Shown piece by piece: positions 1 through 64,000 of a stretch of DNA of 64,000 nucleotides; position 1 is the first letter of the stretch; each line of letters begins with the position of its first letter. Made by a program: the position numbers and the translations under genes. The notes under the pieces were generated by a model. The model was not told where the DNA came from. It saw only the letters and a program-made list of their open reading frames with translations, and did not search any database. The DNA comes from Halomonas sp. Bachu 37 (GTDB lineage Bacteria; Pseudomonadota; Gammaproteobacteria; Pseudomonadales; Halomonadaceae). The stretch is taken from NCBI RefSeq assembly GCF_039691755.1, contig NZ_CP137552.1, forward strand, positions 496,001-560,000. The letters are read 5' to 3'.

Positions 1-325
1 TGGCGGCGAAGAATAGCGACAGGACACTGACGAACAGCGCGGTGAGAAACAGCGCCAGCGGTACGCCCGTGTATCCGTAATCATGAATGGAGACATAGAC
101 CCAGGAGGCGCCTGTCGCGAACAAGCCCAGACCATAGCACCATCCCTTCAGCGCTGCCTGAGCGGGGCTTAGGCGATGCAGGCCAAGATACATCAGCCCT
201 GCGGCAACCGGGCCGAGCCACCATAGCTCGAAAGGCGAGGCGGTCAGGGTGGTTAGCCCGCCGGCCACCAGGGCGGCGAGATAATTGAAATAAGGAATTT
301 TGAACAGGGAAAACGGGCGGCGCAT
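1..325 (-). CDS. lnt: Apolipoprotein N-acyltransferase, N-terminal part (cut by window edge)
   Basis: Inner-membrane enzyme that adds the third acyl chain to lipoproteins. Only the first 108 or so residues are present, because the gene runs off the left edge. The start is the ATG at 325-323 (MRRPFSLFK). The visible part holds alternating hydrophobic segments and the family hallmark GASWVYVSIHDYG at about residues 73-85, which matches the conserved G-SWVYVSIH stretch of Lnt. It lies 70 bp downstream of corC on the same strand, the usual corC-lnt order of gammaproteobacteria. The catalytic nitrilase domain is outside the window. Confidence 0.9.
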   Translation of the reverse strand, partial: MRRPFSLFKIPYFNYLAALVAGGLTTLTASPFELWWLGPVAAGLMYLGLHRLSPAQAALKGWCYGLGLFATGASWVYVSIHDYGYTGVPLALFLTALFVSVLSLFFAA

Positions 326-395
326 GGCAATTCCAGGCAGGACGGGGACTGGCGATGGGGCGTTATGGATGATGCACTGACTGTTGACGCAAGTA

Positions 396-1271
396 TTATT
401 GCTCGCTTTCCTGAGGGCTGAGCTCACGCTCGGCTTCAAGTAGGCGGATGCGGCGGTTATCCGCATTGAGCACAGTGAAGCGCCAGCCGCCGAAGGTGGT
501 TTGTTCTCCACGGCGGGGCAGGTGACCGAACTGCTGCATGACTAGCCCCCCGAGGGTATCGAATTCGTCGTCCGAAAAACGTGTACCGAACCTTTCGTTG
601 AAATCCTCGATCGGGGTCAAGGCGCGAATGGCGAAATGTCCGGTTTCGAGCTCGCGGATATCTTCTTCCTCGTCGATATCGTGCTCGTCTTCGATATCGC
701 CGACGATCTGCTCGAGAATGTCTTCGATGGTGATGATCCCGGCGGTTCCCCCATACTCATCCACCACGATGGCCATATGGTTGTGGGTATCGCGGAACTC
801 CTTGAGCAGGCTGTTGAGCCGCTTGGATTCGGGGATGAACATGGCGGGTCGAAGGACATCCGCCAACTGGAAGGTGTCGCGTTGATGCTGGGTCTGCGAA
901 AGCAGGGGTAGAAGATCCTTGACCAGCAAAATGCCCTTCACGTCGTCGAGATTCTCGCCGATGACCGGGTAGCGGGAGTGGCCGGTCTCATGAATGAGTG
1001 GCAGGTAGCCGTCAGCGGTTTGATCAAGCGTGATGGCGGTGACCTGGGACCGGGGAATGAGAACTTCCCGTACTTGTTGGTCGCTGATCTGCAGGGCGCC
1101 CTCGATGATCGTCATGGCGTCCTGGTCCAGTTTCAGCCGACCGGCAGTGTGGCGTAGAAAGGCCATCAGCTCATCGCGCGAGCTGGGTTCTTCACTATCT
1201 CCGGAAAGGGCGCCAAAGAATTTCTCGAGCCAGGATTTTTGCGTTGAGTTGCTCGATCGGTCTTCGCTCAT
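396..1271 (-). CDS. corC: CorC/YbeX CBS-domain protein
   Basis: 291 residues, the usual length for the cytosolic CorC (YbeX) branch of the HlyC/CorC family. It has a short charged N-terminus, a pair of CBS domains (about residues 68-190, including VREVLIPRSQV and the HNHMAIVVDEYGGTAGIITIED-type second repeat) and a C-terminal transporter-associated domain (about 205-285). The family is linked to magnesium/cobalt efflux in older work and to ribosome and rRNA homeostasis in more recent work, so the precise role is uncertain. It lies between ybeY and lnt in a same-strand cluster and is probably co-transcribed. Confidence 0.88.
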   Translation of the reverse strand: MSEDRSSNSTQKSWLEKFFGALSGDSEEPSSRDELMAFLRHTAGRLKLDQDAMTIIEGALQISDQQVREVLIPRSQVTAITLDQTADGYLPLIHETGHSRYPVIGENLDDVKGILLVKDLLPLLSQTQHQRDTFQLADVLRPAMFIPESKRLNSLLKEFRDTHNHMAIVVDEYGGTAGIITIEDILEQIVGDIEDEHDIDEEEDIRELETGHFAIRALTPIEDFNERFGTRFSDDEFDTLGGLVMQQFGHLPRRGEQTTFGGWRFTVLNADNRRIRLLEAERELSPQESEQ

Positions 1272-1404
1272 GCGTCAATTCTCTTGTATACGGACGTGCA
1301 GATTTTTCTGGCACCAGGGCTTGCGAGCCGGTGGGCCGCTTTATCAGCGTGAATCGCATTCTCGCCTGATTCACACGATCAGTGAACCCTATCCTTGGCT
1401 CGCG

Positions 1405-1890
1405 TCATGGTTCTTGACGTATATCACTGGGGCAAGCGTAAGGGTCGGCAATACCCAGTGTCGCAAGAATTTCACGTTCCAACTGCTCCATTACCTCGGC
1501 ATCATCATCCTCGATATGATCGTAGCCCATCAAATGCAGGGTGCCATGGATCACCAAATGCGCATAATGATCGAGCACCGCCTTGTGCTGTTGCTCGGCC
1601 TCGTCGACGACCACCGCATGACAGATAACCAGATCCCCCAACAATGGCAAGGCGATGCCAGGAGGTGCCTCGAAGGGAAACGAGAGCACATTGGTGGGTT
1701 TATCCTTGCCGCGATAGGTGTGGTTCAGTTGACGTCCCTCGTCCTCGTCGACCAGGCGTATGGTCAATTCTCGGGCGCTGGTGTCAGGATGGCGGGCCAG
1801 AACCGCGCCGACCCAGCGGGTGAGCTGGGCCAGCGAGGGTAGCGGCTCGGCTTGCGTGGCAACTTGCCGGTCCACCTCCACGTCGTTCAT
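1405..1890 (-). CDS. ybeY: Endoribonuclease YbeY (16S rRNA 3'-end maturation)
   Basis: 161 residues. The zinc-binding signature [11 protein letters not shown] lies near residues 114-124, with the three histidines that coordinate the metal. YbeY is a single-strand endoribonuclease needed for 16S rRNA 3' processing and late ribosome quality control. Its ATG overlaps the ybeZ stop in an ATGA arrangement (1887-1890), so translation is probably coupled to ybeZ. The neighbours ybeZ and corC are the standard ones. Confidence 0.95.
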
Positions 1891-2981
1891 GAGAAAGAAT
1901 TCCTGTCGTGTTCATCGCGCGCTAGCAGGCGAGCTTCGCGGGCCTGGCGACGAGCTTCCTGCTCGGCACGTTCGGCGACTTCCTGCTGTGACTCGAAAGA
2001 GTCGTAGGCTTCGATGATGCGCTGAACCAGCGGGTGGCGAACCACATCCTTGGCGGCGAAATGGGTGACACCGATACCCGGTGTTTCCCGCAGCACTTCC
2101 AACACCTGGATCAAGCCCGAACGTTGCCCCTTGGGCAAGTCGACCTGGGTGACGTCGCCGGTAATGACCGCAGTGGAGCCGAAGCCGATCCGAGTCAGGA
2201 ACATTTTCATCTGTTCGGGCGTGGTGTTCTGGCTTTCGTCCAGGATGATATAGGAGTTGTTGAGCGTGCGACCGCGCATGTAGGCCAGAGGTGCGATCTC
2301 GATTACTTGCCGCTCGATCAACTTGGCCACCTGCTCGAAGCCGATCATCTCGTACAGCGCGTCGTAGAGCGGGCGCAGGTAAGGATCGATCTTCTGGGCC
2401 AGATCGCCCGGCAGGAAGCCCAGTTTCTCGCCGGCCTCGACCGCTGGGCGCACCAGAAGGATTCGCCTGACTTCCTGCTGATTCAGGGCCTCGACGGCGG
2501 CAGCCACTGCCAGGTAGGTCTTGCCGGTACCTGCGGGGCCGATGCCGAAATTGATGTCGTGGGCACGAATGCTCTGCACGTAACGCTGCTGATTGAGCCC
2601 GCGGGGCTTGATCATGGTGCGTGGGGTGCGCAACACGACTTCGTCACTTGCCTCGCCGGGATCTTCTTCATCGAGAGCTTCCAGGCCGGATTCCTGCAGA
2701 AACAGATGCACGGTATCCGGTTCCAGGGGGCTGGCCTCGGTTTCGCGATAGAGGTGTTCCAGCACATTGGCGGCGGCCTTGATGCGGTTGGCGGGCCCTG
2801 CCAGCTGGAAAACATTGCCGCGGTTACGCAGGGTGACGTCTAGCCGGCTTTCCACCAGTTTCAAATGCTCATCTTGCTGACCGCACAGGTTGGCGAGTCG
2901 CTGTGGGTCATTGGGTTCAAGGCTGAGGGTGATGATGCGATTAGCCTGGGAAGATGGCTGGTTCAAGACGGAAAAACCCAT
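1887..2981 (-). CDS. ybeZ: PhoH-like ATPase YbeZ
   Basis: 364 residues with an N-terminal KH-like region (about 1-110) and a PhoH P-loop NTPase domain. Walker A is [11 protein letters not shown] near residue 148 and Walker B is YIILDESQN near residue 245. YbeZ partners YbeY in rRNA metabolism, and the four-base overlap with ybeY supports this. The C-terminus is rich in Glu, Arg and Gln and is probably disordered. The start is the ATG at 2981, about 140 bp after the miaB stop. Confidence 0.93.
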
Positions 2982-3010
2982 AGAGTAGTGGATGTGGTTC
3001 TCAGCTTACT

Positions 3011-3030
3011 GCCCCGACGGGTGTCGGGGC
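3011..3030 (-). terminator. Hairpin between miaB and ybeZ
   Basis: A perfect 8-bp stem (GCCCCGAC/GTCGGGGC) with a 4-base loop sits between the miaB stop and the ybeZ start. No T-run follows it on the minus strand, so it may attenuate or process the transcript instead of stopping it. The structure is seen in the sequence; the role is inferred. Confidence 0.4.
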
Positions 3031-3123
3031 AATCACTCAGCCTGTCGTTGGTACTTAACTCTGACGCTTATCGACGAGACTTGTGGTGGTAACGCTGGAC
3101 AGGAACTGCAGGATCGGTATGGA

Positions 3124-4467
3124 TCAATAACGCTGGGGCGAGGCAAGTTCGCCGCGCAAGGAGTTGGGCAGGGCTTCGGTGATGTCCACATCGACGAAAT
3201 AGCCAATCAACTCCGTGGGGTTGGCGGCGCGGAAGTTGACCACGCGGTTGTTTTCCGTGCGCCCCGAGAGTTGCCCAGGATCCTTGGGTGAAAAGCCGTT
3301 GACCAGTACGCGCTGTGTCGTACCGACCATGCGCCGGCTGATCTGCATGGTCTGCTGGATGATACGCTCCTGCAGGATGGCCAGGCGCTGCTTCTTGAGG
3401 GCTTCGGGGGTTTCGTCGGGCAGCGCGGCCGCAGGGGTGCCGGGGCGAGCCGAATAGACGAAGCTGAACGAGTGATCGAAGCCGATGCGATGGATGAGAT
3501 CCATGGTGGCCTCGAAATCCTCTTCGGTTTCGCCGGGGAAGCCGATGATGAAATCCGACGAGAAGCTGATATCGGGGCGCTGCTCACGGATGCGCTCCAT
3601 CTTGTCGATATATTCCTGCGCTGTGTGGCCGCGCTTCATGGCGCTGAGTATACGGTCCGAACCGGACTGCACGGGCAGGTGCAGGTGGCTCACCAGCTCG
3701 GGAATCTCGCCGAATGCTTCGACCAGGCTGTCGGTGAATTCGACCGGGTGCGAGGTGGTGAAGCGTACTCGATCGATACCCTCCACCGCCGCCACACAGG
3801 CGATCAGCTCGGCCAGGTCGATTTCATCACCCAACTGGTTCTCGCCACGGTAGGCATTGACGTTCTGGCCCAGCAGATTGATTTCACGGACCCCCTGGTC
3901 GGACAGGTGGATCACTTCATCCATTACCGCCTCGAATGGGCGCGAGACCTCTTCGCCCCGAGTGTAGGGGACCACGCAGAAGGTGCAGTACTTCGAGCAG
4001 CCTTCCATGATCGAGACGAACGCCGAGGCACCATCCGAGGAGGGCTGGGGCAGGTGATCGAACTTCTCGATTTCCGGGAAGGTGACATCAACCGTGGCAA
4101 TCTGGTTGGCGGCGCGCGAGTCCAGCATCGAGGGAACTCGGTGAAGGGTCTGCGGCCCGAATACCATGTCCACATGAGGGGCGCGCTTGCGGATGACTTC
4201 GCCTTCCTGACTGGCCACGCAGCCGCCTACACCGATCACCAGATCGGGATTGGCTTCCTTGAGCTTCTTCCAGCGCCCTAGTTGGTGAAATACCTTTTCC
4301 TGGGCCTTTTCGCGAATCGAGCACGTGTTGAGCAGAATGACATCGGCTTCCTTCTCGTTATCGGTCAGCTCAAGCTGATGAGACTCGCCGAGCAGATCCG
4401 CCATACGGGAGGAGTCGTACTCGTTCATCTGGCAGCCGTGCGTCTTGATGAAAAGCTTCTTCGCCAT
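3124..4467 (-). CDS. miaB: tRNA-2-methylthio-N6-isopentenyladenosine synthase MiaB
   Basis: 447 residues from the ATG at 4467 ([19 protein letters not shown]). The reading frame stays open further upstream, but that extension is not conserved-looking. Order of domains: N-terminal UPF0004 with cysteines ([23 protein letters not shown]) for one Fe-S cluster; a radical-SAM domain with [15 protein letters not shown] holding the CxxxCxxC cluster near residue 157; a C-terminal TRAM domain. It methylthiolates i6A37 in tRNAs that read UNN codons. It leads the ybeZ-ybeY-corC-lnt cluster. Confidence 0.96.
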
Positions 4468-4573
4468 CGGTACCTGTCGTCTGTGGATCGTCGGGGGACG
4501 AGAAAAGTGAATTTTCCACCTCGGGGGTGAATAACATGATGCGACATGCGTCTGCCGCTGATGGAATGCGAGC

Positions 4574-4579
4574 ATTATA
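4574..4579 (-). promoter_or_regulatory. Probable -10 box of the miaB promoter
   Basis: A perfect TATAAT on the minus strand lies about 107 bp before the miaB start. The matching -35 position (TGGCCC) is weak. It diverges from the tRNA-Asn promoter about 45 bp away. Confidence 0.4.
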
Positions 4580-4621
4580 CGGACAGGGGCGAGGCGGGGC
4601 CAGTATGGTAGCGGGGCGGGC

Positions 4622-4649
4622 TTGACCTAAATGAAACAATGCGTATACT
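4622..4649 (+). promoter_or_regulatory. Promoter of the tRNA-Asn cluster
   Basis: TTGACC (4622-4627) and TATACT (4644-4649) are separated by 16 bp. Each is one mismatch from the sigma-70 consensus TTGACA/TATAAT, and they end about 20 bp before the first tRNA. A GC-rich stretch follows the -10 box, as in many stable-RNA promoters. Confidence 0.75.
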
Positions 4650-4670
4650 ACGCACCGTGCTTACGGCAGT

Positions 4671-4746
4671 TCCCCGATAGCTCAGTTGGTAGAGCAAATG
4701 ACTGTTAATCATTGGGTCGCAGGTTCGAGTCCTGCTCGGGGAGCCA
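4671..4746 (+). tRNA. tRNA-Asn (GTT), copy 1
   Basis: 76 bases. The acceptor stem TCCCCGA pairs with TCGGGGA, followed by discriminator G and encoded CCA. The anticodon loop reads CTGTTAA with anticodon GTT, and the T-loop is GTTCGAGTC. It is the first of three tandem copies that probably share one transcript. Confidence 0.97.
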
Positions 4747-4790
4747 AGCAAACGCCGTCAAGTACCGCAGCAGAAATCGTATGATGTAGT

Positions 4791-4866
4791 TCCTCGATAG
4801 CTCAGTTGGTAGAGCAAATGACTGTTAATCATTGGGTCGCAGGTTCGAGTCCTGCTCGAGGAGCCA
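4791..4866 (+). tRNA. tRNA-Asn (GTT), copy 2, with compensated acceptor-stem change
   Basis: 76 bases, identical to copy 1 except that the fourth acceptor pair is T-A instead of C-G (TCCTCGA pairs with TCGAGGA). Anticodon GTT and the encoded CCA are retained. It lies 44 bp after copy 1. Confidence 0.97.
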
Positions 4867-4956
4867 ATCATCGCCAATAGCGTTTCCCGTTTCCGCGCCG
4901 AGTCAGGCAAGTGTGCATCGGGTAATGGATTGGCTTCATCCTGTAAGCTTTCATGT

Positions 4957-5032
4957 TCCCCGATAGCTCAGTTGGTAGAGCAAATGACTGTTAATCATTG
5001 GGTCGCAGGTTCGAGTCCTGCTCGGGGAGCCA
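4957..5032 (+). tRNA. tRNA-Asn (GTT), copy 3
   Basis: 76 bases, identical to copy 1 including the C-G fourth acceptor pair, with CCA encoded. It lies 90 bp after copy 2. Confidence 0.97.
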
Positions 5033-5041
5033 GCTGCATTT

Positions 5042-5055
5042 AACGCTTTAGCGTT
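5042..5055 (+). terminator. Possible terminator of the tRNA-Asn operon
   Basis: A short hairpin AACGC-tta-like loop-GCGTT is followed by ATTCCTTCT, 10 bp after the last tRNA. The stem is only 5 bp, so this is weak. Confidence 0.35.
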
Positions 5056-5215
5056 ATTCCTTCTGATCCTCTCGTCGTTACCTCATATCAAGTTATCTAT
5101 AGCTTTTGACTTATAGCTTTTGAACATCCTGGTCTTATCCCGTCTAAACAGGCAGATGCCTGTCTCTTGTCGTGTCTGCCGTAGGCACTGTGTGGGTAAA
5201 TCATCGTTGAAGAAA

Positions 5216-5244
5216 CAGGACCCGTGGCAGCGCCACGGGTCCTG
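5216..5244 (-). terminator. Terminator of prc
   Basis: A perfect 13-bp stem (CAGGACCCGTGGC and its complement) with a 3-base loop lies just past the prc stop. On the minus strand it is followed by TTTCTTC. Confidence 0.8.
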
Positions 5245-5257
5245 CAAGGGTGGTGAA

Positions 5258-7339
5258 TTACTGGCGTCCGGCCATCTGTTGTGCCTGGAGCAGCTGGGTG
5301 TAATCGAGCAGGATTTCCGCCGACTCGATCACCTGGGCGCGTTCCACGGGTTCATCCTCGGGTTGAGATTCACCATTGTCCTCTCCCGTATTGTTTGCCC
5401 GGGCATCGCTCCAATCTTCGAGAAGCTCCAGGCCAAGCGCCCGGCGGCGTTGGTTCTCCAGCGAGAGCTGCTCGGCCTCCTGAGCTTCCATCTCACGCTG
5501 ACGCAGGTCTCGATTGAGGCTGACGCTGGTATGTTGTTCACGCAACTGGCGAGCAAGTTCGGATTGGCGTTCCAGATAGAGGAAGTTGGGTTCTTGCTTT
5601 ATGCGCTCTTCATGGCGACGGATCAAGGACGGTAGCACGGCTTCCGGTTCGTCGTAACGGCGATACTGAACGTTCTGCACGGTGTCCCAGATGAGGGCGT
5701 TATCCAGGCTGCTTTCGCCGATGCGCTCGGGGTCGACGAGGCTGGGATAGGTGATATCCGGCTCCACGCCCCGATGCTGAGTGCTCTCGCCGGAAATACG
5801 GTAGAACTTGGCACGGGTCAGTTTGATCTGGCCATGACTCAGTTCGTTGAGTGTCTGTACGGTCCCCTTGCCGAAGGTGGGGGTCCCCAGTACCAGGCCA
5901 CGACCGTAGTCCTGAATCGCTCCGGCGAAGATCTCCGAGGCGGAAGCGGAAAGTCGGTTGACCAGCACGCCCAGCGGACCGTCGTACAGGGTGCCGCTTT
6001 CGCTATCGCCATAGAGGTTGATCCGGCCCTGGGCGTCGCGGACCTGTACCGTCGGCCCCCGGTCGATGAACAAGCCGATCAGAGAATTTGCTTCCTGCAG
6101 GGCACCGCCACCGTTATTGCGCAGGTCCAGCACGATGCCTTCCACGCCTTCTTCCTTGAGCCGCTCGACTTCACGCGCCACATCGCGAGTGGTACTGCGG
6201 TAGTCGTCTTCGCCGGCTTGCCAGGCATCGAAATCCACATAGAAAGTAGGAATGGTGACCACGCCGAGGCGGTGTGTTTTGCCATCGCGTTCGATTTCCA
6301 CGACTTCGCCCTGTGCCGCCTGGTCTTCCAGATCGACGGTATCACGGGTGATTTCGACGGTTTGCGAGCGGGTCATGTCCATGGCTTGCGCAGGGACCAC
6401 ATCGAGTCGAACCACCGAGCCTTTGGGGCCACGAATCAGATCCACCACGTTGTCCAGGCGCATGCCCACGACATTGACCATTTCGCCGTCTTCCTGCCCC
6501 ACTGCCACGATTCGATCGGCGGGCTCCAGCACGCCGGCGCGTTCTGCAGGGCCGCCGGGCACCAGGCTCGATACCTTGACGTATTCACCGTCTCCCTGAA
6601 GCAGGGCACCGATGCCTTCCAGCGAAAGACTCATCTGGATATCGAAGGACTCCCCCTGGCGAGGGGAGAGGTAGCCGGTATGAGGGTCGATAGTGCCGGA
6701 AACGGCCGCCATGAACAGCCCGAACACATCCTCGGCTTCGGTCTGACGAACCTGAGATAGCTGGCCCTCATAGCGCTGACGCAGGTTTTTCTCGATTTCC
6801 TCTTCGTCCTGACCGGAAAGTGACAGGGTCAGGGCGGCATTCTTCAGCCGCTTGAACCATAACTCGTCCAGCTCGCTTTCCCGCGTAGCCCAGGGGAACT
6901 CCTCTCGATCGAGCTCCAGGCGCATGTTGCTGTCGTACTCGAAGTCCAGCCCTTCGTCCAGCTTGGCCAGCAACCACTCGAGGCGGGCTTCCGTTCGGTC
7001 GTTCAGGCGTTGGTAGAGGGCGAAGACCCGGTCGAGGTTGCCTTCGAAAATGACGTGCTCGAGTTGAGTTTCCATGTCCTGGAATTCCTCGATATCACGC
7101 CGCAGAAAATAAGCGCGCTGGCCGTCCAGGATATCCAGATAACGAGCGAAGGCCTCTCGCGACCATTGCTCGTCGAACTCGACATCCGCATAGTGGCCAT
7201 AGCGCAATGAATCGGCTATTTCGGTGGTCACCTGGCGTTGGGCGTCGGTCGGCTCCAGCTGGGCGAATGCCAGCGGGCTGGCGATCGTCAGCGCCAAGGT
7301 AAACGCAACCGAGCGCGAAAGCGTTGCAAACAGGCTCAT
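5258..7339 (-). CDS. prc: Periplasmic tail-specific protease Prc (Tsp)
   Basis: 693 residues. The signal peptide ends at AFA-QLE (about residue 26). An N-terminal helical region, a PDZ domain (about 240-330, with LVPGGPAERAGV) and an S41 peptidase domain follow. The catalytic Ser is in RLSASASEIFAG and the catalytic Lys in TPTFGKGTVQ, as in E. coli Prc. The C-terminal DUF3340-type region is Glu- and Gln-rich. Prc degrades proteins with non-polar C-termini and trims penicillin-binding protein 3 in E. coli. It stands alone between the tRNA-Asn cluster and the divergent M18 peptidase. The RBS is GGAGAG before the ATG at 7339. Confidence 0.95.
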   Translation of the reverse strand: MSLFATLSRSVAFTLALTIASPLAFAQLEPTDAQRQVTTEIADSLRYGHYADVEFDEQWSREAFARYLDILDGQRAYFLRRDIEEFQDMETQLEHVIFEGNLDRVFALYQRLNDRTEARLEWLLAKLDEGLDFEYDSNMRLELDREEFPWATRESELDELWFKRLKNAALTLSLSGQDEEEIEKNLRQRYEGQLSQVRQTEAEDVFGLFMAAVSGTIDPHTGYLSPRQGESFDIQMSLSLEGIGALLQGDGEYVKVSSLVPGGPAERAGVLEPADRIVAVGQEDGEMVNVVGMRLDNVVDLIRGPKGSVVRLDVVPAQAMDMTRSQTVEITRDTVDLEDQAAQGEVVEIERDGKTHRLGVVTIPTFYVDFDAWQAGEDDYRSTTRDVAREVERLKEEGVEGIVLDLRNNGGGALQEANSLIGLFIDRGPTVQVRDAQGRINLYGDSESGTLYDGPLGVLVNRLSASASEIFAGAIQDYGRGLVLGTPTFGKGTVQTLNELSHGQIKLTRAKFYRISGESTQHRGVEPDITYPSLVDPERIGESSLDNALIWDTVQNVQYRRYDEPEAVLPSLIRRHEERIKQEPNFLYLERQSELARQLREQHTSVSLNRDLRQREMEAQEAEQLSLENQRRRALGLELLEDWSDARANNTGEDNGESQPEDEPVERAQVIESAEILLDYTQLLQAQQMAGRQ

Positions 7340-7493
7340 CAGTCAAGCTCTCCGGATTTGTGTACACTCATGCGTTCCTAGACCCGCATCCGGCCCAAGA
7401 GTTGCGTGGACCGACGGCCATTGTAGCAGGTCGTCTGCACGGCCGAGACTCAATCATTGCCATAACTCATTCACTGCCATAAAGAGGATTCCC

Positions 7494-8798
7494 ATGTCCG
7501 CGGATGTAGATACCGCCTTGCTCGCCCGCTTGTGTGATTTCCTGCGGGATTCACCAACGCCCTGGCACGCCACGGCCAATATGGCCGGACGATTGGAGAG
7601 TGCGGGCTTTCGTCGCTTGGAGGAAACCGCCGCATGGCAGCTATCGCCGGGGGATCGTGTTTACGTTACCCGCAATGACTCCTCGATCATCGCCTTGCAA
7701 CTGCCTCAAGACGAGCTGAAATCGCTGCGCATGCTGGGAGCGCATACCGATAGCCCGGGTTTACGCCTCAAGCCCAACGCCGCCAAGCACTCGGCAGGCT
7801 GGCTGCAACTGGGCATCGAAGTCTACGGGGGAGCCTTGCTCGGCCCCTGGTTCGACCGTGACCTGGGTCTGGCTGGGCGTGTCCATGTGCGTCATGCCGA
7901 CGGGCGTCTCGAAGGCATTCTGCTCAACGTGGCCGAGCCGATCGCCATGGTGCCCAGCCTGGCCATTCATCTGGACCGCGAGGTGAATGCCGGTCGGGCG
8001 ATCAATCCCCAGACCCAGATGGCGCCGGTAATCATGCAGTCCCGCCAGGCCGAGCTCGAGCCCCTGTTGCAGACATGGCTGAACGAGCAGCATGGTTTGT
8101 CCGATATCGAGGTGATGGACTTCGAGCTGGGCTTCTACGATCTTCAGCCGCCCGCCCTGGTCGGCCTCGAACGCGAGCTGGTGGCCAGCGCGCGCCTGGA
8201 TAACCTGCTGTCGTGCTTCATCGGCCTGGAAGCCCTGCTTGACAGCGACGGCACCCAGGGAGCCCTGCTGGTAGCCAACGACCATGAGGAAGTGGGTAGT
8301 GCGAGTGCCTGCGGCGCTCAGGGGCCCTTCCTGATGGACGTATTGAAGCGGGTGAGCGCTCAGTTGAGCGACGGTACAGAAGAGACGTTAGTTCGCCTTA
8401 TCCAGTCGTCATGCATGATCTCATGCGACAACGCCCATGCCCTGCACCCCAATTTCACCGACAAATACGATGCCGAGCATGGGCCAGCGATCAATGGCGG
8501 GCCGGTGATCAAGATCAACGCCAACCAGCGCTATGCCACCAACAGCACGACTTCGGCCTTGTTCAAGGATGTATGTCGTAGCGCGGGAGTGCCGGTACAA
8601 ACCTTCGTGACCCGGGCGGACATGGGGTGCGGCAGCACCATCGGCCCGATTACCGCCTCGGAAGTGGGCGTGCCGACGGTGGATGTGGGCGTTGCCCAGT
8701 GGGCCATGCACTCCATCCGCGAAACCGCCGGAAGCCGGGATGTAGCCCACATGACCCGGGCGCTGACCGCTTTTCTGAATCGCGTCCATCTCTGCTGA
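7494..8798 (+). CDS. apeB: M18 family aspartyl aminopeptidase
   Basis: 434 residues from the ATG at 7494 (MSADVDTALL), chosen because a clear AAAGAGGA ribosome site lies 6 bp upstream, although the frame stays open further back. M18 metal-binding motifs are all visible: LGAHTDSPG (about residue 81), ANDHEEVGS (about 260), SCDNAHALHPN and MGCGSTIGPI near the C-terminus. The family removes N-terminal Asp or Glu from peptides using two zinc ions. A strong terminator follows directly. Confidence 0.95.
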   Translation: MSADVDTALLARLCDFLRDSPTPWHATANMAGRLESAGFRRLEETAAWQLSPGDRVYVTRNDSSIIALQLPQDELKSLRMLGAHTDSPGLRLKPNAAKHSAGWLQLGIEVYGGALLGPWFDRDLGLAGRVHVRHADGRLEGILLNVAEPIAMVPSLAIHLDREVNAGRAINPQTQMAPVIMQSRQAELEPLLQTWLNEQHGLSDIEVMDFELGFYDLQPPALVGLERELVASARLDNLLSCFIGLEALLDSDGTQGALLVANDHEEVGSASACGAQGPFLMDVLKRVSAQLSDGTEETLVRLIQSSCMISCDNAHALHPNFTDKYDAEHGPAINGGPVIKINANQRYATNSTTSALFKDVCRSAGVPVQTFVTRADMGCGSTIGPITASEVGVPTVDVGVAQWAMHSIRETAGSRDVAHMTRALTAFLNRVHLC

Positions 8799-8828
8799 AC
8801 CTGCCTCGGCCGCCAGGCGGCCAAACAA

Positions 8829-8856
8829 AAACCCCGCTGACGGATCAGCGGGGTTT
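8829..8856 (+). terminator. Terminator of the M18 peptidase gene
   Basis: AAACCCCGCTGA pairs perfectly with TCAGCGGGGTTT across a 4-base loop, ending in TTT. It may also serve transcripts from the opposite strand because the A-run is symmetric. Confidence 0.85.
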
Positions 8857-8863
8857 CGTGTTC

Positions 8864-8940
8864 TGGTGGCTACGCCCTGATTTGAACAGGGGACCCCATC
8901 ATTATGAGTGATGTGCTCTAACCAGCTGAGCTACGTAGCC
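8864..8940 (-). tRNA. tRNA-Met (CAT), elongator type
   Basis: 77 bases on the minus strand. The acceptor stem GGCTACG pairs with CGTAGCC, followed by discriminator A and CCA. The anticodon loop is CTCATAA with anticodon CAT. The acceptor stem pairs fully, unlike initiator tRNA, and the sequence closely resembles E. coli metT. It lies just downstream of ychF. Confidence 0.96.
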
Positions 8941-9012
8941 ATTCAACGGGGGCGAATATTACTCAGGACGTCGCGTCTCGTCAAGGGCTTTCAACGTTCA
9001 TGACCCAAAGCG

Positions 9013-10104
9013 TCACACGTTGAAGCGGAAGTGAACCACGTCGCCATCCTTGACGATGTAATCCTTGCCCTCCAGGCGCCACTTGCCGGCGTCCTTGGCG
9101 GCTTGTTCACCACCGAGTGAGACAAAGTCGTCGTACGCCACCACTTCGGCGCGAATGAAACCTTTCTGAAAGTCGGTATGGATGACGCCTGCGGCTTCCG
9201 GGGCCGTCGCTCCTTGCTTGACCGTCCAGGCACGAACCTCCTTCACCCCGGCGGTGAAATAGGTTTGCAGGCCGAGCAGCGAATAGCCTGCACGGATCAC
9301 CCGGTCGAGTCCTGGCTCGTCCATGCCCATCTCCTCCAGGAACATGGCGCGCTCTTCGTCCTCGAGTTCGGCGATTTCGGCTTCGAGCTGGTTGCATACC
9401 GGCACTACCAGGGCGTCTTCGGCCTGGGCGATCTCCTTGACCACGTCGAGGTAGGGGTTGTCATCGAACCCGTCTTCATTGACGTTGGCGATATACATGG
9501 TCGGCTTTAGGGTGAGAAAACCGAAGCTCTTGACATGGCGCTGCTCGTCGTCGTCGAGACCGAAACTTCTCAAGGGCAGGCCTTCGGCGAGATGCGGCTG
9601 GATTCGTTCGAGTATCGCCTTGGTGGCGATGGCGTCCTTGTCGCCGCCCTTGGCGACCCGGACCAGCCGCTGGATGGCGCGCTCGACGGTGTCCAGGTCG
9701 GCCAGGGCAAGCTCCATGTTGATGATCTCGATATCGGCTCGCGGGTCGACCTGGTTGGCGACATGGATCACGTTGTCGTTATCGAAGCAGCGCACCACAT
9801 GGGCGATCGCCTGGGTCTCGCGAATATTGGCGAGAAACTTGTTGCCGAGCCCCTCCCCCTTGGACGCGCCCGCCACGAGGCCCGCGATATCGACGAACTC
9901 CATGGTCGTGGGCAATACTTTTTCGGGCTTGACGATGGCTGCAAGGGCATCCAGGCGCGGGTCCGGCATCGGTACGATGCCGACGTTTGGCTCGATGGTG
10001 CAGAAGGGGAAGTTTTCCGCATCGATGCCGGACTTGGTCAGCGCATTGAAAAGGGTGGATTTGCCGACATTAGGCAAGCCGACGATACCGCAATTGAAGC
10101 CCAT
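9013..10104 (-). CDS. ychF: Redox-regulated P-loop ATPase YchF
   Basis: 363 residues, a universal Obg-related protein. P-loop [15 protein letters not shown] lies at residues 7-21, switch [18 protein letters not shown] near 68-83, and the NQLEAE sequence replaces the GTP-specifying NKxD motif, which explains its preference for ATP in the family. A C-terminal TGS domain ends in [11 protein letters not shown]. YchF binds ribosomes and modulates stress responses. pth lies immediately upstream, the conserved pth-ychF order. Confidence 0.96.
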
Positions 10105-10169
10105 GGTGTGTTCCTGAATGCTGTGCGTGAAAGTAAAGCGTCATGAAAGGCGGTGCGCGCCATTCTAGT

Positions 10170-10754
10170 TCAAGGCTTGACGCTGTGCAGCCGGTTCATG
10201 GCTTGGGCCCATTCCCCCTTCAGCGTTAAGGGCAGGGTGGCCAGGCATTCGATAAGCACGTCTTCTATCGCGCTCAGTTCTGCCTTGCCGGGCCGGCCGA
10301 GCACGTAGTTGGTGACCTGGCGGGCGTCGCCGGGGTGACCGATGCCGATGCGCAGACGATGAAACTGCTTCTGGTTGGCCAATGCACTGATGATGTCGCG
10401 CAAGCCATTGTGTCCGCCATGGCCGCCGCCGGTCTTGTAGCGAGCCTGGCCGGGAGGTAGGTCGAGTTCGTCGTGGGCCACCATGATCTGTTCCGGCGCC
10501 AGTTTGAAGAACTGACACAGGGCAGCTACCGAGGCGCCGCTGCGATTCATGAACGTGGTGGGATTGAGTAGATGGACGTCGTGGCCGTCGATACTGACCT
10601 TGGTATAGAGGCCCAGAAACTTCTTTTCCGGGCGTAACTCGGTGTGGGCGCTGCGGGCAATGGCTTCGACCAGCCAGGCGCCGGCATTGTGGCGGGTGGC
10701 GGCATACTCTGCGCCGGGATTGCCGAGCCCGATAATGGCAGATACCTGGCTCAT
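10170..10754 (-). CDS. pth: Peptidyl-tRNA hydrolase
   Basis: 194 residues, the normal length for bacterial Pth. Visible functional residues are Asn and His in GLGNPGAEYAATRHNAG (catalytic His near residue 22), the substrate-binding Asn in TFMNRSG (about 70) and DELDLPPG (about 95). The enzyme frees tRNA from stalled peptidyl-tRNA. A GGAGGTGA ribosome site precedes the ATG. It sits between rplY and ychF as in Pseudomonas. Confidence 0.96.
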   Translation of the reverse strand: MSQVSAIIGLGNPGAEYAATRHNAGAWLVEAIARSAHTELRPEKKFLGLYTKVSIDGHDVHLLNPTTFMNRSGASVAALCQFFKLAPEQIMVAHDELDLPPGQARYKTGGGHGGHNGLRDIISALANQKQFHRLRIGIGHPGDARQVTNYVLGRPGKAELSAIEDVLIECLATLPLTLKGEWAQAMNRLHSVKP

Positions 10755-10843
10755 GATCTCACCTCCAAAAAATTTCCAGGAGAAATTTTCGACGTCGCGT
10801 CAGCGGCGGCCCGAAGGGCGGCTGCCACCGATGGCAGGCCCGC

Positions 10844-10869
10844 AAAAAAAACAAGCGCCGAAGCGCTTG
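10844..10869 (-). terminator. Strong terminator after rplY
   Basis: On the minus strand a 7-bp stem CAAGCGC/GCGCTTG carries a TTCG tetraloop and is followed by eight T residues. It should separate rplY from pth. Confidence 0.9.
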
Positions 10870-10883
10870 ATGGAAGTTCACGA

Positions 10884-10904
10884 GGGCCATGCCAGGCATG
10901 GCCC
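10884..10904 (-). other. Inverted repeat immediately after rplY
   Basis: GGGCCATGCC and GGCATGGCCC form a near-perfect hairpin 10 bp past the rplY stop, ahead of the T-tailed terminator at 10844-10869. It may stabilise the 3' end of the rplY transcript. Confidence 0.5.
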
Positions 10905-10914
10905 TGGTAAGCAC

Positions 10915-11559
10915 TTACTCGGCGCTGGCACCTTCTTCGCCTTCACCGCTTTCGGTATCGCTCTCGTCACTGGCACGGACCTTGACCTTGGTAATGCTGA
11001 GGATAGCATTGTCGTGGTCTTCGCCATGAGCCAGGTCGACAGAGGTGACACCAGCCGGCAAGTTCAGGTCGGACAGGTGCAGAGTGGTGCCGAGCTCGAC
11101 CGCGGCAATGTCGACTTCCAGGTAGTCGGGCAGGTCCTTCGGCAGACAGCTGATCGCGACTTCGTTGGCCAGAACATGCAGTTCGCCGCCCTGGTCCTTG
11201 ATGCCCACGCACTTCTCTTCATTGACCACGTGCAGCGGTACGCTGATGTTGATCTCGTGAGTGGCATCGACACGCAGGAAGTCGGCGTGAGTCAGCAGCG
11301 GCTTGTAGGGGTGGCGCTGAAGGTCACGCACCACGACCTGCTCTTCCTTGCCGTCGACTACCAGCTTGATAACCGAGGAGAAGAACGACTCGTCTTCGAT
11401 CGCCTTGTAGAAAGCGGTCTTTTCGACGGAAATCGGCTGTGCGTCCTTTTCTCCACCGTAGATTACGGCGGGAACTTGTTGGTTCGCACGACGCAGGCGG
11501 CGGCTCGCACCTTTCCCCAGGTCGTTACGAACGCTGGCGTTAAGAGTAAAATCAGACAT
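10915..11559 (-). CDS. rplY: 50S ribosomal protein L25, long CTC form
   Basis: 214 residues from the ATG at 11559 ([24 protein letters not shown]). The N-terminal L25 domain (about 1-95) binds 5S rRNA. The second, beta-rich TL5/CTC domain (about 100-190) distinguishes it from the 94-residue E. coli L25. The tail is acidic (Glu/Ser-rich). The gene is flanked by prs and pth, as in Pseudomonas. Confidence 0.95.
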
Positions 11560-11660
11560 GTAGTGTGCCTCTTGGTTTAAGTAAGAAGATGCCATCGTCC
11601 GCGACCAGACGATGACACCTTCAGGGGCTTCCTGGCAGGAAGCCGAGTGTGTCGGCGCGA

Positions 11661-12602
11661 CTAGTGGAACATCGCGCTGACGGATTCTTCATTGCTGACC
11701 CGGCGAATTGCCTCGGCAATCAGGCCGGCGACGCTGAGCTGGCGGATCTTGCCGCTGCGCCGAGCGATATCGGACAGCGGTATGGTATCGGCCACCACCA
11801 CTTCGTCAAGCACTGAATTGGTGATGTTGTCCACCGCCGGTCCGGACAGAATCGGGTGTGTGGCATAGGCCACGACGCGATGTGCCCCGTGGTCCTTGAG
11901 CGCTTCACCGGCCTTGCACAGGGTGCCGGCGGTATCGATCATGTCGTCGACTACCACGCAGGTACGCCCTTCGATCTCACCGATGATGTGCATCACCTGG
12001 GCCTGGTTGGCCTGCGGGCGACGCTTGTCGATGATCGCCAGATCGGCGTTGAGCTGCTTGGCGATGGCGCGGGCGCGAACCACGCCACCCACATCCGGCG
12101 ATACGACGACCAGGTCGTCGTAGTTCTGCCGCTCGATATCGTCCAGCAGGATGGGCGAGCCGTAGACGTTATCGACCGGCACGTCGAAGAAGCCCTGAAT
12201 CTGGTCGGCGTGCAGGTCCATGGTCATGACCCGGTCCACGCCGGCCTTGACCATCATGTCGGCCACGACCTTGGCGGAAATCGGTACCCGTGCCGAACGC
12301 ACACGGCGATCCTGCCGGGCATAACCGAAGTAGGGGACTACGGCGGTGATTCGCGTCGCCGAAGCGCGGCGCAAGGCGTCAACCATGAGGATCAATTCCA
12401 TCAGGTTGTCGTTGGTCGGTGCACAGGTGGACTGCAGGATGAAGACATCCTTGCCGCGCACGTTCTCGTTGATCTCGACCGCGATCTCGCCGTCGCTGAA
12501 TTGGCCAACCGTGGCATTACCCATGCGGCTATCCAGGCTCTCGGCAATCTTGTGAGCGAGTTCGGGGTTGGCATTCCCGGCGAAAACCATCAATTTTGAC
12601 AC
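11661..12602 (-). CDS. prs: Ribose-phosphate pyrophosphokinase (PRPP synthase)
   Basis: 313 residues if translation starts at the GTG at 12602 ([18 protein letters not shown]). This start is chosen because an AAGGTGG ribosome site lies 5 bp before it and the N-terminus then matches family length. Motifs: [11 protein letters not shown] near residue 130 (ribose-5-phosphate/metal loop), and [13 protein letters not shown] near 217 (PRPP loop). It supplies PRPP for purine, pyrimidine, histidine and tryptophan synthesis, including the trp genes at 53.5-57.6 kb. tRNA-Gln lies about 70 bp upstream on the same strand. Confidence 0.95.
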
Positions 12603-12669
12603 GCGCAGCCACCTTAGCAGTGTTGGGGATCGTGGGGGGAACAGGCCATGAAGCCGTTGCTGTTCAAGC

Positions 12670-12744
<75 letters not shown>

Positions 12745-12775
12745 GCAATACACTTTAAACGACAGCCCGGGGCGT

Positions 12776-13627
12776 TCAGTCACCCAAAGCATCATGTAGA
12801 GGAGAGGTGTTGAGTCCGCGTGCCGTAAATGCCTGCCAGTATTGCTCGGCTGCCCGGCTTACCCTGTCGGCCGATTCCGCGGAATCGAAGGCCGCATAGA
12901 CGCAGGCACCGGTGCCGGTCAGCATGCTGGCGGCATGGCGGGACAGCCAGTCAAGTGCCTCGGCTACCTGCGGGTAGCGAGCCCTGACCACGGTTTCACA
13001 GTCGTTGCGCCACTCGGACGCTCCCCCCTGCAGTGCGCGCGCCATGGTAATTGGGCGGCTGTCGCGTGTCAATTGCTGGTCCGTGAACACAGCGCCAGTG
13101 GCGACATTTACACCGGGGTGAATGACCACGAACCAGGGGGTATCGAGGGTGACCGGCGTCAGCCGCTCGCCGACCCCTTCGGCCCAGGCAGCGTGGCCAT
13201 GAACGAACACCGGCACATCGGCGCCCAGGGTCAAACCCAGTTCCGCCAGTTGTTTCAGGCTCAGCCCCAGTGCCCAGAGACGATTCAGGCCGAGCAGGGC
13301 GGTGGCGGCATTGGAGCTGCCGCCGCCGAGCCCGCCACCCATGGGCAAGCGTTTCTCGATCTGGATGTCGGCACCCAGGCGTGTTCCCGTGGCCTGCTGC
13401 AGCAGGCGGGCAGCCCGCATGATCAAGTTGTCCTGTTCGGCCACGTCGGCGAAGGCGGGGGACAGGCGTAGCTCGCTGTCATCGCGGCTCTCGAACGTCA
13501 AGGTGTCGCCATGGTCGAGAAACTGAAACAGCGTCTGCAACTCGTGATACCCGTCCGCTCGCCGCCCGGTGATGTGCAGCATGCGGTTCAGCTTGGCCGG
13601 TGCCGGCAGTACCAGCGGCTGGCTCAT
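12776..13627 (-). CDS. ispE: 4-diphosphocytidyl-2-C-methyl-D-erythritol kinase
   Basis: 283 residues from the ATG at 13627 ([23 protein letters not shown]), which overlaps the lolB stop as ATGA. It is a GHMP-family kinase of the MEP isoprenoid pathway. The ATP-binding loop [20 protein letters not shown] lies near residues 98-117, the N-terminal PAPAKLN motif is typical, and [11 protein letters not shown] is near the C-terminus. It is translationally coupled to lolB. Confidence 0.95.
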
Positions 13628-14244
13628 CGCGCCTGAGCTTCCAGGTGCCATTCGTTGACGACCAACGTCACCCGTAGGTCGCCGTAGTTGAGGATCATCC
13701 GCCGGGGCAGCCACAGCTCCCGGACGCGCTCCCAGTCACGGTAGTCGATTTCCCATCCATCCTGTTGCAGGTGGTTGGGGAAGCCGAGTTCGTCGTTCTC
13801 CAGTCGATAGGTGGCATGCTCGCCAGGCAGGCCGCGCACCCAGGCGGGCATGGCTTCCACCGGCAGCGACCAGCCGAGTTGCTCCTCCATGAGAGCCTCG
13901 GGTGTATCGGCTTCGAAACGCCCCTCACCGGTGGTGAGCGAATAGCGTCCTTCGCGGCCCTCGAGCACGCTGCGTCCACCGCCGAAGGGACCGCTGATCA
14001 ACATGCGGAAATAGTGGGGATACTGGTTCCAGTCGAGATTGGCGCTGGTGGAGTCCTCGGGGGTGCGCAATCCGGCCTTGCCTGCCAGTCGCCAGCTATC
14101 GAGCTGGGCGAGTTCGTCCTGCTGCGCTTCCCACTGGCCGCGTTGGCGTTCGCCCTCGGCGGCAGGCTCCTGGGTGGCGCAACCGGCAACCAAGACAAGC
14201 AAGGCGCCGGTGAGCAGGAAACGGGAAAAACGTGAATAGCGCAT
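13624..14244 (-). CDS. lolB: Outer-membrane lipoprotein receptor LolB
   Basis: 206 residues. A lipoprotein signal peptide with lipobox LVAGC places the acylated Cys at residue 22. The mature part begins ATQEPAAEGE and has the LolB beta-sheet pattern, with WRLAGKAGLRT near residue 50. LolB accepts lipoproteins from LolA at the outer membrane. The ATGA overlap with ispE is the usual lolB-ispE arrangement. Confidence 0.92.
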   Translation of the reverse strand: MRYSRFSRFLLTGALLVLVAGCATQEPAAEGERQRGQWEAQQDELAQLDSWRLAGKAGLRTPEDSTSANLDWNQYPHYFRMLISGPFGGGRSVLEGREGRYSLTTGEGRFEADTPEALMEEQLGWSLPVEAMPAWVRGLPGEHATYRLENDELGFPNHLQQDGWEIDYRDWERVRELWLPRRMILNYGDLRVTLVVNEWHLEAQAR

Positions 14245-14321
14245 GGATCCTTCCTTCCTTTCTATCGGGTCGTGCTAACGAGAAGTCGCGTTTGGATCAG
14301 GGATTGGCATGGGCCTGGCTG

Positions 14322-16085
14322 TCAGTCGTCCACCGGGGCCAACTGCGGATAGCGCTCGAGCAGCCTATCGATCACCGGGTGCTGCTCGAACCGCTCGAGC
14401 GCCTGGCGAATGATTCCGCGGGCTTGCTCGGTACGGCCCAGGGCATGGAGTACTTCGGCAAGATGGCCGGCGATTTCCTGATCGGGCATCCTGGCATACG
14501 CGCGCTCGAGCCACGGCAAGGCCTGCTCCGGGTCCCCCCGGCGATAGTGTGCCCAGCCCAGGCTATCCAGCACCGCCGGGTTTTCCGGCTCCAGTTCGTA
14601 GGCGCGCTCGAGCATTTCCAGGGCTTCATCCTGGCGGCCCGGCACCTGATGGTCAATCAGTGTATAGCCGAGGGCATTGAGAGCCATGGCATTATCGGGA
14701 TCGTTGGCGATGATGCGGCGCAGATCCTGCTCCATGCCCTCGAGATTTCCCGCCTCCCATCTGCGCATGGCGCGCATGTACAGCAGGGCGACATCGTCCG
14801 GCGTACGACCCAGCTCCCGGTCGAGGAGAGAATCGGCGGTTTCTTGCATGTCCAGCTCGTCGAGCAGACGCACTTCCAGCATGACCAGGTCGCTGAAATG
14901 CTCGTCAAAACGCATGCGCTCGATACGCAAAAAGGCGCGGGCATCGAGCAGGCGATCGTTTTCTATCAGCATGCGTGCTGCCGTGGCGCGTGCCGGCAGG
15001 AATTCATTACCGCTTCCCACCTGGCGATAGAAGAGCAGGGCATCGTCGATATCGCCCTCGGCCTGGGCGATGACACCTAGCAGATAGAAGCCCAGCGGGG
15101 GAGTGCTTTCCTCTTCCAGTAGCGGTTGCAACAAGCGTTGCGCCGGGGCGGTATGGCCTTCCTCGAGATACAGTTGGGCCAGCGCCAGGCGCAGGTCGTG
15201 ACCGCCGATATGACTGGCGAGCATGGTATCGGTCTGGGCCTCGGCGGCCTTCAGGTTGCCCAGGCGTATTTCCGCCTGGGCCAGCAGCAGCATGAAGCGG
15301 ATATCTTCCGGGGCGAGTGCCAGCCCCCGTTGTGCCGCCTGCCTGGCGGTATTGGCATCCTGCATTTCCAGCGCCAGGCGTGCTCGGGTCAGCCACAAGG
15401 CGGGCTGATCCGGGGCCTGTGCCGCGACCTGGTCGAGACGACGGACGGCAGAAGCGGTTTCGCCGATGGCGGCTTCCAGTAGTGCGGTCGCCAGAAGTAC
15501 GTCGCTATGATGAGTCGAAGAAGAAACGTCCGGTTGCGCCAGGTACTCTTGCAGCATCTCCAGCAAGGGTCTGGGATCGACCTCCTGGGCCAGCGCCATT
15601 TCGGCGAGGCTGGTGACATCGCCGTTACCGCCGCGTTCGGCGATTGCCAGGCGCTGTTGCAGGCTCTCCCGCCAATCGCCACGCTGAAGCGATAAAGCCG
15701 CCAGCAAGCGCAGCGGAGTTTCGTCATGAGGCGCCATTTCCCGCCAGCGCAAGATCGCTTCCTCCAGCAGGCGCGGGTTGTTGCCAAAACGTGCCGCCAA
15801 GGTGGCGCGCTCGGCTAGCCCTACGTCGGCGTAGCGCTGTGAGGCTTTCAGGTAGCCGCGTGAGGCATGGTCATAATCGCCGCGCTGGCCGGCCAGTTCC
15901 GCGCCCAACAGGGTGCTTAGCCCTTCAGCATCCAACCCCCGAGTGATGGGAGGAGCCGAGCGCAGGGGGTCGTCGTCTGGGGAAAAAACCCGCGGGTCAG
16001 GCACCAGGCTCTGGCAGCCGGCGATCAACAGTGTCGCGGCGGACAGAGGAAAAATACGGTGCAGCACTTTCAAACGTGATGGCAT
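14322..16085 (-). CDS. TPR-repeat lipoprotein of the hemA-lolB intergenic family (PA4667-like)
   Basis: 587 residues. A lipoprotein signal (LLIAGCQ, Cys at residue 24) is followed by a long array of tetratricopeptide repeats from about residue 55 to the end. Typical helices include DQPALWLTRARLALEMQDAN, YTLIDHQVPGRQDEALEMLE and WAHYRRGDPEQALPWLERAY. Pseudomonas has a TPR gene (PA4667) in the same place. The function is not established, but an envelope scaffold role is plausible from the lipobox and repeats. It is divergent from hemA. Confidence 0.85.
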   Translation of the reverse strand: MPSRLKVLHRIFPLSAATLLIAGCQSLVPDPRVFSPDDDPLRSAPPITRGLDAEGLSTLLGAELAGQRGDYDHASRGYLKASQRYADVGLAERATLAARFGNNPRLLEEAILRWREMAPHDETPLRLLAALSLQRGDWRESLQQRLAIAERGGNGDVTSLAEMALAQEVDPRPLLEMLQEYLAQPDVSSSTHHSDVLLATALLEAAIGETASAVRRLDQVAAQAPDQPALWLTRARLALEMQDANTARQAAQRGLALAPEDIRFMLLLAQAEIRLGNLKAAEAQTDTMLASHIGGHDLRLALAQLYLEEGHTAPAQRLLQPLLEEESTPPLGFYLLGVIAQAEGDIDDALLFYRQVGSGNEFLPARATAARMLIENDRLLDARAFLRIERMRFDEHFSDLVMLEVRLLDELDMQETADSLLDRELGRTPDDVALLYMRAMRRWEAGNLEGMEQDLRRIIANDPDNAMALNALGYTLIDHQVPGRQDEALEMLERAYELEPENPAVLDSLGWAHYRRGDPEQALPWLERAYARMPDQEIAGHLAEVLHALGRTEQARGIIRQALERFEQHPVIDRLLERYPQLAPVDD

Positions 16086-16307
16086 GCGTCTCTCTCGGGT
16101 TGCCGAATGCTCAGCATAGCGGCTTGCCTGCTCGGGGCAAAGTCGTGTGCGCCTGTCGCGGGTTGGCTGTGATAGAATACGTCACCTTGAAGAAGGCCGT
16201 GAACTGCTGAATTTGTTGCCAAAGGCGGCATGCCATAACACGCTTGCCTGTCAGCAAGCATCTTGTAAGCACGCAAAGCCCCGAACACTAGCGAAGACGC
16301 ATACCGC

Positions 16308-17603
16308 ATGACGCTTCTTGCCTTGGGAATCAATCATCGTACCGCGACCGTCGCGGTACGCGAAAAGGTCGCATTTTCTCCAACCCAATTGGAGAGTGCG
16401 CTGACCGAGCTGCGTGGCCTGCCGCAAATCAGCGAGGCGGCGGTGCTATCCACCTGCAACCGTACCGAGCTTTATTGCGTGACCGATGCCGCCGGCGAAC
16501 AGACCGTGCTCGATTGGTTGGGAAATTTTCACAACCTGCGTGTCGAGGACCTGGCTCGCTGTGCCTACCATTATCTGGACAACGATGCCGCGCGTCACCT
16601 GATGCGGGTTGCGGTGGGTCTGGATTCCATGGTGCTGGGCGAACCCCAGATTCTCGGCCAGTTGAAGGACGCGTATCAGCAGGCGCGCAAGGCCCAGGGC
16701 CTGGGGGGCGAGCTGGAACGCCTTTTCCAGCATACTTTCGCCGTCGCCAAACAGGTGCGCACCGAGACCGGAATCGGCAAGAACCCTGTCTCGGTCGCCT
16801 ATGCCGCGGTCAGCCTGGCCAGCCGTATCTTCGATGACTTCTCGCGCTCCCGGGCCTTGCTGATCGGGGCGGGTGAGACGATCGAGCTGGTGGCGCGTCA
16901 CCTGCACCAGGCGGGGGTTCGACAGTTGACCGTCGCCAACCGCACCCGTGAACGGGCCGAGCGCATCTCCGCCGAGCTGGGTGGTGAAGCCATCACCCTG
17001 GAGGAGATCCCCGAGGCGCTGGAGCGGGCGGACATCATCATTTCCTCCACCGCCGCCCCCTTGCCGATTCTGGGCAAGGGCATGGTGGAGCGCGCCCTGA
17101 AGAAACGCCGGCACCGTCCGGTATTCATGGTGGATATCGCCGTGCCCCGGGATATCGAACCGGAAGTCGGGGAGCTTGCCGACGTCTTCCTGTATACGGT
17201 GGACGACCTGGAAGAGGTGATCCAGGAGAACCGTCGGCACCGCCAGGTCGCCGCCGACCAGGCGGAAACCCTGATCGAACACGGAGTCGGTAGCTGGCAG
17301 CACGAACGCCGCATTCGTAATGGCGGCGAGCTGATCCGCGATTACCGCCGCCATGGCGAAGCGCTGCGCGACCTGTCGCGGCAGCAGGCCTTGGAGCGCT
17401 TGGCACGCGGTGACGACCCCCAGGAGGTCATCGCTCTGTTGGCGCACCAGTTGACCAATCGTCTACTGCATCAGCCGACACAGGCCATACGCGATGCCGC
17501 CTCCCGCGAGCAGCATGAGCTGCTGGATGCCGCCTCCCGGCTATTGCTTTCCACCGAGGCTCCCGCCATCGCCTCCCGTCACAAGGATAATACGTCTGCA
17601 TGA
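16308..17603 (+). CDS. hemA: Glutamyl-tRNA reductase
   Basis: 431 residues. N-terminal catalytic domain begins [20 protein letters not shown], and the active-site Cys lies in [10 protein letters not shown] near residue 50. The NADPH-binding domain follows ([16 protein letters not shown], about 185-200), then a C-terminal dimerisation domain. It catalyses the first committed step of tetrapyrrole synthesis from Glu-tRNA. Its stop overlaps the prfA start (ATGA), the conserved hemA-prfA-prmC operon. Confidence 0.97.
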
Positions 17604-18691
17604 AAGCCACGTTGCGTCAGCGTCTTGATACCTTTAGTGAACGCTTCGAAGAACTTGCCTTGTTGCTGTCCGAGCCCGAAGTGATCAACGACCAGCGCCG
17701 TTTTCGCGATTATTCTCGGGAGTACGCCGAACTCGAGGACCTGGTCAATGCCTGGGTGCAGTTTCGTGACACCGAAGCGGACATGCAGGCTGCCGAGCAG
17801 CTGAGCCACGACAGCGACGCCGACATGCGCGAGCTGGCCGAAATGGAGCTCGTCGAAGGCCGCGAAAGGCTCGAGCAGTTGGAAACCGAACTCAAGCGCC
17901 TGCTGGTTCCCAAGGACCCTGACGACGGCCGTGGCGTGTTCCTCGAGGTTCGAGCGGGTACCGGAGGCGACGAGGCGGCGCTGTTCGCTGGCGACCTGTT
18001 CCGCATGTACTCCCGCTACGCCGAAAAGCGGGGCTGGAAGGTCGAGGTCATCAGTGCCAGCCACGGTGAGCAGGGCGGTTATAAAGAGATCATCTCCCGG
18101 GTCAAGGGCGACAACGTCTATGCGCACCTGAAGTTCGAGTCCGGCGCGCATCGTGTCCAGCGTGTCCCCGCTACCGAGTCCCAGGGGCGCATCCATACCT
18201 CGGCGTGTACCGTGGCGGTAATGCCCGAAGTGGACGATGTAGGCGATATCGATATCAACCCTTCCGACCTGAGGGTCGACACCTATCGTTCCAGCGGCGC
18301 GGGCGGTCAGCACGTCAATACCACCGATTCCGCCATTCGCATCACCCACCTTCCCACCGGCGTGGTAGTGGAGTGTCAGGAAGAGCGCAGCCAGCACAAG
18401 AACCGCGCCAAGGCGATGTCGCTGCTGGCAGCCAAGCTCAAGCAGTCGGCCCAGGCCTCCCAGCAGCAAGCTCAGGCCGATACCCGTCGCTCCCTGGTGG
18501 GTTCGGGGGATCGCAGCGAACGCATCCGTACCTATAATTTTCCCCAGGGGCGCATCACCGACCATCGCATCAACCTGACGCTCTACAAGCTTGCCGAGGT
18601 GGTAAGCGGGGAGCAGCTGGACGACGTGATCGACCCGTTGATCCACGAGTACCAGGCCGAACAGCTGGCCGCCCTGCAGGATGCCGGATGA
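17600..18691 (+). CDS. prfA: Peptide chain release factor 1
   Basis: 363 residues. The stop-codon recognition tripeptide PAT is in [13 protein letters not shown] (about residues 189-191). The peptidyl-hydrolysis GGQ is in [16 protein letters not shown] (about 233-235). It terminates at UAA and UAG. It overlaps hemA and prmC by four bases on each side. PrmC, the next gene, methylates the GGQ glutamine. Confidence 0.97.
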
Positions 18692-19536
18692 CCCTGGACG
18701 ATCTGCTGCTACAGGCCGGTAGCCGCTTGACGCAGGCGGGTTCCGCCAGCCCCAGGCTGGATGCGGAAGTGCTGTTGTGTCATGTGCTCGGTTGCTCGCG
18801 AACCTGGCTCTATACCTGGGGCGACAGGGAGTGCGAGCGCTGGCGATGGGCGCGTTTCGAGGCGCTTGTCGCCGCCCGCGCCCAAGGCATGCCGGTTGCC
18901 TATCTGGTCGGTGAGCGTGAGTTCTGGGGCCTGCGCCTGGAAACCAGCCCCGACACCCTGATCCCGCGTCCCGATACCGAAACCTTGGTGGAAGCGGCCC
19001 TGGCCCATGCCGCCACCGACCAGGGGCGGCTACTGGACCTGGGAACCGGCACCGGAGCGATCGCGCTGGCGTTTGCCAGCGAGCGCCCGGCGTGGCAAGT
19101 GCTGGGGGTGGATGTCCGCCAGACGGCGGCGGCCCTGGCTCAGCGCAATGCCCAGCGTCTGGGGTTGAGCAATGCCACGTTCCAGTGCAGCGACTGGTTC
19201 TCCTCGCTCGCCGCCGAAGAATTCGACCTTGTGGTCAGCAATCCGCCTTATATTGCCGCGGATGATCCGCACCTGAAGCAAGGCGATGTGCGTTTCGAGC
19301 CGGCGTCCGCCCTGGTGGCTGCCGAGGCGGGCCTTGCCGACCTGTACTATCTGATCGAGGCGACGCCCCGTTTCCTCGTGCCTGGCGGTTGGTTATTGCT
19401 GGAGCACGGCCATACTCAGGCAGCGCTGGTGCAAAAAGCGCTGGAAGAAGCGGGGTATCGTCACATCAGTAGCCGTCATGACCTGGGGGGCCACGCCCGT
19501 GTAACCATGGGGCATTGGTGTCCAACCCCTACCTGA
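18688..19536 (+). CDS. prmC: Release-factor glutamine methyltransferase PrmC
   Basis: 282 residues. The N-terminal helical substrate domain is followed by a Rossmann SAM-binding domain with [16 protein letters not shown] (about 112-127) and the catalytic NPPY in [11 protein letters not shown] (about 183-186). It methylates the GGQ glutamine of RF1 and RF2. It overlaps prfA by ATGA, so it is co-translated with its substrate gene. Confidence 0.96.
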
Positions 19537-19559
19537 TGACTTATCCGATGGATCCCGCC

Positions 19560-20060
19560 ATGAAATCCAAAAATAGAACGCTGGACCGTATTGATCTGAG
19601 TATCCTGCGCTGCCTCCAGGAGAATGCGCGAATTTCCTACGTGGACCTGGCCGCCGAAGTCGGGCTCTCCACCACGCCCTGTCTGGAGCGAGTCAAGCGA
19701 CTCGAGCGTGCCGGTATCATCCGCGGCTACCAGGCTCTGCTCGACCCGCGGGCACTGAAGGCCAACCTGCTGGTATTCGTGGAAATCAGCCTGGAGACGC
19801 AGTCTCCCGCGGTGTTCGACGAGTTCCGCCGGGCGGTGGAGAGCTTGCCGCAGATTCTGGAATGTCATCTGGTATCCGGCCAGTTCGACTACATTCTCAA
19901 GTGTCGCATCCCCGAGATGTCCGCGTACCGGCAGCTGCTCGGCGATGTGGTGCTGACCCTTCCCGGCGTCAAGGAATCCAAGAGTTACGTGGTCATGGAA
20001 GAGGTCAAGGAGAGCTTTGCCTTGCACGTGCCGGAGTTCGAGGATTTCGACGACAAGTGA
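19560..20060 (+). CDS. lrp: Leucine-responsive regulatory protein Lrp
   Basis: 166 residues from the ATG at 19560 (MKSKNRTLDRIDLSIL). In-frame ATGs at 19536, which overlaps the prmC stop as TGATG, and at 19548 are alternatives, and none has a good ribosome site. The N-terminal AsnC-type HTH (RISYVDLAAEVGLSTTPCLERVKRLE, split across about residues 22-48) and the C-terminal RAM ligand domain (LLVFVEISL, ECHLVSGQFDYILK, YVVMEEVKES) closely follow E. coli Lrp, suggesting the global regulator itself and not a local AsnC paralogue. moeB follows 8 bp later. Confidence 0.9.
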   Translation: MKSKNRTLDRIDLSILRCLQENARISYVDLAAEVGLSTTPCLERVKRLERAGIIRGYQALLDPRALKANLLVFVEISLETQSPAVFDEFRRAVESLPQILECHLVSGQFDYILKCRIPEMSAYRQLLGDVVLTLPGVKESKSYVVMEEVKESFALHVPEFEDFDDK

Positions 20061-20068
20061 GGTTGCCC

Positions 20069-20818
20069 ATGGATGATCAAGCGCTGTTGCGGTATAGCCG
20101 CCAGATCGTGTTGCCCGAAGTTGATATCGAGGGCCAGGAGCGCTTGCTGGCCGCCCATGCACTGGTCATCGGAGCCGGTGGGCTGGGGTCGCCGGTGGCG
20201 CTCTACCTGGCGGCGGCGGGTGTGGGGCGGTTGACCATTGCCGACGCGGACAGCGTCGAGATATCCAATCTGCAACGCCAGATCGCCCACCGCCAGTTGG
20301 ATCTGGGCGCCAACAAGGCCGATTCCGCTGTCATGGCGGCAAGCGAGTTGAATCCCGATTGCCATGTCACTGCCGTGGCTGAGCGCCTTGAAGGGGAAAG
20401 CCTGAGACATGCCGTGAGCGCGGCCGATGTGGTGCTGGATTGCACCGACCGGTTTTCCAGCCGTTACGCCATCAACGCCGCCTGTCGCGAAGCGGGCAAG
20501 CCGCTGGTGTCGGGAGCGGCGATTCGTTTTTCCGGGCAATTGGCTGTATTCGATCCCCGCCAGCCCCAGGCCCCTTGCTATGCTTGCCTGTATCCACCGG
20601 ATGATGTCGGTGACGAAGCCTTGAGCTGCGCGGAAAGTGGCGTCATCGCGCCGCTGGTCGGGGTGATCGGCTGCTTCCAGGCGCTTGAGGCGCTCAAGTT
20701 GCTCAGCGGAGCGGGACAGGTCCATCAAGGGCTTTCCACTTTTGACGGCTTGCGCGGCCAGTGGCGGCATTTCCAGGTCCCGCGCGATCCCGCTTGCCCG
20801 GTATGCGCCCAGCCATAA
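20069..20818 (+). CDS. moeB: MoeB/ThiF-family adenylyltransferase
   Basis: 249 residues from the ATG at 20069 (MDDQALLRYSRQIVLPEVDIEGQ), with a GTGAGG ribosome site. The ATP-binding glycine loop VIGAGGLGSPVALYLAAAG lies near residues 33-51. The DLGANKADSA motif lies near 80, and DCTDRFSSRYAIN near 126. Two CxxC pairs (CYACLYP and CPVCAQP) form a structural zinc site. MoeB activates the MoaD C-terminus for molybdopterin synthesis; ThiF does the same for ThiS. No moaD or thiS is in the window. The position after hemA-prfA-prmC favours MoeB, as in Pseudomonas. Confidence 0.85.
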   Translation: MDDQALLRYSRQIVLPEVDIEGQERLLAAHALVIGAGGLGSPVALYLAAAGVGRLTIADADSVEISNLQRQIAHRQLDLGANKADSAVMAASELNPDCHVTAVAERLEGESLRHAVSAADVVLDCTDRFSSRYAINAACREAGKPLVSGAAIRFSGQLAVFDPRQPQAPCYACLYPPDDVGDEALSCAESGVIAPLVGVIGCFQALEALKLLSGAGQVHQGLSTFDGLRGQWRHFQVPRDPACPVCAQP

Positions 20819-20896
20819 ACGCCAATAAAATCTCGCGCGCTGAAGCGCCCTACCACCATGAATTATTGGAAACGTGGCGACTAACCCGCAACAAGA

Positions 20897-20917
20897 ACGC
20901 CCGCTGGAAGCGGGCGT
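20897..20917. terminator. Hairpin between convergent moeB and ahpF
   Basis: A perfect 9-bp stem (ACGCCCGCT/AGCGGGCGT) with a 3-base loop lies between the two convergent genes. The minus-strand side is followed by TCTTGTT, so it suits ahpF best, and it may act in both directions. Confidence 0.6.
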
Positions 20918-20951
20918 GGGTCACGGTCTTTATTATACGGCGTTAGTTTTT

Positions 20952-22508
20952 CTAGTTGCGAATCAGGTAATCGAAAGCGCCCAGCGATGCCTTGGCACCT
21001 TCGCCCATGGCGATGATGATCTGCTTGTAGGGCACCGTGGTCACGTCGCCTGCCGCGAACACACCGGGCACCGAGGTCATGCCATGAGCATCGACGATGA
21101 TCTCGCCGCGGGGTGACATCTCGATCGGTGAGCCTTTCAGCCACTCGGTATTGGGCACCAGGCCGATCTGGACGAAGATACCTTCCAGCGCAACACTCTT
21201 GAGCTCATCGGTATTGCGGTCCTTGTAGTTCAAGCCGTTGACGCGACTGCCGTCTCCGGTGACTTCGGTGGTCTGCGCATTGAGAATGATATCGACATTC
21301 GGCAGGCTCTTGAGCTTCTTCTGCAGCACCGCATCGGCGCGCATTTCGCCCATGAACTCGACCAGCGTGACGTGACCGACGATACCGGCCAGGTCGATCG
21401 CCGCTTCGACGCCCGAGTTGCCGCCGCCGATGACCGCCACGCGCTTGCCCTTGAACAGCGGGCCATCGCAGTGCGGGCAGTAGGCAACCCCCTTGTTGCG
21501 GTACTCCTGTTCGCCGGGCACGTTCATCTCGCGCCAGCGGGCACCGGTTGCCAGCACCAGCGTCTTGCTCTTGAGCTTGGCGCCGGATTCGAAGGTGATT
21601 TCGTGCAGGCCGCCTTCGTTTTCCGCGGCCTTGAACGAGGTGGCCATTTGCAGGTTCATCACGTCGACATCGTAATCCTTGACGTGTTCTTCAAGGGCAC
21701 TGACGAGCTTCGGACCTTCGGTGTGGGTTACCGAAATGAAGTTTTCGATACCCATGGTGTCGGAAACCTGGCCGCCAAAGCGCTCCGCGGCGATACCGGT
21801 GTTGATGCCCTTGCGTGCCGAATAAATGGCGGCAGCGGCACCGGCGGGACCACCGCCGATCACTAGAGTATCGAAAGCGGCCTTGTCGTTGAGCTTCTTG
21901 GCGTCGCGGTCGGCGGCACCGGTGTCGACCTTGGCCAGGATCTGCTCGAGGGTCATACGGCCCTGATCGAACGGCTTACCATTGAGGTAGATGCTCGGCA
22001 CCGACATGATTTCACGTGCTTCCACTTCATCCTGAAACAGCGCGCCATCGATGGCGGTATGGCGAATGCTGGGGTTGAGTACCGTCATCAGGTTTAGCGC
22101 CTGGACCACGTCCGGGCAGTTCTGGCACGACAGGGAATAATAGGTCTCGAACTGCAGCTCGCCCTCGAGGGAGCGGATCTGCTCGATTACCTCATCCGAG
22201 ACCTTGGGCGGATGTCCGCCGACCTGCAGCAGAGCCAGTACCAGCGAAGTGAACTCATGCCCCATCGGAATCCCGGCGAATACCAGGCCGGTTTCCTCAC
22301 CCGGACGGTTCAGGGCAAACGATGGGGTGCGCTCATTCTGCCCATCGCTCTTGAATGTGATCTTGTCGCTCAGACTAGCGATGTCTTCCAGCAAACCATG
22401 CAGTTCACGTGACTTGTCGCCATCATCGAGGGACGCAACGATCTCGAATGGCTGAGTCACCTTTTCCAGATAAGTCTTTAGCTGATTCTTCAGGTTAGCG
22501 TCCAGCAT
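20952..22508 (-). CDS. ahpF: Alkyl hydroperoxide reductase subunit F
   Basis: 518 residues, matching E. coli AhpF. The N-terminal tandem thioredoxin-fold domain has the redox pair CQNC in [11 protein letters not shown] (about 128-132). The FAD domain has [17 protein letters not shown] (about 218-234). The second redox pair is in [13 protein letters not shown] (about 343-346), and the NADH domain has [18 protein letters not shown]. It passes electrons from NADH to AhpC. It lies downstream of ahpC with a terminator-like hairpin between them. Confidence 0.96.
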
Positions 22509-22652
22509 GACGACAGTTTCCTCGTAAACAAGATAAACAACATGTCCTTCCAGGGAGATGAGCCTGACCGGGGGAAAGCCCCAGGTAGCATCGTCGGGAT
22601 CGGCTCCATGGAAAGCGTGACAAATAACGAAACGATAATGGGCGGGAAAAGA

Positions 22653-22678
22653 AACGCCCGAGCAATTGCCCGGGCGTT
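22653..22678 (-). terminator. Terminator or attenuator between ahpC and ahpF
   Basis: On the minus strand the stem AACGCCCGGGC/GCTCGGGCGTT (one mismatch) has a 4-base loop and is followed by TCTTTTCCC. It lies about 100 bp after ahpC and about 145 bp before ahpF, so partial read-through could set a high AhpC to AhpF ratio. Confidence 0.75.
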
Positions 22679-22776
22679 GGGCTGACGTTCCGTCAAGTCA
22701 TCGAACTCATACCGACCTGACGGTTTCCCCCTGAGGGAACCTTGCCCGCCTGGATCCGACGATCCAGTCTTCCAGT

Positions 22777-23340
22777 TTAGATCTTGCCGACCAGATCCAG
22801 TGAAGGCGCGAGGGTCTCTTCGCCTTCCTTCCACTTGGCTGGGCAAACTTCGTTGGGGTTGGCACGCACGTACTGGGCGGCCTTGACCTTGCGCAGCAGT
22901 TCTTCGGCGTTACGGCCGATGTTGCCGGCGTTGATCTCGACGATCTGGATCTTGCCGTCGGGGTCGACCACGAAGGTACCGCGCTCGGCTACACCATCTT
23001 CTTCGATCAGTACTTCAAAGTTGCGCGAAACGACGTGAGTCGGGTCGGCCAGCATCGGGTATTGCAGCTTGCCGATGGTTTCGGAGCTGTCGTGCCATGC
23101 TTTATGGGTGAAGTGTGTATCGGTGGATACACCGTAGATTTCCACACCCAGCTTCTTGAACTCTTCGTAGTTATCTGCCAAGTCGCCCAGCTCCGTCGGG
23201 CAGACGAAGGTGAAATCAGCCGGATAGAAAAAGAAGATGGACCACTGGTTTTTCAGGCTCTCTTCGGTGACGTCGATGAATTCGCCATTGAGGTAAGCGG
23301 TCGCTTTGAACGGCTTGACTTCGGTGTTGATCAAGGACAT
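22777..23340 (-). CDS. ahpC: Alkyl hydroperoxide reductase subunit C (peroxiredoxin)
   Basis: 187 residues, a typical two-cysteine peroxiredoxin. The peroxidatic Cys is in [15 protein letters not shown] (about residue 47) and the resolving Cys in [13 protein letters not shown] (about 166). It reduces H2O2, organic peroxides and peroxynitrite with AhpF. The ribosome site AAGGAG precedes the ATG. An OxyR-type site and a spaced promoter lie upstream. Confidence 0.97.
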
Positions 23341-23404
23341 GAACGATGTCTCCTTGGTGGGTTTGGTCGAATAAATTGGTCAAAACGGCTTTGAAACTGG
23401 CGCC

Positions 23405-23433
23405 ATTCTAGGGTTTGCATTGCCATAGGTAAA
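23405..23433 (-). promoter_or_regulatory. ahpC promoter (-35 TTTACC, -10 TAGAAT)
   Basis: On the minus strand TTTACC (23433-23428) and TAGAAT (23410-23405) are separated by 17 bp and lie 65 bp before the ahpC start. The -35 box directly abuts the OxyR-type site, the expected geometry for class I activation. Confidence 0.65.
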
Positions 23434-23470
23434 ATTGGGAGAAGCCATAAAGTGAATAGCTTTTTGCTAT
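23434..23470 (-). promoter_or_regulatory. OxyR-type binding site upstream of ahpC
   Basis: On the minus strand the pattern is ATAG-7-CTAT-7-ATGG-7-CAAT. The OxyR consensus is four tetrads ATAG/CTAT/ATAG/CTAT with 7-base spacing. The first two match exactly and the last two by three of four bases each. The spacing is exact throughout. Confidence 0.65.
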
Positions 23471-23705
23471 TTCGTATTTCATGGCCTTTTACCCATCACT
23501 TTTTAGCGGCGCAAAGAATGTGGGGACTGAGCGAAGAATTACAAGAAATTTTCGTGCTCGGGTTGCGACACGGGCAGTGGCGCCGCAAAATTCGCACTTC
23601 GCGATGGGGGGGCTCGCTTATGTCGACCATACCATGTGATGCACGCCGGGGCGCCAGCTCCCAATGAAGACTCTAATCCAGAGCCTCGTCAACAGGAGAC
23701 AATCG
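23471..23705. other. Intergenic region between ahpC control site and potF
   Basis: About 235 bp. The potF ribosome site AGGAG lies near 23693. I see no convincing promoter boxes or conserved small gene. An open frame of 71 codons here has no signal peptide, ribosome site or recognisable motif. Confidence 0.4.
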
Positions 23706-24809
23706 ATGAGACAACTGCGCAAACTTTCCTTGGCCGTTGCGGCCACTACCATCGCCGCAGCGGCAACGGCGTCCTACGCCGATGAAGTGCGAGTCTATAA
23801 CTGGTCGGATTATATCGCCCCCGAGACTCTGGAAAAGTTTACCGATCGTACCGGCATCGAAGTCGTCTACGACGTTTTCGACAGTAACGAAGTGCTGGAT
23901 GCCGCCTTGTTGGCCGGTCGCTCCGGCTACGATGTCGTGGTTCCTTCCAACTATTATCTCAGCCGCCAGCTCAAGGCGGAAGTCTATCAGCCTCTCGATC
24001 ACGACCAGCTTCCCAATCTGAAAAATCTTGACCGCCAGCTGCTGGAGGGCCTGGAAAAGGTGGACCCCGGCAGCCGCTATTCGGTGCCGTACATGTGGGG
24101 CACCAACGGGATCGGTTATAATGAGGAACGCGTCGCGGAGATACTCGGTGATGACGCCCCTGTGAACAGCTGGGCGATGCTCTTCGATCCCGAAATCACC
24201 GGTGCGCTCAACGATGCCGGGTGCGGTATCGCGATGCTCGATTCCGGTAGCGAGATGCTCACGCCGGCCATGGCCTACCTGGGGCTGAGCCCGCTCAGCG
24301 ACAGCATCGAAGATCTCGAGGCCGCGGGAGAGTTGATTGCCGCGGTACGTGACGATGTCACCTATTTCCACTCGTCGCGTTATGTGTCGGACCTGGCCAA
24401 TGGTGATATCTGTGTGGCGGCGGGCTATTCGGGTGATGTCTTCCAGGCGGCCGAACGTGCCGAGGAAGCCGGGCGTGATTTTACCATCGGTTACAGCATT
24501 CCCGAAGAGGGTGCCGAGCTGTGGGTCGACATGATGGCGATTCCCGCCGATGCGCCCAACCCCGACAATGCTCATGCGTTCATCAATTTCATTCTCGAGC
24601 CGGAAATTGCCGCAGAAATCACCGAATACGTGATGTACGCCAATCCCAATGCCGCCGCCGATGACTACCTGCCCCAGGATATTGTCGACGATAGGGCGAT
24701 CTACCCCACTGAAAACGTCATGCAGAATCTGTATATCGCGTTGGAAAAGCCCCAGGACGTGGCGCGTGCGCGCACCCGTATCTGGAACCGGGTCAAGTCC
24801 GGTCGTTGA
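23706..24809 (+). CDS. potF: Putrescine-type periplasmic binding protein
   Basis: 367 residues from the ATG at 23706 (MRQLRKLSLAVAA), with AGGAG upstream. The signal peptide is cleaved near SYA-DEV (about residue 27). The PotD/PotF family sequences VYNWSDYIAPETL, VVYDVFDSNEVLDA, YDVVVPSNYYLSRQL and PYMWGTNGIGYN align closely with E. coli PotF, which binds putrescine through the Trp and Asp residues of these stretches. The exact polyamine cannot be read from sequence alone; SpuD- or SpuE-like specificity is possible. It leads the potG-potH-potI importer genes. Confidence 0.9.
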   Translation: MRQLRKLSLAVAATTIAAAATASYADEVRVYNWSDYIAPETLEKFTDRTGIEVVYDVFDSNEVLDAALLAGRSGYDVVVPSNYYLSRQLKAEVYQPLDHDQLPNLKNLDRQLLEGLEKVDPGSRYSVPYMWGTNGIGYNEERVAEILGDDAPVNSWAMLFDPEITGALNDAGCGIAMLDSGSEMLTPAMAYLGLSPLSDSIEDLEAAGELIAAVRDDVTYFHSSRYVSDLANGDICVAAGYSGDVFQAAERAEEAGRDFTIGYSIPEEGAELWVDMMAIPADAPNPDNAHAFINFILEPEIAAEITEYVMYANPNAAADDYLPQDIVDDRAIYPTENVMQNLYIALEKPQDVARARTRIWNRVKSGR

Positions 24810-24969
24810 TTCCACCACTCGTACCGTGAGCGGGCTGACGGTCGGCTCGCGGTATCTGGCATAACCACGCTACTGCCGATGGGCTGTTCCTGATGAACCG
24901 TTCCTGGTCGAGCGCTGGCCGGTGAACGATTCGCTGGTGAACCGTAACCGGTAAACAAAGGAGTGGCGG

Positions 24970-26142
24970 ATGGAAATACAATCCCTGTCTGAGGCTACCT
25001 CATCACCCCAGAAACGCCCGCCGAATACCAATGGCAAGACTCCTCGCTTTGCCGACGATGTGGTACTCGAGGTCAAGCGCCTGACCAAGCGCTATGAAGA
25101 AACCTTGGCGGTGGACAATGTCAGCCTGCAGGTACGTCGCGGTGAGATATTCGCTTTGCTGGGGGGCTCCGGTTCGGGCAAGTCCACCTTGCTGCGCATG
25201 TTGGCGGGTTTCGAGACGCCGAGTGGAGGGCGGATCATGCTGGATGGCAAGAATATTACCGCCATGCCCCCGCACAAGCGTCCGATCAACATGATGTTTC
25301 AATCCTACGCGCTGTTTCCGCACATGAGCGTGGCGCAGAATATCGCCTTCGGCCTGAAGCAGGACAAGCTGGCCAAGGGGGATATCGAGGCGCGGGTGGA
25401 GCAGATGCTCAAGCTGGTGCACATGGAACGTTTCGCCAAGCGCAAGCCGCATCAGCTGTCCGGCGGCCAGCGACAGCGCGTCGCCCTGGCACGCTCCCTG
25501 GCCAAACGGCCCAAGTTGTTATTGCTCGACGAGCCCATGGCCGCGCTGGACAAGAAACTGCGCACCGAAATGCAGCTGGAAGTGGTGGAGATCATCGAGC
25601 AGGTCGGCGTGACGTGCATCATGGTGACCCATGACCAGGAAGAGGCCATGACCATGGCCGACCGGGTGGCGATCATGGCGGATGGCTGGATCGAGCAGGT
25701 GGGGTCGCCCAGCGATATCTACGAAAGCCCGGCCAACCGCATGGTGGCAGAGTTCGTGGGCACGGTGAACCTCTTCGAGGGTGAGCTCGTCGAGGATGCC
25801 TCGGATCATTGCCGGATCGTATCGCCCATGCTTCAGCGACCGATCTACATCGACCGCGGGGTGACCACCCAGGCCGATGAGCGGCGAGTGTGGGCGGCAA
25901 TACGACCGGAAAAGATTCAGTTAACCCGAGTGCAGCCTCCCGGCGAGGTCAATTGGGAGTCCGGTGTGGTGGAGGATATCGCCTATCTGGGTGGATTTTC
26001 GCTGTACTACATACGCACCCCGAGCGGTCAGCTGATCAAGGTCGCCATGGCCAACACCGAGCGTCGGGGTGACCGCCCCACCTGGGAAGAGCCAGTTTTC
26101 GTGCATTGGCCGAATCATAGCGCCATCGTGCTGAATCAATGA
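24970..26142 (+). CDS. potG: Polyamine ABC transporter ATPase
   Basis: 390 residues. Walker A is GGSGSGKSTLLRML (about residue 62), the signature LSGGQRQRVALARSLA (about 160), Walker B LLLLDEPMAALD, and the H-loop [12 protein letters not shown]-terminal TOBE domain (from about 300) is present. The first about 35 residues before VLEVKRLTKRYE are a non-conserved extension. The potH start overlaps its stop (ATGA). It energises uptake with PotH and PotI. Confidence 0.93.
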   Translation: MEIQSLSEATSSPQKRPPNTNGKTPRFADDVVLEVKRLTKRYEETLAVDNVSLQVRRGEIFALLGGSGSGKSTLLRMLAGFETPSGGRIMLDGKNITAMPPHKRPINMMFQSYALFPHMSVAQNIAFGLKQDKLAKGDIEARVEQMLKLVHMERFAKRKPHQLSGGQRQRVALARSLAKRPKLLLLDEPMAALDKKLRTEMQLEVVEIIEQVGVTCIMVTHDQEEAMTMADRVAIMADGWIEQVGSPSDIYESPANRMVAEFVGTVNLFEGELVEDASDHCRIVSPMLQRPIYIDRGVTTQADERRVWAAIRPEKIQLTRVQPPGEVNWESGVVEDIAYLGGFSLYYIRTPSGQLIKVAMANTERRGDRPTWEEPVFVHWPNHSAIVLNQ

Positions 26143-27074
26143 AGCGGGGAGCCACGGGCATGATATTGCAGTCTCGATGGAAAGCGCTGGTACGGCGGTG
26201 GCGACTGGGACGACGTGCCACGGTGGCGCTGCCGCTGGTGTGGTTGACGCTGTTCTTTTTGCTGCCTTTCGCCATCGTGTTGAAGATCAGCCTGGCGGAG
26301 GCCACCATCGCGGTTCCTCCTTACGGCCCGCTGGTGGAGTGGGCCGATTCCAGCCTGCATGTCGCCTTGAACCTGGGCAACTATCTGTTTCTGCTGTCGG
26401 ATTCGCTGTATGTGGCGGCCTACTGGGGCTCGATCAAGATCGCCTTCGTCGCCACCCTTTGCTGTCTACTGCTCGGTTATCCCATGGCCTACGCCATGGC
26501 GCGCGCTCCGGCGCGCTGGCAACTGCTGCTGTTGCTACTGGTCATGCTGCCCTCCTGGACGTCATTCCTGATCCGGGTCTATGCCTGGATGGGCATCCTG
26601 AGCAACAGCGGCTTGCTCAATAACCTAATGCTGGGCCTCGGAATGATCGATTCTCCGCTGCGCATGATGAATACCCGTTTTGCGGTGATCGTGGGGATCG
26701 TCTACGCCTACCTGCCGTTCATGGTTCTGCCGCTTTACGCTCATCTCACGCGGCTGGATAACTCCCTGCTGGAAGCCGCACAGGACCTGGGTGCGCGCAA
26801 GGTGGTTGCCTTTCTCAAGGTAACGCTGCCGTTGTCGATGGGGGGCATCGTGGCGGGGTGCATGCTGGTGTTCATCCCGGCAGTGGGGGAGTTCGTGATA
26901 CCCGAGTTGCTGGGTGGCCCCGATACGCTGATGATCGGCAAGATCCTGTGGGAGGAGTTCTTCCTCAATCGTGATTGGCCGGTTGCCGCCGCCCTGGCCA
27001 TGGTGATGCTGCTGCTACTGCTGGTGCCCATCGTGTGGTTCCACCGCTACCAATCCCGGGAGCTTGCGAAATGA
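26139..27074 (+). CDS. potH: Polyamine ABC transporter permease PotH
   Basis: 311 residues from the ATG overlapping the potG stop; an ATG at 26160 (MILQSRWKAL) is an alternative. About six membrane segments are visible, the first at VALPLVWLTLFFLLPFAIVL. The EAA loop is LLEAAQDLGARKVVAFLKVTLP (split across about residues 216-237), the contact site for PotG. It overlaps potI by ATGA. Confidence 0.93.
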   Translation: MKRGATGMILQSRWKALVRRWRLGRRATVALPLVWLTLFFLLPFAIVLKISLAEATIAVPPYGPLVEWADSSLHVALNLGNYLFLLSDSLYVAAYWGSIKIAFVATLCCLLLGYPMAYAMARAPARWQLLLLLLVMLPSWTSFLIRVYAWMGILSNSGLLNNLMLGLGMIDSPLRMMNTRFAVIVGIVYAYLPFMVLPLYAHLTRLDNSLLEAAQDLGARKVVAFLKVTLPLSMGGIVAGCMLVFIPAVGEFVIPELLGGPDTLMIGKILWEEFFLNRDWPVAAALAMVMLLLLLVPIVWFHRYQSRELAK

Positions 27075-27904
27075 GCCGACACATGCCGAGACGGTCGTCG
27101 TTCACGACCTGGATGCTGGGGTTGGGCCTGCTGTTTCTGTACCTGCCGATGGCCGTGCTGGTGGTCTATTCATTCAATTCCTCGCGGTTGGTAACGGTGT
27201 GGGCGGGGTTTTCCACCCACTGGTACGTTGAGCTGTTTCGCGACCAGCAGATTCTCTCGGCTGTCTGGATGAGCCTGCGGATTGCTTTTTTTGCCGCCAG
27301 CATGGCGGTTTGCCTGGGCACGGTGGCGGCATTCGTGATGACTCGCTTTGGCCACTTTCGCGGCAAGACGGCGCTCTCCAGCATGGTGACGGCGCCGCTG
27401 GTGATGCCTGAGGTGATTACCGGTCTATCACTATTACTGCTGTTCGTGCAGATGGCCGAGCTTATCGGCTGGCCGGCGGATCGCGGCATGGCCACGATCT
27501 GGATAGCCCACACCACGTTCTGCAGCGCTTACGTCGCGGTGGTCGTGGCGGCTCGCCTGCGTGAGATCGACCGCTCCGTCGAGGAGGCTGCGATGGACCT
27601 GGGCTCGCCACCGCTAAAGACCTTCTTCTCCATCACCTTGCCGGTCATCGCGCCGGCGTTGGTGGCGGGCTGGTTGCTGGCCTTCACCTTGTCGCTCGAT
27701 GACCTGGTGATCGCCAGCTTCGTGTCGGGTCCCGGTGCCAATACTCTGCCGATGGTGGTCTTCTCCTCGGTTCGCATGGGCGTCTCGCCCAAGATCAATG
27801 CCTTGGCTACCCTGATCATACTGGTGGTTTCACTGGCTACCCTGCTGGCCTGGCTCCTGATGCGGCGCAACGAGATTAAACGCCGGGCAATGGCCGATGG
27901 GTAA
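27071..27904 (+). CDS. potI: Polyamine ABC transporter permease PotI
   Basis: 277 residues from the ATG at 27071, which overlaps the potH stop. The first membrane segment is WMLGLGLLFLYLPMAVLVVY, followed by about five more. The EAA loop is SVEEAAMDLGSPPLKTFFSIT near residues 170-190. It pairs with PotH to form the translocation pore. It is the last gene of the four-gene importer. Confidence 0.93.
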   Translation: MSRHMPRRSSFTTWMLGLGLLFLYLPMAVLVVYSFNSSRLVTVWAGFSTHWYVELFRDQQILSAVWMSLRIAFFAASMAVCLGTVAAFVMTRFGHFRGKTALSSMVTAPLVMPEVITGLSLLLLFVQMAELIGWPADRGMATIWIAHTTFCSAYVAVVVAARLREIDRSVEEAAMDLGSPPLKTFFSITLPVIAPALVAGWLLAFTLSLDDLVIASFVSGPGANTLPMVVFSSVRMGVSPKINALATLIILVVSLATLLAWLLMRRNEIKRRAMADG

Positions 27905-27995
27905 TCGTGTGGTCAACAACCTACAATTGAATCAGGTAGGATGCCTGGATAACGTTCCAGGATAGAAGACAAGCCCACGATAAAGAGAGAATTCC

Positions 27996-28421
27996 ATGAA
28001 AATACGTTCAGTAATCATTGCCGCCGCCCTGGCGTTTCCCCTGTCCGCCGTGGCTGAAAAACCCAATATCGAGCCGGGGCAGTGGGAGTTCATCAGCGTG
28101 ACCCGGGTGAGCGGCGATACCCCGATTCCCGATCAGACCGAGACCGAGCGCCAGTGCATCACCGCCGAAGAGGTGGATGACGAGACTTTCCAGTTCATCG
28201 AGGAAGAAGAGGGCTGCGAGCTGCTCGATCAGGAGTTCAGCGCGGATGGTGTCGCCTATAGCATGGTATGCCGCGCCGAGGGTGGAGAAGCCACTATTGA
28301 CGGTACCATGAGCTTCCTGGGGGAGCGTGTCGAAGGCAACGTCGATATTCGTACCCAATCACCGATGGGCGAACTGAACATGACGACCAGCATTGAAGGT
28401 GAGCGCATCGGCGAATGTTGA
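27996..28421 (+). CDS. DUF3617 periplasmic protein
   Basis: 141 residues with a signal peptide (MKIRSVIIAAALAFPLSAVA, cleaved before EKPNI). The mature part starts with PGQWEF, the entry motif of DUF3617 proteins, and has three or four cysteines (RQCITAEE, EGCELLD, MVCRAE and the terminal GEC) that may pair. The family has no settled function. A GAGAGAA ribosome site precedes the ATG. It stands alone between potI and the RND genes. Confidence 0.8.
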   Translation: MKIRSVIIAAALAFPLSAVAEKPNIEPGQWEFISVTRVSGDTPIPDQTETERQCITAEEVDDETFQFIEEEEGCELLDQEFSADGVAYSMVCRAEGGEATIDGTMSFLGERVEGNVDIRTQSPMGELNMTTSIEGERIGEC

Positions 28422-28453
28422 GGTAGCGCGTCGATTCGTATCGATACCGTTTT

Positions 28454-28483
28454 GCCGAGGGCCGCTTTGTCGCGTCCCTCGGC
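28454..28483. terminator. Bidirectional terminator between DUF3617 gene and RND gene
   Basis: GCCGAGGG and CCCTCGGC form an 8-bp stem across a 14-base loop, with TTT after it on the plus strand and AAAACGG/T-rich sequence on the other. The two genes are convergent. Confidence 0.55.
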
Positions 28484-28492
28484 GTTTCCAGG

Positions 28493-31400
28493 CTAGTGCC
28501 GGTGGGGCGTTTCGAGAAGTTCCCGGTCCAGACGCCGGCTCACATCGCCGGGAGATCCCGTGTGCCGGGCCAGCAGGTCGTAGGCGACAGGTACCAGAAA
28601 CAGCGTGAAGAGCGTGGCGGCGCCAACACCCGCCAGGATCACGGTACCGATGACCAGACGCGTTTCCGCCCCGGCCCCGCTGGAAACGATCAACGGGATG
28701 GCGCCGGCCATGGTGGTCACGGCGGTCATCAGGATGGGGCGCAGCCGCGTGACCGACGCTTCGACCAGGGCGTCATGGAAGGCATGTCCCTCATCGCGTA
28801 GCTGGTTGGCGAATTCGACGATCAAGATGCCGTTCTTGGCGGCCAGCCCCACCAGCATTACCAGCCCCACCTGGCTGTAGATATTCAGCGATTGCCCGGT
28901 GACGAACAGCGCCAGCAGCGCACCGGTGATGGCCAAGGGCACGGTAAGCATGATGACGAAAGGGTGGATGAAACTCTCGAACTGGGCCGCCAGCACCAGA
29001 AATACCACCACGACCCCGAGAATCAGCAGGAAAGTGGTGGCGCCGCTGGCTTCCTGGTAGTCCCGGGAGGGGCCGTCGACATCGGTCTGCGCTTCTTCCG
29101 GCAACAGGTCGTCGACACTCTGCTGAAGATACTCGAGCGCCGCACCCAGGGGGTAGCCATCGGCGAGGTCGGCTTCGATGGTGATGGCGCGTACGCGATC
29201 GAAGCGGTTGAGCGTGCTGGGCCCGGCAAAGTCGCTGAGCTTGACCAGGCTGGCCAACGGAATCAGCTCGCCCGAGCGCGCCGAGCGAACCTGGACGTTA
29301 TCGAGCGAGCGGGCACTGCGCTGGCTGTTTCGCTCGCCTTCGACAATCACGTCGTACTCCTCCCCATTGTCGACATAGCGAGTAACGTTGCGCCCTCCCA
29401 GCAAGGTCTCGAGGGTGCGGCCGATTTCGGTGACGGTAACGCCAAGGTCCGAAGCGCGGCGGTAGTCGATCTCGACCCGCAACTGGGGCTGGTTCTCCTC
29501 GTAGTCGCTGTCGAGCCCGGTCAGGCGGGGATTGTCATCGCGAATGTGATTGAGCAAGGCGTCGCGCCACCGGGCCAGTTCCTCGTAGGTGCCGCCACCG
29601 ATGACGAACTGCACCGGTTTTTCCACCCGTTGACCGAAGCCCTGGCGCATCACGGGGCTGGCCTGCACGCCGGGCAACCCGGCGAGCTTGGCGCGGACGT
29701 CGTCCATGATCTCCCAGGCACTGCGCCGGCTACCCCAGTCGGCCAGGTTGACGATGGCGAAGCCGCTGTTGAAGTTCTCGATATTGCCATAGCCGCGTGG
29801 TGCGCGTATTACCACGCGCTCGATCTCGCCCTCATCCATCATCGGTTGCAGGCGAGCCTCGATCTCATCCATGTAGTCGAGCATGTAATCGAAAGTCGCG
29901 CCTTCGGGGCCGTTGACCAGCACGAAGAAATTGCCGCGGTCTTCCTGTGGGGTATATTCGTTGGGCAATTGCTCGGCCAGCCAGACGGCGCCGCCGATGA
30001 ACGCGACAAACACCAACAGGATCAGCAGCCGCAGTCGCAACACCTTCAACAGGAGATAGCGATATACCCGCTGGGTGAGTTCCAGCAGCCACTGTACGGC
30101 GTGGGCGACGCGGCTTTCGTGCATGGCCGGCTTGAGAATCTTGGAGGCCATCATCGGCGTCAGGGTCAGCGCCAGCAAGCTGGAAATGGCCACGGCGGCG
30201 GCCAGTGTCAGGGCGAACTCCGAGAAAAGCCGACCGATGTTCCCTTGCAGCAGGCTCAAGGGCACGAAGACGGCGATGAGAACCAGGGTAGTGGCGATGA
30301 CCGCGAAAGCGATCTGACGAGTGCCGCGGTAGGCCGCCACCAGGGGCGTTTCGCCGTATTCGTGCATGCGCCGGTTGATGTTCTCGAGCACGACGATGGC
30401 ATCGTCGACGATCAAGCCGATGGCCAGGACCAGGGCCAGCAGGGTCAGCAGGTTGAGGCTGAAACCGAACAGCGCCAGGGCGATAAAGGTACCGATTATC
30501 GCGATCGGCACCGTGACCGCCGGCACCAGGGTGGTTCGCACATTGCCCAGGAACAGGAAAATCACCACGACCACCAGGCCCATGGCAATGAACAGGGTGG
30601 TCACCACCTGCTCGATGGCACCGGAGACGAAGACCGACGAGTCGAAGTTGAGACGCAGCTCCATGCCCTCGGGCAGGGAGGGCTGGACCCGTTCCATCTC
30701 GGCGATCACGGCTTGCGAAAGCTCCAGCACGTTGGCATCGGACTGCCTGATCATGCCGAGCCCCACCATGGGCACGCCGTTACCACGAAATACGGTACGC
30801 TCCTCGACCGACCCGACTTCGACACGGGCGACATCGCCCAGTCGCACCACGTAGCCGTTGGCGCCTTCGCTCAACGCCAGTTCTCGAAAGTCTTCGGGTT
30901 CGGCGAAGTTGCGCGGCAGACGGACGATGAACTGGCGCTGCTCGGACTCGATGGCGCCGCCGGGCAGCTCCACATTCTCGGCCTGCAAAGCGTTCTCGAC
31001 ATCGCCCACGGTGAGACCACGGGCGGCGAGGGCGTTGCGGTCGAGCCAGATGCGCATGGCGTAGTCGCGCCCACCGCCGACACGGACCTGGGAGACCCCG
31101 GGTTGAACCGAGAAGCGATCGACCAGGTAGCGTTCAGCGTAATCGGTGAGCTCGTCCATGCCGTAACGCTCACCCGAGAGGCTCAGCCAGAGCACGACAT
31201 CGGCTCCGGATTCCGCCTTCTGTACCTCGGGCGGGTTGGCCTCGTCGGGCAGATTGTCTGCACTACCCGATATCCGGTCGCGAATATCGTTGGCGGCTGC
31301 ATCGATATCCGTGTCGAGACCGAATTCGACATCGATGCTTGAGCGGCCATCCTGGCTGGAAGAGGTAATCAACTCGATACCCGAAATCCCGGCGATGCGG

Positions 31401-31606
31401 TCCTCGAGCAATTGGGTGATGCGGGTCTCGACCACGCTTGCCGAGGCGCCGGGGTAGCGGGTGTCGATGCTGACGATCGGCGGATCGATGGAGGGGTATT
31501 CCTGCAGGGCCAGGCGCTGCAGGGCGAGTATGCCGAAGGCCACGATCAACAGTGCCAGTACCGTGGCCAGCACTGGGCGCTGGACGGAAATATCGGATAA
31601 CCGCAT
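28493..31606 (-). CDS. RND-family efflux pump, inner-membrane subunit (HAE1 type)
   Basis: 1037 residues with the two-fold RND layout: a membrane segment at the N-terminus (VLATVLALLIVAFGILAL), a large periplasmic loop (about 35-330), a cluster of membrane segments (about 335-560), a second periplasmic loop, and a second membrane cluster (about 870-1015). The proton-relay aspartate pair is in IGLIVDDAIVVLEN (about residues 400-412). The HAE1 branch expels drugs, dyes, lipids or other amphiphiles; the substrate is unknown here. Its ATG overlaps the stop of the fusion-protein gene by one base. No outer-membrane factor gene is nearby. Confidence 0.93.
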   Translation of the reverse strand: MRLSDISVQRPVLATVLALLIVAFGILALQRLALQEYPSIDPPIVSIDTRYPGASASVVETRITQLLEDRIAGISGIELITSSSQDGRSSIDVEFGLDTDIDAAANDIRDRISGSADNLPDEANPPEVQKAESGADVVLWLSLSGERYGMDELTDYAERYLVDRFSVQPGVSQVRVGGGRDYAMRIWLDRNALAARGLTVGDVENALQAENVELPGGAIESEQRQFIVRLPRNFAEPEDFRELALSEGANGYVVRLGDVARVEVGSVEERTVFRGNGVPMVGLGMIRQSDANVLELSQAVIAEMERVQPSLPEGMELRLNFDSSVFVSGAIEQVVTTLFIAMGLVVVVIFLFLGNVRTTLVPAVTVPIAIIGTFIALALFGFSLNLLTLLALVLAIGLIVDDAIVVLENINRRMHEYGETPLVAAYRGTRQIAFAVIATTLVLIAVFVPLSLLQGNIGRLFSEFALTLAAAVAISSLLALTLTPMMASKILKPAMHESRVAHAVQWLLELTQRVYRYLLLKVLRLRLLILLVFVAFIGGAVWLAEQLPNEYTPQEDRGNFFVLVNGPEGATFDYMLDYMDEIEARLQPMMDEGEIERVVIRAPRGYGNIENFNSGFAIVNLADWGSRRSAWEIMDDVRAKLAGLPGVQASPVMRQGFGQRVEKPVQFVIGGGTYEELARWRDALLNHIRDDNPRLTGLDSDYEENQPQLRVEIDYRRASDLGVTVTEIGRTLETLLGGRNVTRYVDNGEEYDVIVEGERNSQRSARSLDNVQVRSARSGELIPLASLVKLSDFAGPSTLNRFDRVRAITIEADLADGYPLGAALEYLQQSVDDLLPEEAQTDVDGPSRDYQEASGATTFLLILGVVVVFLVLAAQFESFIHPFVIMLTVPLAITGALLALFVTGQSLNIYSQVGLVMLVGLAAKNGILIVEFANQLRDEGHAFHDALVEASVTRLRPILMTAVTTMAGAIPLIVSSGAGAETRLVIGTVILAGVGAATLFTLFLVPVAYDLLARHTGSPGDVSRRLDRELLETPHRH

Positions 31607-32682
31607 CAGTCGGCATCCTCGCGGTTGCGTTCGAGGATGTCGCGCACGCTGTTCGCTTCGTCGGCAATGCCGAGCAGCCGTACCTGGTCACCGTCACGAA
31701 CCCGTTGCACGCCGTGGCTTACCAGCAGTTCGCCGCCTTGCAGGCCGGCGGTGATTTCGGCCTCACCGCTGCGGCGTTCGCCGACGCTGACTGCTTGGCG
31801 GCTGATGCGGTTGTCATCGGCTTCGTCGATCACCAGGACGAACTGACGCTCGCCCTGGGGAATCAAGACGCTCTCGGGCACCGCGACCGTATCCCGCGGG
31901 CGCTGTTGCACGATCACCTCCATGAGCATCCCGGGCCGCAAGCGCATGTCGGGATTGTCCAGCAGTGCTCGCACGCTGACACTTCGCGATACCGGGTCCA
32001 CGCGGCTGCCGACGGTAGCGATGGTGCCGCTGAATGTCTCATCCGGGTAGGCGGCGCTGGTGGCGCTTAGGGCCAGGCCCGGTTCCAGTGAAGCGAGAAA
32101 CACCTCGGGTACGCTGAAATCCAGCTTCATGACATCAAGCTTGTCCAGCGTGGCAAGCTCCATGCCTGGCGTCACCAAGGTGCCGACACTGATATTGCGA
32201 AACCCCATCCTGCCGCGGAAGGGAGCGCTCAGGCGATAGTTGGCCAGGCGGGCCTCGAGTGCCTGAATATCGGCTTCGGCCCGGCGCAATTGGGCCTGGT
32301 TGTCTTCCACGTCCGCTCGTGGCGCCAGATTGCGCGCCTGCAACTGACTGGCGCGGTCGAAGGTATTGCGGCGTTCATCGCGCAGCGCCTGGGAAGCGCG
32401 TAGTTGGGCGCGTTCCTCGTTATCTTCCAGCGTGATCAACAGCTGTCCGGCTTCGACCAGCTCGCCGTCATCGAAATGAATCTTGTCGACGATATCGGTC
32501 ACGGTAGTGGAAAGGGTAACGCTTTCATCGGCACGTAACGTTCCCAGGGCTTCCAGCGGGGCCGACCACTGGGTGGCGACGGCATGGCTGCCGATGACGC
32601 TGGGAGCGGCGTCCTGGGCCGTTGCCAGCGGGGCGGCCAGCAATATCAATAATCCGACAACAGTACTTCTGATAGGGCGCAT
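31606..32682 (-). CDS. RND efflux membrane fusion protein
   Basis: 358 residues. The signal peptide (STVVGLLILLAAPLATAQD) lacks a lipobox Cys. A lipoyl-like segment KIHFDDGELVEAGQLLITL, an alpha-hairpin (about 90-150, rich in Arg, Gln and Ala), then beta-barrel and membrane-proximal domains follow. It links the RND pump to an outer-membrane channel encoded elsewhere. The stop overlaps the pump ATG (TGATG), so the two are co-translated. Confidence 0.92.
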   Translation of the reverse strand: MRPIRSTVVGLLILLAAPLATAQDAAPSVIGSHAVATQWSAPLEALGTLRADESVTLSTTVTDIVDKIHFDDGELVEAGQLLITLEDNEERAQLRASQALRDERRNTFDRASQLQARNLAPRADVEDNQAQLRRAEADIQALEARLANYRLSAPFRGRMGFRNISVGTLVTPGMELATLDKLDVMKLDFSVPEVFLASLEPGLALSATSAAYPDETFSGTIATVGSRVDPVSRSVSVRALLDNPDMRLRPGMLMEVIVQQRPRDTVAVPESVLIPQGERQFVLVIDEADDNRISRQAVSVGERRSGEAEITAGLQGGELLVSHGVQRVRDGDQVRLLGIADEANSVRDILERNREDAD

Positions 32683-32747
32683 GAGTCTCTCGGTACGGCG
32701 AACCAGCTGATAGAATGCCAGCTTTTGCTCGCGGAGGCAGGGTTGAA

Positions 32748-33935
32748 ATGACCTATGATGTGGTTGTGGTGGGTGCCGGTGCCGCCGGTCTGATGTGCGC
32801 CATCCATGCCGGCTACGCGGGGCGTCGCGTACTTGTCGTGGACCATGCCAACAAGGCGGGGAAGAAAATCCTGATGTCGGGTGGCGGTCGCTGCAATTTC
32901 ACCAATCTCGCCACCACTCCCAAGCACTTTTCTTCCGCGAACCCGCATTTCTGTATCTCGGCGTTGCAACGTTATCGTCCCGATAACTTCGTCGAGTTGG
33001 TGGAGCGCCACGGGGTGGACTACGTGGAGAAGGCCCCCGGGCAGCTTTTTTGCGCCACCTCGGCCAAGGATATCCTGGGGGTGCTGCTCACCGAATGTGA
33101 ATGGGCGGGCGTGGAAATTCGCCTGGGCACTGCCATCGAGCGCGTGGAGCGTGTCGGCGAGAGCATGCGCGTGGCTACCACGAGCGGGTGTGTCGATTGC
33201 GGTTCCGTCGTGGTGGCAACGGGCGGGCTGTCGATTCCCACCATGGGCGCTACGGGCTGGGGCTATGATATCGCTCGCCAATTCGGCGTGGCGGTCAGCG
33301 CGACTCGCCCCGGCCTGGTACCGTTCACCCTGAGCGATCAATGGAAGGCGCGCGCCGCCGAGTTGTCGGGGTTGAGCCTGCCGGTAGCGGTGGCTTGTGG
33401 TGGAAAATCCTTCAGCGAGCCGATGCTGTTTACCCATCGGGGACTTTCCGGTCCGGCCATGCTGCAGATTTCCAGCGTATGGCAGCCCGGCGATAGCCTG
33501 ACGATAAATCTCCTGCCCGAGACGGCCGTCTTCGATGCGCTATGCCAGGCGCGACGTGACACGCCCAAGCGGCAATTTTCCACCTGGCTGGGGGAGCGCT
33601 TTCCCAAGCGTTTCGCGCAGTCGCTTCTGGCCTGGTATGAAGGGCGGGAGGAAGGGGAACGGCTACTGGCGCATTTTTCCAACGCGATGCTGGAAAAGTG
33701 GGCCGAAAGGTTGAATCACTGGCAATTGCGCCCCGCTGGCACCGAGGGGTGGCGTACCGCCGAAGTCACCCTAGGCGGGGTGGATACCGATGCCATTTCC
33801 TCCAGAACTTTTGCCGTCAAGGCGCTGCCCCAGTTGCATTTTATCGGCGAAGTGCTGGACGTGACAGGCGAGCTGGGCGGATTCAACTTTCAATGGGCGT
33901 GGGCCAGCGGAGCGGCCTGCGGTCAGGCCGTGTAA
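32748..33935 (+). CDS. yhiN: YhiN/HI0933-family flavoprotein
   Basis: 395 residues from the ATG at 32748 (MTYDVVVVGAGAAGLMCAIHAG). The N-terminal dinucleotide-binding loop GAGAAGLM is for FAD, the family motif GKKILMSGGGRCNFTN lies near residues 38-53, and the C-terminal FAD contact is GEVLDVTGELGGFNFQWAWASG. Related proteins are annotated as NAD(P)/FAD-dependent oxidoreductases (BaiN-like), and the physiological reaction is not established. It is divergent from the RND genes. Confidence 0.88.
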   Translation: MTYDVVVVGAGAAGLMCAIHAGYAGRRVLVVDHANKAGKKILMSGGGRCNFTNLATTPKHFSSANPHFCISALQRYRPDNFVELVERHGVDYVEKAPGQLFCATSAKDILGVLLTECEWAGVEIRLGTAIERVERVGESMRVATTSGCVDCGSVVVATGGLSIPTMGATGWGYDIARQFGVAVSATRPGLVPFTLSDQWKARAAELSGLSLPVAVACGGKSFSEPMLFTHRGLSGPAMLQISSVWQPGDSLTINLLPETAVFDALCQARRDTPKRQFSTWLGERFPKRFAQSLLAWYEGREEGERLLAHFSNAMLEKWAERLNHWQLRPAGTEGWRTAEVTLGGVDTDAISSRTFAVKALPQLHFIGEVLDVTGELGGFNFQWAWASGAACGQAV

Positions 33936-33939
33936 TCAC

Positions 33940-34257
33940 TCACGATAGACGGCGCACCTTGCGCAGCAGCATATATCCCGCCAGGGCGCGATTGGCCAGT
34001 ACCACGAGCTTGCCCGGCCGGCGGAAGGCGCGCCAGAACACCACACCACCCACCGCCATCAACGGCATCTTGAAGCGTTGTAGGCGGTGCCAGGCGGCAT
34101 CCATCGACTGGCCTGAACTCGTGAATCGCTCGCTTTCCACCAGTACATCGATGCGCTGCTGCTCGAGCCTGGCGATCAACGCTTCCTTGCGCGCCTGCCG
34201 AGTCTGCCGTTTCTGGCGAAAGGGGGGGTTATCGTATTTCATGTCGTTCGCGGTCAT
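33940..34257 (-). CDS. YqjK-like small membrane-associated protein
   Basis: 105 residues (start MTANDMKYD at 34257; the ATG at 34242 is an alternative). A basic N-terminus and a coiled-coil-like stretch RQARKEALIARLEQQRIDVL are followed by one hydrophobic segment (MPLMAVGGVVFWRAF). The gene overlaps the YqjE-like gene by 29 bases and completes a YqjD-YqjE-YqjK-type trio known from enterobacteria. The function is unknown. Confidence 0.65.
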   Translation of the reverse strand: MTANDMKYDNPPFRQKRQTRQARKEALIARLEQQRIDVLVESERFTSSGQSMDAAWHRLQRFKMPLMAVGGVVFWRAFRRPGKLVVLANRALAGYMLLRKVRRLS

Positions 34258-34630
34258 TGGCTTCCAGTAGCGCCCGGTCGGTCGCCAACTGGTTCAAGGT
34301 TTCCTTGAGCAGGGTATGGGTGCGAGCCTGTTTCAAGGCGATCGCCCCCAAGGCACCACTGGCAAGAAGCAGCAGAATGGCGCTGATGGCGATGGCGGCC
34401 AGACGGTAGCTGTCCCAGAACAGGACGACGATAAATGCCACGATCGTCCCTATGCCCAGTAACAGCAGCACCAGACTGGATCCGGCAAGCAGCAGCAGAG
34501 ACACCAGCCTCGCTCGCTCTTCCTCCAGTTCGATTACGGCCAAGCGCAAGCGAATTTCGCCGCTGGAGAGCAGCGTTTTCAACAAGCGCTTGGCCGCACC
34601 GAAGACGCGATGGGTCGGGCCTGAACCCAT
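34229..34630 (-). CDS. YqjE-family (phage holin superfamily III-like) membrane protein
   Basis: 133 residues with two adjacent membrane segments: LLAGSSLVLLLLGIGTIVAFIVVLFW and AIAISAILLLLASGALGAIAL. The preceding helix is Glu/Arg-rich (LRLAVIELEEERARLVSL). This is the YqjE fold, which some databases call holin-like, although no lytic role is implied. It overlaps the DUF883 gene by one base. Confidence 0.8.
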   Translation of the reverse strand: MGSGPTHRVFGAAKRLLKTLLSSGEIRLRLAVIELEEERARLVSLLLLAGSSLVLLLLGIGTIVAFIVVLFWDSYRLAAIAISAILLLLASGALGAIALKQARTHTLLKETLNQLATDRALLEANDRERHEIR

Positions 34631-34959
34631 TAGCGGCGACCGAGCAACATACCGATGACAACGCCGGCAGCGGTGCCGATGCCGACACTTGTCCAGGGAT
34701 TCTCATGGACGTAGCGATCACAGACATCCGCCTGCTGGGTCAGGCTATCGCGGGCGTCGCCGTATAGACGTTCGCTGCGAGCTTCGAGACGCGTACGAGT
34801 GTCCTTCAGGCGTTTTTCAGCCCGCGCACGCAGGTCGCTCATCTCGCCGCTGGCGTCCTTGGCGGTGGCGCTGACCAGTTCTTCGACGGTTTCGCTCAGG
34901 TGTCGCAGGTCTTCCTTGAGCTGGTCGGTACTGACGGGATCGGGCTGACGTTTTGCCAT
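34630..34959 (-). CDS. DUF883 / ElaB-YqjD family protein
   Basis: 109 residues. A long amphipathic N-terminal helix with Lys/Glu periodicity leads to the C-terminal signature ENPWTSVGIGTAAGVVIGML followed by LGRR. This is the tail-anchor segment of ElaB/YqjD proteins. E. coli YqjD binds ribosomes and docks them at the inner membrane in stationary phase. It is first in the YqjD-E-K-like trio, downstream of pldA. Confidence 0.88.
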   Translation of the reverse strand: MAKRQPDPVSTDQLKEDLRHLSETVEELVSATAKDASGEMSDLRARAEKRLKDTRTRLEARSERLYGDARDSLTQQADVCDRYVHENPWTSVGIGTAAGVVIGMLLGRR

Positions 34960-35035
34960 GCGGTTTTCCTCTGACGAATGAATAACATACTCAGCATAGC
35001 AGGCGTGAAATCTGGTACAAGCCGGCTAATGTGAC

Positions 35036-36052
35036 TTAATCGCTCGAACTGAACATGGGATTCAAGCTGAAACCCAGGCTCAAACGGTGAACCCGATGGT
35101 CGTAATCGACCAGGCTCTCGCCGTAGCCGTAATAGTATTGCATATGGGCGCGCAAGCCATTGAAGGACGGCCAACTGTAGTCTATCTGGGCGCCCATGTT
35201 ACCGGCGCTGGGATTGCCGCGCCACGTCAGGCTGGCTTCATGATTACCGTTGAGCTGCTTGGCGACGGTGATGTCGCCATAGCCCATGTAGCGGTCGATA
35301 TCGGGATTGTCGTCATCATTATCCGACTCGGGAACGCGCCAGTGCGGGCTGATCGAGACGGCCCATTCGCCCCGCTGAAAGTTGCTTTCCAGATAGACGC
35401 GGTTCCAGCTGCGCGATAGCGGCTGTGAGCGGCCATTGGACTGGTGATTGAAGGCAAGACGGTTGCGTGTATTGACCCAGCCCAGGATGTTCGTGGCGTT
35501 ATCGAAACTGATGAAGACTTCGGGTTCGTAGTTGGTCTCGCGAAACGGCGATGATGAATCGGTATTGAAAGCTTGCCACCAGCTGCGCTGAGTATAGGCA
35601 AAGAAGAGATCGCCATAGTTGCCGAACATATCCTCCAGGAGGTTGACCTTGGTACTGAACTGGAACTGCAATTCCAGGTTGCTTGACTCGCCGTCCGGTG
35701 CCAGTTCGGCAAAGGCATCACGATTGGGGTTGGTGTTGTAGCTCAAGGGAAAGAGGTAGTTGGTACGATGCGTGGTAATCGAGAACGGGTTGCGGCTGGA
35801 CTCGTGTTCGAGCTGGCGTCGGTCACTGATATCCCGGAGTGCCATGGTTTCGGGCGGTATCACGGTTTCCACCGCCTGGGAATCGGTAGTGGAGTCGTCA
35901 AGTCTCAGTAACTGCTGTTCCAGTCGAAAGAGCTCAGTATTAAGCGCCCTTACGCGCGCTTCGATTTCCTCACGGGTCTCGGCTGAAGCCAGGGGAGACG
36001 CCAGGACGAATAGTCCACAGCCAAGAAGAACCACCGGTTTTGCGGCACGCAT
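35036..36052 (-). CDS. pldA: Outer-membrane phospholipase A (OMPLA)
   Basis: 338 residues from the ATG at 36052 (MRAAKPVVLLGCGLFVLAS), with a signal peptide ending near ASA-ETRE. A coiled segment precedes the 12-strand barrel. The catalytic region is AFNHQSNGRSQPLSRSWNRVY (about residues 195-215), giving the His, Ser and Asn triad of OMPLA. Strands alternate polar and aromatic residues (HMQYYYGYGESLVDYDHRVH). It hydrolyses phospholipids misplaced in the outer leaflet. Its 5' region is shared with the divergent channel gene. Confidence 0.92.
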   Translation of the reverse strand: MRAAKPVVLLGCGLFVLASPLASAETREEIEARVRALNTELFRLEQQLLRLDDSTTDSQAVETVIPPETMALRDISDRRQLEHESSRNPFSITTHRTNYLFPLSYNTNPNRDAFAELAPDGESSNLELQFQFSTKVNLLEDMFGNYGDLFFAYTQRSWWQAFNTDSSSPFRETNYEPEVFISFDNATNILGWVNTRNRLAFNHQSNGRSQPLSRSWNRVYLESNFQRGEWAVSISPHWRVPESDNDDDNPDIDRYMGYGDITVAKQLNGNHEASLTWRGNPSAGNMGAQIDYSWPSFNGLRAHMQYYYGYGESLVDYDHRVHRLSLGFSLNPMFSSSD

Positions 36053-36211
36053 GAGATCAGCTACCCCTGGAGAACGGTTTAGGCACAAAGAGCGTTTCTA
36101 TCACGTTGGGGACACAAGTCAACGTTGGCGATTGCCAATCGTGTGTCTCGAGCCGACAATGGCCCTTTTCGCCCTGCGGGGCTATTGCTGTGAGTCGAAA
36201 GCTTGAGCGTC

Positions 36212-39200
36212 GTGAAATCCTCTCCCCTCCCGTCGAGCCTGGTCTTCTGCCATCGGTGGCACAGGCCGGTTCAATATCTGGTTCTATCTCTATTCCTGCT
36301 GCTATTTCTGATGCTGGGTTTCACGACGGCGGTGCATGCTGTCGAAGGCGTACCCGAGCAGGAGGAAATCCAGCAACGGCTAGCCCAGTACGAGGCGACG
36401 GAAGGCGAGGCGGCTCCCACGGAGGAAGCGGAAGCGCTACAGGCCGCCCTGGACGCATATGAGCGCCTGGAGGCGGTCACGTCGCGGCTACGCACACTGG
36501 AGCAGCGAGTACAGCAAGCCCCCGACGAGCTGCTGCGGCTCGAACGCGAGCTTCGTGCCGAAGAGGAGTCGACCGAATCCCTTTCGGTAGCGAGCCTGGG
36601 TGAATTGGCGCTGGATGAGCTGGAGGGCCGGCAGAAAGAGGCGCTACGCGAACTGGAGCAGTTGCAGGATCGGGTAGCGGAGATCAATGCCCAGCTACTC
36701 GAAGCCCAGACCTTGCCCGAAAGAGCCCAGCAGGCGATCGGCGATGCCTTGCAGCGTGCCGACCGATTAAGGCGAGCCCTGGAGGAGCGCGAAACCCTGC
36801 TAAGCAACCGCCAGCTTGCGTTCAGCGACGATCCGCAGGTAATCCGGCTGCGCCTGGAACGGGCGGTGGCCGAACTGGAAATTCGTTATCACCAGCGTGA
36901 ACTGAGCGCCCATAGCCGCTTACGCGAGCTGGCCCAGCAGCGGCAGGAGCTGCTGTCTCTGCAGATAGACCAGCAGGAGCGCCAGCTTACCTTGCTCGAG
37001 AGCGTGATCGACCGACAAAGACGGCTACTTTCGGAGCAGGCGATTGCCGACGCGGCACGCGACGATCCATTGATCGCTCAAGGGCATCCGGTGGTGGCGC
37101 GCGCCCAGCAGATCAATCAGAACCTGGGGCTGGAACTGCTGCGTGTTACCGACCGTTCCAATAGCCTGGCGCGGGAAAGTATCGATGTGCGCCGCCAGCT
37201 CGACCTGGTGAGACATCTCCAGCGCAGCTTGAATGTACAGATAGAGTCGATACGCGGCAGTCAGCTGCTGGCGCGTATCCTGCGCGAACAGCGCCAGGCC
37301 CTGCCCAACGTCTCATCCCGCCAGGATCTGCAGGAGGAGATCGCCGACCTGCGCTTGAAGCAGTTCGATCTGGGTCGTCAGCGTGACCAGCTGCGCCAGG
37401 GAGAGAAGCTTGCCACCCAGCGGCTGCAGGAAGCCGGTGTCGATGTCACGCCGGGGCTGGTCAATTCGCTCGAACGGCTGTACCAGTCGCGTCGCGAACT
37501 GGTCGAACAGCTCGAGCAGATCTACAGTGAACTGCTCAGTTCCGCGATCGAACTGCAGCTGAACCACCAGCAGTTGGTGGAAACGACGCGCGACTTGCGC
37601 GCCACGCTGGACGAGCAGCTGTTCTGGGCGGCCAATAGCCGGCCGCTGGATATCGCCTGGCTGCGCCAGCTCCCGACTTTCATTCGTGACGAATGGCGCG
37701 ATGGCGAATGGCGGGAAGCTCTGCCCAACGCCTGGCAAATGCCGGGACTGGGGTTTCTGGCGGGGTTGCCACTGTGGCTTGCCAGCGCTCTGCTGATGCT
37801 TTTGCGCCGGCGTATCAAGTCGGTACTGGCCGTCATCCATTCGCAGATAGGTCGCCTGAAGAGCGATACGCAGCTGCATACCCCCAAAGCGGTATTTTTC
37901 AATGCAATGCTGGCGCTGTCGGGACCCCTGGCCCTGGCGGGTGTGGGGGTCGGCTTGCACATGGACAATCAGGCGCTGAGCCTGGTTCTCGCCCCGGCAT
38001 TGCTGCAATTGGCGTTGAGCTGGGCGGTGATCGCCTGGGCACGCCGTTTGCTGGTTCCCGATGGGGTAGCGGAAAGGCATTTCAACTGGCCTGTCCGTTA
38101 TAACCTGCAACTGCGCCGGTTGTTGGGCGGCTTGGGCCTGGCCCTGGTGCCGGTACTGTCGATTGCAGCGCTCAGCGGCGATCTTAGCATCGCACTCGCG
38201 CAGCGCCCCATCGCCCTGGGCCTGTTCGCGTTGGGACTGGTGGCGATGAGCGTGATCATCACCCGCTTGATCCTGGCACACATGCCCTTTTTCGGCGTAC
38301 ATCTTTTCCGCTTGTGCCTGGGGCTGGGCCTGGCTCTGGTGCCCCTGTTTCTGTTGCTGCTGGTGGTGGTGGGTTACGAGTACACGGCGCTGCAGCTGGT
38401 AGGACGTTTCGCCATCACGCTTTACCTGCTGGGCATGTGGGTGGTGGTGGAGGCCACGGTGGTGCGTAGCCTGGCGGTAGCGGCGCGTCGCCTGGCTTAT
38501 CGTCGGGCCCTGGCCCGGCGTCATGCCCAGGTTCAGGAGGGTGCCGAGGGAGGGCTCGAAGTGGTGGAAGAGCCGCCGCTGGACATGGAAAAGATCAACC
38601 TGCAATCGCTGCGGTTGTCCAAGTTGATTCTTCTGATCGGCTTTGCGGCGCTGTTGTACCTGGTCTGGGCGGACCTGCTCAATGTGCTCGGCTATCTCGA
38701 CCGGGTGGCCCTGTGGGACAGCGGTGACGAGGAGCTGGGAGACACGCTGTCGCTTTCGGATTTCTTTACCGCCTTGCTGGTAGTCAGCCTGACCTTCTTC
38801 ATGGCGCGCAACTTGCCGGGCTTGCTGGAAGTGATGGTATTGTCGCGGCTGACGCTCAAGCAGGGCAGCGCCTATGCCATGACATCGCTGCTTTCCTACA
38901 CCATCGTGGGAAGCGGCATCGTGATTGCCCTGGCGACGCTGGGCGTATCGTGGGACAAGCTGCAATGGCTGGTGGCGGCGCTCAGCGTGGGGCTGGGCTT
39001 TGGCTTGCAGGAGATTTTCGCCAACTTCATTTCCGGGCTTATCATCCTCTTCGAACGTCCGATTCGGATCGGCGACACCATTACCCTGGGCAACCTGCAT
39101 GGCACGGTTAGCCGTATTCGCATCCGCGCCACCACGGTGACCGATTTCGATCGCAAGGAGATCATCATCCCCAACAAGACGTTCGTGACCGATCAGTTGA

Positions 39201-39580
39201 TCAACTGGTCGTTGTCGGACAACGTCACTCGGGTGGTGCTGACCTACGGCGTGGCGCACGGCTCCGACTTGCCGCTGATACACCAGTTGCTACGGCGTGC
39301 GGCGGACGACAATCTCCGGGTACTCGTCGATCCGGAGCCACAGGTGTTCTGCATGAGTTATGGCCCGCACAGCCTCAATTTCGAGTTGCGTATTTTCGTC
39401 GACGATCTGCTGGATCGCCTCTATGCCGCCGACGAGATCAACTGCCGGGTGGACGCACTGTTCCGGGAGCATGGCATCAAGGTGGCGTTCGAACAGCTGG
39501 ATGTGTGGCTGCATGGCGAGGGCAGCGACGCGGTCAAGGTGCTGAGCCGCAAGCCGCAAGCTGCAAGACGGGAGGCGTGA
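36212..39580 (+). CDS. Large MscS-superfamily mechanosensitive channel (MscK/MscM-like)
   Basis: 1122 residues from the GTG at 36212; a TTG at 36203 is equally possible, and neither has a clear ribosome site. A signal peptide (LVLSLFLLLFLMLGFTTAVHA) leads to a long periplasmic coiled-coil domain (about 50-510, very rich in Gln, Glu, Arg and Leu), then about ten membrane segments (about 525-940). The pore-lining helix and MscS beta domain follow: LSVGLGFGLQEIFANFISGLI and FERPIRIGDTITLGNLHGTV. These giant relatives release solutes on osmotic downshock, sometimes needing K+. It ends two bases before the convergent tlyA. Confidence 0.9.
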   Translation: MKSSPLPSSLVFCHRWHRPVQYLVLSLFLLLFLMLGFTTAVHAVEGVPEQEEIQQRLAQYEATEGEAAPTEEAEALQAALDAYERLEAVTSRLRTLEQRVQQAPDELLRLERELRAEEESTESLSVASLGELALDELEGRQKEALRELEQLQDRVAEINAQLLEAQTLPERAQQAIGDALQRADRLRRALEERETLLSNRQLAFSDDPQVIRLRLERAVAELEIRYHQRELSAHSRLRELAQQRQELLSLQIDQQERQLTLLESVIDRQRRLLSEQAIADAARDDPLIAQGHPVVARAQQINQNLGLELLRVTDRSNSLARESIDVRRQLDLVRHLQRSLNVQIESIRGSQLLARILREQRQALPNVSSRQDLQEEIADLRLKQFDLGRQRDQLRQGEKLATQRLQEAGVDVTPGLVNSLERLYQSRRELVEQLEQIYSELLSSAIELQLNHQQLVETTRDLRATLDEQLFWAANSRPLDIAWLRQLPTFIRDEWRDGEWREALPNAWQMPGLGFLAGLPLWLASALLMLLRRRIKSVLAVIHSQIGRLKSDTQLHTPKAVFFNAMLALSGPLALAGVGVGLHMDNQALSLVLAPALLQLALSWAVIAWARRLLVPDGVAERHFNWPVRYNLQLRRLLGGLGLALVPVLSIAALSGDLSIALAQRPIALGLFALGLVAMSVIITRLILAHMPFFGVHLFRLCLGLGLALVPLFLLLLVVVGYEYTALQLVGRFAITLYLLGMWVVVEATVVRSLAVAARRLAYRRALARRHAQVQEGAEGGLEVVEEPPLDMEKINLQSLRLSKLILLIGFAALLYLVWADLLNVLGYLDRVALWDSGDEELGDTLSLSDFFTALLVVSLTFFMARNLPGLLEVMVLSRLTLKQGSAYAMTSLLSYTIVGSGIVIALATLGVSWDKLQWLVAALSVGLGFGLQEIFANFISGLIILFERPIRIGDTITLGNLHGTVSRIRIRATTVTDFDRKEIIIPNKTFVTDQLINWSLSDNVTRVVLTYGVAHGSDLPLIHQLLRRAADDNLRVLVDPEPQVFCMSYGPHSLNFELRIFVDDLLDRLYAADEINCRVDALFREHGIKVAFEQLDVWLHGEGSDAVKVLSRKPQAARREA

Positions 39581-39581
39581 G

Positions 39582-40337
39582 TCAGCGGCGTCGTCCCAGA
39601 AGCAGGAATTCGCGGTTGCCGTCGCCTCCGGTGATCGGGCTCTCCTGCCAGTGTTCGACGCTGAAACCGTGGGTGTCGCAGCACTGGCGAATCCGGGCTT
39701 CCACGTCTGTGTAGCGGCCGGGGTCGCGAACCACTCCACGGGCATCCACCGCGTCGGGTCCCAGCTCGAACTGGGGCTTGACCAGGGAGATCAACTGCCC
39801 ACCCGCAGGCAACAGCGCCGCGATTTCGGGTACGATCAGCGTTTGCGATATGAACGAGACATCCATTACCGCAGTGGTGGCGGGGTAGGCGGCGAGTGCG
39901 GCAAGGACCTCCTCGGATTGACTCATGTGGCGCGCATTGATCCCTTCGAGACAGTTCACGCGCGGATCTTGGCGCAGGGACGCGTCCAACTGGCCATGGC
40001 CGACCTCGACACCCACCACATGCCGGGCGCCATAAGCGAGGGCGCAGTCGGTAAACCCGCCCGTCGATTGGCCCACATCCAGCACCGTGACGTTCTCAAG
40101 CGATAATCCCAGCGTTTCGAGCACGGCTTCGAGCTTCAAGCCGCCGCGTGAGACGTAGCGCTCTTCCGGGTCTTCGCCGACCGCTAGAACAGTGGTCTCG
40201 GCAAGCTTTTCGCCCGGCTTGGTCAACAGGCGACCACTCTCCGCTAGCGCCACCTTGCCATTGCGAATCAGGCGTTGGGCGCGGGTGCGCGAGCGGGCTA
40301 GGCCCAGGGTTACCAGCAGTTGGTCGAGTCGAGGCAT
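39582..40337 (-). CDS. tlyA: TlyA-family rRNA 2'-O-methyltransferase
   Basis: 251 residues from the ATG at 40337 (MPRLDQLLVTLGLARSRTRAQ). An N-terminal S4 RNA-binding domain (about 1-60) is followed by an FtsJ-like SAM domain with TVLDVGQSTGGFTDCAL (about 85-100). Lys and Glu positions of the catalytic tetrad are visible in SRGGLKLE, LISLVKPQFELG and GDGNREFLLLG. Mycobacterial TlyA methylates 16S and 23S rRNA; older annotation calls the family hemolysin A. It is convergent with the channel gene, one base apart. Confidence 0.9.
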   Translation of the reverse strand: MPRLDQLLVTLGLARSRTRAQRLIRNGKVALAESGRLLTKPGEKLAETTVLAVGEDPEERYVSRGGLKLEAVLETLGLSLENVTVLDVGQSTGGFTDCALAYGARHVVGVEVGHGQLDASLRQDPRVNCLEGINARHMSQSEEVLAALAAYPATTAVMDVSFISQTLIVPEIAALLPAGGQLISLVKPQFELGPDAVDARGVVRDPGRYTDVEARIRQCCDTHGFSVEHWQESPITGGDGNREFLLLGRRR

Positions 40338-40425
40338 GAAGACGTTCGCAAGCAATCGGAAGGGGAGCGCGATTATAACGGCTGCCAGCACCGGGGACGA
40401 GGCAGCTATGTCGATGAGATAGGAA

Positions 40426-40450
40426 AAGGCCGGGCTATCAGCCCGGCCTT
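40426..40450 (-). terminator. Terminator of the ATP-grasp/677-residue gene pair
   Basis: A perfect 11-bp stem (AAGGCCGGGCT/AGCCCGGCCTT) with a 3-base loop is followed by TTTTCC on the minus strand, 6 bp past the stop of the 677-residue gene. Confidence 0.88.
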
Positions 40451-40455
40451 GTGGG

Positions 40456-42489
40456 TCATGCCTGGGTATGGGACCCATCGTCGGCCTGAAGTTCGGTAGG
40501 GGGAATGCGAGCGGCCCCCCAGCTGCGCATCAAATATCCTTTCACACTTTCCAGCTCGTCCTGGCTGACCTTGGCCAGCTCGCCCCGCTCGAGAGGATCG
40601 TAGTGATAGATGTACAGGCGTGAAGCGAACTGCTCGAAAGGCAGGGACGCCTCGCCGAAGCGCTCGCCATAGCCGGCGGTACTGACCTTGACGTTATCCC
40701 CCCAATCCTGGCCACTGTCGTTGTTCGGGTTGTAGAAATAGACCCGCATGTCTTCGTCGGGATCGAGGGTGATGCGAAGGATGGTAATCGCATGCCAGCC
40801 GATGAAGCGTGCCGCGCTATCGGTAATGGCGATACCCGCCGGTTGCGGATGGATCAAGGGCTGGTTGCCGTTGTAGAACGGATGATAGCTGGCGTAGAAG
40901 TGACGCAGGAAGTCGTCCACATCGCACAACTGCCCGGTGGCGACATCGACATTGATACGAAAACCGCGACCGGACCACCAGCCATGGAACTCGGGATTCA
41001 CCCAGCGGTGGGGGTCGCCCTCACGGTCGATGCACTGCCTGCCCATTTCCGCGTAGATACGGTCCAGGTGCGGCACGACCAGCAACGAGACAGGATCGAG
41101 ATCCATGGGCAGTTCCGTGGCGACACCCGACAGGCTCTCCATGGATGAGATCGGCCGGCCTTCGAAATGCATGATGATTTCATCGTCACGCGCCGCCCAG
41201 GCCACCATCTGCAACAGATAGTCTGGATCGTTGTAGGCCCACATCGAGAGCGCCCGCGCCGATTGGCATGTCGGGTTGTTGCCCTGGCCGACGCCCAAGG
41301 GGAGGCCTAGCATGCACAGCACGCCTTCGAGCAGTCGAGCGCGGGGAGACGCGTATTCGCCGTAAGCGAGGGTCAGCCGTGCTTCGGACCACTCGCTAAG
41401 TTGCAGACCCAGCTGACGCCACATGGCCGGCGCGACGGGCGGCTGGTAGAGAATGCCGCGTTCCAGCATCAAGGCCAGGCCGTACACGGCCTGGGGCGTA
41501 GCAGGGTAGACCGCTCCGCGAATCAAGGCGTGAACCAGGTCGTGGTAGCACATTAGGCAGTCGCGACCGGTGGAGGAGAGGCCCATCGCTTCGGCGAGTA
41601 GATGGTCGCCCTCTTCCAGCAGGTAGCGCAGCAGCACGGTATGGTAGGGCGAGACCAGCCCGGTATCGTGCATGGCCCGGGCGAAGCCCGTCGCTTCGGC
41701 CTGGAGTGCCGTCTGGTCCATGCGCTCCAGACGGTCGCGATAGACGTCCACACCAGGATCTTCGCGACAGGCCTGGGTGGGCCCGAATAGCGAACTGACC
41801 AGGCGATCGGCGCCCTGACCGCTGGCGCCCAGGTCGATGTTGGGATTGATCTGGCACAAGGCGATCTGGGTAATCATCTGCTTGATCGAGTCCACCTGGA
41901 TCGGGCGTTGCTTGAGGATTCGCCAGATCTCATCGATCAATTGATCGATGATGTGCTCGTAGCCGATGCGTTGCGCCAAGTGCTGGAACAACTGGCGCGG
42001 AAGGTCGGCCAGGCGCCCCTGGGTTTCCCGTTCGGCTTCGCTTGGCGCATTGAATAAAAGCCCCAGATTGATGGCCATCACCTGGGTCAGGTAATGGTGC
42101 GCTTGCTCTGCGGATATCTGGGAGTGGAGGTAGTCTCCCTTGGCCACGGCGAGCAGGCGCAGCTCGCTAATTGCCTCGATCACTACGACATTGGCGTCGC
42201 CGCTCTTCAAGGAGTGGGAAGTGAGTGAAGGTACCAGGTATTGTGGCGTTTCCCAGTCCGAGCCGGCAAACAGGCCCGCTTCCTCGAGGACCTGGGCACG
42301 CGCTTCCACTGCGGTACAGCCACCTTCCTGCAACAGTACGCGTCGTGCGGTATCCAGGACGCGTGGAAGTTTGCCCGGCTTGGAAAACTCCGGCGCCTGC
42401 GTAAGCAGGCGCACAGCGTCGTCCAGTTTGATCAACAGCTCGTTCAGCTTGGGATTATCCGACGGCTGCGATGAAGTATGGGTCGTCAC
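40456..42489 (-). CDS. Uncharacterised 677-residue protein with papain-like catalytic residues
   Basis: I do not recognise a named family. Translation starts at a GTG (42489) with AAGGAG 6 bp upstream. No signal peptide or membrane segment is seen, so it is probably cytosolic. The first about 370 residues look mostly helical. In the C-terminal third, GQGNNPTCQSAR places Gln402 six residues before Cys408, the same spacing as Gln19 and Cys25 in papain. FIGWHAITILRI provides His566, and VYFYNPNNDSGQDWGDN provides Asn587 followed by a WG pair, resembling the papain NSWGxxWG stretch. This triad is my inference. It is 31 bp downstream of an ATP-grasp gene, shares its terminator, and is probably co-transcribed. 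A non-catalytic relative is also possible. Confidence 0.75.
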   Translation of the reverse strand: MTTHTSSQPSDNPKLNELLIKLDDAVRLLTQAPEFSKPGKLPRVLDTARRVLLQEGGCTAVEARAQVLEEAGLFAGSDWETPQYLVPSLTSHSLKSGDANVVVIEAISELRLLAVAKGDYLHSQISAEQAHHYLTQVMAINLGLLFNAPSEAERETQGRLADLPRQLFQHLAQRIGYEHIIDQLIDEIWRILKQRPIQVDSIKQMITQIALCQINPNIDLGASGQGADRLVSSLFGPTQACREDPGVDVYRDRLERMDQTALQAEATGFARAMHDTGLVSPYHTVLLRYLLEEGDHLLAEAMGLSSTGRDCLMCYHDLVHALIRGAVYPATPQAVYGLALMLERGILYQPPVAPAMWRQLGLQLSEWSEARLTLAYGEYASPRARLLEGVLCMLGLPLGVGQGNNPTCQSARALSMWAYNDPDYLLQMVAWAARDDEIIMHFEGRPISSMESLSGVATELPMDLDPVSLLVVPHLDRIYAEMGRQCIDREGDPHRWVNPEFHGWWSGRGFRINVDVATGQLCDVDDFLRHFYASYHPFYNGNQPLIHPQPAGIAITDSAARFIGWHAITILRITLDPDEDMRVYFYNPNNDSGQDWGDNVKVSTAGYGERFGEASLPFEQFASRLYIYHYDPLERGELAKVSQDELESVKGYLMRSWGAARIPPTELQADDGSHTQA

Positions 42490-42520
42490 AAAGACTCCTT
42501 ATCCCTGCATGCAGACGGGA

Positions 42521-43744
42521 TTATACATAGAAGTCGAGGTCTTCCTGGCGTTTAAGTAGATCTCGAATGGTATGGGCGTCCTCTCCCTTGAAGTAGATCA
42601 GGCCCCAGTGGGTGCCGAAAGCGGTACGCTTGGTAACGGTCTCTTCCATGGGGGCGGTCAATTCGTGCGACTCGAAATAGGGGTGATCTTCGGTCTCCTC
42701 GGGAATTTCCAGGCGGCTGACGACGCGGCGGCGGGGATAAACGCCGAAGCAGCCGGCGAAGCCGTCGGCATCGACCACTTCCTTGGGGAAGAAGTCGGCG
42801 ACTTCCTCGGGGGTGCTGTGCGGGTCGAACACCAGCATGCTGGCCTGGTAGGCGTTGAAACCGTAGACCCGTTCGAGCAGTTCGAAGACCTTGAAGCCCG
42901 GCGGACGGTAGGCCACTTCGCCGAAGTACATCTCGCCGTCACTGGTGACGAAGTACTCTGGGTGAATCAAGCCGAAGTCGATATCGAATGTCTTGATCAG
43001 CTTTTCGATCTGTGCGGTGATCTGGGGACGGTATTTCTCCAGCTCAGGCGAGGCCGGCACGAACACCGAGTAGCCCAAGGTCACGTACTCGGAGATATTC
43101 AAGAAGGCGATCTTGCCGTTATGGATCCACGCTTCCACGGCGAATTCCCAGCCGTCGAGGTGGGATTCCATCAATACCGGGAACTCCTCGTCCGGAATGG
43201 TATCTACTTCATCCGGAGTACGAATGACCCGGTGGCCGAGACAGCCGGCCTTGTCGAAGGCCTTGAGATGGATAGGGTCGTTGGGATCGCCGTCCAGCTT
43301 GAGCAGCGTCTGGTTGACGCGTTTGAGAAAGCGGACCACGTCTTCCTTGTCGTGAGCTTCCTCGAATATGCCTACGCGAATGCCTCCGAGCTGGGCGCGC
43401 CGCTTCATCAGTGCCTTGTCCCGCAGCAACAGCGACTGACCATAGAGACGCGGGTTATCCAGCAGGACGGAATTGATGGCGCCGGCCCACTCCACAGTCT
43501 CCTCGAACAGGGGAATGGCGACATTGACGCCTTTCTCCTTCAATGTTTCGGCGATTTCCATCGAACGATCATTGAGACGCTCGAAATTCCAGGGTACGTA
43601 GGGAATGTCGTGTTTTTGGCAATATTCCTCGGCCCAGTCCGGAGCCACAACGATATAGCGGCGATCGAAATTCTCCGCCGCCTCAATGGCGTTCAGGCTC
43701 CAGCCAAGCAAAGCGATATAACCTTTGTTGGGATCCTTTTGCAT
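42521..43744 (-). CDS. ATP-grasp ligase of unknown substrate
   Basis: 407 residues. The N-terminal part (YIALLGWSLNAIEAAENFDRRYIVV) is a Rossmann-like pre-ATP-grasp domain. The ATP-grasp domain spans about 120-320, with PVLMESHLDGWEFAVEAWIHNG (split near residues 185-206) and the metal-binding strand GEMYFGEVAYRPPGF near residues 278-292. That strand follows the ExNxRPG pattern, but Ala replaces the usual Asn. Such enzymes join a carboxylate to an amine or thiol via an acyl phosphate; the substrate cannot be read here. Some similar proteins are annotated loosely as biotin carboxylase-like. It precedes the papain-like gene on one transcript. Confidence 0.85.
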   Translation of the reverse strand: MQKDPNKGYIALLGWSLNAIEAAENFDRRYIVVAPDWAEEYCQKHDIPYVPWNFERLNDRSMEIAETLKEKGVNVAIPLFEETVEWAGAINSVLLDNPRLYGQSLLLRDKALMKRRAQLGGIRVGIFEEAHDKEDVVRFLKRVNQTLLKLDGDPNDPIHLKAFDKAGCLGHRVIRTPDEVDTIPDEEFPVLMESHLDGWEFAVEAWIHNGKIAFLNISEYVTLGYSVFVPASPELEKYRPQITAQIEKLIKTFDIDFGLIHPEYFVTSDGEMYFGEVAYRPPGFKVFELLERVYGFNAYQASMLVFDPHSTPEEVADFFPKEVVDADGFAGCFGVYPRRRVVSRLEIPEETEDHPYFESHELTAPMEETVTKRTAFGTHWGLIYFKGEDAHTIRDLLKRQEDLDFYV

Positions 43745-43945
43745 GGTGTTGACTCCAGGTCGATGGGGGTGCCTCTTGGTAAAAGCATCAAGCGGTCCCC
43801 TTCACCTTAGACGACAGTAGCGCTCTAGGGCCATGTTGAAAGATGGAAACATGCCAATGTCGCTGCCGGCAGCAGAGCAGAATAGGCGAATGTGATAATC
43901 TAGCCGGATTCAATTTTTTCATGGCGGCAAGAGGAACGGGCCAAG

Positions 43946-44275
43946 ATGGCGGCCAAGCCGATCTATCGTGTAGTGGTTCACCAACAGGGTGAAATCTGGG
44001 ATTTATATGTCAAAGAGATATTTCAAAGCGAACTCTGGGGGTTTATTGAAGTCGAGGAGTTTGTCTTTGGCGATACCTCGCGCATGGTAGTGGATCCTGC
44101 AACGGAAAAACTCCAGCGAACGTTCGAGGGGGTCAAGCGCAGTTATCTTCCCCTGAACGCGATCGTGCGTATCGACGAAGTCGAGCGCGAAGGGCCGCTG
44201 CGAGCGGTCAAGAGCGATGCCCGAGTGACGGAGTTCCCCCGTCCGTTCACGCTTCCTCCACGCGGCGATGGCTGA
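43946..44275 (+). CDS. DUF1820 family protein
   Basis: 109 residues, soluble and compact. It begins AAKPIYRVVVHQQGEIWDLY, and includes GFIEVEEFVFG and LPLNAIVRIDEVEREG, all typical of DUF1820, a small conserved gammaproteobacterial family of unknown function. A likely -10 element (TGTGATAATCT) lies about 50 bp upstream. It is divergent from the ATP-grasp gene, with 200 bp between their starts. Confidence 0.85.
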   Translation: MAAKPIYRVVVHQQGEIWDLYVKEIFQSELWGFIEVEEFVFGDTSRMVVDPATEKLQRTFEGVKRSYLPLNAIVRIDEVEREGPLRAVKSDARVTEFPRPFTLPPRGDG

Positions 44276-44353
44276 GTGGAGCCCGGCGCCGGCTGCATGG
44301 CTCATCCCGGCGTCGGCGAACGGCCAAAGCGCCTTTAACCAGGACAAGATGTA

Positions 44354-44986
44354 ATGCGAGTAAAAGTTACCAATCCCCGTTTCAATGCGTTGTTGGCCGC
44401 TCTGTTGCTGAGTGCCGCCAGTGGCGCTAGTCAAGCCCAAACCGGCGATGCCTGGGTAAGCGATGAGTTGACTACCTATGTCCGTAGCGGACCGACCGAT
44501 GGCTATCGCATCATCGGAACGCTTTCCGCCGGCGAGCAGGTCCAGATACTGGAAAACAGCGGCGATTACAGTCGGGTGCGTAATAACGACGGTGAAGTCG
44601 TCTGGGTATTGAGCAGTGAACTCCAGCAGACGCCCAGCGCCCGGGAGCAGCTTCCCGAGCTTGAAGAGCAGGTCGAATCCCTGTCGACGGAGCTGGAAGG
44701 GATCAACGATGAGTGGGAGCAGCGAGTCGAGGACATGTCCCAGTCGTTGGACACTCGCCAGCAGCGTATCGATGCTCTGGAGAGCAGCAACCAAGAACTC
44801 GCCAGTGAGGCCGAGCAGTCGCGACAGCGCATTCGTGAGCTGCAGGCGCGCCTGGAAACCCAGGAAGAAGACCTGCTGTTGCGTTATTTCATGTATGGCG
44901 GCGGGGTTGCCGGCGCCGGCTTGCTGGTGGGATTGATCATTCCTCACTTGCCGCGGCGGCGCAAAAAACGCGACCGCTGGTTCTGA
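44354..44986 (+). CDS. SH3-domain membrane protein (TIGR04211 / YgiM type)
   Basis: 210 residues. The signal peptide ends near SQA-QTG. A bacterial SH3 domain (about 33-95, with YVRSGPTDGYRIIGTLSAGEQ) is followed by a coiled coil (about 100-180, many Glu and Gln). A C-terminal membrane segment (YGGGVAGAGLLVGLIIPHL) and a basic tail RRRKKRDRWF complete it. The family is anchored in the inner membrane with its SH3 domain in the periplasm; its target is unknown. Confidence 0.88.
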   Translation: MRVKVTNPRFNALLAALLLSAASGASQAQTGDAWVSDELTTYVRSGPTDGYRIIGTLSAGEQVQILENSGDYSRVRNNDGEVVWVLSSELQQTPSAREQLPELEEQVESLSTELEGINDEWEQRVEDMSQSLDTRQQRIDALESSNQELASEAEQSRQRIRELQARLETQEEDLLLRYFMYGGGVAGAGLLVGLIIPHLPRRRKKRDRWF

Positions 44987-45034
44987 GATGACGTTTTCCG
45001 ATGTAAATCGATTGTCAAAGCAAGCGAGAGAGGC

Positions 45035-45667
45035 ATGAGCGAAGATTGGTTGGCACGCTGGAGGGAAGGGCGAATCGGCTTTCATCGCAGCGAGCCGCAT
45101 CCAGCATTGACGCATCACTGGCCTCGCCTCGGGGTTCCGGCGGGCACCAAGGTGTTGGTTCCGCTTTGCGGAAAAAGCGTGGATATGCGCTGGCTGGCGC
45201 AGCACGACTATCCGGTGCTGGGCATCGAGGTGGCGGCGGAGGCCATCGAGCAGTTTCTCGAGCAGAGCCCGGCGGAGGTATCGCGTTACCACAAGGCCGG
45301 ATTCGAGATAAGCCGGCAGGGCAGCGTCGAACTCTGGTGCGGTGATTTCTTTCACTTGCATATCGACCAGGCAGCGGAAATCGGCGCGTTCTACGATCGC
45401 GCTTCACTGATCGCCCTGCCTCCCGCCACACGTCATCGTTATGCCTTTCATCTGGCGCAGCTGATACCGCCGGGAGCGAAGGGGCTGCTGGTCAGCATCA
45501 CCCACGACGAATCATGGGAAGGACCGCCGTACAGCGTTCCCGCCGAGGAAATTCGAACGCTTTTCGAACCCAATTTTCGCCTGGTTCACCTGGAGGACAA
45601 TCCCGAGCAAGAGGATTCCAAGCGTGAATCGGTTTGGGAACTCGAACGGCGCGGCCCGCACGGATAG
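45035..45667 (+). CDS. tpm: Thiopurine S-methyltransferase family protein
   Basis: 210 residues. SAM-binding features of the TPMT family are visible: the N-terminal WLARWREGRIGFHRSEPHP, the loop VLVPLCGKSVDMRWLA (about 40-55) and GIEVAAEAIEQF (about 64-75), with YDRASLIALPP near 125. Bacterial Tpm methylates thiopurines and, in several species, selenium or tellurium oxyanions. A GAGAGAGG ribosome site precedes the ATG. The gene stands alone. Confidence 0.93.
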   Translation: MSEDWLARWREGRIGFHRSEPHPALTHHWPRLGVPAGTKVLVPLCGKSVDMRWLAQHDYPVLGIEVAAEAIEQFLEQSPAEVSRYHKAGFEISRQGSVELWCGDFFHLHIDQAAEIGAFYDRASLIALPPATRHRYAFHLAQLIPPGAKGLLVSITHDESWEGPPYSVPAEEIRTLFEPNFRLVHLEDNPEQEDSKRESVWELERRGPHG

Positions 45668-45685
45668 TTCCTCCAACCCAATGAG

Positions 45686-45726
45686 CATTTCGCCCCTGAT
45701 CCAGAAACCGGTCCAGGGGCGAAATG
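45686..45726. repeat. Long inverted repeat between convergent tpm and lipoprotein genes
   Basis: CATTTCGCCCCTG and its exact complement CAGGGGCGAAATG flank a 15-base centre. There is no T-run, so it is either a factor-assisted bidirectional terminator or an unrelated inverted repeat. Confidence 0.55.
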
Positions 45727-45766
45727 TGGCACGAACTTGCGACTAATCGACAACCGATTGGAACAT

Positions 45767-46360
45767 TCAGCGGGCCAGCAGGTTGGCCAATTCGGGGTCG
45801 CTGAAGGCTCGGTTGAGCGCATCGCTGAGCAAGTCGTTCAGCATCCGGGTATTGGCGTCGCGATCGGGCTTCAACGCATAGCCCTGGGTACGGCGGGACG
45901 TATAGGTACCGGTGTAGGTAGTGCCCTGGTTCTTGGCCTCGGCACGAAACACCGCTTCTAGACGCGCCTCATCCACCAGCGGCTGGCCGCTGTCACCCTT
46001 GCGATAGGCCAGGCTTTCCAGTACCAGCGTCAAGGAGGGGCGGCCTGCGGCCGGTTCGGTAGTAGGGGAGAAGCCCATGTCGCGTACCGCGCGCTGCGCC
46101 TGTTCTTGCAACCGTGGAATCAGCTCATGGCTATGGACGATGATCTGCGAGGTCGCCATGGATTGTCCGCTGCGGCTGCCGATCACTTCCGTGGCACGTC
46201 CATCCTGAGCGATCACGGTGACTTGCTGGCCCTGGCCCGCCTGGGGAACCGCGGCGCTGCGTTGAGGATTGAGCTGCAGGTAATGGGGGCTGGCGCAACC
46301 GGCGAGCCACGCACTGGCAAGCAGGATACCTGACATTTTTAAAAACTGGCGCCGAAGCAT
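45767..46360 (-). CDS. YajG-family lipoprotein
   Basis: 197 residues. The signal peptide ends in the lipobox LAGC (Cys at residue 22). The mature protein starts ASPHYLQLNPQRS and contains the YajG-type pattern SQIIVHSHELIPRLQEQ and PSLTLVLESLAYRKG. The role is unknown. With no Asp after the Cys, sorting to the outer membrane is expected. Confidence 0.82.
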   Translation of the reverse strand: MLRRQFLKMSGILLASAWLAGCASPHYLQLNPQRSAAVPQAGQGQQVTVIAQDGRATEVIGSRSGQSMATSQIIVHSHELIPRLQEQAQRAVRDMGFSPTTEPAAGRPSLTLVLESLAYRKGDSGQPLVDEARLEAVFRAEAKNQGTTYTGTYTSRRTQGYALKPDRDANTRMLNDLLSDALNRAFSDPELANLLAR

Positions 46361-46527
46361 GATCTTCCTCCGCTATGGCAAAACACCAGTATAACCCGTG
46401 TGTTGCGCCGGCGGTACGCGCAGGTGATGAGCTTTGCTACGGGTTTGACGACTCGATTCGCTATTGGCAACGAGCTGGCGTTCAGGCGGGTGAGCTTCCG
46501 AGTTGGCACGAACAAACACTATCGTTA

Positions 46528-46555
46528 GTTAGCCGCCCCGATTGGGTCGGCTAAC
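46528..46555 (-). terminator. Hairpin after cysA
   Basis: GTTAGCCG and CGGCTAAC form an 8-bp stem with an inner CCC/GGG pairing, about 25 bp past the cysA stop. No T-run is seen, so termination strength is uncertain. Confidence 0.45.
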
Positions 46556-46577
46556 GCTGCTGTGCCGGGAAACCGGT

Positions 46578-47672
46578 TTATGCGACGCGGCTCTGCTCCG
46601 CCGCGTTCGACTCCGCTTCGGGGAAGCGCCGCCAGTGGCGTGGATGGGCGAACAAGCGTTGGCCACGACTTAGCGACAGATGCTCAAAGTCGGTGTGGCG
46701 TACGGTGGCAAGCCAGGGTTGGGCTAGCCAGTCAGCCTCCAGCTCCACACGTACCTCGGCCCCCACCGGGGAAATTGCCGTGATCATTACCGGCAGATGG
46801 CTCTCGGAGGTAGGCTGCTCGGTCAGGCGCACTTCATGGGGGCGTAGCAAGAGCTCTACATGTCCATCGGGCAGATCGACGTGCCAGTACGCGTCGCCGC
46901 AGGTCAGGACGCCGTTCGTCACTTTCCCTTCCAGGTGATTCACATCGCCTAAAAACTCGAACACAAAGCGATTTTTCGGCGTGCGGTAGAGTAACTCGGG
47001 AGTGTCGATCTGTTCGATCCGGCCGTTGCTCATGACCACGACCCGATCTGAAAGCTCCAAGGCCTCTTCCTGGTCGTGGGTGACGAAGACACTGGTGAAG
47101 TCGAGCTCGTCGTGAAGATGCCGCAGCCAGCGGCGCAGGTCCTGGCGAACCTTGGCGTCGAGGGCGCCGAAGGGTTCGTCGAGAAGCAATACGTCGGGCT
47201 TTACCGCCAGGGCGCGGGCCAGCGAAACGCGCTGCTGCTGGCCACCGGAGAGCTGTGCGGGGTAACGCTTGGCGAATTGCTCCAGCTTGACCATTTCCAG
47301 CAGGCGGTGGACGCGGGCACGAATTTCACCGCTGCTCGGACGCTGCTTGCGCGGCATTACGCTCAAGCCGAACGCCACGTTGTCGTAGACGCTCATGTGG
47401 CGAAACAGGGCGTAGTGCTGGAACACGAAGCCGATTCGCCGGTCGCGCACGTGGACATGGGTGACGTCGCGGTCGCCGAAGAGGATTCTGCCCGGGGAAG
47501 GCTGGGTGTCAGCGGTTTCCAGTCCGGCCATGATGCGCAGCAGGGTGGTCTTTCCCGACCCGGACGGGCCGAGCAGTCCGACCAGTTCGCCCTCCTGGAT
47601 ATCCAGGCTGATCGGTTCCAGCGCCCGGGTCTTGCCAAAGTGCTTGGCAACATTATGAAGCTGGATACTCAT
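46578..47672 (-). CDS. cysA: Sulfate/thiosulfate ABC transporter ATPase
   Basis: 364 residues from the ATG at 47672 ([21 protein letters not shown]), overlapping the cysW stop as ATGA. Walker A is [14 protein letters not shown] (about 36-49), the signature [16 protein letters not shown] (about 139), Walker [12 protein letters not shown], and the H-loop [17 protein letters not shown]-like C-terminal domain is present (about 240-350). It powers sulfate import with CysT and CysW and the binding protein upstream. Confidence 0.94.
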
Positions 47673-48496
47673 GGAAATTCCTCCCGGCGCGTAGCGCGCC
47701 ATTCCAGTCCGGCCTTGGCCACCAGGGTCAGTAGTGCAATCAAGGCGAGTAGCGCTGCACTGGCAAAGGCGCCAACGGTGTTGTAGTCCTGATAGAGCTG
47801 TTCCAGATGCAGGGGCAGGGTATTGGTATGCCCGCGTATCGCCCCTGAAACCACCGATACCGCACCGAATTCACCCACCGCCCTGGCGTTGGTCAGAATG
47901 ACACCGTACAGCAGCGCCCAGCGAATATTGGGCAGCGTGACCCGACGAAACGTGGTCCAGCCCGAGGCGCCCAGGGTGACGGCAGCCTCTTCCTCGCGCG
48001 ACCCCTGGGCCTGCATCAACGGGATCAACTCCCGGGCAACGAACGGACAGGTGACGAAAATGGTCACCATCAAGATGCCGGGCCAGGCGAACATCAGCTG
48101 GATGTCATGACTGTCCAGCCAGGTGCCGATCCAGCCGTTGCGCCCGTACAGCAGCAAGTAGATCAACCCCGCCACCACCGGCGATACGGCGAAGGGAATA
48201 TCGATCAAGGTCTGCAGGATGCGCCGTCCCGGGAAACTGAAGCGGGTCACCAGCCAGGCCAAGGCCACCCCGAACACCAGGCAGACGGGGATCGTCATCA
48301 GCGCGATCATCAGCGTCAAGCCGATGGCGGCCAATGTGTATTCGTTGCTTACGTTCTGCCAGAAGATGGCGACGCCCTGGGCGAAGGCCTGGGCGAAAAT
48401 CGCCACCAGCGGCAGCAGCAAAAACAATGCCGATAGCGCGACAGCGGCGATGATAGCAATACGCCGGATATGCGGCGCGTCTCCGATACGTCTCAT
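47669..48496 (-). CDS. cysW: Sulfate ABC transporter permease CysW
   Basis: 275 residues from the ATG at 48496 ([19 protein letters not shown]); the longer open frame upstream lies inside cysT. Six membrane segments are visible, and the EAA loop is [23 protein letters not shown] (split near residues 172-194). Its ATG overlaps the cysT stop by one base and its stop overlaps the cysA start. Confidence 0.94.
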
Positions 48497-49350
48497 CAGC
48501 CCTTGCCTCCGTGCAGCCGACGGATAAAACGCCCCTGCCAGATATTGATGGCCAGCAGCAAGGCCAGGGAAACGAACAGCACCACCGAGGCGATTGCCGA
48601 CGCACCGGCGTAGTCGTACTCCTGCAGCTTGACGAAAATCATCAGCGCGGTGATCTCCGTTTCGTAGGGCATGTTGCCGGCAATGAAGATGATCGCCCCG
48701 AACTCCCCCAGCGAGCGCACAAACGCCAGCCCCGTGCCGGTCACCAGGGCCGGCCACAGGTGCGGCAGGATGACCCGACGAAAGGCGACGCCGTCGGTTG
48801 CGCCCAGCGACATGGCGGCCTCGTCCACTTCATGGGGCATGTCTTCGAGGACCGGCTGCACCGTACGCACCACGAACGGAATACTGGTGAAGGCCATGGC
48901 CAGCGCGATACCCACCCAAGTGTAGGCGACCTGGAACCCCAGGGGTTCCAGCAGGCGCCCCATCCAGCCATTGCTGGAATAGAGCGTGGCCAGGGTGATG
49001 CCGGCCACCGCCGTGGGCAGGGCGAAGGGCAGATCCATCAACGCATCGAGAAGGCGCTTGCCGGGAAAGGTGTACCGCACCAGTACCCACGCCAGCAGCA
49101 AGCCGAACACGGCGTTGACGAGTGCTGCCACCGCCGCTGCGCCAATGGTCACCATATAGCTGGCCACGACCCGGCCTTCGGTGATGATGGTGAAGTATTG
49201 CGCCAGGCTTAGATCGGCCAACTGGCCGAACAGGCCGGTCAGAGGCAGCAGCAGCACCAGCGAGATGAACGTCAGGCTGATACCCAGAGACAGGCCGAAC
49301 CCCGGCAGCACGCGCGTGCTGCCGAGGCGGGAGAAAGCCGAAGTCCTCAT
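48496..49350 (-). CDS. cysT: Sulfate ABC transporter permease CysT (CysU)
   Basis: 284 residues. Six membrane segments begin at LSLGISLTFISLVLLLPLTGLF. The EAA loop is EVDEAAMSLGATDGVAFRRVIL near residues 174-195, and LGEFGAIIFIAGNMPYETE is the typical CysT sequence. It lies 9 bp after the binding-protein gene and forms the channel with CysW. Confidence 0.94.
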   Translation of the reverse strand: MRTSAFSRLGSTRVLPGFGLSLGISLTFISLVLLLPLTGLFGQLADLSLAQYFTIITEGRVVASYMVTIGAAAVAALVNAVFGLLLAWVLVRYTFPGKRLLDALMDLPFALPTAVAGITLATLYSSNGWMGRLLEPLGFQVAYTWVGIALAMAFTSIPFVVRTVQPVLEDMPHEVDEAAMSLGATDGVAFRRVILPHLWPALVTGTGLAFVRSLGEFGAIIFIAGNMPYETEITALMIFVKLQEYDYAGASAIASVVLFVSLALLLAINIWQGRFIRRLHGGKG

Positions 49351-49359
49351 GAGTGGCTC

Positions 49360-50370
49360 TTAACGACGCTGGAGCTGATCGAGCAGGGCGCCGCCTTCGA
49401 AGTGGGTCTCCATCGCTTCATTCCAGCTACCGAAGACGTCTTCCACGCGCAGCAGCTTGGTTTCGGGGAAGCGGTCGGAGAATTCCTCGACGACGGTTTC
49501 ATTATGCACGCGGTAGTTGAAGCCGGCGAGCAAGCGCTGGGTTTCCTCGGTGTAGAGGTACTCCAGGTAGCTCTGGGCCAGGTCCTCGTTACCGTTACGC
49601 TCGGCATTGGGACCCACCACGGCAACCGGGAACTCGGCCAGAATACTGGTGGGCGGCACGATGACTTCGTAGTCGTCGGAACCGTACTCGCCACGAATGT
49701 TGTTGACCTCGGACTCGAAGCTGATCAGCACGTCGCCGATGCCGCGCTCGATGAAGCTCGTGGTAGCACCACGGCCGCCGGTATCGAATACCGACACGTT
49801 ACGCAGGAAGGTGCGCATGAAGTCGTGAATCTGCTCTTCGTCGCCGTCGAACTCTTCCTCGGCGAAGCCCCACGCGGCCAGGTAAGTGTAGCGGCCGTTA
49901 CCCGAGGTCTTGGGGTTGGGGAAGACCATCTTCACATCCTCGCGTACCAGGTCATCCCAGTTCTCGATATTCTTGGGATTGTCCTTGCGCACCAGGAACG
50001 CCGTGGTGGAGTAATAGGGCGAGGCGTTGTTGGCGAACTGATCCTGCCAGTCCTCGGCGACCAGGCCGCCATCCGCCAGCACCTGCACGTCGGTTACCTG
50101 ATTGAAAGTAACGACATCGGCGCGCAAGCCCTGCAGGATGGCGCGGGCCTGGGCCGAGGAGCCGCCGTGGGACTGGCTGATCTCGATCTCTTCTCCGTGT
50201 TCTTCCTTCCAGTGCGCCTGGAATTCGGGGTTGATCGCGGCGAAGAGCTCGCGAGCGATATCGTAGGAGGAGTTGAGTAGCTCACGCTCCTGGGCGAAGG
50301 CGGTGCCGCTGACACCGGCACCCAGAGCAAGGGCGAGAACACTGCGGCGTAGGTACAGGGGAAACGTCAT
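49360..50370 (-). CDS. sbp: Sulfate-binding periplasmic protein
   Basis: 336 residues from the ATG at 50370 (MTFPLYLRRSVLALALGAG), with a GGAGG ribosome site 6 bp upstream. The signal peptide ends at AFA-QER. Ligand-loop motifs include LLNSSYDIARELF, SHGGSSAQARAIL and FPNPKTSGNGRYTYLAAWG. Sbp and CysP are close relatives, and this sequence looks nearer Sbp. It is the first gene of sbp-cysT-cysW-cysA. Confidence 0.92.
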   Translation of the reverse strand: MTFPLYLRRSVLALALGAGVSGTAFAQERELLNSSYDIARELFAAINPEFQAHWKEEHGEEIEISQSHGGSSAQARAILQGLRADVVTFNQVTDVQVLADGGLVAEDWQDQFANNASPYYSTTAFLVRKDNPKNIENWDDLVREDVKMVFPNPKTSGNGRYTYLAAWGFAEEEFDGDEEQIHDFMRTFLRNVSVFDTGGRGATTSFIERGIGDVLISFESEVNNIRGEYGSDDYEVIVPPTSILAEFPVAVVGPNAERNGNEDLAQSYLEYLYTEETQRLLAGFNYRVHNETVVEEFSDRFPETKLLRVEDVFGSWNEAMETHFEGGALLDQLQRR

Positions 50371-50604
50371 TGGAACCTCCAAAAAGACGACAAGGCACGA
50401 TTGCCTGATGACTGCAGAGGTTAAACCTTGATTTGTGGAATTACAATCGCGTTTTATATTCTTTTTTGAAATATGAGTGTGCTCATCACCGCCTGCCGGT
50501 ACGCCTGCGGAGCAGCCAACGCTCTGATAAAATGCCCGGTCATGGCGGTCACGTCGTAACACGACGTGCGATGCTTCCCTTCCTTATTACCTACTGGATG
50601 AACC
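50371..50604. promoter_or_regulatory. Divergent control region of the sulfate importer and rpe
   Basis: An AT-rich stretch (about 50420-50475) contrasts with the GC-rich neighbours. On the minus strand, TTGTAA (50446-50441) and TTAACC (50424-50419), 16 bp apart, could be the sbp promoter. An imperfect inverted repeat ATATTC/GAAATAT (50456-50474) lies just upstream, where a CysB-type activator would bind. CysB sites are loosely defined, so this is tentative. The rpe side has no clear boxes. Confidence 0.35.
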
Positions 50605-51303
50605 ATGAGTGCAGCGCCTCGCGATTTTCTGATAGCACCTTCGATACTTTCCGCGGATTTCGCCCGCCTGGGCGAGGAAGTGGATAACGTCCTGGCTTCC
50701 GGCGCCGATATCGTCCATTTCGATGTCATGGACAATCATTACGTGCCCAACCTGACCATCGGCCCGATGGTCTGCCAGGCGCTGCGCAAGCATGGCGTCG
50801 CCGCGCCCATCGACGTGCACTTGATGGTCAAGCCGGTGGACCGCTTGATCGATGACTTCATCGAAGCGGGCGCCACCTATATCACGTTCCATCCCGAGGC
50901 GTCGGAGCACATCGACCGCTCTCTGCAGCTGGTTCGCGATGGCGGTTGCCGCGCCGGACTGGTTTTCAATCCGGCCACGCCGCTGTCCTACCTGGATTAC
51001 GTCATGGACAAGGTCGACATGATCCTGCTGATGAGCGTCAACCCGGGGTTCGGCGGGCAGAGCTTCATTCCCGCAACGCTGGACAAGGTGCGCGAAGTGC
51101 GCGCGCGAATCGATGCCAGCGGCCGCGATATCCGCCTCGAAGTGGATGGTGGGGTGAAGGTCGATAACATCGCCGAGATCGCCGCCGCCGGCGCGGATAC
51201 CTTCGTCGCGGGCTCGGCAATCTTCAAGGCCCACTCGAGCGACGATGCCCACGGCTACGATACGGTCATCCAGCAGATGCGCGAGGCGCTGGCCCAGCGC
51301 TAA
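50605..51303 (+). CDS. rpe: Ribulose-phosphate 3-epimerase
   Basis: 232 residues, a TIM barrel. Metal and catalytic motifs are [17 protein letters not shown] (about 36-52), IDVHLMVKP (about 68-76), [14 protein letters not shown] (about 143-156) and LEVDGGV (about 177-183). It interconverts ribulose-5-phosphate and xylulose-5-phosphate in the pentose phosphate pathway. In Pseudomonas it directly precedes gph and trpE; here ndh lies between, on the other strand. Confidence 0.96.
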
Positions 51304-51367
51304 CAGGAGCCGGGCCAGTTTCCGCAGAGGCTAACCTGCTTGGATAGACCAATCTGCTTGAATACAC

Positions 51368-52666
51368 CTAGTGCAACTTCATGCGCGGCTTCAGGTAGCG
51401 GTTGAGCTTGTCCACCAGCCAGCCAAGCGCGGTCTTGAGGGGACCATGAATGGCGAGCTGATGCATGCGGTAGAGCGAGGCATAGCACTGCCTGGCCAGC
51501 CAGCCTTCGAGAAACAGGCCCCGCGAGGCGGAGGTGCGCATCAGGTTGCCCACCGCGTCGTAGCGCGCCAGGGAAACCAGCGAACCGTGGTCGCGATAGC
51601 GGAAGTCGGCCATGGGTTTGCCCGCCAGCAGTGCCGTCAGGTTCTTCGCCAAGTGCTTGGCCTGCTGGTGGGCGGCCTGCGCACGCGGCGGAACCGTGCT
51701 GTCTTCGCCCTGGGGGCAGCTGGCGCAGTCACCCAAGGCAAAGATGTGCGGGTCATCGATGCTCTGCAGGGTGGCGGCAACCTGAATCTGATTCTTTTTC
51801 GTGGTGGTCAGGCCCAGCTCCGCAAGAAACGGGGCTGCCTTGATACCTGCAGCCCACACGTTGAGATCGGTTTCGATCACTTCGTCGTCACCGGTGATCA
51901 GCTGGTTTGCCTTGGCTTCCTTGACTGCAGTGCCGGTATGTATCTTGACGCCTAGTTTTTCCAGTTCCTTCTGTACCGTCTGGCTGATTCGCTCGGAGAG
52001 GCCGGGCAGCAGGCGCGGGGCGGCTTCCAGCAAATGAACGTTTATCTGCTGGTGCTCCAGAGAGGTCACGCCGTAGGCATGCAGCATTCTCGAGGCATCG
52101 AACATTTCGGCGGCGAGTTCCACACCAGTGGCGCCACCGCCGACAATGCCGATGGTAAGTTCGGTATGCTGGCGTAGCGTTGGATCGGTATAGCGTAGAA
52201 AGGTGTTGATCATGTCGTGCTGAAACGATCTGGCCTGCTGCGGCGAATCGATGAAGTGGCAGTGCTCGGCGACACCGGTAGTGCCGAAATCATTGGAAAC
52301 GCTGCCCAGCGCCATGACCAGATAGTCATAGGAGATTTCGCGAGCGGGCAGCACTTCGTCGCCGTCTTCGTCGGTGACGGGGGAGAGTTGCAGCGCCTGG
52401 CGCTCGCGATCCAGACCATAGAGCGAACCGCGCTGATAACGGTAGTAGTGAGCCGTTGAGTGACCACGATAGTCCACTTCATCCATGCTGGAGTTGAGTA
52501 TCCCCGTGGCGAGCTCGTGCAGAAGGGGTTTCCACACATGAGTGGTATCGCGGTCGACCAGCGTGATCTCGGCTTGCCGCCGTTTGCCTAACGTGTGCCC
52601 TAAACGAGTAGCCAGTGCCAATCCACCCGCACCGCCACCGACAATCACTATCCTGGGTATGGCCAT
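51368..52666 (-). CDS. ndh: Type II NADH:quinone dehydrogenase
   Basis: 432 residues from the ATG at 52666 (MAIPRIVIVGGGAGGLALATRLG), with AAGGAG upstream. FAD loop GGGAGGLAL is at the N-terminus and the NADH loop IGIVGGGATGVELAAEM near residue 178. FALGDCASCPQ near 310 is typical of Ndh. A C-terminal amphipathic segment (HGPLKTALGWLVDKLNRYLK) should attach it to the membrane. It oxidises NADH without pumping protons. Confidence 0.93.
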   Translation of the reverse strand: MAIPRIVIVGGGAGGLALATRLGHTLGKRRQAEITLVDRDTTHVWKPLLHELATGILNSSMDEVDYRGHSTAHYYRYQRGSLYGLDRERQALQLSPVTDEDGDEVLPAREISYDYLVMALGSVSNDFGTTGVAEHCHFIDSPQQARSFQHDMINTFLRYTDPTLRQHTELTIGIVGGGATGVELAAEMFDASRMLHAYGVTSLEHQQINVHLLEAAPRLLPGLSERISQTVQKELEKLGVKIHTGTAVKEAKANQLITGDDEVIETDLNVWAAGIKAAPFLAELGLTTTKKNQIQVAATLQSIDDPHIFALGDCASCPQGEDSTVPPRAQAAHQQAKHLAKNLTALLAGKPMADFRYRDHGSLVSLARYDAVGNLMRTSASRGLFLEGWLARQCYASLYRMHQLAIHGPLKTALGWLVDKLNRYLKPRMKLH

Positions 52667-52832
52667 ATAATGCTCCTTGGCTAAGTCAGCCACAGCATAG
52701 AAGTTTTCTTCGCCCCCTGCTTAATGCGAATACCGGCCCGAAGCAGGTAAGATACCTGGCTGGGAACTAGATGGTATCTAGAGCAACGGCACGGCCGTGT
52801 GCGGTCATGATTATCCATTAGGGGGTGAAACG
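52667..52832. promoter_or_regulatory. Divergent region between ndh and gph
   Basis: About 165 bp. It contains an inverted repeat GATACC/GGTATC (about 52751-52778) with a 16-base centre, which could be an operator for either divergent gene. No regulator can be named. Confidence 0.3.
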
Positions 52833-53543
52833 TTGCATTCGATATTACGGGACAAACGGTTGATTGCGTTTGATCTGGACGGAACCCTGATCGACTCGGT
52901 GCCGGACCTGGCGGTGGCGGTCGCCAAGGCATTGGCCGAATTCGACTTGCCCGTGCCGAGCGAGGCGGATGTACGTGACTGGGTCGGCAATGGCGCGCCG
53001 GTGCTCGTGGAACGGGCACTGACCTGGGCGCAACAGTCCGCCCCCACGGCACAGCTGCAGGAACGCGCCTATCAGGTGTTTCTGGATCATTACAGCGCCG
53101 CACCGAATGTCCGTACCCACCTTTATCCCGGTGTCGTGCCCGCGCTGGAAGCCTTGAAGCGTGCCGGCTTTACCCTGGTGCTGGTAACCAACAAGCCCGA
53201 ACGCTTTATCGAACCCATCCTGGATCACTTTGAACTGACGGACCATTTTGCCCTATGGTTGGGCGGCGACTCGCTGGCGCGCAAGAAACCCGACCCGCTG
53301 CCTTTGCTGCATGCCGCCGAGCATTTCGGCTTCGCGCCGGAAATGTGCGTGATGGTCGGCGATTCGCGCCATGACATTGGCGCGGGAAAGGCCGCCGGTT
53401 TCGCCACCGTGGCGGTCCCGTACGGCTACAACCATGGCGAACCCATCAGCCTTAGCGAGCCCGATATCCTGCTCGATTCCCTGAACCTGCTGCTTTCTCC
53501 CGCTTCCCCCACGATCTCTTCCACCTCGACAAGGACAGCTTGA
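52833..53543 (+). CDS. gph: Phosphoglycolate phosphatase
   Basis: 236 residues if started at the TTG at 52833 ([21 protein letters not shown]), preceded by AGGGGGTGAAACG. A GTG at 52797 would add 12 residues. HAD-family motifs: [11 protein letters not shown] (nucleophile Asp), VLVTNKPE, and [14 protein letters not shown]. It removes the 2-phosphoglycolate formed during DNA repair and metabolism. Its stop overlaps the trpE start (TGATG), suggesting co-expression with tryptophan genes. Confidence 0.9.
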
Positions 53544-55033
53544 TGATGACCCCGGAACGCTTCCAAGAATTCAGCCGGGAGGGCTACAACCGCATCCCGG
53601 TGACCCGCGAGGTATTGGCGGATCTGGACACGCCGCTATCCACCTACGTGAAGCTGGCCAATGTGCCGTGGACCTTTCTGCTGGAGTCGGTCCAGGGGGG
53701 CGAGAAGTGGGGGCGCTACTCGATCATCGGCCTGCCCAGCCACGAGCGTATCGAAGTACACGGTTTCACGGTTCACCATATCAAGCAGGGGGAAACCCTG
53801 GGGGTGACGGAGGTGAGCGACCCGCTGGAGTGGATCGAAACCTTCCAGCAGCGTTTCAAGGTGCCCAAGCTGGACGATCAGCCGCGTTTTGACGGCGGCC
53901 TGGTAGGCTATTTCGGCTACGATACCATCCGCTATATCGAGCCGCGGCTGAAGAGCGTGGAAAAACCCGACCCGCTCGGAGTGCCGGATATCCTGCTGAT
54001 GGTATGCAACGACCTGGTGGTGTTCGATAACCTTTCCGGGCGCTTGACCGTATGGACCCATGCGGACCCCGCCGAGCCCGACGCTTTTGAGCATGCCGTG
54101 GCGCGTCTTGACCGCCTGGAAGCCCGCTTGCGCGAAACCAGCGCCACCCTGCATAGCCCGAGCACCGGGCGAGGGGCAGTGGAAGAGAGCGATTTCAATT
54201 CCGGTTTCACCCAGTCCGGTTTCATGCGTGCCGTGGAGAAAATCAAGGAGTACGTGCTGGCGGGCGACATCATGCAATGCGTGCCGTCGCAGCGCATGTC
54301 GATTCCCTACCGGGCGTCACCGCTGGACCTGTATCGAGCCTTGCGCAGCTTGAATCCCTCGCCGTACATGTTCTATTTCAACCTCGACGACCACCAGGTG
54401 GTGGGGTCCTCCCCGGAGATTCTGACGCGGCTGGAGGATGGCGAGGTCACGGTCCGTCCGATTGCCGGTACGCGCAAGCGCGGCCGCAATGAAGAGGAGG
54501 ACAGGGCCCTGGAAGCGGACCTGCTGGCGGACCCCAAGGAGATCGCCGAACACCTCATGCTGATCGACCTGGGGCGCAACGACGTGGGCCGTATCAGCGA
54601 GACCGGCAGTGTCGAAGTCACCGACCAGATGGTGGTGGAGCGCTACTCCCACGTCATGCATATCGTCTCCAACGTCACCGGCAAGCTGAAGCCGGGCTTG
54701 ACCGCCATGGACGCGCTGCGGGCCACATTCCCCGCCGGCACCGTATCCGGCGCGCCCAAGATTCGCGCCCTGGAAATCATCGACGAGCTGGAGCCGGTCA
54801 AGCGCGGCGTCTATTCCGGCGCGGTGGGGTATCTCTCCTGGCATGGCAACATGGATACCGCCATCGCCATACGCACCGCCGTGATCAAGGACGGCCACTT
54901 GCACATCCAGGCCGGCGCGGGGATCGTGTCCGATTCGGTACCCGAGATGGAGTGGCAGGAGACACTGAACAAGGGCCGGGCGATCTTTCGCGCCGTGGCC
55001 ATGGCCGAAGGCGGTCTGAACAATCTCGAATAG
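53543..55033 (+). CDS. trpE: Anthranilate synthase component I
   Basis: 496 residues from the ATG at 53543, which overlaps the gph stop; the next codon is also ATG. The N-terminal domain carries [18 protein letters not shown], where the LLES segment belongs to the tryptophan feedback site. The chorismate-binding domain has [47 protein letters not shown] and [16 protein letters not shown]. It makes anthranilate with TrpG. No leader peptide or attenuator is possible directly upstream because gph abuts it. Confidence 0.96.
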
Positions 55034-55118
55034 ACGGGAAGGCGGGTGCCGGCTCACTTGCCGTTTGGGCTATCATCGATTGCCAGCGGCTCAATGGATT
55101 CGACGGGGTTAATGGTTC

Positions 55119-55709
55119 ATGTCTCAGAAAGTTCTAATGTTGGACAACTACGACAGTTTCACCTTCAATATCGTGCAGTACCTGGGTGAGCTGGGGGCGG
55201 AAGTGATCACTCACCGCAACGACGAGATCACCCTCGAGCAGATCGAAGCGCTGGCGCCCACCCATCTGGTGGTGTCGCCGGGTCCCTGCACGCCCAACGA
55301 GGCGGGGATCTCCATGGCCGCCATCGAACACTTCGCCGGCAAGCTGCCCATACTGGGGGTCTGCCTGGGGCATCAGGCGATCGGCCAGGTCTACGGTGGC
55401 AAGGTGGTTCGCGCTCCGCAGGTGATGCATGGCAAGACATCCGCCGTACTGCACGACAATCAGGGCGTGTTCGAAGGGCTGGAAAACCCTGTCGAAGTGA
55501 CCCGCTATCACTCCCTGGTGGTCGAGAAGGCGAGCTTGCCCGATTGCCTGGAAATTACCGCCTGGACCGGCGATGACGATGTGACGCCCGGCCTGGTCAT
55601 GGGCCTGCGCCACCGCGAGCTGGATATCGAAGGGGTGCAGTTTCACCCCGAGTCGATTCTCACCCGCCAAGGCCACGAGCTATTGGCCAACTTTTTAAAA
55701 CGCGGCTGA
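55119..55709 (+). CDS. trpG: Anthranilate synthase component II (glutamine amidotransferase)
   Basis: 196 residues, class I glutamine amidotransferase. [10 protein letters not shown] is at the N-terminus, the oxyanion strand [13 protein letters not shown] near 50-62, the catalytic Cys in [11 protein letters not shown] (about 80) and His-Glu in VQFHPESIL near 170. It feeds ammonia to TrpE; a shared role as PabA for folate is possible, since no separate pabA is in the window. It is 85 bp after trpE. Confidence 0.94.
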
Positions 55710-55745
55710 TTGCCGGTTATATACGCTTTAGGGGCCCCTCTGCTC

Positions 55746-56765
55746 ATGCAAATGCGAGACGCGATTAATGCGGTGATGCGCCGCGAAGACCTCTCTTTCG
55801 ATGCCATGCACACCTTGATGCGCCGGATCATGACCGGCGATGCCACCGATGCGCAGATCGGCGGCCTACTGGTCGGTCTGGCGATGAAGGGCGAAAGCGC
55901 CGTCGAGATCAGCGCCGCTGCACAGGTCATGCGCGAACTGATGAAGCGCGTCGAACTGAATGCCGAAAACGTCGTCGATATCGTCGGTACCGGCGGCGAT
56001 GGCGCCAATCTGTTCAACGTTTCCACCGCAGCCAGCTTCGTGGCGTCCGCCGCGGGCGCCCATGTCGCCAAGCACGGCAATCGCAGCGTATCGTCGTCAT
56101 CCGGCAGTGCCGATCTGTTCGATGTGGCGGGCATTTATCTTGATCTCAAGCCCAAGGAGGTGGCGCGCTGTATCGAGAAGGTGGGCGTAGGCTTCATGTT
56201 CGCTCCCAACCACCATCCCGCCATGCGCTACGCCATCGGCCCGCGCCGTGAGATGGGCGTACGTACGCTGTTCAATATCCTGGGGCCGTTGACCAACCCG
56301 GCTGGCGCCCCCAACCAGGTACTCGGCGTTTACGCGCCGGAGCTGGTGCCGCTGATGGCCCAAGTGCTGCAAAAGCTCGGCAGTCGCCACGTGATGGTGG
56401 TGCATTCGGAAGACGGTCTGGATGAAATCTCGCTGGCGGCGCCCACGATGGTGGCCGAGCTGAAAGATGGCGAGATCACTCAATATACCGTTACCCCAGA
56501 AGACTTGGGAATCGAGCGCCAGAGCCTGGCGACACTGAAAGCGACCAGCGCCGAAGACAGCCTGCGGCTGGTCAAGGCGGCTCTCGCTGGGGAAGGCGCC
56601 GCCGCCGATATGGTGGCGCTGAATGCGGGTGCCGCGCTTTATTGCGCGGATATCGCCGACACCCTGAAGGAGGGCGTGATACTGGCTCAAGATGCTCAGG
56701 CTTCCAAGCTGCCGCTCGAAAAGCTCAAGGAGCTTTCCCACTTCACCAGCGTCTTCAAGGAATAA
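55746..56765 (+). CDS. trpD: Anthranilate phosphoribosyltransferase
   Basis: 339 residues from the ATG at 55746 (MQMRDAINAVMRRED), with AGGGGCC upstream; an ATG at 55752 is an alternative. PRPP-binding glycine loop VDIVGTGGDGANLFNVST (about 78-95) and KHGNRSVSSSSGSADL (about 106-121) are diagnostic. It joins PRPP, made by Prs, with anthranilate. trpC follows 9 bp later. Confidence 0.95.
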   Translation: MQMRDAINAVMRREDLSFDAMHTLMRRIMTGDATDAQIGGLLVGLAMKGESAVEISAAAQVMRELMKRVELNAENVVDIVGTGGDGANLFNVSTAASFVASAAGAHVAKHGNRSVSSSSGSADLFDVAGIYLDLKPKEVARCIEKVGVGFMFAPNHHPAMRYAIGPRREMGVRTLFNILGPLTNPAGAPNQVLGVYAPELVPLMAQVLQKLGSRHVMVVHSEDGLDEISLAAPTMVAELKDGEITQYTVTPEDLGIERQSLATLKATSAEDSLRLVKAALAGEGAAADMVALNAGAALYCADIADTLKEGVILAQDAQASKLPLEKLKELSHFTSVFKE

Positions 56766-56774
56766 GAGATTCTC

Positions 56775-57578
56775 ATGACTCAACAGGCAACGCCGACTAT
56801 TCTAACGCGCATCCTGGCCCGCAAGGACCAGGAAGTGGCCGAGCGCCGCCAAGCGGTTTCGGAAGCCGACCTGCTGGCATTAGCGGACAAGCAGAGCGCC
56901 CCGCGTGGCTTTATCGAGGCACTCGATACACGCATCGCGGCGGGAGATCCGGCGATCATCGCCGAAGTGAAAAAAGCCTCGCCCTCGAAAGGTGTGATTC
57001 GCGAAGACTTCCATCCCGCGGAGATCGCCAAGAGCTATGCCGAGGGCGGTGCGGCCTGTCTTTCGGTGCTTACCGACGCCGACTTCTTCCAGGGGCACGA
57101 AGACTTTCTGATTGCCGCTCGAGACGTATGCTCGCTGCCGGTGATTCGCAAGGACTTCATCACCCACGGCTATCAGGTGACCGAGGCGCGGGCGATAGGT
57201 GCCGACTGCATTCTGTTGATCGTCGCCGCACTCGACGACTCCCAACTGCGCGACCTGCACCAGCAGGCCAACCAGATGGGCATGGATGTGTTGGTGGAAG
57301 TCCACGATGCCGACGAACTGGAGCGCGCCCTGGCGCTGGACCTGAAGCTTGTCGGTATCAACAATCGCAATCTGCACACCTTCGAGACCAGCCTGAACAC
57401 CACCCTGGATCTGCTGCCGCGCATTCCCGAAGGCGTCACCGTTATCACCGAATCCGGCATTCATACTCGCGACGACATCGAACTGATGCGCGATCACAAC
57501 GTCAACGGTTTCCTGGTCGGTGAAGCGTTCATGCGCGAAGAGGACCCGGGCCAGGCGCTGAAAAGGCTGTTCTTTTAA
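56775..57578 (+). CDS. trpC: Indole-3-glycerol phosphate synthase
   Basis: 267 residues, a monofunctional TrpC barrel (no fused TrpF). Motifs: [19 protein letters not shown] (catalytic Lys, about 58-76), [41 protein letters not shown] and [12 protein letters not shown]. It is the last gene of trpE-G-D-C; trpF, trpB and trpA are not in the window, as in Pseudomonas-like layouts. Confidence 0.96.
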
Positions 57579-57604
57579 GGCCTCGCCCTACGTATCTCGA
57601 CAGC

Positions 57605-57632
57605 GCCCGGCCGGCAATCCGCTTAGCCGGGC
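57605..57632 (+). terminator. Probable terminator after trpC
   Basis: GCCCGGC and GCCGGGC form a 7-bp stem with a 14-base loop, followed by a TTTT run 9 bases later. It lies between convergent trpC and the YdiJ-type gene. Confidence 0.5.
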
Positions 57633-57653
57633 GAAGTCGGTTTTAGGCAACGA

Positions 57654-60600
57654 CTAACGGCTGCGCAAGCACTCCAGCAGCGCCTGCAGCGGGTGCGGCA
57701 GTACCTGGTCCGAGTAGCGTTTCACCTGGCTACGGCACGAGTACCCAGTGGCCAGCAGCGTACCCGCGTTCTCTTGCGCTTCCACCTGCGGCTGCCAGGA
57801 CTGGGCGTAGATGGTTTTCGACGTTGCCGCGTTGCGGGTTTCGTGGCCGTAGGTGCCGGACATGCCGCAGCAGCCGGTATTCATCAATTCCAGTTCCAGG
57901 CCGAACGCGGCGAATACCTGTTGCCACGCCTTGGGGCTGCCCGGCGCGTTGGTCTTCTCGGTGCAGTGGGAGAGCAGCTTGAAGCCGGGGTCGGCGAGCT
58001 TGCGTTGGCTGGGCGCCAAGGTGTTGACTCGGGTCGCCAGCCACTCCTGCAGCATGAATACCTGCGGCACCGCGTCATTGCCCAATGCCTTCACGTACTC
58101 CTGGCGGTAGGTGAGCGTCATGGCGGGGTCGATACCCACCATCGGGACGTCGAACCGCGCTAAGGCACGCAGCCGTTCGGCCTGCTTGGCGGCGGTACGC
58201 TCGAAGGCGCCGAGAAAACCCTGCACCTGCAGCGGCTTGCCGTTGGCGGAGAAGGGCATCACGAACACGCGCAGGTTGAGGCGCGCCAGAAGTTCCACCA
58301 CGTCCATCACCAGCTTGGCTTCAAAGTGCGTGGTGAAGGCGTCCTGGACGATGATCACGCTGTTGGCGCGCTGCTGTTCGGTCAGAAATCCCAGTGACAG
58401 CGGCGTGGCCTCGGCGACGCCCCAGGCCTTGAGCTGCTTTTTCACGCTGGCGCGGGAGAGGGCAGGGGAGTCGCTGATGCCCACGGTGTCGCGCATCAGC
58501 CTTTCCACCCAGCGCTGGCCGATCACGGCGTTGTACAGCGGTGCGGCCTTGGCCATTGTCGGCAGCATGAATTCGGTGCCGCCGATGATGTAATCGCGCA
58601 GCGGGCGCAGGTAGCGGCCGTGGTAGACCTCCAGGAACTGCGAGCGGAACTGCGGCACGTTGACCTTGATCGGGCACTGCCCGGCGCAGGACTTGCACGC
58701 CAGGCAGCCCGCCATGGCGTCGTACACCTCATGGGAGTAGTCGTGGTGCTGCTTGCGGCTCAAGGTGTTGGCCAGGCGCAGCGGGAAACGCTTGATGAAA
58801 CCCCAGCCCCCTTCGGCTTTCTTCTTGCGCGACTCCTCGACCACGTCGATTCCCGCATTGGACTGCAGGCGTAGCCACTCGCGGATCAGGCTGGCGCGGC
58901 CCTTGGGCGAGTGGCGGCGGTCTCGCGTGGCCTTCCACGACGGGCACATGGGGTCGTCGACATCGTAGTTGTAGCAGGCGCCGTTGCCGTTGCAGTAGAC
59001 CGCGGCATCGTACGCCTGCCAGGCGCGCTCATCGATGGTGCGGTCGAGCTGGCCACGGGTGGTCACGCCATCGATGGTCAACAGGTCGGGGTCGCTGTCC
59101 TTGGCGATCAGTTCGCCATCGTCGGCGGGCGAGGCGATCTTGCCGGGGTTGAGCTGGTTGTACGGGTCGAACGCGGCCTTTACCCGCTGCAGGCTGGGGT
59201 AGAGCTCGCCGAAGAACTTGGGCGCGTACTCCGAGCGCACCCCCTTGCCGTGCTCGCCCCACAGCAGGCCGCCGTACTTCTGCGTCAGGGCGGCGACTTC
59301 ATCGGAGACCGCGCGAATCAGCGCTTCCTGCTCGGGGTCCTTCATGTCGATGGCGGGGCGCACATGCAGCACGCCCGCGTCCACATGGCCGAACATGCCG
59401 TAGGAGAGCCCTCGGGCATCCAGCGCGGCACGGAACTCGGCGATGAAGTCGGCCAGGTGCTCCGGTGGCACCGCGGTATCCTCGACGAACGGAATCGGGC
59501 GCTTCTCGCCCTGGACGTTGCCCAGCAACCCCACCGAGCGTTTGCGCATGCCGTAGACTTTCTGGATCTGCCCGCGCCCTTCGGCCAGGGTAAAGCCGAG
59601 CCGCTCCACGGTGGTGTCCCGGCTCAGGTGGTCAGTAAACGCCTGGACGCGGCTTGCCAGCCGCTCGGGATCGTCATCGTTGAACTCGATCAGGTTGATG
59701 CCGCGAATCGGCGCGGCACCGGTCGCGGGGAAGAACTCCGCCACGCTGTCCCAGACGAAATCCTCCATGGCCAGCCGGAGCACGATGTCATCGACGGTTT
59801 CGATCGAGGTCGGCAGCGCCGCACTGGCCTTCAGCGCCTTGGCATCCCGCAGGGCGTCCATGAAGCTCGTGTAGCGGACATTGACCAGGGTCGAATGCTT
59901 GGGAATCGGCAGCACATTGAGGACGGCTTCATTGAGAAAACCGAGCGAGCCTTCCGAGCCGCACAACAGGCTGTTGAGGTTGAGCCGCCGCTGGTCATCG
60001 CGCAGATGGGCCAGGTCGTAGCCGGTCAGGCAGCGGTTGAGCGGGGGGAATTTCGCCGCAATCAAGTCGCGCTGCTGGTCGATGATCTCGGCGGCGGTGG
60101 TGTGCACGCGGCCCACGATACCTTCCTGCTCGCGCTCGGCCTGTTCCTCGTCCGGCGTCAGCGCGCGGCTGTGCAGGTGCCGGCCGCCGAGCAGCACGGT
60201 ATCGAGTTCCAGCACGTGGTCGCGGGTCTTGCCGTATTCGCAGCTGCCCTGGCCGCTGGCGTCGGTGGAGATCATGCCGCCGATGGTGGCGCGGTTGGAG
60301 GTCGAAAGATCCGGGGCGAAAAACAGCCCATGGGGTTTGAGGGCCGCGTTGAGCTGGTCCTTCACGACGCCTGCCTGCACGCGCACCCGGCGGTTCTCGA
60401 CGTCGATTTCCAGAATCCGGTTCATGTGGCGGGACACATCCACCACGATGCCGTCGGTGAGCGACTGGCCGTTGGTGCCGGTGCCGCCGCCACGCGGGGT
60501 CAGGACGATGCCCCGGTGGGAGGTTTGCGCGGCGAGCCGGGCCAGGCGCTCCAGGTCTTCGGCATGCTTGGGGTAGACCGCTGCCTGGGGCAGGCGCTGG

Positions 60601-60755
60601 TAGATCGAGTTGTCCGTCGCCAGTACCGTGCGGTGGGCGTAATCCGGGGAGGTTTCGCCTTCGAAGCCGCGTGTCTTCAGGGCTTCAAGAAACCGTACGT
60701 AATCGTTGCCCAAGCGTTCAAACGGGGCGGTACGCGTGTCCAGGGATGCAATCAT
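57654..60755 (-). CDS. ydiJ: YdiJ-type FAD/Fe-S dehydrogenase (D-2-hydroxyacid oxidising)
   Basis: 1033 residues, matching E. coli YdiJ. The N-terminal FAD-binding PCMH domain (about 45-280) has LTPRGGGTGTNGQSLTDGI. An FAD-oxidase C-terminal domain follows (about 290-560, with HGKGVRSEYAPKFFGELYP). A ferredoxin-like segment CLACKSCAGQCPIKVNVP lies near residue 685, and a CCG-type heterodisulfide-reductase region ends with NTGCCGMSGTYGHE. The family oxidises D-2-hydroxyglutarate or related D-hydroxyacids and passes electrons to the respiratory chain. The substrate is inferred from family only. Confidence 0.9.
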   Translation of the reverse strand: MIASLDTRTAPFERLGNDYVRFLEALKTRGFEGETSPDYAHRTVLATDNSIYQRLPQAAVYPKHAEDLERLARLAAQTSHRGIVLTPRGGGTGTNGQSLTDGIVVDVSRHMNRILEIDVENRRVRVQAGVVKDQLNAALKPHGLFFAPDLSTSNRATIGGMISTDASGQGSCEYGKTRDHVLELDTVLLGGRHLHSRALTPDEEQAEREQEGIVGRVHTTAAEIIDQQRDLIAAKFPPLNRCLTGYDLAHLRDDQRRLNLNSLLCGSEGSLGFLNEAVLNVLPIPKHSTLVNVRYTSFMDALRDAKALKASAALPTSIETVDDIVLRLAMEDFVWDSVAEFFPATGAAPIRGINLIEFNDDDPERLASRVQAFTDHLSRDTTVERLGFTLAEGRGQIQKVYGMRKRSVGLLGNVQGEKRPIPFVEDTAVPPEHLADFIAEFRAALDARGLSYGMFGHVDAGVLHVRPAIDMKDPEQEALIRAVSDEVAALTQKYGGLLWGEHGKGVRSEYAPKFFGELYPSLQRVKAAFDPYNQLNPGKIASPADDGELIAKDSDPDLLTIDGVTTRGQLDRTIDERAWQAYDAAVYCNGNGACYNYDVDDPMCPSWKATRDRRHSPKGRASLIREWLRLQSNAGIDVVEESRKKKAEGGWGFIKRFPLRLANTLSRKQHHDYSHEVYDAMAGCLACKSCAGQCPIKVNVPQFRSQFLEVYHGRYLRPLRDYIIGGTEFMLPTMAKAAPLYNAVIGQRWVERLMRDTVGISDSPALSRASVKKQLKAWGVAEATPLSLGFLTEQQRANSVIIVQDAFTTHFEAKLVMDVVELLARLNLRVFVMPFSANGKPLQVQGFLGAFERTAAKQAERLRALARFDVPMVGIDPAMTLTYRQEYVKALGNDAVPQVFMLQEWLATRVNTLAPSQRKLADPGFKLLSHCTEKTNAPGSPKAWQQVFAAFGLELELMNTGCCGMSGTYGHETRNAATSKTIYAQSWQPQVEAQENAGTLLATGYSCRSQVKRYSDQVLPHPLQALLECLRSR

Positions 60756-60846
60756 AGTCGAGCAAGCCGTCAGTGCCGGGGGCGCAATATAAGGAAGGCC
60801 ACTACTTTACCGCAGGCACCGGCCGGCTGCATCTCGAGGTGGCGGC

Positions 60847-61437
60847 TCACTCGGCGCCGAGCGCTTCCTTGACCAGCGCCGCCGAGGACTCGGACATGGG
60901 CAGCCCCAGGGCCAGCTCGTGGGCGCGGGGCGACATCTTGCGCCAGGTCATCTGCACGATCCGCACCAGGTGGTCGTGCTCGATCTTGCGCGAAAAATCG
61001 GCAAAGTAGTTCTCTAGGAACACCAGGCAGGCGCAATCTTCCAGCGCCTGTACATCGGCATCCCGGCCCAGGCCCTTCTTGCGGATGATCGTTGCGGCAC
61101 GCTCGGCGTCTTCGTCGCGATAGCCCGCCTCGCGCATCAGCCGGGCGGTGGTATCGCCCCCCTGCGCGCCCTGGTCGCGCCGCCAGGTCAAATACCCCAC
61201 ACGCCCTTCGGGGTACTGCTCGCGCGGCACCTTCCAGCGCTGCAAGTGCTGGGCACGCACCGCCAGGCGCAGCACGTCATCCGGGGCATCGTGTACCTTA
61301 TCCAGCCAGCCGCTCATGCGCTGGGCATAGGCCAGTTCTTGGGGCATGGGCGTACCATCGGCGGTAACCGTGGTACGCGGGTCCTCGGCGTGCAGCGCAT
61401 CGATGGCGGCTAGCGTTTGGTCAAAAGCGGTATTCAT
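60847..61437 (-). CDS. DUF4202 family protein
   Basis: 196 residues, soluble and mostly helical. Family features include DALHAEDPRTT near the N-terminus, RAQHLQRWKVPREQYP, AATIIRKKGLGRDADVQALEDCACLVFLENYF (split across about residues 118-150) and KMSPRAHELAL. Conserved His and Asp residues suggest a metal-binding helical (HD-like) site, but no activity is known. It lies 91 bp upstream of ydiJ on the same strand and may be co-transcribed with it. Confidence 0.85.
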   Translation of the reverse strand: MNTAFDQTLAAIDALHAEDPRTTVTADGTPMPQELAYAQRMSGWLDKVHDAPDDVLRLAVRAQHLQRWKVPREQYPEGRVGYLTWRRDQGAQGGDTTARLMREAGYRDEDAERAATIIRKKGLGRDADVQALEDCACLVFLENYFADFSRKIEHDHLVRIVQMTWRKMSPRAHELALGLPMSESSAALVKEALGAE

Positions 61438-61798
61438 GGCAACGGTGCTCGGCTAGAAAAGCGATTTATTGACGCGAATCACTAGATTGCCGAGAAAACC
61501 CGTAAACCACAACCGCTGCAGGAGATGCCCAGAATAGCGTTACCTACCACCCGCCATGAAAGGTACGGCTGAAAAACCATTGAAAATTCAAATTCTTATC
61601 ACTATACCCAGCAGTAGCCATTCTCTAGCAAAATAGAAGCCCTGTTTGGACACCCCGATACCGACTGATCAACGGCTAGGAAGGAAAGTCTGAATAACTG
61701 CCGATTTTCTTCAACTCCCGCTTGAGCCGACAAAAACCGTAAGCTCAGACACTAATTTCCTATTATCTTTGTGTTTTATGCCCGTTTCCCGCCCTTCG
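61438..61798. other. AT-richer gene-free stretch left of the insertion sequence
   Basis: About 360 bp with no supportable gene. From about 61560 the composition becomes noticeably AT-richer than the preceding chromosome, marking the transition to acquired DNA. I found no complete attC core pair or tRNA here. Confidence 0.5.
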
Positions 61799-61878
61799 TG
61801 ACCCTCTCCCCGAATTCTGGACAGGCATAACAAGAGATTCCGGCACACACTAAGAAAACCCTCATAGGAGGATGTGCC

Positions 61879-62145
61879 GTGAAAAAATCCCGTTTCACTG
61901 AGGAGCAGATCGCCTTCGCCCTCAAGCAGGCGGAGCTGGGGACGCCGGTCGCGGAGGTGTGTCGCAAGCTGGGTATCAGTGAGCCCACGTTCTACGCCTG
62001 GCGCAAGAAATACGGGGGCCTCGGGCCCTCGGAGCTGCGTCGCTTGAAGCAGCTGGAGGAGGAGAATCGCAAGCTCAAGCAACTCGTGGCCGACCTTTCC
62101 CTGGACAAGGCGATGTTGCAGGATGTCCTCGGAAAAAAGCGTTGA
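61879..62145 (+). CDS. IS3-family transposase OrfA
   Basis: 88 residues. The N-terminal HTH ([20 protein letters not shown], then [20 protein letters not shown]) is typical of IS407-type OrfA. A leucine-zipper-like coil follows ([21 protein letters not shown]). A GGAGG ribosome site precedes the ATG. The frame ends in a slippery heptamer, so most product is OrfA alone and some continues as OrfAB. Confidence 0.93.
62133..62139 (+). other. Programmed -1 frameshift site of the insertion sequence
   Basis: AAAAAAG is positioned in the orfA frame as A-AAA-AAG, the classic slippery heptamer. orfB is in the -1 frame relative to orfA and begins at the orfA stop, so slippage would make the OrfAB transposase. 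Confidence 0.8.
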
Positions 62146-63017
62146 GCGCGTCGCGCAAGCGACAGCTGGCCCAGGACTTGGTTGATCAGTTCGGCGCCAG
62201 TACACGGCAGGCCTGTGGCGTCCTCGCCCTGGCGCGCTCGGTGTTTTACTACCGCAGTCAGGCGCAGGACCAGCGCCCGCTGTTGCAGCGGATCCACGAG
62301 ATCACCGCCACCCGGGTACGCTACGGCTACCGGCGTGTCCATGAGTTGCTCAAGCGCGAGGGCTGGGAAGTCAACCATAAACGCGTTTATCGGTTATACC
62401 GCGAGGCTGGGCTTAGCCTGCGTCTCAAGCGCCCCAAGCGCCATCGGATGGCTGCCACCCGGCGCGAACGTGTTTTGGCCACGGGGCTGGATCAGGTCTG
62501 GAGCATGGATTTTGTCAGCGATGCGCTGTTCAACGGCAAGCGTCTGCGGGCCCTGATGCTGGTCGACGAGTTCAGCCGCGAATGTCTCGCCATCCACGTT
62601 GACAGTTCGATCGTCGCGGCGAACGTGGCCGAGGTCATGACCCGCTTGAGCGAAAGGGGACGCCATCCCTCACAGGTACGGGTCGACAACGGCCCTGAAT
62701 TCGTCTCACGCGTGTTGGATCGTTGGGCTTACGAGCAGGGCGTCACATTGGACTTCAGCCGCCCAGGCAAGCCGACGGACAATGCTTTCGTTGAGTCCTT
62801 CAATGGTAAGTTCCGGGCAGAATGCCTGAACATCCATTGGTTCCTGTCACTGGACGATGCGCGGCAGAAGATCGAAGCCTGGCGACAGGACTACAATCAG
62901 CTCAGACCCCATTCTTCATTAGGCTGGCTAACGCCTGAAGAATTCGCTGCAAGTCGATGTTCGACAGCAATTTGCAGCGAAACAACGGCCGGAACTTCTA
63001 ACAATGACCGGTCCTGA
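62142..63017 (+). CDS. IS3-family transposase OrfB (DDE integrase domain)
   Basis: 291 residues counted from a TTG that overlaps the orfA stop; in practice it is read through the frameshift. The N-terminal HTH_21 segment ([20 protein letters not shown]) leads to the rve domain. Catalytic residues lie in [10 protein letters not shown] (first Asp), [11 protein letters not shown] (second Asp) and [17 protein letters not shown] (Glu). No internal stops or frameshifts are seen, so it may be active. Confidence 0.93.
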
Positions 63018-63050
63018 TATGGGGTGAGGGTCAAATTCGTCATGATCAGA

Positions 63051-63155
63051 GCTTAATGCCTGGTCCGAATTTCGGGGACCACCTCATTTTGGTGTCACCT
63101 TTTTTTGTTCCAAAAAGGCGCCACAAAAATTTGCTCGGTGAGCCGGGCGTTAGGG
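63051..63155 (+). repeat. Possible degenerate attC site left of the toxin-antitoxin cassette
   Basis: The right end is a good core site, GTTAGGG at 63149-63155. Inside lies a 19-bp imperfect inverted repeat (63086-63104 with 63112-63130, 16 of 19 positions pairing) across a 7-base loop, and outer GCCTGG/GCCGGGC partly pair. The expected left box RYYYAAC appears only as GCTTAAT at 63051, so the left edge is uncertain. Confidence 0.4.
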
Positions 63156-63422
63156 CTGGTCGTAGTGTCCTCCAATGGCGAAAACGTAAATGGATTTGTC
63201 GTCGAATCGGTATATGAGTCTGTCTTTCTGTGAGATGCGCCGTGACCACAAGCCTGATAAGTTGTGTTTAAGCGGTTCAGGTTTGCCGATGCCGATTGAT
63301 GGGTCGTCAGAGCGGAGCATTTCTTTCAGCAATTTGCAGAGAGCTTTATGCAACTTCTTGTCTTTCTCTCGCATCTGTTCATAGGCTTCCCAAGTGCTAC
63401 CCTCAAATACCAGTGATCTCAT
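63150..63422 (-). CDS. yoeB: YoeB-family mRNA endonuclease toxin
   Basis: 90 residues. The core GKPEPLKHNLSGLWSRRI (about 46-63) and the C-terminal GGHYDQP closely follow E. coli YoeB; catalytic Glu, Arg and His are present (KPEPL, KDRLIYRF, GHYD). It cleaves mRNA on the ribosome when its antitoxin is lost. The start overlaps the antitoxin end by 20 bases. The stop codon is made of the first three bases of the cassette. Confidence 0.92.
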   Translation of the reverse strand: MRSLVFEGSTWEAYEQMREKDKKLHKALCKLLKEMLRSDDPSIGIGKPEPLKHNLSGLWSRRISQKDRLIYRFDDKSIYVFAIGGHYDQP

Positions 63423-63675
63423 TCATCTGCTCATCATTAGGTGTGTATCCTTGGCCACGGCTGTGAGTGTCGAGGGAGGCCGCAATTTGCTGCAGCAGGT
63501 CTCTACTCTGAAGAACATGCAGGGTTTCTTGTTCCCTTTCCCAGTCTTCAGCGCTCATAATCACGAAAGCCTCTCCGGCGCGGCGTGTCACTTTGAGAGG
63601 CTCATGTCTATTAATCACCTGTTCTACAAGGCTTTTTAGGTTGTCTCTGAATTTGTTTACACTGATGATATCCAT
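63403..63675 (-). CDS. yefM: YefM/Phd-family antitoxin
   Basis: 90 residues from the ATG at 63675 (MDIISVNKFRDNLKSLVEQVINR). The N-terminal Phd/YefM fold (about 1-55, with HEPLKVTRRAGEAFVIMSAEDW) binds DNA, and the C-terminal helix (about 60-90) should mask YoeB. A perfect palindrome lies 15 bp upstream. The gene precedes and overlaps yoeB, giving the usual antitoxin-first order. Confidence 0.92.
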   Translation of the reverse strand: MDIISVNKFRDNLKSLVEQVINRHEPLKVTRRAGEAFVIMSAEDWEREQETLHVLQSRDLLQQIAASLDTHSRGQGYTPNDEQMNEITGI

Positions 63676-63689
63676 AATTCCACCATTAC

Positions 63690-63713
63690 GTACGGAAACT
63701 CCGTACAACTATA
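63690..63713 (-). promoter_or_regulatory. Operator and -10 box of the yefM-yoeB operon
   Basis: GTACGGA-AAC-TCCGTAC (63690-63706) is a perfect 7-bp inverted repeat with a 3-base centre, next to TATAGT (63713-63708, minus strand) as the -10 box. Antitoxin/toxin complexes of this family repress their own promoter through such palindromes. No convincing -35 box is seen. Confidence 0.7.
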
Positions 63714-63720
63714 TCGCAAT

Positions 63721-63807
63721 AGCCCTAACAAGGCCAGTCACGGCGACGGTTACTACATTGCGGATTCGCCTCCATTCCGTAACCGCGCGTGCTGAGCGGC
63801 GTTAGCT
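63721..63807 (+). repeat. Integron attC recombination site
   Basis: The left box AGCCCTAAC (63721-63729) and right box GTTAGCT (63801-63807) flank an imperfect hairpin. The arm at 63735-63753 pairs with 63779-63794 over all 16 bases of the right arm, leaving three unpaired bases in the left arm (T63738, one G at 63742-63743, A63746). Extrahelical bases on one arm are the hallmark that sets strand choice by the integron integrase. The length of about 87 bp is within the usual range. Confidence 0.75.
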
Positions 63808-63825
63808 GTGATTGCCTCTCCCGCG

Positions 63826-63847
63826 CAGTGATACTATAGTGTCACTG
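63826..63847 (+). promoter_or_regulatory. Palindromic operator before the second antitoxin gene
   Basis: A 22-bp palindrome, CAGTGATACTA / TAGTGTCACTG, has one mismatched pair and covers TACTAT and TATAGT -10-like boxes. It lies 25 bp before the antitoxin start and should be its autoregulatory site. Confidence 0.6.
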
Positions 63848-63871
63848 TAAATTTGTATCAGGGGGAGCCCC

Positions 63872-64000
63872 ATGAAAGTAGAGCTTGTTACAAACCTTAA
63901 GCGTCAAGCCACAAAAATTCTGGCAGACCTGCATCTGTCCAAAGAGCCGGTACTGATCACTGAACATGGCCAGCCATCCGCTTATCTTGTTGATGTGCAG
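63872..64000 (+). CDS. Phd/YefM-family antitoxin, N-terminal part (cut by window edge)
   Basis: 43 residues are visible, starting MKVELVTNLKRQATKILADL and continuing KEPVLITEHGQPSAYLVDV, which is the Phd/YefM DNA-binding fold. A GGGGGA ribosome site lies 6 bp upstream. A RelE- or ParE-type toxin gene is expected just downstream, outside the window. It is the first gene of the next cassette, on the strand normal for cassette genes. Confidence 0.85.
   Translation, partial: MKVELVTNLKRQATKILADLHLSKEPVLITEHGQPSAYLVDVQ

Follow-up and report, generated by a model that had tools for sequence, protein, structure and literature searches.

The right end of the 64,000-nucleotide stretch of DNA analysed here (the window) carries a toxin-antitoxin pair between two sites that resemble integron cores. 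Is this pair a gene cassette, and, if so, what kind of array does it sit in? The reading we favour, with a probability of about 0.92 and on the strength of sequence comparison, is that 63150-63801 is a mobile integron cassette stranded in a small integrase-less array (CALIN). The cassette is of a known kind, and the added detail is a toxin gene that ends exactly at the recombinase cut.

Cassette limits and the attC site

Cassette 1 (63150..63801, plus strand) is 652 bp long and lies between two G/TT cores, the slash marking the cut. Its GC content is 0.488, compared with 0.606 for the window. The core sites that the first-pass annotation had placed at 63149 and 63801 are both present: the left core G/TTAGGG (63149..63155, plus strand) is GTTAGGGCT beginning at 63149, and the right core, the R' of attC1 (63801..63807, plus strand), is GTTAGCTG beginning at 63801. 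We take the left recombination point to lie between 63149 and 63150. The complementarity claimed for the cassette ends is exact (8/8) between cassette bases 1-8 (TTAGGGCT) and the attC start AGCCCTAA. By itself this is weak evidence and chance is not negligible, as an exact eight-base complement plus C occurs 500-700 bases downstream of 4 of the window's 1477 GTT sites (both strands counted), with about one expected by simple arithmetic. That such complements are not rare speaks for a different reading, in which the pair is an ordinary chromosomal toxin-antitoxin module, the attC-like hairpin and cores being coincidental. The first eight bases of cassette 2, to the right, are complementary to its R'' at 7/8 positions, and in cassette 3 the rule is unclear (1/8 in the register of cassette 1; 5/8 by eye in the adjacent register).

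The attC of cassette 1 (attC1; 63723..63807, plus strand; R'' at 63723-63729, R' core at 63801-63807) was delimited with a covariance model and by folding. The model was built from 35 attC sites of other genomes (35 of the 40 candidates from outside this genome were used). Searched against the window and the next 35 kb, it matches attC1 at 43.5 bits (E 1.4e-8), a score that is somewhat favoured by the training set, in which four of the 35 sites are attCs of homologous YoeB cassettes. The next-best place in the 64-kb window reaches only 12.8 bits (E 0.88). The first-pass annotation had staked its reading on a model match here and on more attC-like sites within several kb to the right, and both were found: attC2 and attC3 lie 0.7 kb and 2.2 kb away, and attC2 belongs to a cassette unrelated to the YoeB training cassettes. 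The covariance-model match and the further attC sites to the right are the decisive evidence for a cassette, and they argue against coincidence in an ordinary module.

The site had also been called a textbook attC. It is a real attC, but its R'' (CCCTAAC) and R' (GTTAGCT) each deviate from the R-box consensus (RYYYAAC and GTTRRRY), and the two are only partly complementary when integrated. The minimum-energy fold of the bottom strand has the hairpin as described, with 16 consecutive paired bases in one arm and three single extrahelical bases in the other; its folding energy is unexceptional (z -1.5; 15 of 200 shuffles are equally stable). Cassette 1 has the parts that mark a gene cassette, namely an attC with R'' and R' and a central single-strand hairpin, and G/TT cores. 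A strict R-box regular expression kept 0 candidates, the R boxes here being deviant; it was relaxed and then replaced by the covariance model. Rfam at gathering thresholds finds five tRNAs in the window and nothing else.

The left core at 63149 is the end of an attC without its 5' part, and not an attI. What is left of this attC (63087..63155, plus strand) is the 3' part of the site of a lost preceding cassette, with R'' and L'' missing. Its local alignment with the 94-bp attC of a same-genus genome (G020, L031:12656-12749) scores 44.5, and 500 shuffles score at most 13. An insertion sequence (61799..63086, plus strand) with tnpA (61879-62145) and tnpB (62142-63017) ends where this remnant begins. 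It encodes HTH_Tnp_1 and rve domains, and we take it to belong to the IS3 family from this domain pair and the element ends, which are imperfect terminal inverted repeats (TGACCCTCTCCCCGAATTCTGGAC and TGAGGTGGTCCCCGAAATTCGGAC). Two partial copies of the insertion sequence at other places in the genome stop at the base equivalent to 63086, which fixes its end. No target duplication was seen around it, so the element would have either deleted its neighbour or recombined.

The array, the integrase search and the insertion site

Beyond the window we give positions in the overlapping locus L009 (window position = L009 position + 59000). Cassette 2 begins in the window (63802..64000, plus strand) with a Phd-type antitoxin (PF02604; L009 4872-5129) that runs from 63872 on and continues past the window. 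A ParE-type toxin (PF05016; L009 5117-5419) follows beyond the window, and the Phd-ParE pair is followed by attC2 (L009 5414-5491, window-equivalent 64414-64491; 37 bits, E 6e-7). Cassette 3 holds a rhodanese-type sulfurtransferase that shares 93% identity with a gene from a relative's integron region (G052), and attC3 (L009 6924-7007; 27.9 bits, E 1.3e-4) has the decayed core GTGAAAC. Over the whole of the searched sequence (window plus 35 kb) the model gave three more matches, none better than E 0.28. Past attC3 there are a ParD-like/ParE-like pair, a class A beta-lactamase-like gene and a ZIP-type transporter, and then serS.

Upstream of the cassette 2 antitoxin, at 63825-63848, is the palindrome GCAGTGATACTATAGTGTCACTGT, which is terminator-like in our scan and perhaps an operator. 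An inverted-end element, GGTCTGTTGACGTTTCAT...ATGAAACGTCAACAGACC, lies within cassette 3 (L009 about 5605-5875) and is MITE-like by reading. The beta-lactamase-like gene (L009 7572-8561, window-equivalent 66572-67561) scores over the general class A cut-off; it is nearest the CARB/RTG models but under their name cut-offs. No convincing attC was found beside it (best 13.2 bits, E 0.71).

For the right edge of the window the first-pass annotation had proposed a sedentary chromosomal integron or a cluster of attC sites without integrase, and it is the second proposal that stands. No integron integrase over the TIGR02249 cut-off was found in the genome itself, a three-contig assembly (best 80 bits versus 265, C-terminal part only; there are ten tyrosine-recombinase matches), and tblastn found no intI remnant in the window and the next 35 kb. 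Among the 97 genomes searched, 34 have an integron integrase over this cut-off. Full integron integrases with arrays do occur in same-genus species, which would suit a sedentary chromosomal integron with its integrase further away; the integrase lies 0.29-1.63 Mb from serS in G001, G008, G012, G020, G034 and G052, where both are on one contig. Against the genome-wide result and these distances we consider such an integron very improbable here, unless its intI is in sequence that the assembly lacks. The locus has three attC model matches (E <=1.3e-4) within 2.3 kb and no integron integrase nearby, as a CALIN has; of the intI and attI of a sedentary chromosomal integron, no integrase over the cut-off and no significant match to the genus attI-like repeat were found. 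One tyrosine recombinase (L007/L011, frame L011 5353-6387) was considered as IntI from a split domain match and rejected, the genome search giving none over the cut-off.

From a DUF4202 gene to serS the distance is 7.1 kb here and 0.16 to 14 kb in the 20 relatives fetched. In the best-matching relatives the left flank query stays similar for about 120 bases (about 59 in others), and similarity restarts about 95 bases before the serS query frame, so roughly 6.9 kb appear to be inserted here. Used as queries against these 20 relatives, 11 genes of the insertion gave only a weak YefM-like match (L080), and no attC at E <=0.1 was found between DUF4202 and serS in these 20 (best 15.2 bits, E 0.2). 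The gap measures 9-14 kb in four of the 20 (L076-L079), and the site may be a general insertion hotspot.

How the array came to this site is a separate matter. It may have been built in place, or a fragment may have been brought by a larger insertion or an IS-mediated rearrangement; we give the second route an even chance, and it is compatible with a CALIN. The IS3-family element that abuts the truncated attC without a target duplication points to this route, as do the beta-lactamase-like and ZIP-like genes, which are part of the insertion and have no clear attC sites. Against it, no second copy of this IS was found at the right edge, and the original left part is lost, which makes the route unreadable.

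At least three further isolated attC-like places were found in this genome, where 150 of 1264 candidates from a first look were scored: C1:255380 (77 bits), beside a Phd-type/ParE-YoeB-type pair, C1:1813669 (40 bits) and C1:1410412 (27 bits). In the first (L187 2965-3680; G000:C1 about 255.4-256.1 kb) the 77-bit attC is followed by the pair and then by what looks like the beginning of another attC; a DDE transposase gene lies to the left. The genome thus has several integrase-less integron remnants. Cassette 1 would have arrived from an integron elsewhere by integrase-mediated recombination, and without an integrase it would stay put unless one acts in trans.

The toxin-antitoxin pair and its relatives

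Cassette 1 encodes, on the minus strand, a YoeB-type toxin of 90 amino acids (63150..63422) and a YefM/Phd-type antitoxin (63403..63675). The pair named in the first-pass annotation is real. The toxin matches YoeB (PF06769, E 8.4e-24) and E. coli YoeB (PDB 2a6q, E 3.9e-18) and is over the Txe/YoeB family cut-off (TIGR02116, 73.3 bits versus 51.8); the Phd/YefM domain (PF02604, E 3e-18) is directly upstream of it, the two frames overlapping by 20 bases. The antitoxin scores below the narrow equivalog NF008499 (41.5 bits versus a cut-off of 121). Its likely ATG start at 63675 was picked by reading, and the longest frame is 63403-63708. The dN/dS of the window toxin against seven others is 0.035-0.060 (seven of ten chosen pairs; the other three were saturated and gave no ratio). 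The Txe/YoeB family presumably acts by ribosome-dependent mRNA cleavage, and from the family and the conserved C-terminal His-Tyr we infer that the toxin is an mRNA interferase that cleaves in this way.

An inverted repeat upstream of the antitoxin, GTACGGA-AAC-TCCGTAC (63690..63706), is probably the YefM-YoeB operator. By a loose pattern, a GTAC-flanked palindrome is at the matching place in 78 of 80 homologous loci (best 80 of 556). We predict that the pair transcribes itself, independent of any cassette promoter; a sigma-70 consensus scan found no promoter-like site for it. A cell that lost the cassette would be penalised by the stable toxin thus set free, and this may have helped the remnant to persist.

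The toxin gene is antisense to attC1, and the cassette begins with the bases of the gene's last codons, CAG CCC TAA. Cassette bases 1-3 form the stop TAA, and the end of the frame coincides with the recombination point. The bottom strand of an attC is the strand cut by the integrase. The toxin stop is the TAA of the core CCCTAA/C, and the coding strand of the toxin is the attC bottom strand. With its stop inside the core, the gene should come through each excision and insertion intact, regardless of what lies next to it. In the excised circle, the CAG CCC TAA bases would pair with R'' and end at the integrase cut.

Among loci that have their own attC, 27 of 30 show this flush stop (TAA/C), as do 19 of the 50 without (best 80 of 556 named loci); among those 50, TAG (12) and TGA (13) are common as the toxin stop. 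A YoeB pair in the array of G001, 42% identical, is antisense too. Its stop falls short of the cassette boundary by a few bases, and the flush end may therefore be confined to this YoeB subfamily.

YoeB matches at E <=1e-10 were found in at least 126 of 295 genomes, and among the matches listed the relatives form two identity groups, 72-98% and <=48%. The best 80 of 556 loci, some of which share one genome, are mostly from marine and halophilic gammaproteobacteria (Vreelandella/Halomonas, Marinobacter, Marinobacterium, Nitrincola and others). An attC match is directly upstream of the antitoxin in 30 of these 80 (L116 and L129 have local matches only, and some loci may be the same records as model training sites), one ends at the toxin-side boundary in 21, and all 115 attC matches listed are on the strand opposite the toxin. 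The 50 loci with no attC match directly upstream of the antitoxin speak for an ordinary chromosomal module. What such a module would not explain is that homologous cassettes keep their boundaries while the neighbours differ across many genomes, and that the cassette limits coincide with sequence breakpoints in homologues.

At one junction a homologous cassette is present in one relative and missing from others. In G003 (L053) this cassette, with a 68-bit attC, is between an attI-like repeat of about 128 bp and another cassette. The end of such a repeat joins this second cassette directly at GTTA in G097 and G058, where the YoeB-type cassette is absent and 155 and 156 aligned bases run across the junction at 83% identity; in G100 an attC (27.4 bits) precedes the second cassette instead of the repeat. 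In relatives, therefore, the presence and absence of the unit differ with single-base precision at the cores. This evidence for precise insertion comes from homologous cassettes in relatives and not from the window locus; it speaks against an ordinary module with chance hairpin and cores, a reading to which we give only a few chances in a hundred at most. Uninterrupted junctions were sought for two single YoeB cassettes (L046 and L053) in 82 genus genomes each, and for L046 none was found in the 82, left-flank matches stopping by base 146 of the 260-base join. A search that took in G003 and G058, and left aside G097 and G100, found no integron integrase over the cut-off in either.

The repeat of about 128 bp ends in GTTA, and in G024 and G020 it is placed as an attI would be, with intI on one side and the array on the other. 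Copies were seen in the same-genus loci L053, L202-L211, L031, L032, L218 and L219. The ten copies in L202-L211 have no intI nearby, save a weak match in L209; an attC follows within 1.4 kb of the repeat in six of the ten, and attCs are just upstream in three. The repeat may be a dispersed attI-like site that heads integrase-less arrays. Alternatively it could be a hairpin element, because its ends share the motif GCGCATGCGC. It has no significant match in the window, L009, L010 or L187-L189, and none in the whole genome when searched as part of a joined query. A second repeat of about 85 bp, mostly ending in ACAGCCTCGTTA, precedes cassettes in several same-genus genomes (L046, L031, L212-L217), with up to seven matches per genome.

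A further proposal goes beyond the stranded cassette: the toxin end would be part of the recombination site, so that both evolve as one, and the same-genus integrase-less arrays headed by dispersed attI-like repeats would stay live acceptors for an integrase acting in trans. We offer this tentatively and think it rather less probable than its opposite.

Comparison with known systems

The toxin aligns with E. coli YoeB of the YoeB-YefM complex (2a6q) over residues 4-87, with the C-terminal His-Tyr conserved. At its C-terminus the cassette edge encodes three extra residues (Asp-Gln-Pro) that E. coli YoeB lacks.

Toxin-antitoxin cassettes of the Vibrio cholerae superintegron have their own promoter and are thought to stabilise the array, according to the accessible parts of PMC11023631 and PMC11551772, and as here the pair is inside the cassette. 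An antisense toxin-antitoxin cassette, parDE3, is also known there (PMC11014356, in part). The locus described here differs in having no integrase and, as far as the available text of these sources goes, in having a toxin stop that coincides with the recombination point.

A close likeness is the CALIN of Halorhodospira halochloris, an attC array without intI in a halophile, with several type II toxin-antitoxin cassettes and an adjoining insertion sequence (PMC7923331, accessible part). The same text gives BrnT/A in 3/5 of the pairs and ten cassettes, whereas here the pairs are YefM-YoeB and Phd-ParE, there are three recognisable attC sites, and we noticed no group II intron in passing.

For the flush stop itself, a parallel is ORF-11 of attI1, where the inserted cassette core supplies the stop codon (PMC8876359, in the portion available), likewise from a GTTRRRY core. 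ORF-11 is, in that portion, a short leader peptide on the cassette-promoter strand with its stop at core positions 3-5, whereas the toxin is on the bottom strand with its stop at cassette bases 1-3. No report of a flush toxin stop or of dispersed solitary attI sites was found in a literature search that most subscription journals lay outside.

Toxin-antitoxin cassettes with their own promoters, an antisense toxin-antitoxin cassette and a CALIN rich in such pairs in a halophile were already known (PMC11023631, PMC11014356 and PMC7923331, each in its accessible part). To these the locus adds a clearly bounded toxin-antitoxin cassette that is widespread among marine and halophilic gammaproteobacteria. 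The comparison suggests that one gene family spans stages between a mobile cassette and a fixed chromosomal module, and the flush stop gives a simple example of bases shared between a recombination site and a protein C-terminus.
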